Below are positions 1 to 42,976 of a stretch of 42,976 nucleotides of DNA, in pieces (the first letter of the stretch is position 1; each line of letters starts with the position of its first letter). A program made the position numbers and the translations under genes. The DNA is from a virus. The stretch is from positions 1 through 42,976 of IMG/VR virus record IMGVR_UViG_3300036768_000242; one strand, written 5' to 3'. The notes beneath the pieces were generated by a model. That model was given only the letters and a program-made list of their open reading frames with translations. It searched no databases and had not been told where the DNA came from.

Positions 1-204
1 AGGGACTCGGTCAGGGCCTCGGTCAGGGACTCGGTCAGGGCCTCGGTCAGGGACTCGGTCAGGGACTCGGTCAGGGACTCGGTCAGGGACTCGGTCTGGG
101 ACTCGGTCGGGGACTCGGTCAGGGACTCGGTCGGGGACTCGGTCAGGGCCTCGGTCGGGGCCTCGGTCTGGGACTCGGTCAGGGACTCGGTCAGGGACTC
201 GGTC
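1..204 (+). repeat. 12-bp coding tandem repeat, left part (17 units)
   Basis: Seventeen head-to-tail 12-mers with consensus [A/G/T]GGG[A/C]CTCGGTC, each encoding [R/G/W][D/A]-S-V. Only the first base of codon 1 and the second base of codon 2 vary; codons TCG and GTC are invariant. Unit order by the first two residues: RD RA RD RA RD RD RD RD WD GD RD GD RA GA WD RD RD. The array then leaves the pattern with AGG GGT CGG TGG. It is the other half of the array at 42389-42976. Confidence 0.97.
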
Positions 205-882
205 AGGGGTCGGTGGACCAACTACTTCGGCGGCCGGCTGTGGTGTGACTGGCCAGCATTCGTCGCCTACTTCCGCGACATCGTCGAACTGAAACTCGAC
301 CAAGGAGTCTGGGACAAAGCCCGCTCCTACGAGGACGCTATGTCCGCTGGATGGTGGTGGCCGACCCGCGCGTTCGTGATGGTCTGCGACCTCCCCTCCG
401 AACTACACATCGAATCAGCCGGTGGCCGTGACCGACTGCACTGCGAAACCGGGCCGGCCGTCAAATGGGCCGACGGATGGGGCGTGCACTCCTGGCACGG
501 AACCCGCGTACCCGCCGACCTCATCGAAACCGGCTGGGACGTAGAGCGAATCATGGCCGAACGCAACACGGAGATCCGCAGGTGCGCGATCGAGCGGATG
601 GGCTGGGACCAGTTCGTCATGGCCGCGGGATTGAAGCTCACCGACGAGGCACCTGACCCGGGCAACCCCGGGCAGATCCTGCGGTTGTACGACGTGCCCC
701 GCAAGGTGCTGGATCTGCCGGTGCGGGTCCTGGTGGCGCATAACGCGACGCGTGAGCGTGACGGTCAGCGCCACACGTTCGGGTTGACGATCCCGACGGA
801 TTGCCGGACCGCGCTGGCGGCCGCCGCGTGGACTTTCGACCTCACGGAAGCCGAATACAAGAACCTCGCCCGCGCAAGCTGA
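1..882 (+). CDS. DUF6745-like repeat protein, C-terminal part (gene continues from 42122-42976)
   Basis: Frame 1 is open from base 1 to the TGA at 880-882 and continues, without a frame change, the gene that starts at 42122. Visible order: 17 tetrapeptide units of the form [R/G/W][D/A]SV (1-204), then a folded region rich in Trp. It carries motifs I associate from memory with the DUF6745 family: WWWP, LHCETGPAVKWADGW, SWHGTRVPADLIE, ERNTEIRRCAIERMG, and an AAAWTFDL segment near the end. No catalytic residues are recognised and the family's function is unknown to me. An internal ATG at 340 is a possible start but would drop conserved sequence, so it is not preferred. The family assignment is from recalled motifs and is fairly secure; any role is unknown. 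Confidence 0.8.
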   Translation, partial: RDSVRASVRDSVRASVRDSVRDSVRDSVRDSVWDSVGDSVRDSVGDSVRASVGASVWDSVRDSVRDSVRGRWTNYFGGRLWCDWPAFVAYFRDIVELKLDQGVWDKARSYEDAMSAGWWWPTRAFVMVCDLPSELHIESAGGRDRLHCETGPAVKWADGWGVHSWHGTRVPADLIETGWDVERIMAERNTEIRRCAIERMGWDQFVMAAGLKLTDEAPDPGNPGQILRLYDVPRKVLDLPVRVLVAHNATRERDGQRHTFGLTIPTDCRTALAAAAWTFDLTEAEYKNLARAS

Positions 883-915
883 GCCCGGTCGAAACACAAA
901 GGAAGGAAACACATC

Positions 916-1323
916 ATGGCAACTACAACCGAAATGATCGACGCCACCGGAGTCGATGTGATCACCGATCAGGATTTCGATATCGAAATCCCGGTCATCA
1001 AGGGTCTGCAGCGCCAGGGCGACGTGCTGATCCGGCCTGCGGCGGTACAAGCCCACACACGCGTTCCTGCCGCTGGTACTCCGGTGGTGCGCGGTGAGAA
1101 CGGCGGCAACACCCACGCCATCTACGCGGCAGACGGGCCGGTGTTCTGCGACACCTTCGCACCGGGCCGTGGCGAACTTCGGGTAGCGACTCTGCAGGTC
1201 CCGGAGGGCTCCACCGCGTACATGGGCCACCCGGAGCACGGATTCCTCGGTATCGCGCCCGGCAGCTACGAGATCCGCCGGCAGCGTGAGATGGCCGAAC
1301 AGATCCGCATGGTCGCCGACTAG
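916..1323 (+). CDS. Small conserved-type protein paired with the DUF6745-like gene
   Basis: 135 aa, starting at ATG 916 behind a good ribosome binding site (AAAGGAAGG), 33 bp after the repeat gene, so probably co-transcribed. Visible features: RQGDVLIRP near residue 34, GNTHAIYA near residue 70, HPEHGFLGIAPGSYEIRRQ near the C terminus, then a short acidic tail. From memory, bacterial genes next to DUF6745 proteins encode proteins with the same QGDVL / HAI / HEEHG-type / RQRE succession, which would make this a conserved partner. That pairing is recollection, not a search result. No membrane segment or signal peptide is visible. Function unknown. Confidence 0.72.
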   Translation: MATTTEMIDATGVDVITDQDFDIEIPVIKGLQRQGDVLIRPAAVQAHTRVPAAGTPVVRGENGGNTHAIYAADGPVFCDTFAPGRGELRVATLQVPEGSTAYMGHPEHGFLGIAPGSYEIRRQREMAEQIRMVAD

Positions 1324-1325
1324 AG

Positions 1326-1724
1326 ATGTCCGAGGTGAAGGTTTCGCCCGGGCTGGTTGGGGATGCCAGCCCGGGCGGGGACATCGCGTGTCCGCTCGGT
1401 GAAAACCCATTCCGGCCCCGGGTTCGGTGTGTCCACCCACCCGGACACACTCACGGAGCCGTTGAAGTGGCGGAAACCCCAACGGGTGTTTGTGAACTCG
1501 ATGTCCGACCTGTTCCACGCGGACATCCCCGATGGCTACACCTACGCCCCGAACTGATCCCGTGCGGATGCCCCCTCGACCCCCATCACCGGTGGAACTG
1601 CCCCGCCACACCCATCTGGGCGCAAACTATGCGGGACTTGGACATCAACCCGTGGACATGCGTCACCAACTCTCCCGCGTGGACGCCAGGAAACGCGATC
1701 CAACAACTCAAGGAGGTCACATAG
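1326..1724 (+). CDS. Hypothetical protein, possibly a composite reading frame
   Basis: 132-aa frame whose ATG lies 2 bp after the previous stop. The N-terminal half is unconvincing, because the same DNA in another frame encodes a recognisable DUF5131 fragment. The C-terminal half looks protein-like (CGCPLDPHHRWNCPATPIWAQ, then NPWTC). Its last codons (CTC AAG GAG GTC ACA TAG) hold the strong ribosome binding site of the next gene, an arrangement typical of a real upstream gene. The true start may lie further in. Function unknown. Confidence 0.4.
   Translation: MSEVKVSPGLVGDASPGGDIACPLGENPFRPRVRCVHPPGHTHGAVEVAETPTGVCELDVRPVPRGHPRWLHLRPELIPCGCPLDPHHRWNCPATPIWAQTMRDLDINPWTCVTNSPAWTPGNAIQQLKEVT
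1357..1557 (+). pseudogene. Remnant of a DUF5131 (phage Gp37/Gp68-type) gene
   Basis: This frame encodes SGPGFGVSTHPDTLTEPLKW followed by RKPQRVFVNSMSDLFHADIP. That succession is characteristic of the middle of DUF5131 / phage Gp37-Gp68 proteins, which are roughly 200-260 aa and have an upstream Cys-rich region absent here. Only about 50 family residues remain, there is no good start, and a TGA follows soon after DIPDGY. I read it as a deletion remnant overlapping the frame at 1326-1724. A short real protein cannot be excluded. Confidence 0.5.
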
Positions 1725-1726
1725 AC

Positions 1727-2098
1727 GTGGCTGGGCTGCAATGGATTCGCCTCGACTGCTCGTTTCCGGACAACGCCAAGATCATGGAGCTGGTCGACAC
1801 CAACCAGCACCGCGTGGTCGTCGCGCACGTGTCAATGATGTGCCACGTCGGTAAGTCGGGCACCGACGGATTCTTCCCCGAGGCCGCGATGCGCCGCTAC
1901 TCGGTGACGAAGAAGGACGCTTACACCGCAGTGGATTCGGGTCTGTGGGTGCCGGCCCCCCGCGGCTACTCGATCAACGACTGGGACGAGTACCAGGTCT
2001 CAGATGAGGCCGCGCAGAAGCGGCGTGAACGTGCCCAGAAGGGCGCTGCTGCACGGTGGGCGAACGCCCGGAATGGAGATGCCCCAAGCAATGCTTAA
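1727..2098 (+). CDS. Putative replication-type or HTH-like phage protein, prematurely terminated
   Basis: Start chosen at GTG 1727 because AGGAGGT (1711-1717) sits 9 nt upstream; a longer frame from 1532 has no such site. The product is 123 aa, with QWIRLDCSFPDNAKIMEL at the start, TDGFFPEAAMRRYSV in the middle, SINDWDEYQ, then a basic AAQKRRERAQKGAAARW tail. This resembles the N-terminal domain of phage replisome-organiser or HTH proteins, which usually carry a repetitive linker and a further domain; the assignment is tentative. Translation ends at a TAA (2096-2098) created inside a 12-bp-period repeat where one spacer is a base short, so the gene may once have continued. Confidence 0.6.
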   Translation: MAGLQWIRLDCSFPDNAKIMELVDTNQHRVVVAHVSMMCHVGKSGTDGFFPEAAMRRYSVTKKDAYTAVDSGLWVPAPRGYSINDWDEYQVSDEAAQKRRERAQKGAAARWANARNGDAPSNA

Positions 2099-2276
2099 GC
2101 AATGCTCCAAGCAATGCCAAACAAGCAGTGCCGCAAGCACTGCCCGAAGGAATGCCACAAGCAAAGCACGTACGAACGTACTAACGAACGATTACTCACC
2201 TTTGGGAGTTAACCTCCAGTTGAGTAACGCGCGCAGGGGGGGCACACGATTTGACCAGCTAGGCGGGGTGAAATGA
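2073..2276 (+). pseudogene. Frame-shifted continuation of the gene at 1727
   Basis: A second frame overlaps the end of 1727-2098, runs through the AAGCAATGC repeats (reading MPQAMLKQCSKQC) and continues as TNDYSPLGVNLQLSNARRGG before stopping at 2276. Its TGA overlaps the ATG of the HNH gene in an ATGA junction, the coupling used throughout this region. This suggests that this frame, not 1727-2098, holds the authentic 3' end. It could be reached by indels or by frameshifting in the repeats. It could also be a chance open frame. Confidence 0.4.
2086..2167 (+). repeat. Degenerate AAGCAATGC tandem repeat with 12-bp period
   Basis: Seven copies of AAGCAATGC or one-base variants (AAGCAGTGC, AAGCACTGC, AAGGAATGC, AAGCAAAGC). 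Spacers are 2, 3, 5, 3, 3 and 3 nt, so the period is 12 bp except for one -1 step and one +2 step. Depending on frame the unit encodes SNA, QAM or KQC. The -1 step produces the TAA that ends the gene at 1727-2098. Confidence 0.85.
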
Positions 2277-2791
2277 ACGCCACAGCCGCCCGCTACGCGG
2301 CGGCCACCCCAACCGATGCCCCGACCGAACTCTGGGAAATCCTCGAAGACATCTGGCACCTGTTCGAACCCAATGAGGCCATCAGATTCGACGTAAAAAG
2401 AACCCGCTACACCCAGGACCGCCAGCCCATCTCACGCGGCCTGAGAATCCTCGTCTACAAACGCGACAACTTCTCCTGCCGCTGGTGCGGAACCCAAGCC
2501 GGACTCGAACTCGACCACATCATCCCGTGGTCCGCCGGCGGTGCCGACACACTCGATAACCTTCGCACCCTCTGCCACGGGTGCAACACGTACCGGTCCA
2601 ACTTCGAGTGCCCCGCCGACCGCCTGTCTCGCCAACTTCCCAGCGGATACCAGTGCGTGAACTGCGCACCGGACATCATCGGTGACCCCGATCTGAGACC
2701 CATCTTCTGTGTCACATGCGAAGAAAAGTCATGCGGCTGGCGGAGTTCCGCAGCCGCACCCGTCGGATGGGAGGAATCAGAAGTCGCATGA
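2273..2791 (+). CDS. HNH endonuclease
   Basis: 172 aa. The HNH fold is clear: a zinc pair C69-x2-C72, the LELDHIIPW strand with D81-H82, the central Asn region ADTLDNLRTLCHGCN, and a second zinc pair C101-x2-C104. Further Cys pairs near residues 128-131 and 146-149 may form another zinc ribbon. The start ATG overlaps the upstream stop (ATGA) and the stop overlaps the next start the same way. It could be a homing or free-standing nuclease; it is far from the terminase genes, unlike the second HNH protein at 6409. Confidence 0.88.
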   Translation: MNATAARYAAATPTDAPTELWEILEDIWHLFEPNEAIRFDVKRTRYTQDRQPISRGLRILVYKRDNFSCRWCGTQAGLELDHIIPWSAGGADTLDNLRTLCHGCNTYRSNFECPADRLSRQLPSGYQCVNCAPDIIGDPDLRPIFCVTCEEKSCGWRSSAAAPVGWEESEVA

Positions 2792-3096
2792 GCGAAAACA
2801 TCCGTGACCTATTCGGCAGCATCCGGCCGCCGACGCCCGCACCGGATTGCAGCGCCACCGCGCTAGCCATCTCAAACTGCAAGCTCTGCGATGCCCGCGG
2901 CTATAGAGGCAACCGCGTCTGCGATCACGTCGACCACTACACCGAGAACGCTCGAGGTCGCGCCGCTGCGCAGAAGGTGCTGAAGGAGATCGCGGAGCGC
3001 ACCAAGCGTCCGAACCCGCCGACGCAGCACGCCCAGGACCTCGCTGCCCGTCAGCGCGCCGCGGCCCCACCCGTGCCGATGGGAGCCGACCAGTGA
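2788..3096 (+). CDS. Small Cys-containing hypothetical protein
   Basis: 102 aa. Start at ATG 2788 (ATGA overlap with the HNH stop); an in-frame extension to 2716 lies wholly inside the HNH gene and is rejected. The core CKLCDARGYRGNRVCDHVDH looks like a small zinc-binding knuckle, followed by a basic, Ala-rich helical tail (ARGRAAAQKVLKEIAERTKR). Similar short CxLCD...CDH proteins are common in actinophage early regions. Function unknown. Confidence 0.75.
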   Translation: MSENIRDLFGSIRPPTPAPDCSATALAISNCKLCDARGYRGNRVCDHVDHYTENARGRAAAQKVLKEIAERTKRPNPPTQHAQDLAARQRAAAPPVPMGADQ

Positions 3097-3362
3097 GCGT
3101 CGCGAATCCGTTCGACGACACGAGTCCCTTCACGCTTCTCGGCTCCCGGTTCGAGACGCCGGCGGTCATCCGCGACGGACTCAACGCGATGGTCGAGGAA
3201 TGGGTGAACTCGCTGCCGGCTGACGACCCAGCGCGACTACTGTGGGCCGTCCTGCCGAAACCGCCGCAGCCCGGCGATACCCGTGACGCTGACGAGCTTG
3301 CCGCCGACCTCGCAGCATTCACGGGCGTGCTGTCGGAGTTCACACAGGAGGCGGACCAGTGA
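3093..3362 (+). CDS. Hypothetical protein
   Basis: 89 aa. GTG 3093 overlaps the previous stop (GTGA). An acidic soluble protein with no motif I recognise. Its stop overlaps the GTG of the next gene, so it is one link in a translationally coupled chain of genes. Confidence 0.7.
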   Translation: MSVANPFDDTSPFTLLGSRFETPAVIRDGLNAMVEEWVNSLPADDPARLLWAVLPKPPQPGDTRDADELAADLAAFTGVLSEFTQEADQ

Positions 3363-3538
3363 GCTACGACCCCCGCGCTTACCAACAGGACGGCATCGAC
3401 GACCGGGGCAAGTTCCCGGAAGTCACCAACCGCTGGGGAACCGGGACGGTGCCATCGTTCCGCCACTGTCTCCGCTGCGGCGCGTACGTCGCCGACCCGG
3501 AGCGCCATGATCGCTGGCACGGGGTGATGGACAAATGA
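3359..3538 (+). CDS. Small Cys-pair hypothetical protein
   Basis: 59 aa. GTG 3359 overlaps the previous TGA; its own TGA (3536-3538) overlaps the next ATG. It ends with FRHCLRCGAYVADPERHDRW, a C-x2-C pair followed by His residues, a pattern shared by many small phage zinc-finger peptides. Function unknown. Confidence 0.72.
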   Translation: MSYDPRAYQQDGIDDRGKFPEVTNRWGTGTVPSFRHCLRCGAYVADPERHDRWHGVMDK

Positions 3539-3843
3539 GCGCCGAGTCATGGGAACACCGCGGCGGGCACCGATCTCACGCGGCGGAACCAACCGCCGGG
3601 GGTGCGCAGATGAGGCTCCGCGATCACTACATCCGCAAAACCCGCCGCGGCTGGCTCGTCCAACCCGTCGACCTACGCGACGGCCAGAAACCCTCCGAGA
3701 TCGTCGAGCCCTTCGCCGAGGCCGCGGCGATCGCGCTGCCGCAGACCACCTGCACAGTTCACGTGGTCGGCCAAGCCCACGACGCGGCGCTGGCCATCGC
3801 GCCAGGGGGCAGCGTTACCCGCCTCCCGGCGGTGTTGCCATGA
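3535..3843 (+). CDS. Hypothetical protein
   Basis: 102 aa, ATG 3535 in an ATGA overlap. After about 25 low-complexity residues comes a compact segment (MRLRDHYIRKTRRGWLVQPV, which could itself be an internal start) that looks like a small mixed alpha/beta domain. No family recognised. Stop overlaps the RuvC-like start. Confidence 0.65.
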   Translation: MSAESWEHRGGHRSHAAEPTAGGAQMRLRDHYIRKTRRGWLVQPVDLRDGQKPSEIVEPFAEAAAIALPQTTCTVHVVGQAHDAALAIAPGGSVTRLPAVLP

Positions 3844-4406
3844 GCATCATCGTGGGCATCGATCCGTCGCTGACTTCAGCGGGTATCGCGATCCTCCGCG
3901 ACGGCCACCCCGTACTCCTCACCAGCGTGGGCCACAAGAGCACCCACGGCCGCGACTACGGGCACCGCTCGGATCGGATCGTCAGCCAGTGCCGGGCCGT
4001 CCTCGACGCCGTGTTCACACGCGAGGGCCGCTACCAGTGCCACGTTGACCTTGCCGTCATCGAAGGCCCCTCCTACGGTGACAACCTCCCGTCCAACCAC
4101 GACCGCGCAGGCCTGTTCTGGGGGCTCTACAGCGCGCTGCGCGCCAAACGAGTCCCCACCGCGGTGGTAGCACCGGCCACCCGCTCAAAATGGGCCACCG
4201 GCCACGGCAGGGCCTCAAAGGCCGACGTTCTCGCCGCCGTCCGCACGTGGTGGCCCGACGTGCCGATCGCCAATCACGACGTGGCCGATTCCGCCGTGCT
4301 CGCCGCGATGGGCGCCCTCCACCACGGCGAACTCCCCTGGGAACCCCGCAACTACCAACGCAACGGACTCGACAGCGTGAACTGGCCAGAAGGAGCGCGG
4401 AAGTGA
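3840..4406 (+). CDS. RuvC-like Holliday junction resolvase
   Basis: 188 aa, starting at ATG 3840 (ATGA overlap). The RNase H-like fold is recognisable: IVGIDPSLTSAG with first acidic residue D8, VIEGPSYG with E75, a basic KADVLAAV helix, and a C-terminal IANHDVADSAVLA motif supplying D147/D150. Length fits phage RuvC-like resolvases. The likely role is cutting branched DNA made during replication or recombination before packaging; the genome also encodes RecE-like and RecT proteins, consistent with recombination-dependent replication. Confidence 0.88.
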   Translation: MSIIVGIDPSLTSAGIAILRDGHPVLLTSVGHKSTHGRDYGHRSDRIVSQCRAVLDAVFTREGRYQCHVDLAVIEGPSYGDNLPSNHDRAGLFWGLYSALRAKRVPTAVVAPATRSKWATGHGRASKADVLAAVRTWWPDVPIANHDVADSAVLAAMGALHHGELPWEPRNYQRNGLDSVNWPEGARK

Positions 4407-4642
4407 CCTCAGAAAACTGCGCGAAACCGGAACACCGCCACTTCACGTGCTCCATATGCGACACACACTGCACCGCCGACCCCGACTTCACCGAAAACGA
4501 CGCAAACGCCGAATACGAACGCACACACGGCAAACCATTCAACCCCGACGACGCAAGCCCCGTCTGCGACACCTGCTACACCGAAGTCCTCGCCTGGGCG
4601 CGACAACGCGGCCTCCTCCTCGGCGGACCAGGAGCCAACTAG
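4403..4642 (+). CDS. Small zinc-finger-like protein
   Basis: 79 aa; GTG 4403 overlaps the RuvC stop. Two Cys pairs, CSICDTHC near residue 16 and CDTC near residue 60, separated by an acidic stretch, suggest one zinc site. Its 3' end overlaps the next gene by one base (TAGTG). Partner or DNA-binding role unknown. Confidence 0.7.
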   Translation: MTSENCAKPEHRHFTCSICDTHCTADPDFTENDANAEYERTHGKPFNPDDASPVCDTCYTEVLAWARQRGLLLGGPGAN

Positions 4643-5499
4643 TGACCCAATGCCAAACCTGCGCCGGCCGCGCCGAAAACTACCTATGCCCCGACTGCAC
4701 CGACCAACTCGGCGACATGCTCGACCAACTCCCAACCCTCCTCGACGAACTCGACAACCGCATCCAACAACTCGACCGCATCCAACACGGCACCATCGGA
4801 CGTAACCGCCGCCCCGCCGAAATGAACCCCATCGACTTCGACGCACTCGAACTCGCCCGCAAAACCCGCAAACAACTCCACCACTGGGTCACCACCATCA
4901 CCCGCAACCACACCGGCCGCCAACCACCCGCACTCAACACCGTCACCACCCAAAACCTCGCACGCTGGCTCGCCAAAAACACCAACACCATCGCCTGCCA
5001 ACCCTGCGCCGGCCAGCTCTACCGCGACATCGCACACCTCACCGGAACACCCGGCGTCGCCAACACCCAACGCGGCCAACTCACCACCGCCATCGACCGC
5101 ATCGAAAAACACTTCGCCGGACCATGCCCCACCATCCGCGCCTACAACCAACACGGCAACCCCATCGAATGCGGCACCATCCTCTACGCCGACGACGGCG
5201 ACCAAACCACCACCTGCCCAACCTGCCAACAAACCATCGACGTCAAAAAGAACCGCAGCAAAGCCGCCACCGACCGCGACCTCATGACCGAACCCCAAAT
5301 CCTCGAAAAACTCGAAGTCCTCGGCGAAAAAGTCTCCCGCGTAAAGCTCTACAGCTGGATCACCACCGGCCGCCTCAAAACCCAAGGCTGGCTCGACCGC
5401 CGACGCCTCCAAATCACCACCACACGCATCTGCCGCGGCGACCCCAAGGTCTACTCATTCTCCCAAGCACGACACCTCGGCTGGAAAGACCGCAGTTAG
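4642..5499 (+). CDS. Zinc-ribbon protein with a C-terminal helix-turn-helix-like segment
   Basis: 285 aa from GTG 4642. Cys pairs at the N terminus (CQTC, CPDC), middle (CQPC) and near residue 190 (CPTC) suggest two zinc ribbons. A helical segment rich in Gln and Asn lies between. The C-terminal stretch PQILEKLEVLGEKVSRVKLY then WITTGRL resembles a winged or MerR-like helix-turn-helix. The coding strand is unusually rich in C and A and poor in T, strikingly so compared with the terminase and portal genes. Probably DNA-binding; specific function unknown. Confidence 0.65.
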   Translation: MTQCQTCAGRAENYLCPDCTDQLGDMLDQLPTLLDELDNRIQQLDRIQHGTIGRNRRPAEMNPIDFDALELARKTRKQLHHWVTTITRNHTGRQPPALNTVTTQNLARWLAKNTNTIACQPCAGQLYRDIAHLTGTPGVANTQRGQLTTAIDRIEKHFAGPCPTIRAYNQHGNPIECGTILYADDGDQTTTCPTCQQTIDVKKNRSKAATDRDLMTEPQILEKLEVLGEKVSRVKLYSWITTGRLKTQGWLDRRRLQITTTRICRGDPKVYSFSQARHLGWKDRS

Positions 5500-5533
5500 C
5501 TGGCCGACGACACACCAGCACAACGCGTGATAC

Positions 5534-5562
5534 TTGCAAACCCCCGCTGAACAGCGTATACA
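5534..5562 (+). promoter_or_regulatory. Sigma-A-type promoter
   Basis: TTGCAA (5534-5539), exactly 17 nt, then TATACA (5557-5562), in a 164-bp non-coding gap after the gene ending at 5499. Transcription would start near 5569 and run through 5664-6717, possibly into the terminase and head genes. This is the best promoter match outside the lysogeny switch. Confidence 0.55.
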
Positions 5563-5575
5563 CCGAACCAACGAC

Positions 5576-5611
5576 ACCCCCATGCCTGAACCCGATTCAG
5601 CGCCTGGGGGT
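5576..5611 (+). promoter_or_regulatory. Stem-loop in the 5' leader after the 5534 promoter
   Basis: ACCCCCA (5576-5582) pairs with TGGGGGT (5605-5611) and CTGAA (5586-5590) with TTCAG (5596-5600) around a CCCGA loop. No T-run follows, so it is not a standard terminator. It lies only about 7 nt after the predicted transcription start, in the untranslated leader of the gene at 5664. Confidence 0.6.
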
Positions 5612-5663
5612 GAAGTCATCTCAGGGCCTTTGCCCACACCCCACCAGCCGAGGGGGACCACCC

Positions 5664-6131
5664 ATGCCCAACCCGCTCGAAACCCGAGCCGCACAACTCA
5701 TCGCCGAACGCCTACCCACTGGACTGCTGCACCCCGGCGACCCCACAGCCAACCCACCCGTGCAACCCCGGCCCATCATCCTGCCCGGCATGTCGCACAA
5801 CGGCATACCCGCCGAAGCCGCCGAACACTTCGCCCACGAAGCCGGCATGCCACACAGCGACGTACCCAAGCTGTTCAGCGAAGCCATCATGGCCACCATC
5901 ACCACCGAGCTCGACGCCACACTCATCACCAACACCGAACTAGCGCAGCTCCGGGAACGGGCCACCGAACTCGATGCCAGCACCGGCACCAAAGCGCTCG
6001 CGGTGCAACTGCGGTGCAACACACGAGAGCCGTTCCTGCGGGTCGCCACCAACCGGGCCGTGGTGCAAGTGGACTGCGCGCAGGCCAAGGCGCAGATCGC
6101 CCACGTGTGCACGTGCGAGGCCGACGCATGA
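5664..6131 (+). CDS. Hypothetical protein
   Basis: 155 aa; ATG 5664 preceded by GAGGGGGA. First gene after the 5534 promoter. A Pro-rich N-terminal third is followed by a helical region and a short beta segment with two Cys near the C terminus (DCAQAK, VCTC). No family recognised. Stop overlaps the next ATG (ATGA). Confidence 0.68.
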   Translation: MPNPLETRAAQLIAERLPTGLLHPGDPTANPPVQPRPIILPGMSHNGIPAEAAEHFAHEAGMPHSDVPKLFSEAIMATITTELDATLITNTELAQLRERATELDASTGTKALAVQLRCNTREPFLRVATNRAVVQVDCAQAKAQIAHVCTCEADA

Positions 6132-6412
6132 GCGTTCACCTGCACATCACCATCGACAACCACACCGTCATGGACCGCGCCATCCAAAACTTCAACACCC
6201 AACCACCCGAACTCGCCGACCTACACCTCACCGGCGCCAACAAACTCGACATCTGGCGCATGACCATCGCCAACATCATCGCCAAGACCGGACTACAGAT
6301 GGAACTCGGCAAGCAGACAACAACACTCGGCCCAGCGCCCGCCAGAGTCGAGGTGACCGTGACCACCAGGCCCAACGGCGGGTGGACCGTCGACTACGAA
6401 CCAAGCACTTGA
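6128..6412 (+). CDS. Hypothetical protein
   Basis: 94 aa; ATG 6128 overlaps the previous stop. Small soluble alpha/beta protein ending in a beta-rich VEVTVTTRPNGGWTVDY. No motif recognised. The stop overlaps a TTG start of the HNH gene. Confidence 0.66.
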   Translation: MSVHLHITIDNHTVMDRAIQNFNTQPPELADLHLTGANKLDIWRMTIANIIAKTGLQMELGKQTTTLGPAPARVEVTVTTRPNGGWTVDYEPST

Positions 6413-6717
6413 CCTGGGGCCAAGGCCGATACGTCTCACCCCGCGTCAAAGACCAAGTACGACGTCGAGACACAAGCTGCCAGCTGCAACGCCCCGGCTG
6501 CACCGGCACGATCGAAGAATTCCACCACCCCGACGGACTCGCCGACCAAGGCAAGCAGCGAACCTCAGTCCTTACGGCCACTGAAGTAGTCGGCGTCTGC
6601 CACTCATGCCACACGATCGAGACCAAAGCCCAGCAGGCCCGCGGCCGCCAACGTGCTCAGGCCCGCCGGCGCCGCCCACCTGAGCCCCACCCGGGCCGCC
6701 GACCGGCCGGGGGGTAG
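6409..6717 (+). CDS. HNH-type endonuclease next to the terminase
   Basis: 102 aa from TTG 6409 (TTGA overlap; no better start is in range). Contains VRRRDTSCQLQRPGC, an EEFHHPD strand and VCHSCHTIETKAQQARGRQR, matching the layout of terminase-associated phage HNH proteins, although the usual DH pair is replaced by HH. In HK97-like phages the HNH protein assists terminase in cutting at cos, and its place 125 bp before the small terminase fits that role. The C terminus is very basic and Pro-rich. Confidence 0.75.
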   Translation: MTWGQGRYVSPRVKDQVRRRDTSCQLQRPGCTGTIEEFHHPDGLADQGKQRTSVLTATEVVGVCHSCHTIETKAQQARGRQRAQARRRRPPEPHPGRRPAGG

Positions 6718-6842
6718 GGGGTAACCCCCAGGGGGTACCTACCCGCACCGTTCCGGATAGCAGCTTTGGACCTGCATGCGAAGTTTTCCACGTTTTTCCT
6801 GCTCAGCGAGGCGCTGGGCAACCGACGGTCCAGGAGGCCGCC
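6698..6842 (+). other. Candidate cos region before the small terminase gene
   Basis: Non-coding after 6717, with dense G-rich inverted repeats: GGGGG-TAA-CCCCC and GGGTA-CC-TACCC around 6715-6745, next to CCGGCCGGGGGG (6703-6714). It lies between an HNH gene and the small terminase gene, where cos sites of HNH-encoding actinophages are usually found. Cohesive-end coordinates cannot be read from sequence alone. Confidence 0.35.
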
Positions 6843-7217
6843 ATGTCCGATACCCCCACTACCCGTAGGCCGACCAGACCGCGTGATCTTGGGAAGGCCG
6901 GCGCGAAGCTTTGGCGTGAGATCGTCACGTCCGGTAGTTACGAGCTGCGCCCTGATGAGCTCAGGATTCTCGAGGATGCTTGCCGTGAGGCTGACCTGAT
7001 CGACGATCTGGCGGCGGCCATGAAAACGGCGCCGAAGATGGTCCGTGGGTCGCAGGGCCAGGACGTGATTAACCCCATGATTTCGGAGCTGCGTCAGCAT
7101 CGCGCGACGCTGAAGTCGCTGCTGGGTGCGCTGCAGTTGCCGGACGATACGGGTGAGACGCCGCGGTCGGTGGGCGCGCGTAAGGCGGCGCAGTCGCGGT
7201 GGAACAAGTCGGCATGA
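6843..7217 (+). CDS. Terminase small subunit
   Basis: 124 aa; ATG 6843 with AGGAGG (6832-6837) well placed. A short protein with a Pro/Arg-rich start, then a helical body (DLGKAGAKLWREIV, ILEDACREADLIDDL, LRQHRATLKSLLGALQLPD) and a basic tail, the pattern of P27/TerS-type small terminases. It recognises the packaging site and loads the large subunit. Assignment rests on fold pattern, length and position before TerL. Confidence 0.82.
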   Translation: MSDTPTTRRPTRPRDLGKAGAKLWREIVTSGSYELRPDELRILEDACREADLIDDLAAAMKTAPKMVRGSQGQDVINPMISELRQHRATLKSLLGALQLPDDTGETPRSVGARKAAQSRWNKSA

Positions 7218-7468
7218 TCACCGCCATCGTCGCGCAAACCAAGGAACGTGCCCGGGTTCTCGCTCACGATCTCGGGATAGAGACCCGGTGGGTGTTCGGG
7301 GCCAGGTGCGCTGATTCATTTGAAGGCCTTCGCGTCAGGCTGGTTCTTATCGACGCCGACGCGGACATACCCGCCAAGTTCATGGACACCATTCGCGCCA
7401 CCGTGCTGAAGATGCCCGGTGGCGGTGGACGAGTCAGGGTCGTCACCGTTCGGCCAGACGGGCCGTAA
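7214..7468 (+). CDS. Small protein between the terminase subunits
   Basis: 84 aa; ATG 7214 overlaps the TerS stop and its TAA directly abuts the TerL ATG. A small alpha/beta protein (strand LVLIDADAD, C-terminal strand GRVRVVTVRPDG). Small genes between TerS and TerL are common in actinophages; function unknown. Confidence 0.7.
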   Translation: MITAIVAQTKERARVLAHDLGIETRWVFGARCADSFEGLRVRLVLIDADADIPAKFMDTIRATVLKMPGGGGRVRVVTVRPDGP

Positions 7469-9313
7469 ATGGCGCGCGCCCGTTCGGCGCCGTCGCTGAT
7501 CAAGCAGCACGACTACAGCCACATCATCGCGTGGTATCGGGAGACGTTGCCGAAGGTTCCGCCGCCGCCGGCGGCGCGGTGGGAGCCGATCCGGATTGGC
7601 CCGACGTGGGATTGGAACCCGCAGCGCGGCTGGCTGTTCCCGGAGCATTCGATGGGGTGGGAAACCCTCGGGTGGTGCGGTTACTGGATGCGTGACAGCC
7701 GGGGCCAGGACTGGCAGTTCACACCGGAGCAGGCCCGGTTTCTGCTTTGGTATGACGCGCTGACCGAGGCGGGCCGGCTGGTGTACCGCACGGCGGTGCT
7801 GCAGCGGATGAAGGGCTGGGGCAAGGACCCGCTGGCGTGCGGGCTCGCATGCTCGAAGGCTTTCGGGCCGACGATCTTCGACCACTGGGGCGATGATGGC
7901 TCGCCGGTTGGCCGCGAGGACCAGGCGGCGTGGGTGCAGATCACGGCGGTGTCGAAAGAGCAGACCGCGAACACGATGAAGTTGTTCCCGGTGATGATTT
8001 CGCCGGAGGCCCGGGCGCATTACGGCATTCAGATCGGCCGGGAGAACGTCTGGGGTTTGGGTGATACCCGCCAGATTCAGGCGACCAGCTCGAACTATCT
8101 GGCCTTGGAGGGCAATCGGGTCTCGCAGGCGATCCGTAACGAGCCGCAGAACTGGAATGACTCGAATCAGGGTCACGACACGGCGAGCACGATCGATGGG
8201 AACGCGACGAAGATTCCGGAGGGTCTGGGCCGGATCCTCGATATTGAGAACGCTTTCCGGCCGGGTGAGGACTCGGTGGCTGAGCGTGTTCGTGAGGCGT
8301 GGGAGCAGACACAGGCCACCGAGGACCGCGGGGCGCGGGCGGTCGAGTTCGGGATGCTGTACGACTCATTGGAGGCCCCGTCGGATGCGCCGCTGACGTT
8401 GGAGGCTGCTCCGGAGGTGCTGGAAACCGTTCGGGGTGACTCGAAATGGTTGGATAGCCCGTCGATTGTGCAGTCGATCGCGAACGGGGTGAACACGCCG
8501 AGTGAGTCTCGGCGCAAGTGGTACAACCAGATCACCGCGTCGGCGGATGCGTGGGTGTCGCCGCAGGAGTTCGATCCGGGGTTTCGGGATGAGCAGCCGG
8601 CGCCGGGCACGGCGATCGTGATGTTCGGGGATGGGTCGAAGTCGGACGATCACACGGCGGTTGTCGGGGTTCGGATTTCGGATGGTTTGACGTTCCCGGT
8701 GGGGATTTGGGTGCCGGAGAAGGTGCGTGAGGGCAAGCGTGAGATCTTGTTGCCGATCGACCGTGCGAAGGTTGACCACGAGGTGCGCGCAGCTCTCGAC
8801 ACCTTTGACGTGTACGGGTTCTGGTGGGATCCGTCTGACGCCCGCGACGAGGAGACGGGCGAACGGTATTGGGAACCGTACTGCGACGCATGGGCTCGCG
8901 ACTATGCGATGAAGCTGCGCCGGCTCCCAGCGGTGAAGACTGGTATGCACCAACACCTCGTGACGTGGGATATGCGTAATCCGCAGCACTTGAAGGCCTT
9001 CACGGAGGCATGCGAGCGGACCTGTTCCGATATCACTGATCAGCTGCTGATGCACAACTGTCCGCAGCCTCGCGGCGGCGATAAGGGCCGCGGCCTGGGG
9101 GTGCGGATGCGTCAGCACGTGCTCAACGCGCGCCGGCGGCCGAACAAGTTCGGGGTCTCGATTGGCAAAGAGCATCGGGAGTCGCGCAAAAAGATCGACG
9201 CCGCGGTGTGCATGGTGGGCGCGCGAATGATGTGGCACTACTACACCGGTCAGACCCCGAAAGGCCGCAAGCCTGGTGATGGCTCGGTGACCACCTGGTC
9301 CTGGAGACGATGA
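7469..9313 (+). CDS. Terminase large subunit
   Basis: 614 aa. N-terminal ATPase: a Walker A-like loop KGWGKDPLAC (residues 115-124) and a VQITAVSKEQ strand downstream. C-terminal nuclease: MFGDGSKSDDHTAVVG (around residue 385) supplies the first acidic residues, followed by FWWDPSDARD and a final KIDAAVCMVGARMM helix with the last Asp. It drives ATP-dependent packaging into the prohead and cuts the concatemer. Length is normal for the actinophage family. The third codon position shifts towards G and T relative to the genes before 6.5 kb. Confidence 0.95.
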   Translation: MARARSAPSLIKQHDYSHIIAWYRETLPKVPPPPAARWEPIRIGPTWDWNPQRGWLFPEHSMGWETLGWCGYWMRDSRGQDWQFTPEQARFLLWYDALTEAGRLVYRTAVLQRMKGWGKDPLACGLACSKAFGPTIFDHWGDDGSPVGREDQAAWVQITAVSKEQTANTMKLFPVMISPEARAHYGIQIGRENVWGLGDTRQIQATSSNYLALEGNRVSQAIRNEPQNWNDSNQGHDTASTIDGNATKIPEGLGRILDIENAFRPGEDSVAERVREAWEQTQATEDRGARAVEFGMLYDSLEAPSDAPLTLEAAPEVLETVRGDSKWLDSPSIVQSIANGVNTPSESRRKWYNQITASADAWVSPQEFDPGFRDEQPAPGTAIVMFGDGSKSDDHTAVVGVRISDGLTFPVGIWVPEKVREGKREILLPIDRAKVDHEVRAALDTFDVYGFWWDPSDARDEETGERYWEPYCDAWARDYAMKLRRLPAVKTGMHQHLVTWDMRNPQHLKAFTEACERTCSDITDQLLMHNCPQPRGGDKGRGLGVRMRQHVLNARRRPNKFGVSIGKEHRESRKKIDAAVCMVGARMMWHYYTGQTPKGRKPGDGSVTTWSWRR

Positions 9314-9328
9314 CGAGAGGGGCGACGT

Positions 9329-10834
9329 TTGACCGCTGTGTTACCAGCGCCGTTCTCTGCGATCTTCGCGCCGCAGGTGTCGGAGTCGGACATGTCAGAG
9401 GCTGAGCGGCGGACGATGACGCTGCTCGCCGGCCGGCTGATGGACCCGAATTACCAGACCGAGTTGAAGCTTTCCGGTCTCTACTATGACTGCCTGAACG
9501 CCGTTCCGTCGCTGGGGATTTCAGTGCCGCCCGAGCTTGAGCCCTTGCGGGGGATCCTCGGCTGGTGCACCGCGGGGGTGGATGCCCGGTCCGAGCGGTT
9601 GACGGTGATGGGTTTCAGGATGCCGGGTCAGACCGAGGTTGACGATGATCTGCAGGGCATTTGGCAGTCGAACAACCTCGACGCCGAGGCCGCACTCGTG
9701 CACGAAGACGCGATGATCTACGGCCGCGCGTTCGTCTTGGTTGGCGTCGGTGATGATGGACCGCTGATCACCACCGAGTCGGCCGAGAACATGATCGGCT
9801 CGTGGGACGCGGCGAGACGCGAGTTGTCGGCGGCGTATCAGACCTACGTCGACAGTGATCCGATGTCGGAGACGTACCTGAAGCAGTTGGCGACGTTCTA
9901 CACCCGCGATTCGACCGTGCAGCTGGTGCTCGACGAGACCGGGTGGCAAGTCCAGGAACGCAATCCGCACAATCAGGGCTTTGTGCCGGTGCGAATGTTC
10001 GCTCACCACCCGACGATCCGAAATCGCTACGGATCGTCGGCGATGAACGCGGCCTGGCGTAACACGCAGGATCGGGCGTGCCGCACGTTGGTCCGCTCGG
10101 AGGTGGCAGGCGAGTTCTTCGCGACGCTGAAGATCTTTTTGCTCGGGGTGACGGAGCAATCGTTCAAGAAGCCAGACGGGTCGCTGGCGACGGCGTGGGA
10201 GACGTTCATCGGCCGGATCTCGACGCTGCAGGCTGATGAGTACGGGAATCTGCCGCAGGTCAAAGAGGTTCGCGGCGACTCACCAGATGGGTTTATCAGG
10301 ACGCTGGATCATGCCGCTCAGGTCATGTCGGGGCATACCGGCCTGCCTCCGCAGTATCACGGCATTTTCAGCGACGGGAATCCGGCGTCGGCGGATGCGA
10401 TTCGCATGTCGGACTTTCGGCTGAAGACGACCGCGGACCGTTTGGCGGTGTCGTTTGGCAACGATTGGGAAGCCACGATGCGTATGGCGATGCGCGTGGG
10501 CGGCGAGGTGCCCGCGGGTATTGAGCGGCTCGAAACCGACTGGGCTTACACGGGTATCCCGACGCCGAACGCGGATGCGGTGACGGTGACAACGCAGATG
10601 GCCGCCGGGGCTGTGCCGCCCACATCAGATGACGCGCTGGCGGTGATGGGCTGGTCGCCGGTTCAGCGGTCGCGGATCAAGGCCGAGCGGGACCGCTTTC
10701 GAGGCATGGCGGTGCTGGACGCTGCGATCCCGGGCATTCTCCAGCCGAAGGCCCAGGCGATGGACGGTCAACAGCCGCAGGCGCTGGCGGGGCTGAACTC
10801 CCGACGATCGACTGATGGCGCATCCGCAGGTTGA
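9329..10834 (+). CDS. Portal protein
   Basis: 501 aa from TTG 9329 with AGAGGGG just upstream; no ATG or GTG lies closer. Family features of SPP1/HK97-type portals: an N-terminal helical crown (DMSEAERRTMTLLAGRLM), LGWCTAGVDARSERL, NNLDAEAALVHEDAMIYGRA, RFGNSS-type RYGSSAMNAAW, and the late GLPPQYHGIFSDGNPASADA segment. It forms the dodecameric ring at the head vertex, the docking site for terminase and connector. Its end overlaps the MuF gene by 20 bp. Confidence 0.93.
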   Translation: MTAVLPAPFSAIFAPQVSESDMSEAERRTMTLLAGRLMDPNYQTELKLSGLYYDCLNAVPSLGISVPPELEPLRGILGWCTAGVDARSERLTVMGFRMPGQTEVDDDLQGIWQSNNLDAEAALVHEDAMIYGRAFVLVGVGDDGPLITTESAENMIGSWDAARRELSAAYQTYVDSDPMSETYLKQLATFYTRDSTVQLVLDETGWQVQERNPHNQGFVPVRMFAHHPTIRNRYGSSAMNAAWRNTQDRACRTLVRSEVAGEFFATLKIFLLGVTEQSFKKPDGSLATAWETFIGRISTLQADEYGNLPQVKEVRGDSPDGFIRTLDHAAQVMSGHTGLPPQYHGIFSDGNPASADAIRMSDFRLKTTADRLAVSFGNDWEATMRMAMRVGGEVPAGIERLETDWAYTGIPTPNADAVTVTTQMAAGAVPPTSDDALAVMGWSPVQRSRIKAERDRFRGMAVLDAAIPGILQPKAQAMDGQQPQALAGLNSRRSTDGASAG

Positions 10835-11564
10835 GCAGCAGGCTCGGCGCAACGCGGCGATAGTTGCGCTGGCAGCCCAGCAGCTCGACGGGGTGTGGCC
10901 GTCGATCGATTGGGATGCACCGCAAGCCGTCGAGGCGGTGAAGCGTTTCTACCGTGCGGTGGTGTCGCGCTACGGGCAAGCATCGGCGGCGGTCGCTGCA
11001 GAGTTCTACGACACTTTCCGTGCTGAGCGGGAGTTCGCGCAGAGGTTCCGCGCGGCGCCGGCCGAGGTGTTGCCGCAGGCGCTGTTGGATCGGACAGTGG
11101 AGATGGCGTTCGTCGGCACCGGCCGGTCGGGCGTCGACCCGAATAGTGGGACCACCGCCGACTTGCCGGTGGAGCAAAGGGTTCCGCTGCGACTGGCGGA
11201 CAAGCTGCAGCGCCACGTGCGGCAGCCGGGCCGGGACACGATCGCGATCAACACGGACGCCGACCCGGTGAAGCCGCTATACGTGCGGGTGCCGCGGGGG
11301 GCGACTACGTGCGCGTTCTGCGTGATTCTCGCATCGCGGGAGATCAGCAAAAGGTTTCGCGGTTACGTGAGTGACAGCGTGAAGTATCACAACCACTGCG
11401 ACTGTGAAGCGGTGCCGGTATTTCCCGGCCAGTCGACAGCTGATGTGTCGCCGAAATTCGGTGACTACGAGGACATGTACAGCAAAGCCGTCGCCGACGC
11501 CGGTACGCGCAGGGACTTGAAGAAAATCTTGGCGTCTATGCGGCACTTGTACGGCGTGGCGTAG
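10815..11564 (+). CDS. MuF-like minor head protein
   Basis: 249 aa, ATG 10815 inside the portal 3' end. The C-terminal half carries the MuF signature: YVRVPRGATTCAFCVILAS followed by KYHNHCDCEAVPVF, with Cys and His residues suited to metal binding. Often annotated as capsid maturation protease or MuF-like protein in actinophages; which activity applies cannot be told here. MuF proteins are built into the prohead near the portal. Confidence 0.87.
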   Translation: MAHPQVEQQARRNAAIVALAAQQLDGVWPSIDWDAPQAVEAVKRFYRAVVSRYGQASAAVAAEFYDTFRAEREFAQRFRAAPAEVLPQALLDRTVEMAFVGTGRSGVDPNSGTTADLPVEQRVPLRLADKLQRHVRQPGRDTIAINTDADPVKPLYVRVPRGATTCAFCVILASREISKRFRGYVSDSVKYHNHCDCEAVPVFPGQSTADVSPKFGDYEDMYSKAVADAGTRRDLKKILASMRHLYGVA

Positions 11565-11580
11565 TTCCGCGTGCTTTCCA

Positions 11581-11607
11581 CCCGTCCCGAGGTGGGGCGG
11601 GCTTTTT
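11581..11607 (+). terminator. Rho-independent terminator within the head operon
   Basis: CCCGTCCC (11581-11588), loop GAGGT, GGGGCGGG (11594-11601), an 8-bp stem with one G-T wobble, then C and five T residues. It lies 16 bp after the MuF stop and before the scaffold ribosome binding site. Partial termination would lower scaffold/capsid transcription from upstream unless a promoter or antitermination compensates. Confidence 0.75.
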
Positions 11608-11629
11608 GATGCCCAGGAGGCAACCTCTC

Positions 11630-12310
11630 ATGACAGCACCAACCCCCACACCGAACCAGATGCCCGGCGCGCAGCAGGCTCCGACACCTGCGGCCACCAC
11701 CGCGCCGGCCGGAGAGGCCAACACCCCCACGCCGCCGGCAGCAGCGGCACCGGCGGCCATGACACCCCCATGGGGATCGGACGCCGAGTTCAATCCGGAG
11801 CGCGCCTGGAATCTGATCCAGAACGTGCGCGGTGAAAACGACCAGCTCAAGCAGAAGATCGCAGCCGCACAGCCGGCGATTGATGCCATCGAGCAGAAGC
11901 GCCGTGAGGAGCAGGGCGAACTGGCCACCGCGCGTGAAGATCTCACCAGGGCCACCGAGCGTGAAGCCGGTTGGCGCGCGCAGGCAATCAGTGCCGCGGC
12001 CAAGTCCCAGGCCGGTGATCGTTTCATCGACGCTGACGCCGCGCTCGCGCTCATCGGCGACGTGTCAGGTTTTGTCGACGGCGACAAGATCGACACCGCC
12101 AAGATCACTGCGGCGCTGGACAAGCTCGCGGCCGACAAGCCGCACCTGGTTAAACAGCCCGTACCTCAAGGTTTCACCCCGAACAGGGGCCAGGGCCAGT
12201 CAGGAACTGTGCCCACGTCCCTGGATGCGCAGATCAAGGCCGCGCAGGACCGCGGCGACGTGATGGGTTCCATCGCGCTCAAGCAACAGCAGCTCTACCA
12301 GAATCGATAG
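11630..12310 (+). CDS. Scaffolding protein
   Basis: 226 aa from ATG 11630 (AGGAGG at 11615-11620). The first 45 residues are Pro/Ala/Thr-rich and disordered, then comes a long charged coiled coil (ENDQLKQKIAAAQPAIDAIE and on), then a helical tail. This composition, and position directly before the capsid gene, is typical of scaffolds that direct capsid assembly and leave before packaging. No protease motif seen. Confidence 0.85.
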   Translation: MTAPTPTPNQMPGAQQAPTPAATTAPAGEANTPTPPAAAAPAAMTPPWGSDAEFNPERAWNLIQNVRGENDQLKQKIAAAQPAIDAIEQKRREEQGELATAREDLTRATEREAGWRAQAISAAAKSQAGDRFIDADAALALIGDVSGFVDGDKIDTAKITAALDKLAADKPHLVKQPVPQGFTPNRGQGQSGTVPTSLDAQIKAAQDRGDVMGSIALKQQQLYQNR

Positions 12311-12319
12311 GAGCCAATC

Positions 12320-13555
12320 ATGTCCGGAATCACCGGTATCGGAACAACTTTCAACCTGCCCAACTACCACGGTGAGCTGTTCGCTCTCACCCCCGTGGAC
12401 ACCCCGTTGCTGTCGATGGCTGGCGGGATCGGCGGCGGTAAGCAGACCACGACCACCGAGTTCGAGTGGCAGACCTACGATCTGCGCGACCCGAGCATCC
12501 GGACCCGTCTCGAGGGTGCAGACGCGCCCACCGCGGAGGAGCGGGTTCGGGCCAACGTGAAGAGCGTGGTGCAGATCTTCCACGAGACCGTGGGCACCAC
12601 CTACACCAAGCAGGCCACCGCCGCCCAGTTGGCGACCACGCAGGCCGCGCCGTTCAACACCGCCGACGGGCTCGGTGTCGGTAACCCGGTCGCCAACGAG
12701 CACACCTGGCAGGTCGCGCAGTCACTCAAGCAGATTGCCCGGGACTGCAACTACGCGTTTTGGCATGCGTCGAAGGTGGTGCCTACCGACAACACCACAG
12801 CCCGCCAGACCGCCGGGCTGCTGTCGGTGATCACCACGAACAAGAGCTTCGTCACAGGCTCGACCGAGGTGTCGGCGACGTCGGCCACTGACACCATCAC
12901 CTCGGCTTCGCATGGCCTGTCGAATGGCGATCAGATCGTGTTCACCGATATTGGTGCCGCGACGAACATCCGCGTGGACCGCACCTACTTCGTGGTCAAC
13001 TCGTCCACCACGTTCAAGGTGGCGGCCACGGCCGGCGGCTCCGCGATCACCCTGGGTACCGCGAACATCAAGTATGTGCGGGCGTCGGGGACTGGCGCGG
13101 TGGGCGTCACGGTGGACTTCATCAACGCGTTCGTGCAGGGCATCTTCGACAACGGCGGCCTGGTGGAGGGCGAGACGCGGACCCTGTTCGTGCCGTCGAT
13201 CCAGAAGACCCGCATCACAAAGGCCTACGCGACCGCGTACGGCTCGAACGTCAACGGCGCGATCGGCACATCGGCCGGCCACACCCTAGGTGGCGTCGCG
13301 GTGGACCGCATCATGACCGACTTCGGTGAACTCAACATCGTCGTGGACCGCGCCATGCCCAAAGATGCGATCGCCGCGGTGTCGATGGAAATGGTCGACC
13401 CGGTGTTCCTGTCGATCCCCGGCAAGGGTGTCCTGTTCGAGGAGGAGTTGGCAAAGACCGGCGCCGTCGACAAGACGCAGATCTACGGCGAGATCGGCCT
13501 GCGCTACGGCAACGAGCGCGCCCACGGCGTGCTGCGCGGCCTGGCTGTCGCCTAA
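12320..13555 (+). CDS. Major capsid protein with an inserted beta domain
   Basis: 411 aa, HK97-fold family of actinophages (TPVDTPLLSMAGGI early, ETVGTTYTKQATAAQ, QIARDCNYAFWH, then TRTLFVPSIQKTRITKAY and DRIMTDFGELNIVVDRAMPK late). Between roughly residues 176 and 256 is a beta-rich segment (TITSASHGLSNGDQIVF ... TYFVVNSSTTFKVAATAGG) resembling small surface or adhesion domains seen in phage neck and fibre proteins. It probably projects from the capsid surface. The ribosome binding site AGGAG lies 8 nt upstream. Confidence 0.93.
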   Translation: MSGITGIGTTFNLPNYHGELFALTPVDTPLLSMAGGIGGGKQTTTTEFEWQTYDLRDPSIRTRLEGADAPTAEERVRANVKSVVQIFHETVGTTYTKQATAAQLATTQAAPFNTADGLGVGNPVANEHTWQVAQSLKQIARDCNYAFWHASKVVPTDNTTARQTAGLLSVITTNKSFVTGSTEVSATSATDTITSASHGLSNGDQIVFTDIGAATNIRVDRTYFVVNSSTTFKVAATAGGSAITLGTANIKYVRASGTGAVGVTVDFINAFVQGIFDNGGLVEGETRTLFVPSIQKTRITKAYATAYGSNVNGAIGTSAGHTLGGVAVDRIMTDFGELNIVVDRAMPKDAIAAVSMEMVDPVFLSIPGKGVLFEEELAKTGAVDKTQIYGEIGLRYGNERAHGVLRGLAVA

Positions 13556-13560
13556 CCGCG

Positions 13561-13980
13561 ATGCCGCTGCCGACGTCGTACGCCACCGCCTCCGAATTGG
13601 AGGAGTACTGGCGGCCGCTATCGGTAGCCGAGGAGGCCCGGGCATCCGTCCTCCTCGGTTACGCAGCGACACTGATCAACGAACAACCTGGAGCCGCCGA
13701 TTTCAGCGCGGCAACGTGCAAACACGTCTCACTCGATATGGCCAAGCGGGCCATGATCGGCGGCTCGGGTGTGTCCGCGACAACCCAGTCGATGGCCGAC
13801 ATGTCTGCTCGAGTCGAGCATGTCAACCCGGTGGGGAATCTGTACCTGACGTCGCAAGAGCTGCGGCGGCTGGCCGGGTTCCCGCCGGGGGCGTTCTCGC
13901 TCACGCCGGCCTCCAATGCGCGGGTGCCCGGCTACCGGTGGACCTATCAGAACTCCAGCCAAACCGATGAGTCTGATTAA
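13561..13980 (+). CDS. Head-to-tail adaptor
   Basis: 139 aa, 5 bp after the capsid gene. Helical protein starting with a SYATASELEEYW segment and containing VLLGYAATLINEQPG and CKHVSLDMAKRAM; this is the usual form of the Gp15/Gp6-type connector that binds below the portal. Ends overlap the next start. Assignment by pattern and synteny. Confidence 0.82.
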   Translation: MPLPTSYATASELEEYWRPLSVAEEARASVLLGYAATLINEQPGAADFSAATCKHVSLDMAKRAMIGGSGVSATTQSMADMSARVEHVNPVGNLYLTSQELRRLAGFPPGAFSLTPASNARVPGYRWTYQNSSQTDESD

Positions 13981-14293
13981 CCCGATCTTCGCCCCAACGG
14001 TTGAGTTCAGCCGGCCGACCGAAACCGCGTACGGAGCGGTGTCGTTCACAACCCTCGGATCGAACCAAACGGTGGTGTCACTGCAGGCCCCAGCCGACAG
14101 TGGCGGTGGCGAGGATTTTCGGCTGGCAGGGCTGGTGTTCACGCCACGGGGGCTGGACCGCAAACACGGTGACAGGTTTACCCACAACGGTCAGCAGTAC
14201 GAGCTGTTCGGCCCGGCGCGCGGAGACCAGGATCAGCCATTCACCGGCGACAACTTCGGGTGGATCTCCCACGCCATCAGGCGAAGCAACTGA
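13967..14293 (+). CDS. Head-to-tail stopper
   Basis: 108 aa from ATG 13967 (overlaps the adaptor by 14 bp). Beta-rich: VSLQAPADSGGGEDFRLAG, GDRFTHNGQQYELFGPARG, FGWISHAIR. This order and size match the stopper that closes the head after packaging and joins the tail. Assignment mainly by synteny. Confidence 0.75.
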   Translation: MSLINPIFAPTVEFSRPTETAYGAVSFTTLGSNQTVVSLQAPADSGGGEDFRLAGLVFTPRGLDRKHGDRFTHNGQQYELFGPARGDQDQPFTGDNFGWISHAIRRSN

Positions 14294-14309
14294 GAGGAAC
14301 CGAGAACCA

Positions 14310-14504
14310 TTGGCTACCTACAGGATTGTTGAACCGTGCGCGTTCATGCAGGACGGGAAATCGGTGCACCATACGCGCCCCGGTGCCGTTGTGCAGATGA
14401 GCGAAAGCGAGGCGGCGCAGCTCGGCGACAAGGTGGAACGGATCGCCGAGAAACGCGATCCGACCGGGCGGCGGGGAAATGCAGATGGCGTCCAGCGCAA
14501 GTGA
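14310..14504 (+). CDS. Small connector-region protein
   Basis: 64 aa from TTG 14310, preceded by GAGAGGAA. Contains a compact beta region (YRIVEPCAFMQDGKSVHHTR) and an SESEAAQLGDKVERI helix. Such short proteins between stopper and HK97 gp10-like genes are common in actinophages; function unknown. Overlaps the next gene. Confidence 0.68.
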   Translation: MATYRIVEPCAFMQDGKSVHHTRPGAVVQMSESEAAQLGDKVERIAEKRDPTGRRGNADGVQRK

Positions 14505-14826
14505 AATCCGAGCTGAGATCGATCGTCTGATCCGGGCCGAAGCGGACGACGAGATCGCCCGCGAGCTCGACCGGGTTGCCGCGGCCGTGCAGGCCCATTG
14601 GATCGGCGAGGCGCCGGTCGAGCACGGCGAATACAAGAAGTCGATCAAGGTCCGCAAACTCCCTGACGGCCGCAACGGGCTGCCGCGCAGGCGCGTGATC
14701 GCAACCGACCGAAAGGCGCACTGGATCGAGTTCGGCACCGGGGATCCCGGTCCTACGCCAGAATTCGCGCCCGGACAGAAAACGGCCACACATTTCGGCG
14801 GAACCCTGGACGCGACGGCGGGCTAA
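14479..14826 (+). CDS. HK97 gp10-like neck protein
   Basis: 115 aa, ATG 14479 (ATG 14485 is also possible). The family hallmark is KAHWIEFGTGDPGPTPEF, the conserved HxIEFGT-like strand of HK97 gp10-type tail-completion proteins, after a helical N terminus. Acts at the head-tail junction. Stop and next start share one base (TAATG). Confidence 0.82.
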   Translation: MQMASSASEIRAEIDRLIRAEADDEIARELDRVAAAVQAHWIGEAPVEHGEYKKSIKVRKLPDGRNGLPRRRVIATDRKAHWIEFGTGDPGPTPEFAPGQKTATHFGGTLDATAG

Positions 14827-15245
14827 TGACCGAGCTGTACGACCAGGCGCCGCCGGATGCGAGCGATTTCGTCGTCGCGTGGCTGTCGCCGCTTGGCGCC
14901 TGCTGGTCCAATACCCCGACCGATAAAACGTTGCCCTACAGGGTCGTCAACGTAATTCACGACGTCGACGACGTGAGTGCGGGCACCGCAACGGCGGTGG
15001 TGTCCGTGCACACCTTTGCCGGCACATTCGGCGCGGCGAAGGCCGCCGCGAAGGAGGCCCACCAGCGGATGCTGGTGATCGCTGACAACCCGTTGACTGA
15101 CGTGCTGATGCCCGGCGGGGCCATCGGTAACGCGTACTGCGTCAGCACCGTTCAGAGACCAATCCACGTCGATTACGGCGACACGGCGATCAAGAGATTT
15201 GTCGCCCGCTACGAGCTCGACTTTTCGTTCGTCGCAGTCCCGTAA
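14826..15245 (+). CDS. Tail terminator
   Basis: 139 aa. Small alpha/beta protein (DFVVAWLSPLG, VVNVIHDVDDVSAG, TFGAAKAAAKEAHQRMLVIA, C-terminal strand RYELDFSFVAVP) placed between gp10-like and tail tube genes, the normal place of the terminator that caps the tail tube. Assignment by fold pattern and synteny. Confidence 0.82.
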   Translation: MTELYDQAPPDASDFVVAWLSPLGACWSNTPTDKTLPYRVVNVIHDVDDVSAGTATAVVSVHTFAGTFGAAKAAAKEAHQRMLVIADNPLTDVLMPGGAIGNAYCVSTVQRPIHVDYGDTAIKRFVARYELDFSFVAVP

Positions 15246-15342
15246 CTCGCGGCGCGGCACAGGACGGCCGCTCCCGTGAGAACAGCACCGCTACTGCCGG
15301 ATTTCTTTCCGGTACTTCACCATTCCGCGAAAGGAAACGCTC

Positions 15343-16413
15343 ATGGCACAACCGTCTGTCGGCGTCAGCTTCAAGTCCGCTGGCCTCGCCTACCTGAACA
15401 ATCTGCTGGTCAGCCGCGGCGGCCGGTGGCAGGTTCTCGCCCGCGACTACGGCGGCTCTCTGACCAACATCAGCCCCGGCAGCAGCTTTGTTGCGCCGAT
15501 GGCCCTGGATGGCAAATGGCGCGACGACCTGTTCGCGATCAAGCGGGTCAATGGTCGCTGGGTTTACAACCTGGCGCCCAACTGCGGCTTCTACCCGGTG
15601 GGCTACGTCCTGCCTGAGGGCATCGAGCGCGCACCGAAGATCGACAGTGACCCACTCGACGGGTTGCAGGCCCTGGACCCTGTGCGCGTCGACATGCAGA
15701 AGCGTTCCAAGGCGCTGATGTTCACCCCGATGGAGCGGAACCTCGTGGTGGATGCGCTGCGTTTCAACCAGCCGCTGACCGGACTGTTGGAGCGGGCCGC
15801 CGGCTCAGGCACCTACTTCGCTGGTGAGTCCACAGATGATGAGCCGTTGCGGCGCCAGATCATCGTGACTCACGAGGATAAGCAGGGCGGTCTGTCCTTC
15901 CGCAACGCTTTCCCGTTCCCGAAGTGCGTGCTCACCGACCTCGGCTCAGAGAAAGGCAACCGCAAGGACGCCGACGCGGCGAAGTTCACGCTCTCTCGTG
16001 AGATCTGCCCATTCTTCGTGGACTCGTCGGACGTGCCGCTCGTCGACGGCCGGTGGTCGACTGGGGAGATCTGGGATCAGAACGTTGTTCCGGGCCTGAC
16101 ATTCGTGCCGGGGTCTGACGGCTCGCTGAAGCCTGTGGCGACACCCACGGCGGCCACGACGGCCACGCTGGTGTTCCCTGCGCCGATTGGCGGCACGTCG
16201 CCGTACACGTACACGGTCGCGAAGTCGGCGAGCTCGAGCATGACCTCGCCGTCGTCGGTCACGGTGGGCAGCACCACAGTGGCCAACGGTGTGGTGACGC
16301 TGGCCCTGACTGGTCTGACGACCTCAACCACGTCGTACTTCCAGGTGACTGTCACCGACGACGACTCGGTGACCGCGGTGTCGGCGGTGTCGAACTCGGC
16401 CACCCAGCCGTAA
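15343..16413 (+). CDS. Major tail (tube) protein with an Ig-like C-terminal domain
   Basis: 356 aa, ATG 15343 after GAAAGGAA. Residues 1 to about 260 form the tube subunit (NNLLVSRGGRWQVLARDYGG, FTPMERNLVVDALRF). From about residue 262 a Thr/Ser/Val-rich Ig-like domain follows (YTYTVAKSASSSMTSPSSV, LTGLTTSTTSYFQVTVTDDD), a typical surface decoration of siphophage tail tubes. The 97-bp gap before it holds only the ribosome binding site and a weak CCGGA/TCCGG hairpin. Confidence 0.92.
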   Translation: MAQPSVGVSFKSAGLAYLNNLLVSRGGRWQVLARDYGGSLTNISPGSSFVAPMALDGKWRDDLFAIKRVNGRWVYNLAPNCGFYPVGYVLPEGIERAPKIDSDPLDGLQALDPVRVDMQKRSKALMFTPMERNLVVDALRFNQPLTGLLERAAGSGTYFAGESTDDEPLRRQIIVTHEDKQGGLSFRNAFPFPKCVLTDLGSEKGNRKDADAAKFTLSREICPFFVDSSDVPLVDGRWSTGEIWDQNVVPGLTFVPGSDGSLKPVATPTAATTATLVFPAPIGGTSPYTYTVAKSASSSMTSPSSVTVGSTTVANGVVTLALTGLTTSTTSYFQVTVTDDDSVTAVSAVSNSATQP

Positions 16414-16423
16414 TACCCAAGGC

Positions 16424-16460
16424 GTCCCCGGTGGGTGCACGGCTGACACCCACCGGGGAC
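16424..16460 (+). terminator. Strong intergenic hairpin after the tail tube gene
   Basis: GTCCCCGGTGGGTG (16424-16437) and CACCCACCGGGGAC (16447-16460) form a perfect 14-bp stem around a 9-nt loop, 11 bp after the stop. No clear T-run follows, so it may act as an mRNA 3' stabiliser or processing site for the abundant tube transcript, or as a non-canonical terminator. Confidence 0.7.
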
Positions 16461-16510
16461 TTCCGGATGTTCTCAGCCGAATCCTCAACAGCAGAAGGGA
16501 ATCAGCCGAC

Positions 16511-17080
16511 ATGTCGCAGCCGACCAAGCCCGACGCCGGACGTCAGGCCCGTGAGCAGGCCCAGGCCTACAACAGCATCTTCGCGATCAGTCCGCTCAAA
16601 CTCGACGATGGCACGACAATCGAAGTCCCGCCGCACCCAGACCTCGAGCTGTGGGACGAGGAAGCGCTCGCCGCCTTGCAGAAGTTGAACTACGAGTGCG
16701 AATCCTACGATCGGCACCCGGATATGTATTTTCCCGGTGACACTTTCACCGATAAGGCCGGCAACCAGATCACGGTGCCGGGTGAGATCCGCAAGGGTCT
16801 CTTGAAAGAGAACCCGCGCCGCAAGACCGACCCCCAGACGGGCGAAGTGACCATTCTGGATCCGCCTTACAAGGTGCAGGTGGTGCAGATAGCACTCGGC
16901 CCCGAGGGGTATGCGCGGTTGCGCGCGGGCACGATCAATGGTCGCAGGGGATGCGCGGCGGATGTGTGGCGGCACTGGGCAGGGCGTGGTGTCGATCTGG
17001 CGGATCGGGCTGATGCCGATCCCAAAAGTGTGGGAAGCACTGGCGTTTTGGCGGCTGTGGCCGCGCCAGATAGCAAGTGA
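16511..17080 (+). CDS. Tail assembly chaperone (G-type, unshifted product)
   Basis: 189 aa. Preceded by AGAAGGGA. An acidic helical protein (PPHPDLELWDEEALAALQKL, EIRKGLLKENPRR) with the GPEGYARLRAG segment usual near the end of G-type chaperones and a final DPKSVGST-like stretch. Together with the shifted product it coats the tape measure during tail assembly. Confidence 0.88.
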   Translation: MSQPTKPDAGRQAREQAQAYNSIFAISPLKLDDGTTIEVPPHPDLELWDEEALAALQKLNYECESYDRHPDMYFPGDTFTDKAGNQITVPGEIRKGLLKENPRRKTDPQTGEVTILDPPYKVQVVQIALGPEGYARLRAGTINGRRGCAADVWRHWAGRGVDLADRADADPKSVGSTGVLAAVAAPDSK

Positions 17081-17492
17081 CCTACGCAGGTTCTTCCCGG
17101 GCTGCCACATCGCCGACTGGCACCAGGGGCGGATGAGCAGCTTCGAGCTGCTCGAATTGTTCGGGGTGTCGATAGTGGATGACCCTGAAGCCCGGATCCG
17201 CACGATTCAAGTCGATTTCGCACCCGAGGACGGTGCGGTGTCTGCGGCGATGCGCGACGGCGATCGCCCCGAGTGGAAGCAGATGCTCGCCCAGGCCGCC
17301 AATGAGTCGGCCGTGTTGCGCGCTGGAATGCTGCCGGGATCTGATGCCACCGCGTATGGGTCGCGCCTGTTCTTTCCTGTTTCGCGGATCCGCGAGATGG
17401 AGGCCGAGCAGCAAGCGGTGCTCGCCGAGGAGCGGCGGCTGCGGGACGAGGGCCTTGATGACGACGGCCTGTATTCGCTGTGGAACGAATAG
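16511..17492 (+). CDS. Tail assembly chaperone G-T fusion made by programmed frameshift
   Basis: A second frame, open to 17492, encodes WEALAFWRLWPRQIASDLRR, FFPGCHIADWHQGRMSSFEL and a charged coiled-coil C terminus, the usual T domain, and has no start of its own with a ribosome binding site. Moving from the G frame to this frame needs a +1 (or -2) shift. The only obvious slippery site is CCCAAAAG at 17021-17028, which would give ...D-P-K-V-W-E-A-L. The tape measure gene follows, as in nearly all siphophages. Confidence 0.82.
17021..17028 (+). promoter_or_regulatory. Slippery site for G-T frameshifting
   Basis: CCC AAA AG in the G frame. A +1 slip of the Pro codon CCC to CCA gives CCA AAA GTG TGG in the T frame; a -2 slip in the A-run would also reach it. 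Most mycobacteriophages use -1 at GGGAAA-like sites, so direction and sequence are less usual here. Confidence 0.6.
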
Positions 17493-17505
17493 GAGGTGCG
17501 CTGAA

Positions 17506-20500
17506 ATCGCTATTCATGTAGACGTTTTGGCTCGCCTGAATGAGCGTTCTTCCCGCGAGGCCGCGGCCCAGCTGGAGCGGCAGTTCGACGATGTTGACGT
17601 CGATGTTGTGACGCATCTGGACGATCGGTCGGTGCGGCAGGCGACACAGATGCTGGAGTTGCAGTTCGATGAGGCCGGCCGCCGATCTGTTGATGCCTTC
17701 TCGCGCAGCTTCGATGGTCGCTGGCGAGATACTCACAGCCGCTTCATCTCTGACAACAACCTGATGGTCGAGTCGGCGCACAACACATCGACGGCGTTCG
17801 GGAACCTCGGCAATTCGAGCGCCGCGCTGACTACCCAATTGACAGGCCTGGGCGGCGTTATCGGCGCATTGGGCCGTATCGGCACTCCGATCGCAATTGT
17901 CGGCATGGGAGCCGCGCTTGTAGAGGTCGCTGGAGTGGCGGCGTCGGCGGCGCAGTCCCTTGCGCTGCTGCCGGGCGTTCTGGGCGCGGCGGGCGCTGCG
18001 TTCGGGACACTCAAGTTGGGAATGTTGGGATTCGGCGACGCGCTGGACAGCATTTCGGATCCAGAAAAGTTCGCCGAGGCGCTGCGGGAGTTGGCGCCGA
18101 ACGCGCAGCAAGCCGCGCTGGCCATCCAGTCGTTGATGCCTTCGTTCGACCAGCTGCGCAACGCCACTCAGAACGCGCTGTTCGCCGGTGTCGGCCCGCA
18201 ACTGGACCAGTTGGTCAGTCAGTACCTGCCAACTATTCAGAGCATGACGACGAGCATCGCGAGCTCGTTCAACGAGATGTTCATGGGCGTCACGGATCAG
18301 TTGATGACACCCGAAACACAGTCCGCGATGGCGGAGTTGGCGAACAATGTGGCGGGCGCTTTTCGTGAGCTCGCGCCGGCGGTTACGCCGCTGACTGAGG
18401 CGTTCGCCGACATCATGTCGGTAGGTTCCGGCTTTCTGCCTGAGCTTGCTGCGGCCGCAACTGATGCGGCGGAATCGTTCGCAAAGTTCATTTCGGAGGC
18501 CCGCCAGTCCGGTGATCTTCAGAAGTTCATGGGCGAGGGCCTGGACACATTGAAGCTGCTCGGCGAGGGCGCCAAGGAGCTCGTTGAGGCGTTCTTCAAA
18601 CTGGCGCCGATCGGCCAGGAAGTGCTGCCAGACATCGTCGAGATGCTGGGCCTGGTCAATGACGTGATGCCGCTGATCGGTGGCGCAGCGCTGCTGATCG
18701 GGCCGTCGTTCGGAGTGTGGGCGACCGCGCTCGGACCGGTGAGCACGCTCATTGACGGCATAGGCACCGCCTTCGAGGCGCTGCCGGGGATCGTGACCGT
18801 GGTCGGCAACACCATCATCACGATGGCAAACCACATCGGGAACGCCCTTGACGCCGCGATGGGTCCATTCATCAACTGGGACGACTACCCGCTTCTGAGC
18901 GTGCCGGGTGCGAATGGCCCTGGCGGCCCGCTGTCGCAGAGCGCGATTGACAAGATCCACGGCACCGAACGCGGCGGTATCGGCCAAACGTTCGTGCCAC
19001 ATTCCGTTGCGAGCCGCGATTATCCATTACCCGGTCAAGATCCCTGGGACCAGTTCACCATCGCCAGGATTGGTGATGGAAGTGGCTGGACTTCACAGCC
19101 GCTGTTGGGTGGACGTTCGACGGGCACAGGCGCCGGTGGTCCGCGGTTACCCGATGCACCTGTGTTGCCGTATGGCACCCAGCTGCCGCCGGGCATCCCT
19201 GGTATGCCGCAAACCGCAGCCACTTTCGGTGCCGAGTCGAGCTACCTCGATGCTCAGCACAACCTGGCCGAGAAGCAGGCGCGACTAACGCAACTCCAGC
19301 AGTCAGGTGTGGCTACGGCCGAGGATGTGCTGAAGGCCCGCAACGATGTGGCGAACGCCGAGCGTGACTTTCAGGCCGCCGAGATGCGCCTGCAGGAGTC
19401 GCGGCAGAACCAGTACGAGCAGATGGTCAAGGCCAACGACCGGCTGACCAAGCAGATGGGTGACGCGACCAACGCTTTGGGGCAGATCGGCGCGACGCTG
19501 GACCAGGACTTCGGGATCTCCAAGGGTTTGGCGGGGATTGCGGAGAACATCACGAAGTTCATCGCGAACCTGGCTGCGGCACCGCTACTGGGGGCGATGA
19601 AGGGCCAGCAGGCCGCTCTCGGATTCCCCGACGGTGCAGCCGGTACGGGTTTGGTGGGTGCGTTGGCGTCCTCGGGTGCTTTCGGGCCGAACTTCGTGCC
19701 TACGTCCACGTTCGCCACGATGGTGGGCGGGCCTAGCGTGTCGTCGCTGGGGCCTGCGGCGCTGATGCCCGGCGGGGGCGGCGGAATCCCGTACGGGCTA
19801 CCAGCGGGCTCTGATGTCTCTGGCGCTGCAGGATTCCCCCCGTGGGTGCAGCAGATCGCGCAGGCGTTCGGACTGACACCGAGCACGTATGCGGGACACC
19901 AGGAATCCAACCGGCAAGAGGCTGGGTTCGCGCCCAACCCACAAAACCTCAACCGCGGCATCGACTGGTCTGGTCCACCCGAGAACATGCAGGCGTTTGC
20001 CGACTATCTCAAGACCGTGCCCGGCATGGAGCAGGTCATCTGGCAGAACCCCAACACCGGCCAGCGCGTGGGGATCGCTGGCGGCCGGGATGTCACGAAC
20101 AGCGGGTATTACGCGGGCGACTACGGCGGCCACACCGATCACGTACACACGCGGCAGAGCAGCTCTATCCCACTTCCTGGCATGCCCGGCGTCCCTGGCG
20201 GCAGCCGCACCATGCCCGGCCAGTCCTGGTCGGCGGACTGGAACGCCATCGCCCAGAGTGAGTCCGGCGGCAACTGGAGCATCGACACAGGCAACGGCTA
20301 CTCCGGCGGGTTGCAGTTCTCCCCGTCGAGTTGGGTGGCGGCCGGGGGGACGCAGTACGCGCCGAGCGCGAATCTGGCCAGCCCCTACCAGCAGGCGTTG
20401 GCGGCCGAGAATCTGTTGGCGTTGCAGGGGCCGGGCGCGTGGCCGAACACGTTCGTGCCGGGCAGCAGCGGCCCACTTCCGCCGGGGCTGCCGCAGGGGG

Positions 20501-21348
20501 GCCGTGGTGTCACCGGTGGGCCGGGACAGTCCTTTGGGTTCCCAGGAGCGCCGCAGGCGCCTAGTTGGCCCGGCGGCCAGGGCGGCGGTGACTGGTTTAG
20601 CGGTCCCGGCGGGCCGCCCACGGGGCCAACGGTGCTCGGTGGCATCAACCCACCGCGCGGTGTCGGTTCGGGTTTCGGCGGGTTCAGCGGAGGGATCATC
20701 GGTGGGTTGTTCTCTGCGGGCATGGCTGCCGCGCAGTCGGCCATTTCCGGTGCGACGGCTGCCGGGCAGGCGGGCGCGGCGGCGGCGGGAGCCGGCGGGG
20801 ACGCGGCCTCGTCGGGTGCCAGCGGTGGCGGCGGTGCGGCTGGCGGGCAGGCTGGGGCGGCCGGTATCGCGGCGGGCGGTGCTGCCGCGTCAGCGGTGCT
20901 GGAGACGGCCACAAAGCTGATCAATCGGGGTATCGGGTACGGCGGCCAGGTGGTGGGCATCGGCGCCAACGCTCTGCAGGAGGCGCTGCTGCCGGCGGGC
21001 GCATCGGAGCTGGCGGGCAACAACTGGGCAATCCGGATCGGCGGGGCAATTATCGGCGCAACCCCGATGCTGCCGAACCTGGCGGGCCTGGGTGGCCAGC
21101 AGCCGCCGGAGGGGTTAACCCCGGAGCAGGCCGCGCAGTTCAAGGCCGGGCAGGGTCGCACACCCGAAGATGTGGCCAGCGCGGGCCGCGGCGGCGTGGG
21201 CCAATCGGCCGGGCAGAGCATCAACAGCAATAACCGGACGACCAACATCACTCAGAACATCACCAACCAGAACGCCACCGAAGACCTGTTGGGCCGCGAT
21301 CTTGCCTGGCATGGGCAGCAAGCCGCAGCCCCGCGGGGGCGGCCGTGA
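17506..21348 (+). CDS. Tape measure protein with cell-wall hydrolase domains
   Basis: About 1280 aa. AGGAGG (17491-17496) is perfectly placed for 17506, but that codon is ATC. The frame there reads (I)AIHVDVLARLNERSSREAA, a usual tape measure start; the first standard start is TTG 17527. Hydrophobic stretches lie near residues 129-182 and 392-442. Residues 780-885 resemble a peptidase-like module ending in GGHTDHVHTRQS. Residues 907-986 are an Rpf/transglycosylase-like domain (WNAIAQSESGGNWSIDTGNG, GGLQFSPSSW, GAWPNTF) that keeps the catalytic-type Glu. The C terminus is Gly/Ala-rich. The protein sets tail length and probably opens the host wall at entry, as reported for phage TM4. Confidence 0.92.
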   Translation: MAIHVDVLARLNERSSREAAAQLERQFDDVDVDVVTHLDDRSVRQATQMLELQFDEAGRRSVDAFSRSFDGRWRDTHSRFISDNNLMVESAHNTSTAFGNLGNSSAALTTQLTGLGGVIGALGRIGTPIAIVGMGAALVEVAGVAASAAQSLALLPGVLGAAGAAFGTLKLGMLGFGDALDSISDPEKFAEALRELAPNAQQAALAIQSLMPSFDQLRNATQNALFAGVGPQLDQLVSQYLPTIQSMTTSIASSFNEMFMGVTDQLMTPETQSAMAELANNVAGAFRELAPAVTPLTEAFADIMSVGSGFLPELAAAATDAAESFAKFISEARQSGDLQKFMGEGLDTLKLLGEGAKELVEAFFKLAPIGQEVLPDIVEMLGLVNDVMPLIGGAALLIGPSFGVWATALGPVSTLIDGIGTAFEALPGIVTVVGNTIITMANHIGNALDAAMGPFINWDDYPLLSVPGANGPGGPLSQSAIDKIHGTERGGIGQTFVPHSVASRDYPLPGQDPWDQFTIARIGDGSGWTSQPLLGGRSTGTGAGGPRLPDAPVLPYGTQLPPGIPGMPQTAATFGAESSYLDAQHNLAEKQARLTQLQQSGVATAEDVLKARNDVANAERDFQAAEMRLQESRQNQYEQMVKANDRLTKQMGDATNALGQIGATLDQDFGISKGLAGIAENITKFIANLAAAPLLGAMKGQQAALGFPDGAAGTGLVGALASSGAFGPNFVPTSTFATMVGGPSVSSLGPAALMPGGGGGIPYGLPAGSDVSGAAGFPPWVQQIAQAFGLTPSTYAGHQESNRQEAGFAPNPQNLNRGIDWSGPPENMQAFADYLKTVPGMEQVIWQNPNTGQRVGIAGGRDVTNSGYYAGDYGGHTDHVHTRQSSSIPLPGMPGVPGGSRTMPGQSWSADWNAIAQSESGGNWSIDTGNGYSGGLQFSPSSWVAAGGTQYAPSANLASPYQQALAAENLLALQGPGAWPNTFVPGSSGPLPPGLPQGGRGVTGGPGQSFGFPGAPQAPSWPGGQGGGDWFSGPGGPPTGPTVLGGINPPRGVGSGFGGFSGGIIGGLFSAGMAAAQSAISGATAAGQAGAAAAGAGGDAASSGASGGGGAAGGQAGAAGIAAGGAAASAVLETATKLINRGIGYGGQVVGIGANALQEALLPAGASELAGNNWAIRIGGAIIGATPMLPNLAGLGGQQPPEGLTPEQAAQFKAGQGRTPEDVASAGRGGVGQSAGQSINSNNRTTNITQNITNQNATEDLLGRDLAWHGQQAAAPRGRP

Positions 21349-23096
21349 CCGCGCCCGCTGTCCGTTGGCCCGCCGGCGACATCACCCCGCACGGCTGGTG
21401 GCATCTAGTCAACGACACCCGTCCATTAATGCGGCTGCTCGCCTATGACGGGTCGATCGACATTCAGCTCATGGGCGGGTTCGCGCCGCCCTTCCACGAT
21501 CCGATGCTGCCCGAAGGTGTTGCGGTCACCGGTCTTTCCGGCCTGATCCCGCCGTCGCGGCACATCAAGCAGAAAGGCGCCACCCAGGACGGCGCCACCC
21601 AGCTCGACGCCCTCTACGACGAGATCGCAGTGGAGCTGGACATCGAGTGCATCGCCCGTGACCAGAAACACCTGCGCCGCGTCGTGCGCGATGTCATCGC
21701 CTCCATCGACGCCAAACAGCAGAGCGAGCTGGGGTTCTTCACGCACGACATGACCTACTGGTGGGCGCCGATCCGGTGGGACAAGTCCGGCATGGCCTGG
21801 CAGTTGGGCAACCAGCAGGTCAACCGGCAGCCGATGGCGCTGCGTCTGACGGCTGACAACGGGTTCTGGCGCACCTACGCCGACACCGCGATGTTCCGGT
21901 TCTTCTACGGCGCGTCCGGGCTGCTCGAGGAGTTCGACACCGACTACTCGGGGGACGGGGACGCCGGCCCGAACTGGCCGCAGTGGTACGACCCCGACGA
22001 CGGCGCGGGCGTGGCCACTACGCGCGGCGGCGAGCTGGTATGGGACGGCTCGGGCACCACGGCGCGCCAGTGCATCCTCGGCCCCCGCAAGGATTACGAG
22101 ACCGCCTCCGATAACCAGATCATCGAAGTCGAGATCGGCGAGATCCCCCAGACCGTGCTGGCCAACGGGGCTTACGACGTCGTGGGCGGGCGCATGGGCC
22201 GCGACGTGGACGACGACTGGGACGGCAACGGGGTGTTCGCCTACTTCGGGCGGCCTCAGTTCACCAACGGCGGCGAGCTGAAGTTGGTGCGGTTCAACAA
22301 CTTTGTCCCCACGGTGATGAGGGCCGTGACCGAAGTGGGCATGCGCACGCCGACGATGCGCGAAAAGCTGGCACTGGTTTGCGGAGAGGAGGGCAACCCG
22401 CGCGTATTCCGGCTGCTGCGCAACGGGATCACGATCCTCACCCATATTGAGACCGACGAGGGCTCGGAGTTGGGCGCAGACTTCCGCGGCGTCGGCGCCG
22501 GCTTGGTGGCCGGCGCGGGCGGGTCCTCGCAGGCCGAGCCCGCCGCTATCCGCCGGCTCACCGCCGGGGACAACGTGGCCCAGGCGCAGGGCGGTTTCCT
22601 CAAGCGGTGGAACGTCGGCGACCAGTCCTACTACGACGACTACACGATCTTCGGCCCCGCAGAGAAGGTGCGCATCTGGAATGGCCCGGGCGCCGGCCCC
22701 AACGACTACGTGGAGCTGGGGCCGCTGCTGGCCAATCAGGTGGTGTTCCTGCGGACCGATCCGCGCAAGCCGGTCATCCAGGACCTGACCGTGATCCCGG
22801 CGACACCGCAGCAGCTCAACATCTTCCAGGCCGCGCTGGCCGGGTTCCTCTCATTCGCTTTCGCCGGGAACGTGCCCCCGCTGCTGGTGGGTATCGAATC
22901 GCTGTTCGGGATTCTGCCGCCGCAGGCCAACCTGCATTCGCTGGTGTCGGGGCGATTCTCGGATGCGGCGGCCATCCCGGCCCGCTCGCCGGGCAATCCG
23001 TTGCAGCCGTACTACGTGCGCGTCGAGGTTGACGGCGGAAACGCGAACACCAAGATCATCGCCTCGGGCGTGCCGCTTCGGAGATACCCGCTCTAA
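21345..23096 (+). CDS. Minor tail protein (distal tail type)
   Basis: 583 aa; GTG 21345 overlaps the tape measure stop (GTGA). First minor tail gene after the tape measure, where actinophages place the Dit-like protein. Contains HGWWHLVNDTRPLMRLLAYD, LLEEFDTDYSGDGDAGPNW (typical of these large minor tail proteins) and a beta-sandwich-like second half (PAEKVRIWNGPGAGPNDYVE). Joins the tail tube to the baseplate. Confidence 0.85.
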   Translation: MTAPAVRWPAGDITPHGWWHLVNDTRPLMRLLAYDGSIDIQLMGGFAPPFHDPMLPEGVAVTGLSGLIPPSRHIKQKGATQDGATQLDALYDEIAVELDIECIARDQKHLRRVVRDVIASIDAKQQSELGFFTHDMTYWWAPIRWDKSGMAWQLGNQQVNRQPMALRLTADNGFWRTYADTAMFRFFYGASGLLEEFDTDYSGDGDAGPNWPQWYDPDDGAGVATTRGGELVWDGSGTTARQCILGPRKDYETASDNQIIEVEIGEIPQTVLANGAYDVVGGRMGRDVDDDWDGNGVFAYFGRPQFTNGGELKLVRFNNFVPTVMRAVTEVGMRTPTMREKLALVCGEEGNPRVFRLLRNGITILTHIETDEGSELGADFRGVGAGLVAGAGGSSQAEPAAIRRLTAGDNVAQAQGGFLKRWNVGDQSYYDDYTIFGPAEKVRIWNGPGAGPNDYVELGPLLANQVVFLRTDPRKPVIQDLTVIPATPQQLNIFQAALAGFLSFAFAGNVPPLLVGIESLFGILPPQANLHSLVSGRFSDAAAIPARSPGNPLQPYYVRVEVDGGNANTKIIASGVPLRRYPL

Positions 23097-23162
23097 ATGG
23101 CCACCACTCTCTACGGCGCCCGCGTGGTGCCGGGTAGAAACACGCCCAGGGTCTCGCGGTGA
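23097..23162 (+). CDS. 21-residue peptide between minor tail genes
   Basis: ATG 23097 directly follows the previous TAA. It encodes MATTLYGARVVPGRNTPR plus three residues and stops in a TGA that overlaps the next GTG. It may be a real micropeptide, a leader that couples translation of the next gene, or the remnant of a longer protein. No ribosome binding site of its own is evident. Confidence 0.4.
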   Translation: MATTLYGARVVPGRNTPRVSR

Positions 23163-24658
23163 CCGGCCCGTTGCTGCTCGCTCGGAGCCCCGAAGATCAA
23201 CTGGCCCAGTGGAAATCGGTTCTCGCGTCGGGCAACGTCGCGCAGATCGCCTACCTGGCAAGGCTGATGGCCGAGTCCCGCTCGGCGGTGGACACCACGT
23301 TCCGGTTCACGGTCTGCGACAAGTTCTGGACGCCGATCGGCAACATCGGCGAAGAGCTGATGGAGGCCTCCGGCACCGATCCGCGCAACGACGTGCCCAC
23401 CGCCAAGCTGATGCTCAAAGGCTCCAGCGACATCGTGGACATGTTCATGGAGTGCCGCAAAACGATGGTCGGCTGCATCGTGGAGACGGCCGGGCTGACG
23501 TTCCCGTTCTACACCAAGAATCACTCGCTGAAGTACAAGCGGGGCGAGGGGACCACGGGAAACGTTGTCCTCAACGGTATTTGGGACATCCTGTCCTACC
23601 TGGTGATTTGGCCGACGTGGTGGCTGCCGATCCAGACCCAGCCGTTCTCGCACGCGATCTACATGTGGGCGCTGTGCACTGTCGCCGAATCGATGGTGTC
23701 GGACTGCGCGCTGCGCATCCAGTCCGGGCTCAACGAGTTCGTCAACAACGCGTTCTCGCTCAACCCCGATATCCGGGCGTGGTTCGGGCGGATCCTGCAG
23801 ATCGGCGCCGGCAACGGTATCAGCCAGCAGTCGCTGTTCAGCATCCTGCACACGCCGGTCTATGTGAAGCGAACCAACCCGTTCCTTGATTCGAGTCCCC
23901 TTGTCGGGCGGACGGTTCGGATGGAGACGTGCGCGGCGGTGATCAAGGACATCTCCCGCGCGTACGGGGTGGACACCCGCATGGATTTGTGGCGTCCGGG
24001 TGACCCGCAGCCCGACCCGTGGTCGTTTCTTTCGGCACCCACCTACGTGTTCTCCACCGCCGACCGCTCCCAGATCGAAGGCCCCACGCACACCATCGCG
24101 GACTCGGTGATCCGCACGGTGATCGATCTGGGCGGCTCGTTGGGCAACATCCTGGCCCCGGTGATCCGCGAGGTGCCCGGCATGGCCGGCACCTACGACG
24201 CGCCGATCCTTGGGGTGAAGCATCAACCGCCCTGGGCGACAGTGATCGTGCCCGACGACGGCGAAGACGGATCGGTCATCGAGGCCGAGATCAACGACCA
24301 CACTCCCGAGGGCTGGCAGCACATCATCGGGGGACGATCGCCCAAGTGGGCCGGTGCCCCCCTGGGCGACTGGGGGGGCACCGGCCCACAGGGCAACTCC
24401 ATGACTCAACGATCTGATCAACGCCACGACCGCCTGGCTGATCGACAGCCTCATGATCGTCGTCGGCCTGGCTGGTATCCCAAGCGACCTGCTCGCCGGG
24501 TTCCTCAACAATTCGTTTTTCGCGTTCCAACTGATCCAGCACTACGAGCGCCGCGCGGAAGTCGGCCCGTACCACCCGGCCATAGAGGTCTTCCACGCGA
24601 CCAGCTCAGCTCCCTACTCAGTGGAAACGCTGTTCGCCTTCATCAACGCGCTATTTGA
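23159..24658 (+). CDS. Minor tail protein (Gp37-like), N-terminal part; native frame lost after about residue 397
   Basis: GTG 23159 (GTGA overlap). Residues 1-397 are a recognisable actinophage minor tail protein of the ReqiPepy6 Gp37-like type (SVLASGNVAQIAYLARLMAE, KLMLKGSSDIVDMFMECRKT, VIWPTWWLPIQTQPFSHAIY, HHIIGG-like GGRSPKW). After Trp at 24347-24349 the frame enters a 55-nt hairpin-containing insertion and then runs out of frame to 24658, as an Arg-rich stretch unlike the family. The family-like remainder is in another frame from 24405. Confidence 0.8.
   Translation: MTGPLLLARSPEDQLAQWKSVLASGNVAQIAYLARLMAESRSAVDTTFRFTVCDKFWTPIGNIGEELMEASGTDPRNDVPTAKLMLKGSSDIVDMFMECRKTMVGCIVETAGLTFPFYTKNHSLKYKRGEGTTGNVVLNGIWDILSYLVIWPTWWLPIQTQPFSHAIYMWALCTVAESMVSDCALRIQSGLNEFVNNAFSLNPDIRAWFGRILQIGAGNGISQQSLFSILHTPVYVKRTNPFLDSSPLVGRTVRMETCAAVIKDISRAYGVDTRMDLWRPGDPQPDPWSFLSAPTYVFSTADRSQIEGPTHTIADSVIRTVIDLGGSLGNILAPVIREVPGMAGTYDAPILGVKHQPPWATVIVPDDGEDGSVIEAEINDHTPEGWQHIIGGRSPKWAGAPLGDWGGTGPQGNSMTQRSDQRHDRLADRQPHDRRRPGWYPKRPARRVPQQFVFRVPTDPALRAPRGSRPVPPGHRGLPRDQLSSLLSGNAVRLHQRAI
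24347..24404 (+). repeat. Perfect 16-bp inverted repeat and insertion interrupting the minor tail gene
   Basis: Left arm TGGGCCGGTGCCCCCC (24347-24362), loop of 10 nt, right arm GGGGGGCACCGGCCCA (24373-24388), then 16 nt ending in TGA (24402-24404) just before the family-like sequence resumes at CTC 24405. The extra stretch is 55 nt (24350-24404), so it shifts the frame by one. The left arm begins at the last family codon (TGG). Confidence 0.8.
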
Positions 24659-24959
24659 CAGTAGGGGCTACACGAGCGCACTGGTACGGATCAACGTCAG
24701 CGGCCCGGACGCTCAATTCATCTTGGGCAGAGACATTTTCAAGGGCGGCTTGATGTCGGTGGTGTACCGGGGCCGCCGAAAGATGCTGACCGACTACATC
24801 GAAATGGTCATGTGGCGGATCGGCCCGGATGTGCGGGAGCTGATCGTCCAGGTCGGCGACGGCAAGCGTGACGAGGCCCCACTAGCCAAACATCAGCGCT
24901 GGCTCACCGCAGCGTTCGAAGCAATCAACGTCGCAACCCTCGCGCCCCAAGGCGGATAG
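24405..24959 (+). pseudogene. Minor tail protein, C-terminal part in a different frame
   Basis: Encodes LNDLINATTAWLIDSLMIVV, GFLNNSFFAFQLIQHYERR, GPYHPAIEVFHATSSAPYS, RRKMLTDYIEMVMWR and GDGKRDEAPLAKHQRW, the highly conserved end of the Gp37-like minor tail family. The frame is preceded by TGA, and the first in-frame ATG (24453) has no ribosome binding site and would omit conserved residues. So it is expressed as a continuation of the upstream gene by recoding or bypass, or it is a broken gene, or the DNA sequence is wrong here. Confidence 0.7.
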
Positions 24960-24966
24960 GAGCGAA

Positions 24967-25821
24967 ATGAGCTGGCCAACAACCACATTCCAGGGCGAAC
25001 AGTACTACCTGTTCGATGGTGTGTTCCTGCTACCCGTGAACCCTGTGAGCGGGGCGGGTGTCATCCTCTGCAAGGCCAACGGCTTCGCGGTCGGCGCCGG
25101 CATCCCCGCGGTCGAAACCGGACCTCCCGGCAAGCACATCGAGCTACAGATGGGCACCTTCATCGCGCTCGATCCAGGGGATGCAACACCCGACTCCGCG
25201 TCCCTGACCACCGTCACCCCACCCGACGACGACACCGTGGGTGTCTACGCGCTGAACTTGTCGCTGCACAAGGGCCAGAAGGGTGACGACGGCGACTCCA
25301 ACCTGGAGATGGACTCCATCTCAGGCACACCGGTGGCCAAGTACATCGCGGTGGTCAATGGTGCCGCGAACGGTTTCGAGTACAAGCCCCAACTGGTCGG
25401 GGACCGAGTGCCGCCGGCCGCGCTGTACAACACCGGATCGGGCAACGTGAAGAACACCGTCGCGGTCTTCCAGGTGCTGGCGAACACGGTCCCATACGCC
25501 TGGCGGCCCGAGGTCGAAGCCGGCTGCGTGATCACCGGCGAAGGCGCTGACGTCCGTTACGACGTCATTGCCCGCCTTAACGGCGAAACTGGCGGCAACA
25601 TCGTCGGCCGCGGGTTCGGTCCGATCGGAACGAACTCTGCCGGCATCCAAACGACGATCATTCCCGGCCCGCCGGCCGGATCGTCGGACACCTTCGACAA
25701 GGTCGCGGCCAACGCCGCAGCGACCGTCCACGTCCGGGTCGAGCGCCAGGCGGGCAGCCTCACCTGTACGACGTCGACTGACACGACATGGGCTCGCATG
25801 AGGATCTGCCCGGTCCCGTGA
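24967..25821 (+). CDS. Minor tail protein with a short collagen-like motif
   Basis: 284 aa; ATG 24967 behind GGATAGGAG. Beta-rich protein; a brief GPPGK and a GQKGDDGDSN stretch recall collagen-like linkers of tail tips. The C-terminal half (TVPYAWRPEVEAGCVITGEG, RMRICPV) is a sandwich-like domain. Stop overlaps the next GTG start. Confidence 0.78.
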   Translation: MSWPTTTFQGEQYYLFDGVFLLPVNPVSGAGVILCKANGFAVGAGIPAVETGPPGKHIELQMGTFIALDPGDATPDSASLTTVTPPDDDTVGVYALNLSLHKGQKGDDGDSNLEMDSISGTPVAKYIAVVNGAANGFEYKPQLVGDRVPPAALYNTGSGNVKNTVAVFQVLANTVPYAWRPEVEAGCVITGEGADVRYDVIARLNGETGGNIVGRGFGPIGTNSAGIQTTIIPGPPAGSSDTFDKVAANAAATVHVRVERQAGSLTCTTSTDTTWARMRICPVP

Positions 25822-28610
25822 GCGACATTCCTGGCTGGTACCAAGGGGGTTCGATCCCCGAGGTCCACCCCACCAACCTCGCGCGTGCCGGCGGTGAACT
25901 TACGCGCCCGTTCACCCCCCAGCAGTTCATCCAGTTCGGCCTGGGCCTCATCGAGGAGTTCCTGGGCAGGGTCGCCGAGGCGCTGATCGGGGTGTTCATC
26001 CCAGGGCCGTTCGGGGCGGCGTTCACGCAGCTCGCCGACTGGGCCACTGACATCGCCGGCAACATCTTCGCGCTTATCGACGCGCTCACGGGCATCGACC
26101 TGAGCCCGGGAGCGATACTCGCGGCGATCACCGATGCCATCGAGGCTGTCGTCACCGACATCGCCGAGGCCATCACCGGTGTTGGCGGTCTCACGATGAC
26201 GGCCATCGCCACGTTCTTCACCCACCTGCGGGCGTTCGCCGCGGACATCGACTTTCTGAATCCGGCGTTCGTGGTCGGGACGGCGGCGACAGCGTTCATC
26301 AACACGGTGCTGAGTCCCACGGGGATCTTCGCGCTCGCGTCATCTCTAGTGACGGGGTTGGCGGACACGCTCTCGGATGCGGTCGACGCCGCTGCCGCCC
26401 TGGCGGATTCAGTGTTCGACATCATTGTCGGCATCATCGGCGACCTGGTCGACGGGCTGATTGGCGCATTGACCGGAATCCCGGTCCTCGGTGGGCTTTT
26501 CGAGTGGCTGTTCGACGCGGCCGCTGATCTCCTTGGTCTAGCCGAGGAAGCCCACGACGACGCGACCACAGCAATCGTCACCACCCCGACGATGGCGCTG
26601 ACCAACAACTTCGTCACGGTCGGCGATTTTGAGACGGACTCGTTCTGGGCGAACGCCTGGGGCGCCCAGTCGACGGCGCAGGCCTATTCGGGGACCAAGT
26701 CGCGTCTGCTGACTGCGACCGGCACGGGCCGGTCCGCGGACCGTATCGTGTTGACACACGACCAGTTTGGCTCACCCACGACAGTGCAGCTCGCACGCGG
26801 CACAACCATCAACGTTTCCGTCGCACTGCGCAAGCACGCCAGCAACACCAGCAACGACTCCAACCTGTATCTGTGTCTGCACTACATCGACGGCACCGGC
26901 ACCGAGCAGACCGTTTTCTCCCGGGCGATCGCCGAAACCGACATCCTCAACAGCGGATGGTGGTTCTTCGGGCAGTACAACACCATCAACGTCGCGGTCG
27001 CACAGAACTACTACCTGACCCTGGAGATCGACTCAGCGGTTGATGTCGGTAACCGCTTCTACCTGGATGCGGTCACGTTCACCGACGCGAGCGCGATCAA
27101 CGCCTGGCAGAACACGCCGGGCCAGGTGGCATTGAACAACTACGCGATCGGCGACACCAACATCGTCGAACTGGACGACAACGAGTTCACGGTCCATTCC
27201 GACACAGACTCAACCCGCAAGGGGCAGTTCGAAACCGCGTTGCTGCCGGTCGGTACCAGCATCTTCCCGCTGCCGCTCAGCGGCTCCGGCGCGCTGCTGT
27301 CCTCCGACTTTGCCACCCAGGCGACAGCCGGGGGCACCACGACGCTGACCGTGAACAGCAAACGCCACCAAGAGTTCACGGGGACGCTCAACCAGAACGC
27401 CGACCTACCATCGACTTCTGTCCCACAGGGCGACGAGTTTTGGATCATCAACAACTCCACCGGCATCATCACGGTACGAAGCTCCGCGGGCAACACCATC
27501 ACCACGGTGCGCCGTGGGACCAGCGCGGTATTCCGGGCCAAGCAAGCCGCGCCAACGTCCAACACCCACTGGTCGTACATCTACTGGCTGAACGTGGTCG
27601 AAGAAGCCTCGGGGATCACGTCCAACGACAACGACTGGACCTTCCCAACATGCGCCGCGGTCAAAGACTATTGCGACGGGCTGGTTTTGGGCGGTGGCTC
27701 CGGAACGTTCTCCGACTCCGGTTTCGTCATCCAAGACAACTTGACGCCCTCGAAGCAGTTCAACTTCCAGGCAGCGAGTATTTCGGCCAGCACCACCAGG
27801 ACGCTCACGGTCCCTGACGCCAACGGCACGCTGGTCCTGAACGACAACACAGCAGTCATTACTGGGAAGACGCTAGACGGCGACGACAACACCTTCCGCG
27901 ACCTGAATCAGGTGTTGTCGGGAACGTTCGCCTCCCTACCGGCAGCTGCCAGTAAGGGGCGGATCTACGTCTGCACCGATGTCGAGCTGATCCTGCGTGA
28001 TAACGGGTCCAGCTGGGACCGGATCTGGATCGGAACGGGCGGACACTCGACCAACCTGACAGCGCCGCCGTCGACGGGTTGGACCAACACAACGCTGGGC
28101 TCGTCAACGATCGCGGCTAGCCGTGATGGGCGCAAAGCGACAGTGGTCTCCGCGGGCGGTGACAACATCCGCGCCGAATACCGAGCCTTGGCGGCGAGCA
28201 GCAACTACACCGCGGAAGCGACCCTAGAAGTTGGCCTGGTCCCCGGCGATTTCTCCCATGGCTTTTTGCTTCTGCGTGACTCCGGCGGAAAGTTCATGGG
28301 CATCGGCCCATGCTCAACCGGTGGCGTCATCAAACTGCAAGTGACCAAATGGAACTCGGCTACCAGTTACAACTCCACCCCATACGCCAAGAATATCTAC
28401 GAGTTCGTCGACGGGTGCCCACACCACTTCCGGTGGCGCGACGACAACACAACCAGGTACGCGGAAGCCTCTCATGACCGTGAGAACTGGATCACGCTTC
28501 ACAGCGAACCACGCACCACGTTCATGACGGCGGCACACGTCGGATGGGGCGGATTCTCAAGCAGCGGAAACACAATCGTTGTTTCGTTACGGCATTTCAG
28601 GGAGTTCTGA
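25818..28610 (+). CDS. Large minor tail protein, tail tip or receptor-binding candidate
   Basis: 930 aa from GTG 25818 (GTGA overlap); an upstream start at 25788 would lie inside the previous gene. First about 260 residues are amphipathic helices (FGLGLIEEFLGRVAEALIGV and similar), followed by a carbohydrate-binding-like beta sandwich (NNFVTVGDFETDSFWANAWG ... YYLTLEIDSAVDVGNRFYLD), repeats of beta strands, and a C-terminal lectin-like domain (DNTTRYAEASHDRENWITLH). The layout suits an adsorption protein. Specific receptor unknown. Confidence 0.82.
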   Translation: MSDIPGWYQGGSIPEVHPTNLARAGGELTRPFTPQQFIQFGLGLIEEFLGRVAEALIGVFIPGPFGAAFTQLADWATDIAGNIFALIDALTGIDLSPGAILAAITDAIEAVVTDIAEAITGVGGLTMTAIATFFTHLRAFAADIDFLNPAFVVGTAATAFINTVLSPTGIFALASSLVTGLADTLSDAVDAAAALADSVFDIIVGIIGDLVDGLIGALTGIPVLGGLFEWLFDAAADLLGLAEEAHDDATTAIVTTPTMALTNNFVTVGDFETDSFWANAWGAQSTAQAYSGTKSRLLTATGTGRSADRIVLTHDQFGSPTTVQLARGTTINVSVALRKHASNTSNDSNLYLCLHYIDGTGTEQTVFSRAIAETDILNSGWWFFGQYNTINVAVAQNYYLTLEIDSAVDVGNRFYLDAVTFTDASAINAWQNTPGQVALNNYAIGDTNIVELDDNEFTVHSDTDSTRKGQFETALLPVGTSIFPLPLSGSGALLSSDFATQATAGGTTTLTVNSKRHQEFTGTLNQNADLPSTSVPQGDEFWIINNSTGIITVRSSAGNTITTVRRGTSAVFRAKQAAPTSNTHWSYIYWLNVVEEASGITSNDNDWTFPTCAAVKDYCDGLVLGGGSGTFSDSGFVIQDNLTPSKQFNFQAASISASTTRTLTVPDANGTLVLNDNTAVITGKTLDGDDNTFRDLNQVLSGTFASLPAAASKGRIYVCTDVELILRDNGSSWDRIWIGTGGHSTNLTAPPSTGWTNTTLGSSTIAASRDGRKATVVSAGGDNIRAEYRALAASSNYTAEATLEVGLVPGDFSHGFLLLRDSGGKFMGIGPCSTGGVIKLQVTKWNSATSYNSTPYAKNIYEFVDGCPHHFRWRDDNTTRYAEASHDRENWITLHSEPRTTFMTAAHVGWGGFSSSGNTIVVSLRHFREF

Positions 28611-29026
28611 TGGATATCAAGGAAGTCGGCGAGTATGAGCTCGTTGACGACATCGAGCCTGTCGAAGCGACCGCAGCGGCCGACGACATCCTCGCCAAGG
28701 TGTCGCCGACACCGGCGGGCGAAGCGCTCGAATTCGTCGACGTGCCGCAAACCTCCGACGTGCAGAAGCAATTCGAACAGATCGAGCCGGTAACAAAGGT
28801 TGTCCTTGTCGAGGACTCTCAAGGGGTCACACGCCAACACAACATATACGAGCTCGCCGGGAAGTATTGGGTGTCGGGCATCCAAGGGCCGGAACCGGCG
28901 TGCGCCGACACCCCCGAGGGGGCGCAGAAGTTGCTGCAGGCGTATTACCAGCCTCCAGAGCAGACGACAGCCATCCCTGCGGAATGGGCCGAGTTCATGA
29001 AGAACAACCAACCGCCGAAGGTGTGA
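28610..29026 (+). CDS. Hypothetical protein after the tail fibre gene
   Basis: 138 aa; TGATG overlap with the tail-tip gene. An acidic N-terminal half (DIEPVEATAAADDIL) and a compact ELAGKYWVSGIQGPEP segment with a C-terminal helix. Usually grouped with minor tail proteins in actinophages; no enzymatic motif. Confidence 0.68.
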   Translation: MDIKEVGEYELVDDIEPVEATAAADDILAKVSPTPAGEALEFVDVPQTSDVQKQFEQIEPVTKVVLVEDSQGVTRQHNIYELAGKYWVSGIQGPEPACADTPEGAQKLLQAYYQPPEQTTAIPAEWAEFMKNNQPPKV

Positions 29027-29027
29027 C

Positions 29028-29474
29028 ATGGGATTACGACGATTCAAACTGCAGCGCGACGGCGAAACGATCGCCGAGGGAATCGAAACCGACGGCGGCA
29101 AAGTGGTGCTGACTCAGACATTCGATTCGATTGACGCGGCCACCGCCGCCTTCAAGGGCACTGACGTGACGTGGGGTGACCTTCGAGGCGACTTCGTTGC
29201 GGCATTGAAGCGGGCCGGCGAACGCCGCGCCGAAGTCAAAGGAGGGATCGCCGAAAAGATCCAGCATGCCGCCAGGAAAGCCGCCGCGCAGGCCGCCCGA
29301 CGCGAGGCGGACCTGGCCGCCGCCGAGAAGGCAGCCAACGCGAAAGCCTCGAAACAGAAACACCGTGCCGAACGGCCAGCTGAGCCGCAAGCGCAACCGT
29401 CAACAGGCACGGCCTGGGACAGCCCAGGTGGTCCCGGAATAGCCGGCCAAGGGGAAGGGGAGCCCAATGCTTGA
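29028..29474 (+). CDS. Hypothetical coiled-coil protein
   Basis: 148 aa. Begins with a small beta domain (GLRRFKLQRDGETIAEGIE, VVLTQTFDSIDAATAAFKG) and continues as a charged Ala-rich helix from about residue 65 (RKAAAQAARREADLAAAEKA), ending disordered. Overlaps the next gene by 8 bp. Function unknown. Confidence 0.66.
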   Translation: MGLRRFKLQRDGETIAEGIETDGGKVVLTQTFDSIDAATAAFKGTDVTWGDLRGDFVAALKRAGERRAEVKGGIAEKIQHAARKAAAQAARREADLAAAEKAANAKASKQKHRAERPAEPQAQPSTGTAWDSPGGPGIAGQGEGEPNA

Positions 29475-29691
29475 TCGTCTGATTGACCACCTGGCCGCCG
29501 CGGTGGCCCGCTACGTCGCCGACGCGGTGGTCGCCGCGCTGAACGAGTTGGTGCCGCGTATCGCTGACGAGGTGGTGCGCGGGGTGACCGCACACATCAC
29601 CGATGCGATACCCGGCACGCTCGACGACCGCGTCGCAGCGAAGGTGATCGAATATGTGCGCGGCCTGTTCCCGTTCGGGGGTGGGCGGTGA
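29467..29691 (+). CDS. Small helical protein before the endolysin
   Basis: 74 aa; ATG 29467 with GGGAAGGGGAG upstream. Almost wholly helical (LDRLIDHLAAAVARYVADAV), with no clear membrane span. Stop overlaps the endolysin GTG, so the two are probably co-expressed. Could be a small lysis accessory or tail protein; unknown. Confidence 0.65.
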   Translation: MLDRLIDHLAAAVARYVADAVVAALNELVPRIADEVVRGVTAHITDAIPGTLDDRVAAKVIEYVRGLFPFGGGR

Positions 29692-31073
29692 CCGAGCAGA
29701 TCCTGCCCTACGACCGCGCGATCGTTTCACAGGAGACGGGTTGGTCATGTGGACCAGCCGCGACGCAGGTGGTCCTCAACTCCCGGGGCATCGTCGTCAG
29801 CGAGGGCACGCTATTGGCCGATATCGAGGCCATCGAGAACCCTGGCCGCGGCGACGACCGGGACGGCACCGACGACATCAGTTTGATTGAGCGGGTCCTT
29901 GACCGGCGGGTGCCCAATGCCCGCTATACGTCCGTGTTCCTGCGGCAGGATCCGCCCACGGCCGAGCAGAAGGATGCTCTGTGGCGCAACCTCGTTCGCA
30001 GCATCGACGCCGGTTTCGGTGTGGTGATGAACTGGTGGGCGCCTGACGGCAACAAGCCCCGCGGCGTGAAGGGCTCGGTCAGCCCCCGCTACAGCGCCGG
30101 TCTGACGAAGCATTACGTCGCGTGCATGGGCTACGACGACAACCCCGCGCTACGGGCAGTGTGGATCGCCGATAGCGGTTTCCAGCCGCAGGGCTATTGG
30201 ATCAGCTTCGACCAGTGCGCGTCGCTGATCCCGCCGCAGGGTTACGCCTACGCCGAAGCTATCCCGGCGACACCCGCGCCGGCTGATCCGGTCTCGCTGC
30301 TGGCTCAGGCGATGTCGCCGACCGGGGTGGCCCGCGATCGCCTGGTCGCGCTGCTCCCGGCCGTGTCGGCGGCGCTGCGCGACTGTGGATGCACCACTGT
30401 GGGCAGAGCGGCGATGTGGTGCGCGCAGATCGGTCACGAGTCCGGCGGGCTGCGGTGGATGGAAGAGATCGCCGACGGCTCGCAATATGAGGGCCGCGCC
30501 GACCTCGGCAACACGCAGCCCGGCGACGGCCGCCGGTTCAAGGGCCGCGGCCCGATCCAGGTCACCGGCCGATCCAACTACACGCAGCTGTCGCAGTGGG
30601 CGCACGCCAAGGGCCTGGTGCCGTCGCCGACGTTCTTCGTCGACGACCCCGGCCAATTAGCCTCCGACCGTTACGGATTCGTCGGTGTCGTCTGGTATTG
30701 GACCGCCGCGCGGCCGCAGATCAACAGCCTCGCCGATGCCGGCGACATCGAGGGCGTCACCCGCGCGATCAACGGCGGCCTGACCAACATCGACGACCGT
30801 CGCGGTCGTTGGGATCGCTGCCGCGCGATGGGCGATCAGCTGCTCAGCCTTGTCGGCACTGCGCAGCCTGCACCGCCCGCGCCGACTCCGCCGCCGGCCA
30901 AGCAGTTCCCGCAGGACTACACCGACCGCGAACTGCTCGAGTACGTCGCCGAGCAGCTCGGCCCGGGCCGCGACGACTGGGGCGATGACGGCGACCTTGG
31001 CCGGAACGCGGCCGGGCAACGCAGGACTTGGCGAGCGGGGCTGGCCGCGCTGATCCGCAAGGTCGGGGCGTGA
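29688..31073 (+). CDS. lysA: Endolysin (lysin A): C39-type peptidase plus GH19-like muramidase
   Basis: 461 aa, GTG 29688. N-terminal cysteine peptidase of C39 type: GWSCGPAATQVVL with nucleophile C21, then a KHYVACMGYD His and WIADSG Asp. Middle domain GH19-like: AQIGHESGGLRWMEEIADGS (catalytic-type Glu near 251) and RRFKGRGPIQVTGRSNYTQL. A Pro-rich linker (PAPPAPTPPPAK) leads to a C-terminal helical domain probably binding the cell wall. It degrades peptidoglycan at the end of infection; no signal peptide, so export depends on a holin. Confidence 0.93.
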   Translation: MTEQILPYDRAIVSQETGWSCGPAATQVVLNSRGIVVSEGTLLADIEAIENPGRGDDRDGTDDISLIERVLDRRVPNARYTSVFLRQDPPTAEQKDALWRNLVRSIDAGFGVVMNWWAPDGNKPRGVKGSVSPRYSAGLTKHYVACMGYDDNPALRAVWIADSGFQPQGYWISFDQCASLIPPQGYAYAEAIPATPAPADPVSLLAQAMSPTGVARDRLVALLPAVSAALRDCGCTTVGRAAMWCAQIGHESGGLRWMEEIADGSQYEGRADLGNTQPGDGRRFKGRGPIQVTGRSNYTQLSQWAHAKGLVPSPTFFVDDPGQLASDRYGFVGVVWYWTAARPQINSLADAGDIEGVTRAINGGLTNIDDRRGRWDRCRAMGDQLLSLVGTAQPAPPAPTPPPAKQFPQDYTDRELLEYVAEQLGPGRDDWGDDGDLGRNAAGQRRTWRAGLAALIRKVGA

Positions 31074-31186
31074 CGGACGCCGAGAAGCTGGCCGCGATCC
31101 GCGCGCTGCTCACCGACCGCAAATGGGTGCCCATCGACCAGGTGCTCAACATCCTCAACGAATCGAAGGGACAAGCCCGTGAGTGA
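31070..31186 (+). CDS. 38-residue protein
   Basis: GTG 31070 overlaps the lysin stop (GTGA); ends at TGA 31184-31186 inside the start region of the next gene. Two short helices (EKLAAIRALLTDRKW, PIDQVLNILNESKG). Translational coupling and place in the lysis cassette suggest a real small gene; function unknown. Confidence 0.6.
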   Translation: MTDAEKLAAIRALLTDRKWVPIDQVLNILNESKGQARE

Positions 31187-31397
31187 AAAGCCGGACTGGC
31201 GCCACTACTGGAAAGCGATCCTCGCGTTCGTCGGCGCGGTGGCCACCAACGCGGCGGCGGACTGGATGGCGCACGGCGCGCCGATCCCGGAAAGCGTTGC
31301 CGCAGGGGTGCGGTGGCTGCTGACGATCGCCGCGTCGACGTGGGTGGTGTACCGCAAGCAGAACGCTGACAAGTCCGGCGAATACCCGCCCGCCTGA
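31179..31397 (+). CDS. Holin candidate
   Basis: 72 aa; GTG 31179 overlaps the previous gene. Two membrane segments (WKAILAFVGAVATNAAADWM and VRWLLTIAASTWVVY) with a short loop and a charged C terminus, directly after the endolysin: the usual form and place of a small holin that forms pores to release the lysin. Confidence 0.75.
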   Translation: MSEKPDWRHYWKAILAFVGAVATNAAADWMAHGAPIPESVAAGVRWLLTIAASTWVVYRKQNADKSGEYPPA

Positions 31398-31401
31398 CAC
31401 C

Positions 31402-31758
31402 ATGACCAACGCCCCCGATACCTTGATCGGCCTAGCGGCTGTCGTCATCATCCAGCTCGTCGTCCTGGCGGTCGCGCTCATCAATGCCCGCCAGGCCCGC
31501 GGTGCCCGGGACACGGCGGCGGCGGCCACGGAGCAGGTTCGCGCTCAGCTGCAGAACGGCAGCGAGGGGATCTACCGCGACGTGTTCGACGGGTTCGTCA
31601 CTGATGTGCATGCGCGGTTCGATCGGCTGGAGCGCCACCAGGCCGAGCTGCATCAGGATGTCACCGACCTGCGCGGGGAGTTGCGTGAAGAGCGGGGTGC
31701 GCGCACCGATTTGGAGGAGTGGGTGCGGCGGGCTATCAAGCGGCGGTGGCCGTTTTGA
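31402..31758 (+). CDS. Membrane-anchored coiled-coil protein (second holin-like or spanin-like)
   Basis: 118 aa. One N-terminal membrane helix (LIGLAAVVIIQLVVLAVALI) and a long charged coiled coil to the C terminus (RFDRLERHQAELHQDVTDLR). This DUF2746-like layout is common beside mycobacteriophage holins. It may modify lysis timing. Confidence 0.72.
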   Translation: MTNAPDTLIGLAAVVIIQLVVLAVALINARQARGARDTAAAATEQVRAQLQNGSEGIYRDVFDGFVTDVHARFDRLERHQAELHQDVTDLRGELREERGARTDLEEWVRRAIKRRWPF

Positions 31759-32015
31759 TTGACGCGATGCTGTCCCGCTGGACGGGCCGCCCGGCGGTGC
31801 TGACGTGCGTCTGCGGGCACACCCACGCTGAGCACCGGCAGGTCGTGATGTCCGTTCCATTGCGTGGGCTCGGCCACTACCGGGACCGGTCGCACGTTCA
31901 ACGTGTCGGTCGCGCGGACCAACGACGCGGCCACGTACACGCGGGAGGAATGCCACTGCGGCTGTACGCAATGGCTGCCCGATACCGGGTGAACAGACCG
32001 GGGGGCGAAGCGTAG
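31755..32015 (+). CDS. Small Cys/His protein, probably frame-disrupted
   Basis: TTG 31755 overlaps the previous stop. The first part (AVLTCVCGHTHAEHRQVVM) looks like a zinc knuckle. The rest of this frame is Arg-rich and shadow-like, whereas the +1 frame from GTG 31864 to 31992 reads VGSATTGTGRTFNVSVART then REECHCGCTQWLPDTG, which would complete a Cys-rich domain. Probably one gene with a frame change near 31850-31865. Function unknown. Confidence 0.45.
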   Translation: MIDAMLSRWTGRPAVLTCVCGHTHAEHRQVVMSVPLRGLGHYRDRSHVQRVGRADQRRGHVHAGGMPLRLYAMAARYRVNRPGGEA

Positions 32016-32043
32016 GCCGGGGGGCTGACACGCGGAGGTTTCA

Positions 32044-32319
32044 ATGGCGAGACCTGTTGGTGGGGACTGGGGCTGGCTCGCGATCGGCGCCCTGGTGGTC
32101 GTGCACAACGTCGTGGCGGCCGGCCGACGCCGGGAGATGTTGTGCGACAGCTACCGCCGTCACGTCCGTCAGCACCCGCTGATCGTCGCGGCCGCGACGG
32201 CCGGGCTGGTGGCGCACCTGTACGGGAGACTCGGGCCATTGGACCCGTTCAGGGTGAGCGGCGACGGGCTCGAACGGGCCGCCGACGTGGTGCGGCGCGC
32301 TGTCGGCCGCCGGGTGTAA
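32044..32319 (+). CDS. Small membrane protein of the lysis region
   Basis: 91 aa; ATG 32044 after CGGAGG. Two hydrophobic segments (WGWLAIGALVVVHNVVAA; LIVAAATAGLVAHLYGRL) with a basic loop. Proteins of this form often follow holins in mycobacteriophages. Last gene of the rightward late operon, followed by a terminator. Confidence 0.7.
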   Translation: MARPVGGDWGWLAIGALVVVHNVVAAGRRREMLCDSYRRHVRQHPLIVAAATAGLVAHLYGRLGPLDPFRVSGDGLERAADVVRRAVGRRV

Positions 32320-32406
32320 CACTCCCCGCCCGGGCATCACTGAAGTGTTACAAACCGTGTGATAAAACCCTGATTTCGCAATATTATTCGCCCGAATGCA
32401 ACACCC

Positions 32407-32435
32407 GCCCCGGCCTCGCGCCGGGGCTCTTTTTG
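32407..32435 (+). terminator. Rho-independent terminator of the late operon
   Basis: GCCCCGGC (32407-32414), loop CTCGC, GCCGGGGC (32420-32427), then TCTTTTT. Perfect 8-bp stem with a T-run, 88 bp after the last late gene and just before the convergent gene at 32441. The AT-rich stretch at 32340-32400 between gene and terminator carries no clear gene. Confidence 0.88.
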
Positions 32436-32440
32436 CGTTG

Positions 32441-32914
32441 TCAGCCCGCGTCCGGGCAGTACGCACCAACGGCGGCCGAGACAAACGCCGCCGCCTTGTC
32501 CGCGCTGAGCCGCTGCTCAACGATGAGCTGGTCGCGCACCGATTCCCGACTGTTGCCCGTGTACAGGAAAACGCAGACTGCTTGGCCTCGCGCGACGAGC
32601 AGGGCGTCATCATCCCTGCCAGTGAGCCCAGCTTTGTCGATTGCGTCGAGGAACAGGTTGTCTTCGCGGGTGAGGTTAGCCCGTGTGTGCGTAGTGGGGG
32701 CCGTCGGTGCATGGGTGCCGCCCCCGGTCGCAATCAGGGCCGCGCAACCTCCACCTATGGCCAGCGCGACGCCCAGGACGATCACCAGTGTGCGGGCGAG
32801 GCTCGCTGTGCTCGTCGATGTTCCGGTCCGCGCGGCCCACTGCTTGCCGTCCCAGTAGCGTTGGCCGCCGCCGCCGTACGGGTCGGGGTAGAAGCCTGGC
32901 GGCGGTGCCGTCAT
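32441..32914 (-). CDS. DUF2510 + membrane + DUF732-like protein
   Basis: 157 aa, start at ATG 32914 (complement); longer frames to 33454 are antisense to the next gene. N terminus PPPGFYPDPYGGGGQRYWDG is a DUF2510 short Trp motif, followed by one membrane helix (LARTLVIVLGVALAIGGGCA) and an extracytoplasmic C-terminal DUF732-like domain (DNLFLDAIDKAGLTGRDDDA, ending AAVGAYCP with paired Cys). Placed between lysis and integrase and read leftwards like the repressor, so probably expressed in the prophage. Possible role in superinfection exclusion. Confidence 0.75.
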   Translation of the reverse strand: MTAPPPGFYPDPYGGGGQRYWDGKQWAARTGTSTSTASLARTLVIVLGVALAIGGGCAALIATGGGTHAPTAPTTHTRANLTREDNLFLDAIDKAGLTGRDDDALLVARGQAVCVFLYTGNSRESVRDQLIVEQRLSADKAAAFVSAAVGAYCPDAG

Positions 32915-32997
32915 GGAACGGCAGGCTACGCCGTTTGGGCGACAAAGGGTGGCGAAAAGTATGCGCAGGCGGTTGATGGCGCGCGTAACCTGGGGGT

Positions 32998-33663
32998 ATG
33001 AGCGCGCCTGAGCCCGCTCCGGCTGATCCCGCACCACCCGATGCGCCGACACAATTGGGACCGGCCGCGATGGATGGCACGACAGAATCGCCGACCTGTG
33101 ACACACCCACGCTCGAAGCGTGGGCTGACGAGATCGAACCGCCAGAACCCGAGCGGCAAACGTGGCGCAAAACGCTGATCGTTGCCGCAGCCATCGTTGC
33201 CGCCGGGCTGGTCCTGGGCTCGGCAGTGGGGGTTGGGTTCCTGCTGCGCAGTGCCCGCACCGAGCCGGTGTCGGTGCCACCTGGTACTGCTGCACAATCC
33301 GGCGGCACGGCTGAGGTCGGCGTGTCAGAGGAAGCGGACCCGATTGCTGTGCCGACCGCAGCACCACCGAGCACTGTGACCGTCGTGGCCGAACCGACGA
33401 CGGGGGCCGCCCCGCCGCCGGCCGCGTCGAACTTCTCTGACGCCGATCAGGCACTCCTCGCCACGCTGGCGTCGCGCGGGTGGAACATCTACGACCCAGC
33501 TCTCGTGGTTAACAACGCGCACGAGGTTTGTCGCCTTTTCCGAACGACACGCATGGGCGGCGACCGGGTGAACCGCGAGATAGCGGCGCAGATGGGCACA
33601 ACCGAGAGGGATGCATGGGCATTGACCTCGGCTGCGATGATCACTTACCCGAACTGCGCTTGA
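32998..33663 (+). CDS. Membrane-anchored DUF732-like protein
   Basis: 221 aa from ATG 32998. Pro-rich cytoplasmic head, one membrane helix (TLIVAAAIVAAGLVLGSAVG), a Pro/Thr-rich linker (around 85-140) and a C-terminal DUF732-like domain (DADQALLATLASRGWNIYDP; EVCRLFRTT; ITYPNCA with two Cys). Divergent from the 32441 gene with an 83-bp gap. A TAACCT 6 nt before the ATG might be a -10 of a leaderless transcript. Likely a prophage or lysogenic-conversion gene; function unproven. Confidence 0.72.
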   Translation: MSAPEPAPADPAPPDAPTQLGPAAMDGTTESPTCDTPTLEAWADEIEPPEPERQTWRKTLIVAAAIVAAGLVLGSAVGVGFLLRSARTEPVSVPPGTAAQSGGTAEVGVSEEADPIAVPTAAPPSTVTVVAEPTTGAAPPPAASNFSDADQALLATLASRGWNIYDPALVVNNAHEVCRLFRTTRMGGDRVNREIAAQMGTTERDAWALTSAAMITYPNCA

Positions 33664-33677
33664 CCAGAAGAAGGGTT

Positions 33678-33950
33678 CTAGTCGACTGGTCGTAGGTGGT
33701 TTCGCTTCGGGTCGGCCTGTTGCCGGCGGACTTCGGTCGCGATCCGGTTGGCGTGGTCGTCGATCACCTGATCGGTGACGTACATCTTGGCGGCCTGGCG
33801 CCCGATCCTCATAGCCTCGGCTACCCGGTTGAGGCCGTCCGACACGGCTTCGCGAGCTGTGTCCTCGCCGAGCTGCAGGCCGTGTTTCTCGGCGAGGATC
33901 TTCACGAGCAGCGCGGCACGTTCATCAAGCCAAGGCGACCGCCGAACCAT
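33678..33950 (-). CDS. Putative helix-turn-helix protein downstream of the integrase
   Basis: 90 aa; start at ATG 33950 (complement), 10 bp after the integrase stop. Helical throughout: SPWLDERAALLVKILAEKHG, EAVSDGLNRVAEAMRIGRQA, AKMYVTDQVIDDHANRIATE, the middle resembling an HTH. Co-transcribed with the integrase. Could be a recombination directionality factor or regulator; related genes are known to me only as hypothetical. Confidence 0.6.
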   Translation of the reverse strand: MVRRSPWLDERAALLVKILAEKHGLQLGEDTAREAVSDGLNRVAEAMRIGRQAAKMYVTDQVIDDHANRIATEVRRQQADPKRNHLRPVD

Positions 33951-33960
33951 GCGGCGAATA

Positions 33961-34809
33961 CTAGCTGGCGATCTTTCCGCCCCGGAACGGATCAAGACGA
34001 TTGATCGCCGCGTGGCGTCGCTCGTCCGGGACTTTCAGGTAGATGGCAGTGGTGGTTAGCAATTTATGCCTAAGTAACGTTTGCACATCCCGAACGTCAG
34101 CTCCGTCATCGAGCAACGTCGTACCGAACCAATGCCGCAATTTGTGGGGCGTGCCCGCAACCGCCGCGCGGCGCATAGCGTTTCCGATGATGTCCGAGAC
34201 TCCTTTGGACCGGATGTGTTGTCCAGGTCTTCTGGAATTTGCTGGGAACCACCATCCGCGGGATGGCATCGTAGCTGCGGCTTCCACCAGAAGCGGGTGG
34301 AGCGGGAGTGTGGATCGGGTTCCGCCTTTGCCCTCAACGTAGATCGTCCGGGCCGCCACATCAACGTCCACCCCGCGGACCTTCGCGATCTCATGCACGC
34401 GCATCCCGGCTAGGCTGGCCAGCAGAATCATGACCCTGGTGCGGTGGTGCATCCTGCTCTTGAGGAGTCGAATCAGCCCGTCGTCGCTAACTGGCCTGGG
34501 CATGAGCTCCGGGTAGCGCGGCGCGCCGACTTTGATCATGGGATTGTCGGCGCGATGGTCCATGAGACAGAGCCATTTGAACCACGCGCGTAGGTAGCTG
34601 TGGTAGGTGGCCGCCGTGGCGTCTGACCATTCGGGATGTCGGCCGATCCAGCGAATGATGTCGTCGGGACTTGCGGTATGAGGCGAACAGCCGGATTCGG
34701 TTGTGAAAAGGGTTATGACGCGGATTCGCTCGGTAACTGTGCGGTCAGCGCGGCGTGCCGCTACTTGCCATAGTCGCCAATCAACGATGAGAGGGTGGGG
34801 TGAATTCAT
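33961..34809 (-). CDS. int: Tyrosine integrase, short (apparently arm-less)
   Basis: 282 aa, ATG 34809 (complement) with GGTGAGG upstream. Catalytic residues visible: R137 in AGMRVHEIAKV, K161 in the EGKGGTR turn, H222-x2-R225 in HKLRHWFGT, H248 in LLRHKL and Tyr257 in TTTAIY. The core-binding domain begins almost at once (residues 8-90), leaving no room for a usual N-terminal arm-type-binding domain, as described for phage Brujita integrase. Adjacent to attP; catalyses site-specific integration into a host tRNA gene. Confidence 0.93.
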   Translation of the reverse strand: MNSPHPLIVDWRLWQVAARRADRTVTERIRVITLFTTESGCSPHTASPDDIIRWIGRHPEWSDATAATYHSYLRAWFKWLCLMDHRADNPMIKVGAPRYPELMPRPVSDDGLIRLLKSRMHHRTRVMILLASLAGMRVHEIAKVRGVDVDVAARTIYVEGKGGTRSTLPLHPLLVEAAATMPSRGWWFPANSRRPGQHIRSKGVSDIIGNAMRRAAVAGTPHKLRHWFGTTLLDDGADVRDVQTLLRHKLLTTTAIYLKVPDERRHAAINRLDPFRGGKIAS

Positions 34810-34878
34810 GCGGATTACCTCACCATTTTTCTGTTGGCCTGCGGGTCACGGGCGGATACCGGTTTGCACTGCTCCTTG

Positions 34879-35265
34879 TCACGCAGCGTCGCCGAGGTGG
34901 TCGGAGGAAGAAGAAGATTCCGTTGATAGGCCGTCAATGTGGGATCTTGTAATCCGCAGGTCGTAGGTTCGAGTCCTACTGGGGGCACCAGCACCCCCGC
35001 CATCGGGGTGGTGGTCATCTTCATTACGGAAGAACACCGCAACACCGACACCGAGCGCGTCCGCGATGCGCTCCAGCTCGTCGACATCCAATGCGTCACG
35101 CTCGGCGCGGGCCTTCAGCTTGCGGCTTAACGTCGATTGAGGGATGCCGGTAATCCGGGCTAGCCGCAGCTGGCTGATGTCGGCACGCCCCATCTCGGCA
35201 CGCACCTCTGCTGCGACTCTTGCCCTAGCCGTCGAGCGATCCGGCATGTCTAACACTTGGCTCAT
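34879..35265 (-). CDS. Immunity repressor spanning attP
   Basis: 128 aa from ATG 35265 (complement); a longer frame to 35370 is rejected because the repressor promoter lies inside it. HTH around residues 29-52 (ISQLRLARITGIPQSTLSRK), then DVDELERIADALGVGVAVFF, a short hydrophilic linker, and from about residue 92 to 106 the antisense translation of the tRNA core (APSRTRTYDLRIT). The 22 residues after the core end in LGDAA, an ssrA-like Ala-Ala tail. Integration replaces this tail, so a shorter, probably stable repressor is made only in the prophage. Confidence 0.85.
   Translation of the reverse strand: MSQVLDMPDRSTARARVAAEVRAEMGRADISQLRLARITGIPQSTLSRKLKARAERDALDVDELERIADALGVGVAVFFRNEDDHHPDGGGAGAPSRTRTYDLRITRSHIDGLSTESSSSSDHLGDAA
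34950..34990 (+). other. attP: attP core (3' half of a tRNA gene)
   Basis: TAATCCGCAGG at 34950 onward, T-arm GTAGG-TTCGAGT-CCTAC (34963-34979), acceptor strand TGGGGGC and terminal ACCA (ending 34990) form an exact tRNA 3' half with no 5' half upstream. It is therefore an attP core, not a tRNA gene. By memory it best matches mycobacterial tRNA-Lys; the upstream CTTG would fit a Thr-type loop, so identity is unsure. It lies inside the 3' part of the repressor gene. Confidence 0.85.
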
Positions 35266-35271
35266 TACCGA

Positions 35272-35300
35272 AAGATAAATCCATCCGACGGATAAATCAA
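35272..35300 (-). promoter_or_regulatory. Repressor promoter (leaderless)
   Basis: On the complement strand: TTGATT (35300-35295), exactly 17 nt, TATCTT (35277-35272), then 6 nt to the ATG at 35265. Transcription would begin at or next to the start codon, giving a leaderless mRNA, which explains the absence of a ribosome binding site. Confidence 0.7.
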
Positions 35301-35314
35301 CCGGTGGCGGATGG
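35274..35314 (+). promoter_or_regulatory. Candidate operator cluster between repressor and cro
   Basis: Perfect palindrome ATCCG-A-CGGAT (35283-35293) within the repressor promoter spacer, flanked by direct copies of GATAAATC (35274-35281 and 35291-35298). CCATCCG (35281-35287) also pairs with CGGATGG (35308-35314). A likely binding site for repressor or Cro, which would autoregulate the repressor promoter. Confidence 0.5.
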
Positions 35315-35360
35315 ACGACAGGCGAAGTCAGACAGAAAATCCAAATGCGGCTAGAAATGC

Positions 35361-35386
35361 TTGACAACATCCCATGGGTGGATAAT
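35361..35386 (+). promoter_or_regulatory. Early rightward promoter candidate
   Basis: Consensus TTGACA (35361-35366) and GATAAT (35381-35386); the 14-nt spacing is short, and an offset -10 (TAATGC, 35383-35388) would give 16. The start point would be near 35393, only a few nt before GTG 35397, so the cro message may be nearly leaderless. Divergent from the repressor promoter. Confidence 0.55.
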
Positions 35387-35396
35387 GCTGCTGCCC

Positions 35397-35630
35397 GTGA
35401 GTATTTCTCCCTCCGAAGCGGTCGCCGAAGAGGTTAGGGCGGGACTGGCGCGCAAGCGCATCTCTCAAGCCAGAGCCGCCAAGCACCTCAATATCGGGCA
35501 AGCCTCCATGTCTCGACGGCTCGCCGGTACCTACCCCTTCACTGTTGACGAGCTCTACAAACTGGGTGAACTCCTCGGCGTTCCCGTACGTCAGCTGTTG
35601 GCCGCCGAACGCGCCGAGGCGGCATCGTGA
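35397..35630 (+). CDS. cro: Cro-like helix-turn-helix regulator
   Basis: 77 aa from GTG 35397 (ATG 35385 is possible). HTH around residues 17-45 (RISQARAAKHLNIGQASMSR then FTVDELYKLGELLGVPV), close in pattern to the repressor's HTH, as in lambda-type switches. No ribosome binding site is seen, fitting a nearly leaderless message. First gene of the early rightward operon; stop overlaps the antirepressor GTG. Confidence 0.82.
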   Translation: MSISPSEAVAEEVRAGLARKRISQARAAKHLNIGQASMSRRLAGTYPFTVDELYKLGELLGVPVRQLLAAERAEAAS

Positions 35631-36412
35631 CCGCCGCCCTGGAGCTGTTCACCTACGCGGACCAGCCGGTGCGGGTCGTGATCGTTGACGGCGAACCGTG
35701 GTTCGTCCTAGCCGATCTATGCAAGGTCCTCGCCATCGCGAACCCAAGCAACGTCGCCGCGCGTCTTGATCAGGACGGCATCAATACCCTCCGGCTAGCG
35801 GAGGGTATTCGCGGCAACCCGAACGTGACAGTCGTCAACGAGCCGAACATGTACGAGGTCGTCATTCGCTCCGACAAACCGGAAGCGGTCGCGTTCCGTC
35901 GGTGGATCACGGGCGAAGTCCTGCCCGCCATCCGAAAGACGGGCGGGTACTCAACCGCCCCCGCCCTCACTGAAGACGAGATTGTGCACCAGGCGCTCGC
36001 CATCACCGCGCGCCGGGTCGAGGAACTGACCGAACGGGTAGCCGAACTCGAACCCAAAGCCGAGGTCGCCGATCGCATCCTCAACGCCGAGGGCGACCTA
36101 TCCGTGCGCGACACCGCACAGGCGCTCACCCGCGCCGGGGTGAAGGTCGGGCAGAACCGCCTCTTCGCCGCACTGGAGAAGCACTACCGCTGGATCAGCC
36201 GATCACCCGGTGACGGCAGATACCGCGTCAAGCAAGCGGCCATCGAGGCCGGCTACATGTCGGTCATCCCGCAATCGCACTACCACCCGAAAACCGGTGT
36301 GCTTGTTCTCGACCCGCCGCAGCCACGGGTCACGCCGAAGGGGTTGCAGCGCATCCTGACCGACCACGGCGCTGAGAAGTTGGCCGCCGAGCGGGCGGAG
36401 GCGTCGGCGTGA
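35627..36412 (+). CDS. BRO/KilA-C-type antirepressor
   Basis: 261 aa, GTG 35627 (GTGA overlap). N-terminal BRO-N domain (YADQPVRVVIVDGEPWFVLA, NVAARLDQDGINTL, SDKPEAVAFRRWITGEVLPA), a coiled-coil linker (RRVEELTERVAELEPKAEVA) and a C-terminal ANT/KilA-C-type domain (DTAQALTRAGVKVGQNRLFA, HPKTGVLVLDPPQPRVTPKG). Such proteins interfere with repressors or act as early regulators. Position right after cro fits that role. Confidence 0.87.
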   Translation: MTAALELFTYADQPVRVVIVDGEPWFVLADLCKVLAIANPSNVAARLDQDGINTLRLAEGIRGNPNVTVVNEPNMYEVVIRSDKPEAVAFRRWITGEVLPAIRKTGGYSTAPALTEDEIVHQALAITARRVEELTERVAELEPKAEVADRILNAEGDLSVRDTAQALTRAGVKVGQNRLFAALEKHYRWISRSPGDGRYRVKQAAIEAGYMSVIPQSHYHPKTGVLVLDPPQPRVTPKGLQRILTDHGAEKLAAERAEASA

Positions 36413-36747
36413 GGGGCTTCATTGCGGTGCCATTGCGGCCGCGACGGCTGGTGGAGCTCCTGCTGTCAACCGCCTCAATAACAGTCGTCGCCACCACGTG
36501 GGCATCTGCTGGCTGGCCAGCAGCTCTCCCACCGGGGATTGTGATCGCGGCAATGCTCTACTACTGCCACACGCTGCAGTTGCAGGCGATGACCGCGGGC
36601 CGATGGCTAGCCGCAGTAATGCCCTCCTCGGCAGCGATTGCCAGTGGAGTTGACGTTCTCGAACTCGCGCCAGCTCCCCCTCTGCCGCGACCGGGAACCA
36701 CGCGGTCCGCATACGCGTCCGCCGCCCCGACGGGGACGACCACATGA
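36409..36747 (+). CDS. Small membrane protein
   Basis: 112 aa from GTG 36409. Two hydrophobic segments (LVELLLSTASITVVATTWAS; LPPGIVIAAMLYYCHTLQLQ), then a Pro/Ser/Thr-rich hydrophilic tail. Part of the coupled early operon. Possibly membrane-acting in early infection; no family recognised. Confidence 0.6.
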   Translation: MRGFIAVPLRPRRLVELLLSTASITVVATTWASAGWPAALPPGIVIAAMLYYCHTLQLQAMTAGRWLAAVMPSSAAIASGVDVLELAPAPPLPRPGTTRSAYASAAPTGTTT

Positions 36748-37112
36748 CGACAATCCATGCCCGCTCAACATCTTCCGGCCGCACATCCACGGCGAACTTC
36801 ACCTCGGAACGCGCCGCCAACTCCTTGATGGCTGGCTGCGTTGGCCAGGCGGGTCCGGTCGTGCAATGCGCACCCGATAACCCGATACCGATGGCCCGTT
36901 CGTTGCCCCAACTCGACCGCTCCGGGGCCAATCTGAAGATCGCCCGCGCGACCTACCGCGCGCTTGCCTGCGAATGTGACCGCCTCGCAGCCGAACTCGA
37001 TGCCGCCCGCGAGGAAAACATGCGGTTGCGCGCCGAGCTGGACGAGCAGGCCGCCGAGCTGCAGGAGTCGCGGCGTGCGCCGCGCGGATGGGGGCGGGGG
37101 GCGGGAGCATGA
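36744..37112 (+). CDS. Hypothetical protein with a C-terminal coiled coil
   Basis: 122 aa from ATG 36744 (ATGA overlap); an in-frame ATG at 36891 is an alternative start for the coiled-coil half. N-terminal half TTIHARSTSSGRTSTANFTS is Ser/Thr-rich; the C-terminal half is a clear coiled coil (CDRLAAELDAAREENMRLRA). The two halves may have been joined. Function unknown. Confidence 0.55.
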   Translation: MTTIHARSTSSGRTSTANFTSERAANSLMAGCVGQAGPVVQCAPDNPIPMARSLPQLDRSGANLKIARATYRALACECDRLAAELDAAREENMRLRAELDEQAAELQESRRAPRGWGRGAGA

Positions 37113-37378
37113 CCGCCGCTCGCGTGGGTGTGCGGATACCCCGCTGCACCGGATCGGGGCGCACTGGGACGCCGCCCACGTTGCTCGCTGAGCGCCTTCG
37201 GAAGCTGCGCGAGGACGCCTACCCGAGACAGCGAGATTTCAGTGCTGTCATCGGCATCGCCTCTAGCCGGATTTCCGACTGGGAGTTAGGCATTCACGAG
37301 CCCAGCCTGGGGAGCCTCCGCAAGTACGCCGCCGCGTTCGGGATGACCGTGGCCCAGCTACTGGATGGTGTGATGTGA
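37109..37378 (+). CDS. XRE-family helix-turn-helix protein
   Basis: 89 aa, ATG 37109 (ATGA overlap). Residues 32-85 form an XRE HTH (LAERLRKLREDAYPRQRDFS, IGIASSRISDWELGIHEPSL, KYAAAFGMTVAQLLDG). A second early regulator besides Cro; it may control early or prophage genes or serve in excision. Confidence 0.78.
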   Translation: MTAARVGVRIPRCTGSGRTGTPPTLLAERLRKLREDAYPRQRDFSAVIGIASSRISDWELGIHEPSLGSLRKYAAAFGMTVAQLLDGVM

Positions 37379-38271
37379 CCGCCTTCGGTTGGCTTGTCCG
37401 CGAAGCGTGCGCGGCGTTCGCGCAGCTCGCATCCGTGCGGGCGTTCGACCGCTTCGCCGACGGGGACGACGGCCAGATGCTCGCCCACGCCGAAGCTGAG
37501 CAGGGAGTCTGGGAACCGCTAACCACAATCGATATCGACGGCGAGCCGTACCAGGTCCGCGTCCGGTGCGTCGATACACACACTTCCCCTGCCGCGAGTG
37601 CGGTGTCTGTTGTTGGTCCGCTGAGTGGAGCCACGGAACATCCTGATGTAGCGGCGGCAGGGGAAGGCCTACCCCAGTGGCTGACCGACCTCAAGGCAGC
37701 CACGGACCGCTGGGTGGCCGAGGGCTGCCCACCGTTGCAGGACGCACGCCTGCAAATCGCGCAGGCGCTCGACGCCGCCGACCCGGACCGTATCTGCGGG
37801 TTCTGTTTTGAGCCGCGCAGCAAGTGCAAGTTGCCCGACTCGTGGCACTCGCGGACCGCAGGCCGTGAGCACTTCGCGGACAACGATCCGATGGACGAGG
37901 CCCAGGCCGAGTGGGACCGGGAGACCGGGGAGGGATTGGCAGACGCGGCCGAGCGCGTCGACCGGATCGCCGTCATGGCCGCGGTGATCGAGAAGCACCG
38001 AGTCATGCGGATCACACGCCCGGGCGACGAAATCATCTGCGGCACCCCACATGCATGCGGCCTTCCGTTCGTCGGCCTCGACGCCTGGGCCGTTCACGTC
38101 GCCGATCTCGTCGACGCGGCGCTAGACCCGGTGGGGCGCGCACACCGCCATATGGGGACCGGCCTGGTGGCCGCTTCCAGCACGGAAACCACGCGCACCC
38201 CGACAGCCCCCGCCGTCGCTGACCGCGCCCGCGGCGGTGGGGAGCCTGACTTCAACATCACACGCAAATAA
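37375..38271 (+). CDS. Hypothetical protein with Cys and His motifs
   Basis: 298 aa; GTG 37375. Acidic soluble protein; a short ICGFCFEPRSKCKLPDSWH motif near residue 140 looks zinc-binding, and a second segment (IICGTPHACGLPF) has another Cys pair. C-terminal 30 residues disordered. Last gene before a 62-bp gap that contains only the ribosome binding site of the next gene. No family recognised. Confidence 0.6.
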   Translation: MTAFGWLVREACAAFAQLASVRAFDRFADGDDGQMLAHAEAEQGVWEPLTTIDIDGEPYQVRVRCVDTHTSPAASAVSVVGPLSGATEHPDVAAAGEGLPQWLTDLKAATDRWVAEGCPPLQDARLQIAQALDAADPDRICGFCFEPRSKCKLPDSWHSRTAGREHFADNDPMDEAQAEWDRETGEGLADAAERVDRIAVMAAVIEKHRVMRITRPGDEIICGTPHACGLPFVGLDAWAVHVADLVDAALDPVGRAHRHMGTGLVAASSTETTRTPTAPAVADRARGGGEPDFNITRK

Positions 38272-38333
38272 AAACCGGCGCCGGACTGCGCGAACAGCCC
38301 GACGCCACGACCCGGAGAACACAGGAGGAATCC

Positions 38334-38645
38334 GTGTCAACAACAGGATATCGGCTACTCGACAGACTGCTCACCCGCGTCAACGGCCAGCGACCACCCG
38401 AGCCGCCGCCACCCCCCGAGCCCACCACCATCGCCGACCTCTACGCCCTCGCCGACGAGATGGTCTCCGGGCCGCCGATCGACGCCCTCACCGACTACGA
38501 CGGGTGGGCGCACCGCTACGAAACCCTTGAGCGCGCCGTGAACACGCCGTGGCTCATCGCATGGCCCGCAGCCCCGTGGCCCGCCGATGAGGCCGCTGTG
38601 GCGTTGGCCGAGTGGAAGAACGACCTCGCGCAGGCGGTGGCGTGA
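38334..38645 (+). CDS. Hypothetical protein
   Basis: 103 aa from GTG 38334, AGGAGGAA upstream. Pro-rich middle (PPEPPPPPEPTT) and helical C terminus (EAAVALAEWKNDLAQAVA). Stop overlaps the next ATG (TGATG). Function unknown. Confidence 0.62.
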   Translation: MSTTGYRLLDRLLTRVNGQRPPEPPPPPEPTTIADLYALADEMVSGPPIDALTDYDGWAHRYETLERAVNTPWLIAWPAAPWPADEAAVALAEWKNDLAQAVA

Positions 38646-38935
38646 TGCGCCGCCTCGTCCTCGCCGCCGCCGCGCTCGCTCTCGCCGCGTCCTGCGCCCC
38701 GCCGGCCCACGCAGAGCCGAACATCAGCCCATCCGCCGTGTGCGCCAGGATCGGCATCATCCCGACCGTCGGCGGCATCGTCGGAGTCGTCATCGACCTC
38801 GCCGACCAAGCAGGCATCAGCACCGAGGAATCCGGGCGGGTCGTCGCGCACGTGGTGCTCGGCGTCTGCCCCCAATACGCCGCGCTGCTCCAGCAGGTCG
38901 TTGACCGCTGGGCGACCAAGGGGATGGCGATATGA
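38645..38935 (+). CDS. Secreted DUF732-like protein
   Basis: 96 aa. Signal peptide MRRLVLAAAALALAASC with either a lipoprotein-like Cys17 or an AHA cleavage site near residue 24, then a DUF732-like domain (SAVCARIGIIPTVGGIVGVV, EESGRVVAHVVLGVCPQYAA) with two Cys. Third DUF732-like protein of this genome, but in the early lytic operon. Exported to the cell envelope; function unknown. Confidence 0.75.
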   Translation: MRRLVLAAAALALAASCAPPAHAEPNISPSAVCARIGIIPTVGGIVGVVIDLADQAGISTEESGRVVAHVVLGVCPQYAALLQQVVDRWATKGMAI

Positions 38936-39285
38936 GCACCCTCGTCGAGCAAGTCGTAGCGGCGCTCACCGCGGCGCGTGATCTCATCCTCGCCGGGCAC
39001 ACCCGTTGTAACGCGCGGGTCTACTGGTTCGACATCGCCAGCGGGGACGACGGTGTGAACTACTGCGCCGTCGGAGCACTCGCCGCGAGCAGCCCTACCA
39101 CTCGCGTGTTCGACGCCGGGATAGCCGCTCTCCGAGCTGTTTTGCCGCCACGGTATCGCCGCTCGAACGTATGGCCGTGCGCCGAAGTGTCCGAGTACAA
39201 CGACGCGCACACCACCGCTGAGGTCTCCCGGCTCTACCAGAACGCCATCGCCGCAGTCCATTTGGCAATGAGGTCGGTGGCATGA
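38932..39285 (+). CDS. Hypothetical protein
   Basis: 117 aa, ATG 38932 (ATGA overlap). Mixed alpha/beta protein (ALTAARDLILAGHTRCNARV; NYCAVGALAASS; a YNDAH turn near the end). The segment NYCAVGAL is reminiscent of small phage proteins with a structural Cys. No family recognised. Confidence 0.6.
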   Translation: MSTLVEQVVAALTAARDLILAGHTRCNARVYWFDIASGDDGVNYCAVGALAASSPTTRVFDAGIAALRAVLPPRYRRSNVWPCAEVSEYNDAHTTAEVSRLYQNAIAAVHLAMRSVA

Positions 39286-39449
39286 GCAACCGACTGAAGC
39301 GACTCGTCTACCACGGCCCCAGTGAAACCGAGGCCGCCCTGGCCGCCGCGATGGCCCACCACCCCGCCACCATCGGGCGCACCCTCGACCGCGATCAGCG
39401 CGGGGTAGCGCCGGTAGTTGACCTGTTCACCAGGCGGGTGATCGGGTGA
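39282..39449 (+). CDS. Small hypothetical protein
   Basis: 55 aa; ATG 39282 overlaps the previous stop, TGA 39447-39449 overlaps the next start. Helical centre (SETEAALAAAMAHHPATIGR) and a basic end. Real by coupling; unknown role. Confidence 0.55.
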   Translation: MSNRLKRLVYHGPSETEAALAAAMAHHPATIGRTLDRDQRGVAPVVDLFTRRVIG

Positions 39450-39529
39450 GCGCCCTCATGCACTACGCCGATCGGCCCGTCACCCTCGCCGTGACACTTC
39501 CGGCACTACCGGCGGGGGTGGGCGCATGA
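39446..39529 (+). CDS. 27-residue peptide
   Basis: GTG 39446 to TGA 39529, overlapping neighbours on both sides (GTGA and ATGA). Mainly hydrophobic with no clear domain (ADRPVTLAVTLPALPAGVG). It may exist only to couple translation between the flanking genes. Confidence 0.4.
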   Translation: MSALMHYADRPVTLAVTLPALPAGVGA

Positions 39530-39795
39530 ACACCGCACTCGACCTGAACCCAGACAGCGACCTCGACCGCGTAGCCGAAATCGCCTACGGCATCGCCGAA
39601 CGCATCCGCGACGAAGACCCCCGCCGCCTCTACAACGAGCTCGTCAACCTCTGCCACCGGCACCCCGCGAAAGCCGCCCAGATTGTCATGGCGTTCGCCG
39701 CGTGGTTCGACCCCGACGAGCACACCGAAGTGCTGTGGGCGCGGGTGCGGGGCATTGCGGCTGCGCGCACTGCGGCGATGAGGGTGGCGAGCTGA
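39526..39795 (+). CDS. Hypothetical protein
   Basis: 89 aa, ATG 39526. All-helical (DSDLDRVAEIAYGIAERIRD; RRLYNELVNLCHRHPAKAAQ; QIVMAFAAWFDPDEHTEVLW). Last small protein before the recombination pair; function unknown. Confidence 0.62.
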   Translation: MNTALDLNPDSDLDRVAEIAYGIAERIRDEDPRRLYNELVNLCHRHPAKAAQIVMAFAAWFDPDEHTEVLWARVRGIAAARTAAMRVAS

Positions 39796-39815
39796 CCAAT
39801 GGAAAGGCAAGCAGC

Positions 39816-40640
39816 ATGAGCCAATTCGTCCCACCTATCCGGCGCATCAAGACCGCCAAGGGTCACTATTACAAGGATGGTGCTGGGCACCGAATCCCCG
39901 GGGTGACAACCATTCTCGGCAACGGTGTCCCAAAGCCCGCACTCATCAACTGGGCCGCGAACTCCACCGCCGAAGCCGCGGTCGACCGCTGGGACGAACT
40001 CACCGAACTGGCCCCATCCGCGCGACTCAAGAAACTCCAAGGCGCCCGATACGAAGCCACCGACAAAGCCAAGAAACGCGGCACCGAAGTTCACGGCTAC
40101 GGGGAACGCCTCGTCAAAGGCGAAGCCGTCAAAGGCATCCCGGACGAACTGCGCGGCCACGTCGAGGCATACGTGCGGTTCCTCGACCAGTTCGACGTAG
40201 ACCCCATCCTCGTCGAGGCCACCGTTGTCAGCTACAAGTACGGATACGCCGGCACCCTCGACCTCATCGCCGATCTGAACACTGGGCCTGATGGGGCCGC
40301 CGAGCGGTGGTTATGTGATCTGAAGACCAACGAAAAAGGCATCTTTGCCGAGACGGCGCTACAGCTCGCCGCCTACCGCTTCGCTGAGAAATACCTCGCC
40401 GACGACGGAACCGAGCAGGACATGCTGAGTGTGCAACGCACCGGCGCCATTCTCATCAGCTCCGAATCAGCGCAACTGATTCCGACAACCAGTGGTGTCG
40501 ATCAACTCAAATCCTTTTGGTACGCAGGCCAAGTCGGGGCCTTTGTTGATTCAGGGCGCGACCTCATCGGCGAGGCCATCCAACCCCACAACCCCGACGC
40601 GCCCGTGGCGCGCGTCGTATTCGAGGAGACGAAAGCATGA
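39816..40640 (+). CDS. RecE/RecB-like exonuclease (PD-(D/E)XK family)
   Basis: 274 aa; start at ATG 39816 preceded by GGAAAGG; the open frame before it is rejected. Nuclease motifs: GYAGTLDLIADLN with the first Asp, WLCDLKTNEKG with the D-x-K pair, ALQLAAYRFAE with the Q-x3-Y of RecB/Cas4-type nucleases; an HGYGERL segment lies upstream. Adjacent to RecT with a 4-bp overlap, forming a RecET-like recombination pair that degrades one strand and anneals the rest. Confidence 0.86.
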   Translation: MSQFVPPIRRIKTAKGHYYKDGAGHRIPGVTTILGNGVPKPALINWAANSTAEAAVDRWDELTELAPSARLKKLQGARYEATDKAKKRGTEVHGYGERLVKGEAVKGIPDELRGHVEAYVRFLDQFDVDPILVEATVVSYKYGYAGTLDLIADLNTGPDGAAERWLCDLKTNEKGIFAETALQLAAYRFAEKYLADDGTEQDMLSVQRTGAILISSESAQLIPTTSGVDQLKSFWYAGQVGAFVDSGRDLIGEAIQPHNPDAPVARVVFEETKA

Positions 40641-41638
40641 CCGTGGCACACGTCCGCAACGACAGCATCGAGCGGGCAGCCGACCCGTTCCGGCCGGAGC
40701 TCGCGCGGGTCTCACCGCAACAGCTCAGCGGCTCGGATCAGTTCGACCGCATGGCGCGCTGGCTGGACCTGTTCATGCGCACCGCCGAAGTCTCAAAAGT
40801 GCTGGCGCGCACCGCGTTCGTGCCCGACCCGATGCGAGACAAACCTGAGGACATCGCGGCCTGCATGATGCGCGCGCTCGAACTGGGTATCGACCCGCTC
40901 GACGGGCTCGCCTCGATGTACGTGGTGAAGGGCAAGGTCGGTTTCTCGGCCGAGTTCATGCGCCGCCGCGTCCTCGAAGCCGGTCACGAAATCGTCTTCG
41001 AGGAACAGACCGACGAGCGCTGCAAGGTCCGCGGCCGCCGCGCCGGGTCGTCGGAATGGACCACCGTGGTGTTCACCAAGGCGCAGGCCGAGAAGGCTGG
41101 CGTGCAGAACCTGCAGAAGTTCGCCGCTGACATGCTCGTGGCCCGCGCGTCAAGCCGCCTGTGCCGCCGCGTTTTCCCTGACGTGCTCTCCGGCGCGCAG
41201 ATCATCGAGGACATCGTTGACGGCATCGTGATCGAGGCTGAGCCCGCCGATGGCGGGGGCCAGCCAGCCGCGGGCTCACGCCAAGTGCTGCAACGCAAGC
41301 CGCGCGCCGCACGGAAGACCACTGTCGAGCGGGTAGCGCCGCAGCAGGTCCCGGCGGCGGACCTTGACGAGTTCCCCGCGATCGCCGACCAGTCCGAGCC
41401 CGCGCCCGCCGACGAGGCCCAGGCCGGCCCGCCCGCCGACGTGGAGTACATCTCCGACGCGCAGATGAAGAAACTGCACGTGCTGTTCAACGCCGAAGGC
41501 CTCGACGACCGCGAATCCCGGCTGGCCTGGTGCGCGCAAGCGATCAGCCGTGACATCACCAGCTCGAAGGACCTCACGAAGGCCGAGGCCTCTTCGATCA
41601 TCGACATCCTCGAAAACGCCCAGCAGCAAGGAAACTAA
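40637..41638 (+). CDS. RecT-family ssDNA-annealing protein
   Basis: 333 aa, ATG 40637 (overlaps exonuclease stop). RecT-like core: MARWLDLFMRTAEVSKVLAR, ACMMRALELGIDPLDGLASM, YVVKGKVGFSAEFMRRRVLE, ADMLVARASSRLCRRVFPDV. The last third is a disordered acidic and Pro/Ala-rich linker plus a small helical domain (ISDAQMKKLHVLFNAEGLDD). Anneals complementary strands for phage recombination. Confidence 0.88.
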   Translation: MTVAHVRNDSIERAADPFRPELARVSPQQLSGSDQFDRMARWLDLFMRTAEVSKVLARTAFVPDPMRDKPEDIAACMMRALELGIDPLDGLASMYVVKGKVGFSAEFMRRRVLEAGHEIVFEEQTDERCKVRGRRAGSSEWTTVVFTKAQAEKAGVQNLQKFAADMLVARASSRLCRRVFPDVLSGAQIIEDIVDGIVIEAEPADGGGQPAAGSRQVLQRKPRAARKTTVERVAPQQVPAADLDEFPAIADQSEPAPADEAQAGPPADVEYISDAQMKKLHVLFNAEGLDDRESRLAWCAQAISRDITSSKDLTKAEASSIIDILENAQQQGN

Positions 41639-41643
41639 CCGCC

Positions 41644-42129
41644 ATGACCCTCGTCACCGAGAAGCCCGAAGGCCTCCCCACCGAACCGAACGACCTCGAC
41701 AACATCGACGTGCCAGACGCGCCGCCTGAGCCCGCCAACCTCCTGCTCGGCAACCAGGTGCTGCTCTGTATGGACGCGCCACCCGAACCGGGTCAGTACG
41801 TGAAGCTCGAGGTCACGCTGCGGACAAGGAAGGACGGGCGCGAGCTGCTCGCCGACGGCACCTACGTCCACTTCCGCGCGATGAGCTTCATTTCGGCCAA
41901 GGTCACCGCCGACCCGTTCAAGCCGGTCGATGACACCCCGCCACCACCTGACCCGGAGCAGCCTCAACCTGGCCTGTTCGACCACGGCGGTGACCCCAGC
42001 CCGGAAGCGTCCGGCGCTGACGGCGACGAGGACCAGGACGGCGAAGAACCCCCACCATCGGGGAAGTCCTCAACGACATCGACGAATTCCGCCCCGCATT
42101 CAGCGACGCGAGCAAATAGCCATGCCTAA
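41644..42129 (+). CDS. Hypothetical protein with a disrupted C terminus
   Basis: 161 aa, ATG 41644. A small beta domain (residues 35-95: YVKLEVTLRTRKDGRELLAD, TYVHFRAMSFISAKV) and an acidic/Pro tail. Near the end a C5 run (42049-42053) appears to change frame. In the -1 frame the DNA reads TIGEVLNDIDEFRPAFSDAS and stops at TAG 42117-42119, just 2 nt before the repeat-gene ATG, while the annotated frame runs 7 nt into that gene with a Ser/Thr-rich tail. Probably one base is missing (or slippage is used). Confidence 0.6.
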   Translation: MTLVTEKPEGLPTEPNDLDNIDVPDAPPEPANLLLGNQVLLCMDAPPEPGQYVKLEVTLRTRKDGRELLADGTYVHFRAMSFISAKVTADPFKPVDDTPPPPDPEQPQPGLFDHGGDPSPEASGADGDEDQDGEEPPPSGKSSTTSTNSAPHSATRANSHA

Positions 42130-42976
42130 ACAAATCACCACCCTCACCCCAGCGCAACACGACCGCATGGCCTCATTCGCCCGCGAGTGGATCGAATACG
42201 GCTGGCGCACAGCACCACTCACCGAAGAGGAGTGGGCCGTCTGGGAAGCCGGCGCACGCAAGTGCTACGAGCACGCCGGCATCCCCTTCCCCTGGCCGGG
42301 TGTCGTTGTTCGTGTTTCTTCGCCGCTCGTCGGGGCGTACGCCGCCCCGATCGCGGGTCACATCCTTGATGAGATCCGGCGAGGCAACGGGGACTCGGTC
42401 GGGGCCTCGGTCTGGGACTCGGTCGGGGACTCGGTCAGGGCCTCGGTCGGGGCCTCGGTCTGGGACTCGGTCAGGGCCTCGGTCAGGGACTCGGTCAGGG
42501 CCTCGGTCAGGGACTCGGTCAGGGACTCGGTCAGGGACTCGGTCAGGGCCTCGGTCAGGGACTCGGTCAGGGACTCGGTCTGGGACTCGGTCAGGGACTC
42601 GGTCGGGGACTCGGTCTGGGACTCGGTCGGGGACTCGGTCGGGGACTCGGTCTGGGACTCGGTCTGGGACTCGGTCGGGGACTCGGTCTGGGACTCGGTC
42701 AGGGACTCGGTCTGGGACTCGGTCAGGGACTCGGTCTGGGACTCGGTCAGGGCCTCGGTCGGGGACTCGGTCAGGGCCTCGGTCTGGGACTCGGTCAGGG
42801 CCTCGGTCAGGGACTCGGTCAGGGCCTCGGTCAGGGACTCGGTCAGGGCCTCGGTCAGGGACTCGGTCAGGGACTCGGTCAGGGACTCGGTCAGGGACTC
42901 GGTCTGGGACTCGGTCAGGGCCTCGGTCAGGGACTCGGTCGGGGACTCGGTCAGGGCCTCGGTCGGGGCCTCGGTC
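42122..42976 (+). CDS. DUF6745-like repeat protein, N-terminal part (continues at base 1)
   Basis: ATG 42122; 285 codons run in frame to the end of the window. N-terminal domain of 89 residues (TLTPAQHDRMASFAREWIEY, WEAGARKCYEHAGIPFPW, SSPLVGAYAAPIAGHILDEI), recalled as the usual beginning of DUF6745 proteins, then 49 copies of [R/G/W][D/A]SV. The array ends on a complete codon and base 1 starts the next unit, so the gene is continuous across the window ends. Total protein length depends on the true repeat number. Immediately downstream of the recombination genes. Confidence 0.8.
   Translation, partial: MPKQITTLTPAQHDRMASFAREWIEYGWRTAPLTEEEWAVWEAGARKCYEHAGIPFPWPGVVVRVSSPLVGAYAAPIAGHILDEIRRGNGDSVGASVWDSVGDSVRASVGASVWDSVRASVRDSVRASVRDSVRDSVRDSVRASVRDSVRDSVWDSVRDSVGDSVWDSVGDSVGDSVWDSVWDSVGDSVWDSVRDSVWDSVRDSVWDSVRASVGDSVRASVWDSVRASVRDSVRASVRDSVRASVRDSVRDSVRDSVRDSVWDSVRASVRDSVGDSVRASVGASV
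42389..42976 (+). repeat. 12-bp coding tandem repeat, right part (49 units)
   Basis: 588 bp of exact 12-mers with the same two variable positions as 1-204; no unit is interrupted or out of phase. The last 14 units (42809-42976) match the first 14 units of the window (1-168) except for one unit (RA at 42917-42928, GD at 109-120). Trp units (TGG) are always followed by GAC and never by GCC. Confidence 0.97.

Follow-up and report, generated by a model that had tools for sequence, protein, structure and literature searches.

What gene lies across the left edge of this phage record, and does it act together with the small gene that follows it? The window, meaning the whole 42,976-base virus record, encodes a temperate tailed phage, with genes for terminase, portal, head protease, major head protein, tape measure, minor tail protein and endolysin, and with an integrase (33964-34809, minus strand) and an antirepressor (35627-36412). 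At the left edge, a reading frame is open from base 1 to 882, and the next open reading frame runs from an ATG at 916 to a stop at 1323 (ORF check); we use QGD as a working name for this second gene. A preliminary description had seen here a repeat gene followed after 33 bp by a small gene, together making up a functional module, perhaps in anti-defence. The coordinates and the 33-bp gap hold, but the frame 1-882 is incomplete and belongs to a gene that begins at 42122.

The window is a phage contig opened within a 12-bp repeat array, its left edge cutting the repeat gene. At the other end, 42390-42976 contains 49 further copies of the 12-mer found at 1-208, and the contig end and start fit in register and in frame at 42976/1. 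When joined there, the gene reads on the plus strand from ATG 42122 through 42976 and 1 to 882, and encodes 578 amino acids including 66 tetrapeptide units. It consists of an N-terminal helical domain (42122-42389, in continuous frame with the array and with 1-882), a first array part of about 49 units of the type D/A-S-V-R/G/W in which the contig break lies (42390-42976; TRF period 12, 48.9 copies, 91% matches; codon counts), a second part of about 17 units (1-208; TRF period 12, 17.3 copies, 92% matches) and a C-terminal part (209-882). The array is well beyond chance, as judged from TRF scores of 929 and 353. The start codon lies within an 8-bp overlap with the end of gene 41644-42129. In three unbroken relatives (L002, L026 and L056) the order RecT, homologue of gene 41644, N-part, array, C-part and QGD is uninterrupted, indicating that the repeat gene spans the contig ends. 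The N-domain is conserved in these three and also in L058 and L079.

The C-terminal part was identified as a member of Pfam family DUF6745 (PF20530; nucleotides 334-864, E 5e-32, 111 bits against a cut-off of 27). The Pfam match leaves out both the array and the partner gene. No function or paper was found for the Pfam family, and a literature search detected no paper mentioning 'DUF6745'. The QGD gene (916-1323, plus strand, 135 aa), preceded by a ribosome-binding-like GGAAGG at 901-906, matches phrog_27831 over residues 23-135 of 135 (E 7.8e-38), a group listed in PHROG as of unknown function. It carries all of the QGDVL, HAI, HPEHG and YEIRRQRE motifs pointed out in the preliminary description, and profile searches gave neither a Pfam nor an NCBIfam match for it. 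PDB sequence-profile searches returned nothing meaningful. Among known defence proteins, no PADLOC-DB 2.0.0 match was observed to E 0.1, save one repeat-driven match at 0.054, and assignment to a known defence or anti-defence family was rejected on the lack of a PADLOC match.

The association of the two genes was then counted from both sides. Starting from QGD, DUF6745 was found in the same locus in 17 of 17 viral contigs, at 13 of 13 loci on bacterial genome contigs, in all 11 records of named phages and in every plasmid record with QGD. The pair had been described as kept together in phages and in bacterial chromosomes; this was borne out, and the co-occurrence extends beyond this phage in every collection searched. 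Starting from DUF6745, QGD was present in 69 of 72 distinct viral contigs; where DUF6745 comes first, QGD lies within 150 bp of it in 60 of 65. The whole records of the three remaining contigs yielded no QGD, which is not decisive because all three are broken in the array. Whole-genome co-occurrence was counted in Actinomycetota: among 396 genomes, DUF6745 was above the cut-off in 10 and QGD was clear in 8, a ninth QGD match (E 3e-4, containing a stop) being left out of the count. All 8 are among the 10 genomes with DUF6745, and the genes are adjacent in 8 of 8; in one of the two DUF6745-only genomes the match lies near a contig edge.

The pair spans actinobacterial temperate phages, Microcystis phages, Deinococcus and Alphaproteobacteria. 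A Streptomyces-type QGD query reached Microcystis phages (Ma-LMM01 gp175 and others) and plasmids of Deinococcus, Methylobacterium, Skermanella, Streptomyces and Nonomuraea. The DUF6745 search retrieved the same phage and plasmid records, and the two genes are adjacent wherever annotation was opened. Freshwater-type virus contigs (L119, L121-L130) carry a weak QGD-like ORF 3' of DUF6745, which in L121 is a single ORF with an insertion. QGD was undetected at three plasmid loci of DUF6745 (two on cyanobacterial plasmids, one on a Mycolicibacterium plasmid), indicating that DUF6745 can exist without this partner. In the sampled sets, a QGD lacking DUF6745 was never convincingly seen, apart from retrieved stretches whose ends come before the place where DUF6745 would lie.

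In each of the 69 pairs examined the two genes share a strand; DUF6745 comes first in 51 of them and QGD in 18. The order flipped about three times on the tree, at least two of the changes being forced by well-supported branches, and the pair was kept together. The distance matrices of the two proteins correlate (r = 0.81, p 0.001), and since about three changes of order never separated the genes, their linkage is more than shared ancestry. In four contigs (L003, L086, L101 and L011), 0.5-2.6 kb is inserted between the two genes. The pairing is near certain to be real, and we consider it very likely indeed that DUF6745 and QGD form a two-gene functional module.

The surroundings of the pair bear on what such a module might do. 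In the window, all on the plus strand, it adjoins genes for a phage exonuclease (39702-40640; phrog_298, E 1e-41), a RecT-like single-strand DNA annealing protein (40637-41638; phrog_4171, E 1e-39), a small conserved protein directly 5' of DUF6745 (41644-42129; phrog_8336, with a homologue at the same place in L002 and L056), a replication initiation protein (listed ORF 1532-2098, true start probably further in; phrog_3926, E 2e-23, residues 68-182) and a RuvC-like Holliday junction resolvase (3840-4406; phrog_159, E 2e-47); the window carries an HNH gene as well. Another 12-bp repeat, imperfect and CAAGCAATGC-like with 7 copies, lies where the replication initiation gene ends (2079-2164) and looks like the iterons of a phage replication origin. 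Replication or recombination genes lie beside the pair in most phages tested: RecT, replication initiator and RuvC in L002; DNA methyltransferase and replication initiator in L016; replication initiator in L114; exonuclease and annealing protein in L010; RecT in L015 and L118; primase in L120; and Gam, ERF and a RepA-like initiator in prophiGD102-1.

In the Microcystis phage Ma-LMM01, the pair gp175-gp174 likewise lies on one strand within a region of DNA polymerase, exonuclease, uracil-DNA glycosylase and clamp loader genes. In contrast to the window, the order is reversed (QGD, then DUF6745) and the array is lacking; the two proteins are very divergent, with about 28-36% identity to Streptomyces-type queries. 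The adjoining gene gp173 encodes the uracil-DNA glycosylase and was placed in the middle (replication) expression class, gp174 and gp175 being unnamed in the text of that report (PMC5780444). As the glycosylase gene starts 2 bp 3' of DUF6745 (L131, gp173-gp175), the pair may be co-transcribed with it.

From such neighbours, the pair could be regarded as an accessory of replication or recombination, acting in DNA synthesis, annealing or repair, with the array as a flexible linker between DNA-associated domains. Exonuclease, RecT, initiator, RuvC, primase and polymerase genes recur beside it in unrelated phages, and a uracil-DNA glycosylase lies directly 3' in Ma-LMM01. Anti-restriction and other early accessory genes, however, occupy the same regions, the bacterial copies stand in another context, and the pair is present in only about 2.5% of the sampled Actinomycetota genomes, unlike a replication factor. 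We therefore consider an accessory role unlikely.

The bacterial context is that of the STM4011-STM4015 genes, beside which the pair was found in Streptomyces, Deinococcus and Methylobacterium (L064, L066, L132 and L133). These neighbours are the radical SAM genes STM4011/4012, the hydrolase gene STM4013, STM4014 and STM4015; as judged from a literature search, the cluster is almost unstudied. On the Deinococcus ficus plasmid pDFI2 (L135), a VWA-domain gene and a glutathionylspermidine-synthase-like gene come after the pair in place of the STM cluster.

The structure of QGD was predicted by AlphaFold2 with good confidence (pLDDT 87) as a helix with beta strands. Among 69 QGD sequences, in window numbering, H67, H105, H108, G116 and D135 are invariant and E107 is conserved in 68; G35 and D36 of the QGD motif are fully conserved, and Q34 nearly so. 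The set of three histidines and one glutamate suggests a candidate metal site. For DUF6745, the model of relative L056 shows a confident N-domain with helices at 12-86 (pLDDT about 90), a confident mixed C-domain, and the array as a low-confidence helix (pLDDT about 50-65). No PDB match below E 0.001 was obtained with either model. The best VIA-align Z values, 3.2 for QGD (NAD kinase; cupins at about 2.0-2.4) and 4.4 for DUF6745, are within noise, and naming of either protein by structure was rejected for this reason. In BFVD, one phage protein matched with a probability of 1.00 (E 1.6e-3, 22% identity). The QGD model also matched an uncharacterized protein of Acidianus rod-shaped virus 2 (probability 0.93, E 0.3), a possible distant relative of QGD in an archaeal virus.

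These conserved residues would fit QGD as a small cupin-like metal enzyme with DUF6745 as its partner or substrate, the bacterial pair belonging to the STM4011-STM4015 radical-SAM cluster and the phages carrying a metabolic offshoot. The near-invariance of the putative metal ligands, the weak cupin-like matches (Z about 2) and the radical SAM and hydrolase genes beside the bacterial pair are all in its favour. The fold matches are nonetheless at noise level, and no STM4011-STM4015 neighbours were found in the phages examined. Such a metabolic origin of the pair appears decidedly improbable.

The array gives a different kind of evidence. A 12-bp array lies within the DUF6745 gene in 53 of 72 viral contigs, 16 of which, like the window contig, end inside it. 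Every clean array combines two codons that are constant, or almost so, with others that vary. In the window, TCG-GTC is present in all 66 units and is followed by AGG in 40, GGG in 13 and TGG in 13 (R/G/W), and then by GAC in 48 and GCC in 18 (D/A). In other phages the framework is CAG-CTC, CAG-GTC, CAG-GTG, GCG-GTT, TCG-GCG-GTC or AGC-CTC, yet variation falls on the same positions and brings in R, G, W, Y, H, D, E or Q. Among 16 arrays, 66 distinct variant codons were counted, none of them synonymous and 63 in the two most variable of the four positions. About one quarter would be synonymous by chance (p about 6e-9, an approximate value that assumes independent variants). A repeat-bearing Bordetella phage carries a diversity-generating retroelement. 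In contrast, no reverse transcriptase was found in the window (no RVT_1 match; controls positive), and the variable codons of relatives differ beyond adenine positions; a retroelement of this kind was rejected for the window.

The array is also fast-evolving, as had been supposed at the outset. Near-identical genes carry 6, 40 and 56 units (L059, L060 and L062; 0-1 flanking changes, judged by eye), 19, 46 and 62 units (L111, L019 and L114; 0-1 changes in about 300 flanking residues), and 15 and 38 units (L091 and L020; likewise 0-1 changes in about 300 flanking residues), with the reservation that array lengths from short reads remain uncertain. Assembly collapse alone is insufficient to account for the differences, because the order of units also differs within all three sets.

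Alternatively, the array might be a linker prone to slippage, its variation neutral and devoid of function. Homologues without an array do exist, the units are young, and confidence in the predicted array structure is low. Drift of linked sites would not, on the other hand, lead the same two codons to vary in 16 arrays of differing frameworks with 0 of 66 variants synonymous, and a similar array in gp54 of phage Tweety is functionally tunable. Neutrality of the array is thus improbable. Most cellular members and the Microcystis-phage members are free of the array, indicating that it is not the core of the pair's function. Since these array-free members keep QGD, we propose that it is the DUF6745 ends, and not the array, to which QGD would be an obligate partner. 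The two proteins may interact physically.

The closest precedent for the array is Tweety gp54. In this protein, unique ends enclose 48 tetrapeptides encoded by 12-bp units; each tetrapeptide combines two alanines that never change with two residues that do. Its relatives, to which Che8 gp57 and PMC gp51 belong, have 26 and 15 repeats (PMC2884959). In mutants that overcome Phrann gp29/gp30, a prophage defence, the number of tetrapeptides in gp54 is raised or lowered, and the repeat number was proposed to tune the juxtaposition of the two ends (PMC9262239, review). In our recount of gp54 codons, GCC-GCA is present in 48 of 48 units, with GGG 34/TGG 11/CAG 3 and AGC 38/TAC 10 at the variable places (G/W/Q and S/Y), where third codon positions are invariant. 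The window gene thus resembles gp54 in that unique end domains flank a 12-bp array in which two codons are invariant and two vary, and in both cases the repeat number differs between relatives. Tweety is, like the window phage, a temperate actinobacterial phage, and its gp54 lies after an antirepressor and before a single-strand annealing protein.

The two differ in framework, Ala-Ala in gp54 but Ser-Val, Gln-Leu and similar in DUF6745 arrays, and the experiments on counter-defence are those done with gp54. Gp54 gave no Pfam match and hence no DUF6745, the Tweety region gave no DUF6745 or QGD profile match at E 0.01, and tblastn with the window C-domain did not find Tweety. The functional link is therefore by analogy of the arrays; we infer that the window protein works like gp54, though it is not of the gp54 family. 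Copy number also varies between isolates in the Bordetella phage VR2/bbp36 repeats, in a gene of unknown role (PMC2884959), the unit there being 24 bp against 12 bp in the window.

A role on the side of the host was also considered, in which prophages, plasmids and chromosomes would carry the pair for defence or superinfection exclusion, or as a toxin-antitoxin-like module, with the array tracking attacking phages. It would agree with the patchy spread over phages, plasmids and chromosomes of several phyla, with the occurrence of DUF6745 alone and the lack of a convincing QGD without it, and with the fast turnover of the array. No PADLOC model matches the pair, however; it is also carried by Microcystis phages of the Ma-LMM01 kind, where the neighbour gp173 is of the middle class, and the gp54 precedent is one of counter-defence. 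A defence role therefore seems rather unlikely. Against counter-defence, in turn, counts the position of some bacterial copies beside STM4011-STM4015 genes; the three plasmid loci of DUF6745 that gave no QGD match, the members free of an array and the low-confidence array helix likewise weigh against the module as we propose it.

The cassette is not restricted to DUF6745. Scanning of DNA for tetrapeptide arrays yielded at least 119 stretches coding for SVWDSVW. When the host proteins were clustered with array residues masked, a DUF6745 group of 27 ORFs and a second group of 64 ORFs were obtained among the matches listed, together with 38 short ORFs that are nearly all array, some of them cut by sequence ends. 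One array host protein (L141) has a DUF7666 domain. Arrays of the DSV[R/W/G] type were observed in phage proteins without DUF6745 (L138, L140-L142 and L144 onward), including a large family of the form '...KIKPP...LLKDW-array-...SLF', and short array-only ORFs sometimes occur several per genome (L154). It is possible, if doubtful, that an undescribed counter-defence (or defence) pair extends across several phyla with a slippage-tuned form in phages, and that the variable di-residue 12-bp cassette is a general tuning element of unrelated phage families, its users being DUF6745, Tweety gp54, the DUF7666 protein, the 'KIKPP' family and the array-only ORFs.

We propose that the pair is probably an undescribed two-protein module, acting in phages as a slippage-tunable device of counter-defence or host takeover; turnover of the array and the gp54 precedent support the early suggestion of a module in anti-defence. 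DUF6745 would be built of three parts: a helical domain at the N-terminus, a beta-rich one at the C-terminus and, between them, the tetrapeptide array, which with a few to 62 or more units would serve as a spacer or rod of adjustable length. QGD would be a small beta protein with the (near-)invariant set of three histidines and one glutamate, working only with DUF6745. In phages the two would be produced together with the replication and recombination genes, and would most likely oppose host or prophage defence or otherwise take over the host. Slippage or annealing between 12-bp units would quickly give variants with more or fewer units, a change that RecT and the exonuclease encoded just upstream could drive. 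The number of units would then tune the spacing of the DUF6745 end domains to a target, as proposed for gp54. For length-tuned counter-defence as the role of the phage pair, we put the chance a little short of even.

The array breaks assemblies, and the DUF6745-QGD module is easily missed for this reason. As a strictly paired module over several phyla for which no published description was found, it is a clear target for functional work, and natural variants that are near-identical except for 6, 40 and 56 units make length tuning testable immediately. If array length sets the target, the gene would be a simple contingency switch for escape of phages from host defences, and Tweety gp54 would be one case of a widespread mechanism.

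Follow-up and report, generated by a model that had tools for sequence, protein, structure and literature searches.

A 55-nt hairpin insert was identified within the minor tail gene of a mycobacterial virus. It probably belongs to a family of 49-58-nt hairpin elements that are skipped during translation and that lie in a minor tail gene conserved among mycobacterial phages and their relatives. The insert itself, the precision of its site, its independence of the reading frame, the compensatory conservation of its stem, the pairing of the stem with the take-off codon, the landing match, the conserved coding downstream and the horizontal spread could all be shown by sequence comparison. Translational bypass as in T4 gene 60, which a preliminary description of this DNA had put forward, is supported by the same comparison; no protein or RNA experiment is available.

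The interrupted gene and its hairpin

The window, which is the whole stretch of DNA analysed here, comprises 42,976 bp of an IMG/VR virus record, and the order of its tail genes is mycobacteriophage-like. One minor tail protein is encoded in two parts, by an ORF at 23159-24658 and a reading frame at 24405-24959. The 5' part matched PHROG 110 (positions 45-398) and PHROG 20512 with E 1e-190, and it is 62-63% identical to the tail proteins of many mycobacteriophages. The 3' part matches PHROG 110 (positions 399-582) and PHROG 18875 and is 82% identical to the corresponding part of L003, a relative without the insert. The PHROG 110 coordinate is 398 before the gap and 399 directly after it, and the gene had thus been correctly named a minor tail gene. 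The family-like sequence had been placed with equal accuracy, since it ends at TGG 24347-24349 and restarts out of frame at CTC 24405, with a TGA directly before the restart (24402-24404). No solved structure for the C-terminal part was found by sequence. The features of the locus are as follows.

23159-24349, plus strand: 5' coding part of the minor tail gene, 397 codons, GTG start
24332-24343, plus strand: 5' flank GGACGATCGCCC with the codon choice CGA TCG, found in all 22 carriers at this codon (site A) and in 0 of 77 insert-free relatives
24347-24349, plus strand: proposed take-off codon TGG (Trp), placed by family homology and paired in the stem base
24347-24388, plus strand: take-off stem-loop, 19-bp stem (24347-24365 with 24370-24388) and loop GCGA (24366-24369), supported by fold and covariation
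24350-24404, plus strand: gap (insert), 55 nt, non-coding, missing from L003 and 76 other insert-free relatives
24389-24401, plus strand: tail CAGGGCAACTCCA between the stem and the landing codon
24402-24404, plus strand: proposed landing codon TGA, a near match to TGG, with TG invariant among site-A carriers
24405-24959, plus strand: 3' coding part of the minor tail gene, 184 codons plus stop, from CTC

The gap of 55 nt amounts to +1 relative to the downstream frame. In the DNA, the inverted repeat is perfect as described earlier, but its arms are 17 nt long (24346-24362 and 24373-24389) and not 16. In the RNA fold, the 19-bp stem begins exactly at the T of TGG and is closed by the GCGA loop, which is of the GNRA type; the hairpin that had been noted at the take-off codon is therefore paired with that codon. 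The 111 nt around the hairpin reach -65.8 kcal/mol, compared with -40.9 ± 3.8 kcal/mol for shuffled sequences (z = -6.5), and none of 200 shuffles was as stable. Moreover, the flank GCCC (24340-24343) is able to pair with GGGC at 24391-24394. No further copy of the element was found in the window except its own reverse image. An indel in the G7 run was considered and rejected, because the upstream frame would then enter TGA 24402.

Carriers and spread of the element

By nucleotide, pattern and covariance-model searches, at least 28 phages or contigs besides the window were found to carry the element (29 with the window), and these hold 22 distinct gap sequences. Whether relatives share the 55 nt had been raised as a check, and similar inserts are present in these 28 further carriers, whereas 77 fetched relatives, L003 among them, are empty and run straight from SPKW into LNDL. 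All inserts lie in the same gene family, at the following positions.

Site A (the codon of the window; 22 carriers including the window), phages: Kersh, MadMen, Pollywog, Sabbb, Guppsters, LunaBlu, Spartacus, Renaud18, ThetaBob, Cornie, MOOREtheMARYer, Sbash
Site A, further carriers: L116; prophage-like contigs L110 and L117; contigs L087, L119 and L156-L159
One codon before site A: L130
One codon after site A: L092, L133
12 codons after site A: L017
About 33 codons after site A: L111
About 229 codons before site A: L129
Another codon than site A: L136, a bacterial genome contig, probably a prophage

Mycofy1 equals L116 over the 146 nt compared. One copy of the element was found in each phage record searched. 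Spartacus, Kersh, ThetaBob, MOOREtheMARYer and Sbash are cultured infective phages that form plaques on M. smegmatis. When IMG/VR was scanned by pattern and about 600 actinobacterial genomes were searched with a covariance model, no copies in other genes were revealed, only the tail gene family, intergenic terminator-like hairpins and chance pattern matches. A match in the major tail gene of Sparky was rejected as a chance match inside an intact gene. No published report of the element was found in the literature searched, which left out most subscription journals.

The intergenic terminator-like hairpins, with the core GGTGCCCC...GGGGCACC or close variants, were observed in actinobacterial genomes and phages (L137-L141, L104-L106 and L109). 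It is possible that such hairpins were the source of the inserted ones.

Comparison of carriers with empty relatives indicates how little DNA accompanies the element. Over the 300 nt examined on either side of the gap, Spartacus is 100% identical to the empty L027 apart from two short stretches, namely the 30 nt that precede the gap (70%) and the 60 nt that follow it (80-87%). The same pattern was observed between MOOREtheMARYer and the empty Pinnie, with the divergence restricted to short flanks. The window and L110, on the other hand, are 93% identical in the 30 nt before the gap and only 27-60% further upstream. The site-A carriers all have the CGA TCG choice, which is absent from the empty genes, in spite of the wide divergence of their genes elsewhere; only very short flanks thus travel with the element. 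The criterion for a mobile element, namely empty sites and spread between unrelated genomes, is met. No mobility enzyme of the element's own was found. An adjoining homing endonuclease was rejected as the driver, because none lies beside the gene in MOOREtheMARYer, Sbash or Spartacus, where the HNH genes are far away. Furthermore, the tails tend to complement their own 5' flanks when pooled over distinct flanks (permutation P = 0.0044), although gap by gap this complementarity is mostly not significant. It could be a trace of template switching at insertion or reflect selection for an extended stem or structure. Insertion of an inverted repeat by template switching, which had been listed as an alternative to bypass, may in this respect still describe the origin of the DNA.

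Reading across the gap

The 22 distinct gaps are 49-58 nt long and fall in all three frames; gaps of 50, 51, 53, 54, 56 and 57 nt in homologues would need other shifts than the window, or none. The in-frame gaps hold stops (TGA in Kersh, TAA in L136 and L159), so no single shift or readthrough works for all carriers. The positions of the PHROG 110 profile are contiguous over every junction tested (398/399 in the window and L117, 399/400 in L136, 169/170 in L129, 431/432 in L111). At the distant site of L129, LDRILCW before the gap and PDPFLPI after it align with the intact homologous stretch LDRITAW-PEPFLPI of L117. Skipping of the gap, by the ribosome or at the level of the RNA, is the only description common to all carriers.

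The codons directly downstream are conserved as coding sequence although no start codon precedes them. After the gap of the window, no start codon occurs before codon 17, and the preceding 16 codons comprise 6 identical, 10 synonymous and 0 nonsynonymous ones relative to L003. Sbash has 42 conserved codons between the gap and its first ATG, GTG or TTG, and 17, 15 and 14 conserved codons precede the first start in L129, L110 and L092, respectively. Between MOOREtheMARYer and the empty Pinnie, 18 synonymous and 5 nonsynonymous codons were counted downstream. The codons for LNDL, which lie upstream of the annotated Met, are retained with synonymous changes. This codon pattern indicates that the downstream half continues to be translated as the final part of the tail protein. 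It should be considered that some carriers acquired the element recently, so that their conserved downstream codons partly predate the insertion.

In deposited annotations, the gene appears as two ORFs (Spartacus, Cornie, Kersh and others) or as one ORF extended wrongly, as in Sbash (L135), where a single ORF continues in the wrong frame and the C-terminal part has no annotated CDS. L099:1840-3602 and similar GenBank records likewise show one tail gene annotated as two ORFs, the second starting from an internal Met. Position 1 of PHROG 18875 corresponds to the fifth residue after the gap, and this family appears to be built largely from C-terminal halves made by the gap.

In 21 of the 22 distinct gaps, the triplet before the resumption point and the take-off codon have the same first two bases, whereas all three bases match in only three (TGG/TGG twice and AAG/AAG). 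The changes from take-off to landing were TGG to TGA (13 gaps), TGG to TGG (two), TGG to TGC (one), TTG to TTA (three), AAG to AAG, and GTT to GTC. The earlier proposal of a TGG take-off with a near-matching TGA landing thus fits nearly all carriers. At site A the third landing base is A, G or C. Because the site-A landing codons are related by descent, the effective independent observations are about seven contexts, and six of the seven distinct insertion contexts obey the match. Five gaps (L136 and L156-L159) were discovered after the rule had been formed, and all five obey it. The codon after the take-off is GTC, GCC, GCT or GTG in all gaps, and no stop adjoins the take-off. L111 is the exception, with an exact codon boundary, the take-off AAT and no matching landing triplet found; it is possibly a broken copy, a case of a different rule or an assembly problem. 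In this metagenomic contig (L111:5051-5106), the stem was also seen to reach 5 bp further into the gene (CCTCGAAT/ATTCGAGG).

In 16 distinct stems, 98.7% of the cells are paired, and 7 of 14 pairs have changed on both sides. The covariation score of the stem was 0.367, compared with 0.119 for shuffled alignments (0 of 500 reached it) and at most 0.051 for slid ones. All three bases of the take-off codon are paired in 20 of 22 gaps. Moreover, in all seven contexts each of the three take-off bases is paired with the stem base, and the mean falls to 1.05 when stems are swapped between different take-off codons. The fold-specific covariation that had been named as a check was hence found, including the pairs with the take-off codon. 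Many loops are of the GNRA type (GAAA, GCAA, GCGA) and another subset is larger; the frequency of GNRA loops suggests selection on the RNA. A natural compensatory double change was observed in L117:3715-3770, where a core G-C pair is flipped to C-G (GTCCCCCC/GGGGGGAC).

We hypothesize that the ribosome pauses once the codon at the base of the very stable 19-bp stem has entered its P site. The peptidyl-tRNA would then release, the stem would fold again behind or inside the ribosome, and the tRNA would re-pair further downstream on a triplet that agrees with the take-off codon in two or more bases, the first two included; in the window, the Trp-tRNA would pass from UGG onto UGA. Decoding would restart at the next codon, CUC, and give a protein of about 581 aa with the junction SPKW-LNDL. 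The element itself would pass between phages with very short flanks. That the skipping takes place on the ribosome rather than at the RNA level, the order of these steps and the mechanism of spreading are inferred.

Alternative explanations and known systems

Removal at the RNA level, either by splicing of the hairpin or by RNA polymerase passing over it, would give a continuous mRNA and explains the frame independence and the exact restoration equally well. There is also a precedent, as group I introns are present in tail genes of cluster J mycobacteriophages (PMC3706429). The criterion for a group I intron, a catalytic fold with self-splicing, is not met by gaps of this length, and an Rfam search of the window gave no family at gathering score. 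To our knowledge, 49-58 nt is far below the size of any self-splicing intron. A polymerase jump by microhomology at the shared TG would leave UGA, a stop, in the TGG/TGA cases, so the Trp is kept only if the first copy is decoded and the second only paired; furthermore, the match between take-off and landing falls in the codon register. The landing match and the pairing of the stem with the take-off codon point to the ribosome, and we give RNA-level removal only a small chance, although it cannot be excluded by sequence alone. A real gene split, with halves that are separate proteins assembling together, the second made by termination-reinitiation or from its own start, is to be regarded as similarly improbable. 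The two genes annotated in GenBank would agree with it, and the annotated ORFs of Spartacus overlap as TAATG. It is disfavoured by the up to 42 conserved codons ahead of any start codon and by the retained LNDL codons, and it leaves the landing rule and the pairing between stem and take-off codon unexplained.

A +1 frameshift or stop readthrough with translation of the hairpin is conceivable in single cases, because the upstream frame of the window is open to 24655 and a +1 shift near 24404-24407 joins the frames, and because the gaps of L136, Kersh and L159 are in frame. The shift at ATG ACT suggested earlier is accordingly workable for the window alone; the homologous gap lengths demand different shifts and rule out a common one, and readthrough would meet the in-frame stops already mentioned, so this explanation is most unlikely. 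The window is a record of an uncultured virus and G-rich hairpins are hard to sequence, which would allow for a broken gene, a pseudogene or an assembly error. Chance and assembly error are excluded by independent phage records in which an insert of this type interrupts the identical codon position, and the independently sequenced plaque-forming phages likewise exclude a simple break; the compensatory stem changes and the purifying pattern downstream leave such an origin hardly credible. Finally, the hairpin could be a transcription terminator or attenuator of the tail operon that interrupts the coding sequence incidentally, and similar GGTGCCCC/GGGGCACC hairpins do stand between genes in actinobacteria and phages. 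No U-run follows it, it is positioned to the codon inside an essential-looking gene, and it is missing from close relatives; this function does not cover the landing triplet rule either and seems scarcely tenable.

Translational bypass remains the preferred explanation. We know of essentially one gene, T4 gene 60, with efficient long-range bypassing in bacteria in more than 30 years, and from this single case the features needed could only be guessed from mutants. The 22 natural variants, which differ in take-off, landing, frame and gap length and of which several are in cultured phages with a non-pathogenic laboratory host, make the take-off and landing rules and the mobile-cassette idea for bypass signals directly testable. 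Furthermore, what is annotated as a pair of genes in many mycobacteriophage genomes probably represents the two halves of a single protein, and the same probably applies to part of PHROG 18875.

In T4 gene 60, the gap measures 50 nt, take-off and landing are both GGA, and the take-off codon forms part of a stem-loop and has a stop next to it; a mobile cassette is believed to have brought in this gap (PMC11194080, PMC5009743). The element resembles it in the untranslated gap of about 50 nt within one gene, the stem-loop at and including the take-off codon, the landing match and the resumption in another frame. The gap size also fits, since sliding in T4 is still efficient to 56 nt (PMC11194080). 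Unlike in T4, there are at least 22 distinct gaps at several positions of one tail gene family, no stop stands beside the take-off codon, one long 19-bp stem is formed, the third landing base is free, the take-offs are TGG, TTG, AAG and GTT instead of GGA, and no homing endonuclease gene lies beside the insert in the three carriers examined. In mitochondria of the yeast Magnusiomyces capitatus, 12 genes contain 81 byps, which are likewise multiple short frame-disrupting inserts bypassed in translation, some with an imperfect take-off/landing match; according to their description, they do not depend on the mRNA context (PMC5009743). In contrast to these, the element occurs in bacterial hosts, in one gene family and in one copy per record searched. 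Bypass has also been proposed for an actinophage packaging gene, the terminase of Streptomyces phage Hau3, but that gap is much shorter, is linked to UUA decoding and is not a repeated hairpin element (PMC5009743). In the tape measure gene of Corndog, a mycobacteriophage tail gene with a coding gap, ribosome bypass was suggested as one of two options weighed by the authors; it is a different gene, with an HNH gene insertion and no hairpin family (PMC4351075). With more reserve than for the skipping as such, we consider it likely that horizontally spreading hairpins survive in an essential phage gene because ribosomes jump them, with the stem base and the landing triplet fitted to each site. 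They would then be the equivalent in bacteria of the mitochondrial byps, and the first set of gene-60-like bypass signals that is repeated and can be tested.

Elsewhere in the window, a protein with a DUF732 domain is encoded at 32998-33663 (Pfam E 1.3e-7), and a probable endolysin with Peptidase_C39_2 and chitinase class I-like (glycoside hydrolase 19) regions at 29688-31073.
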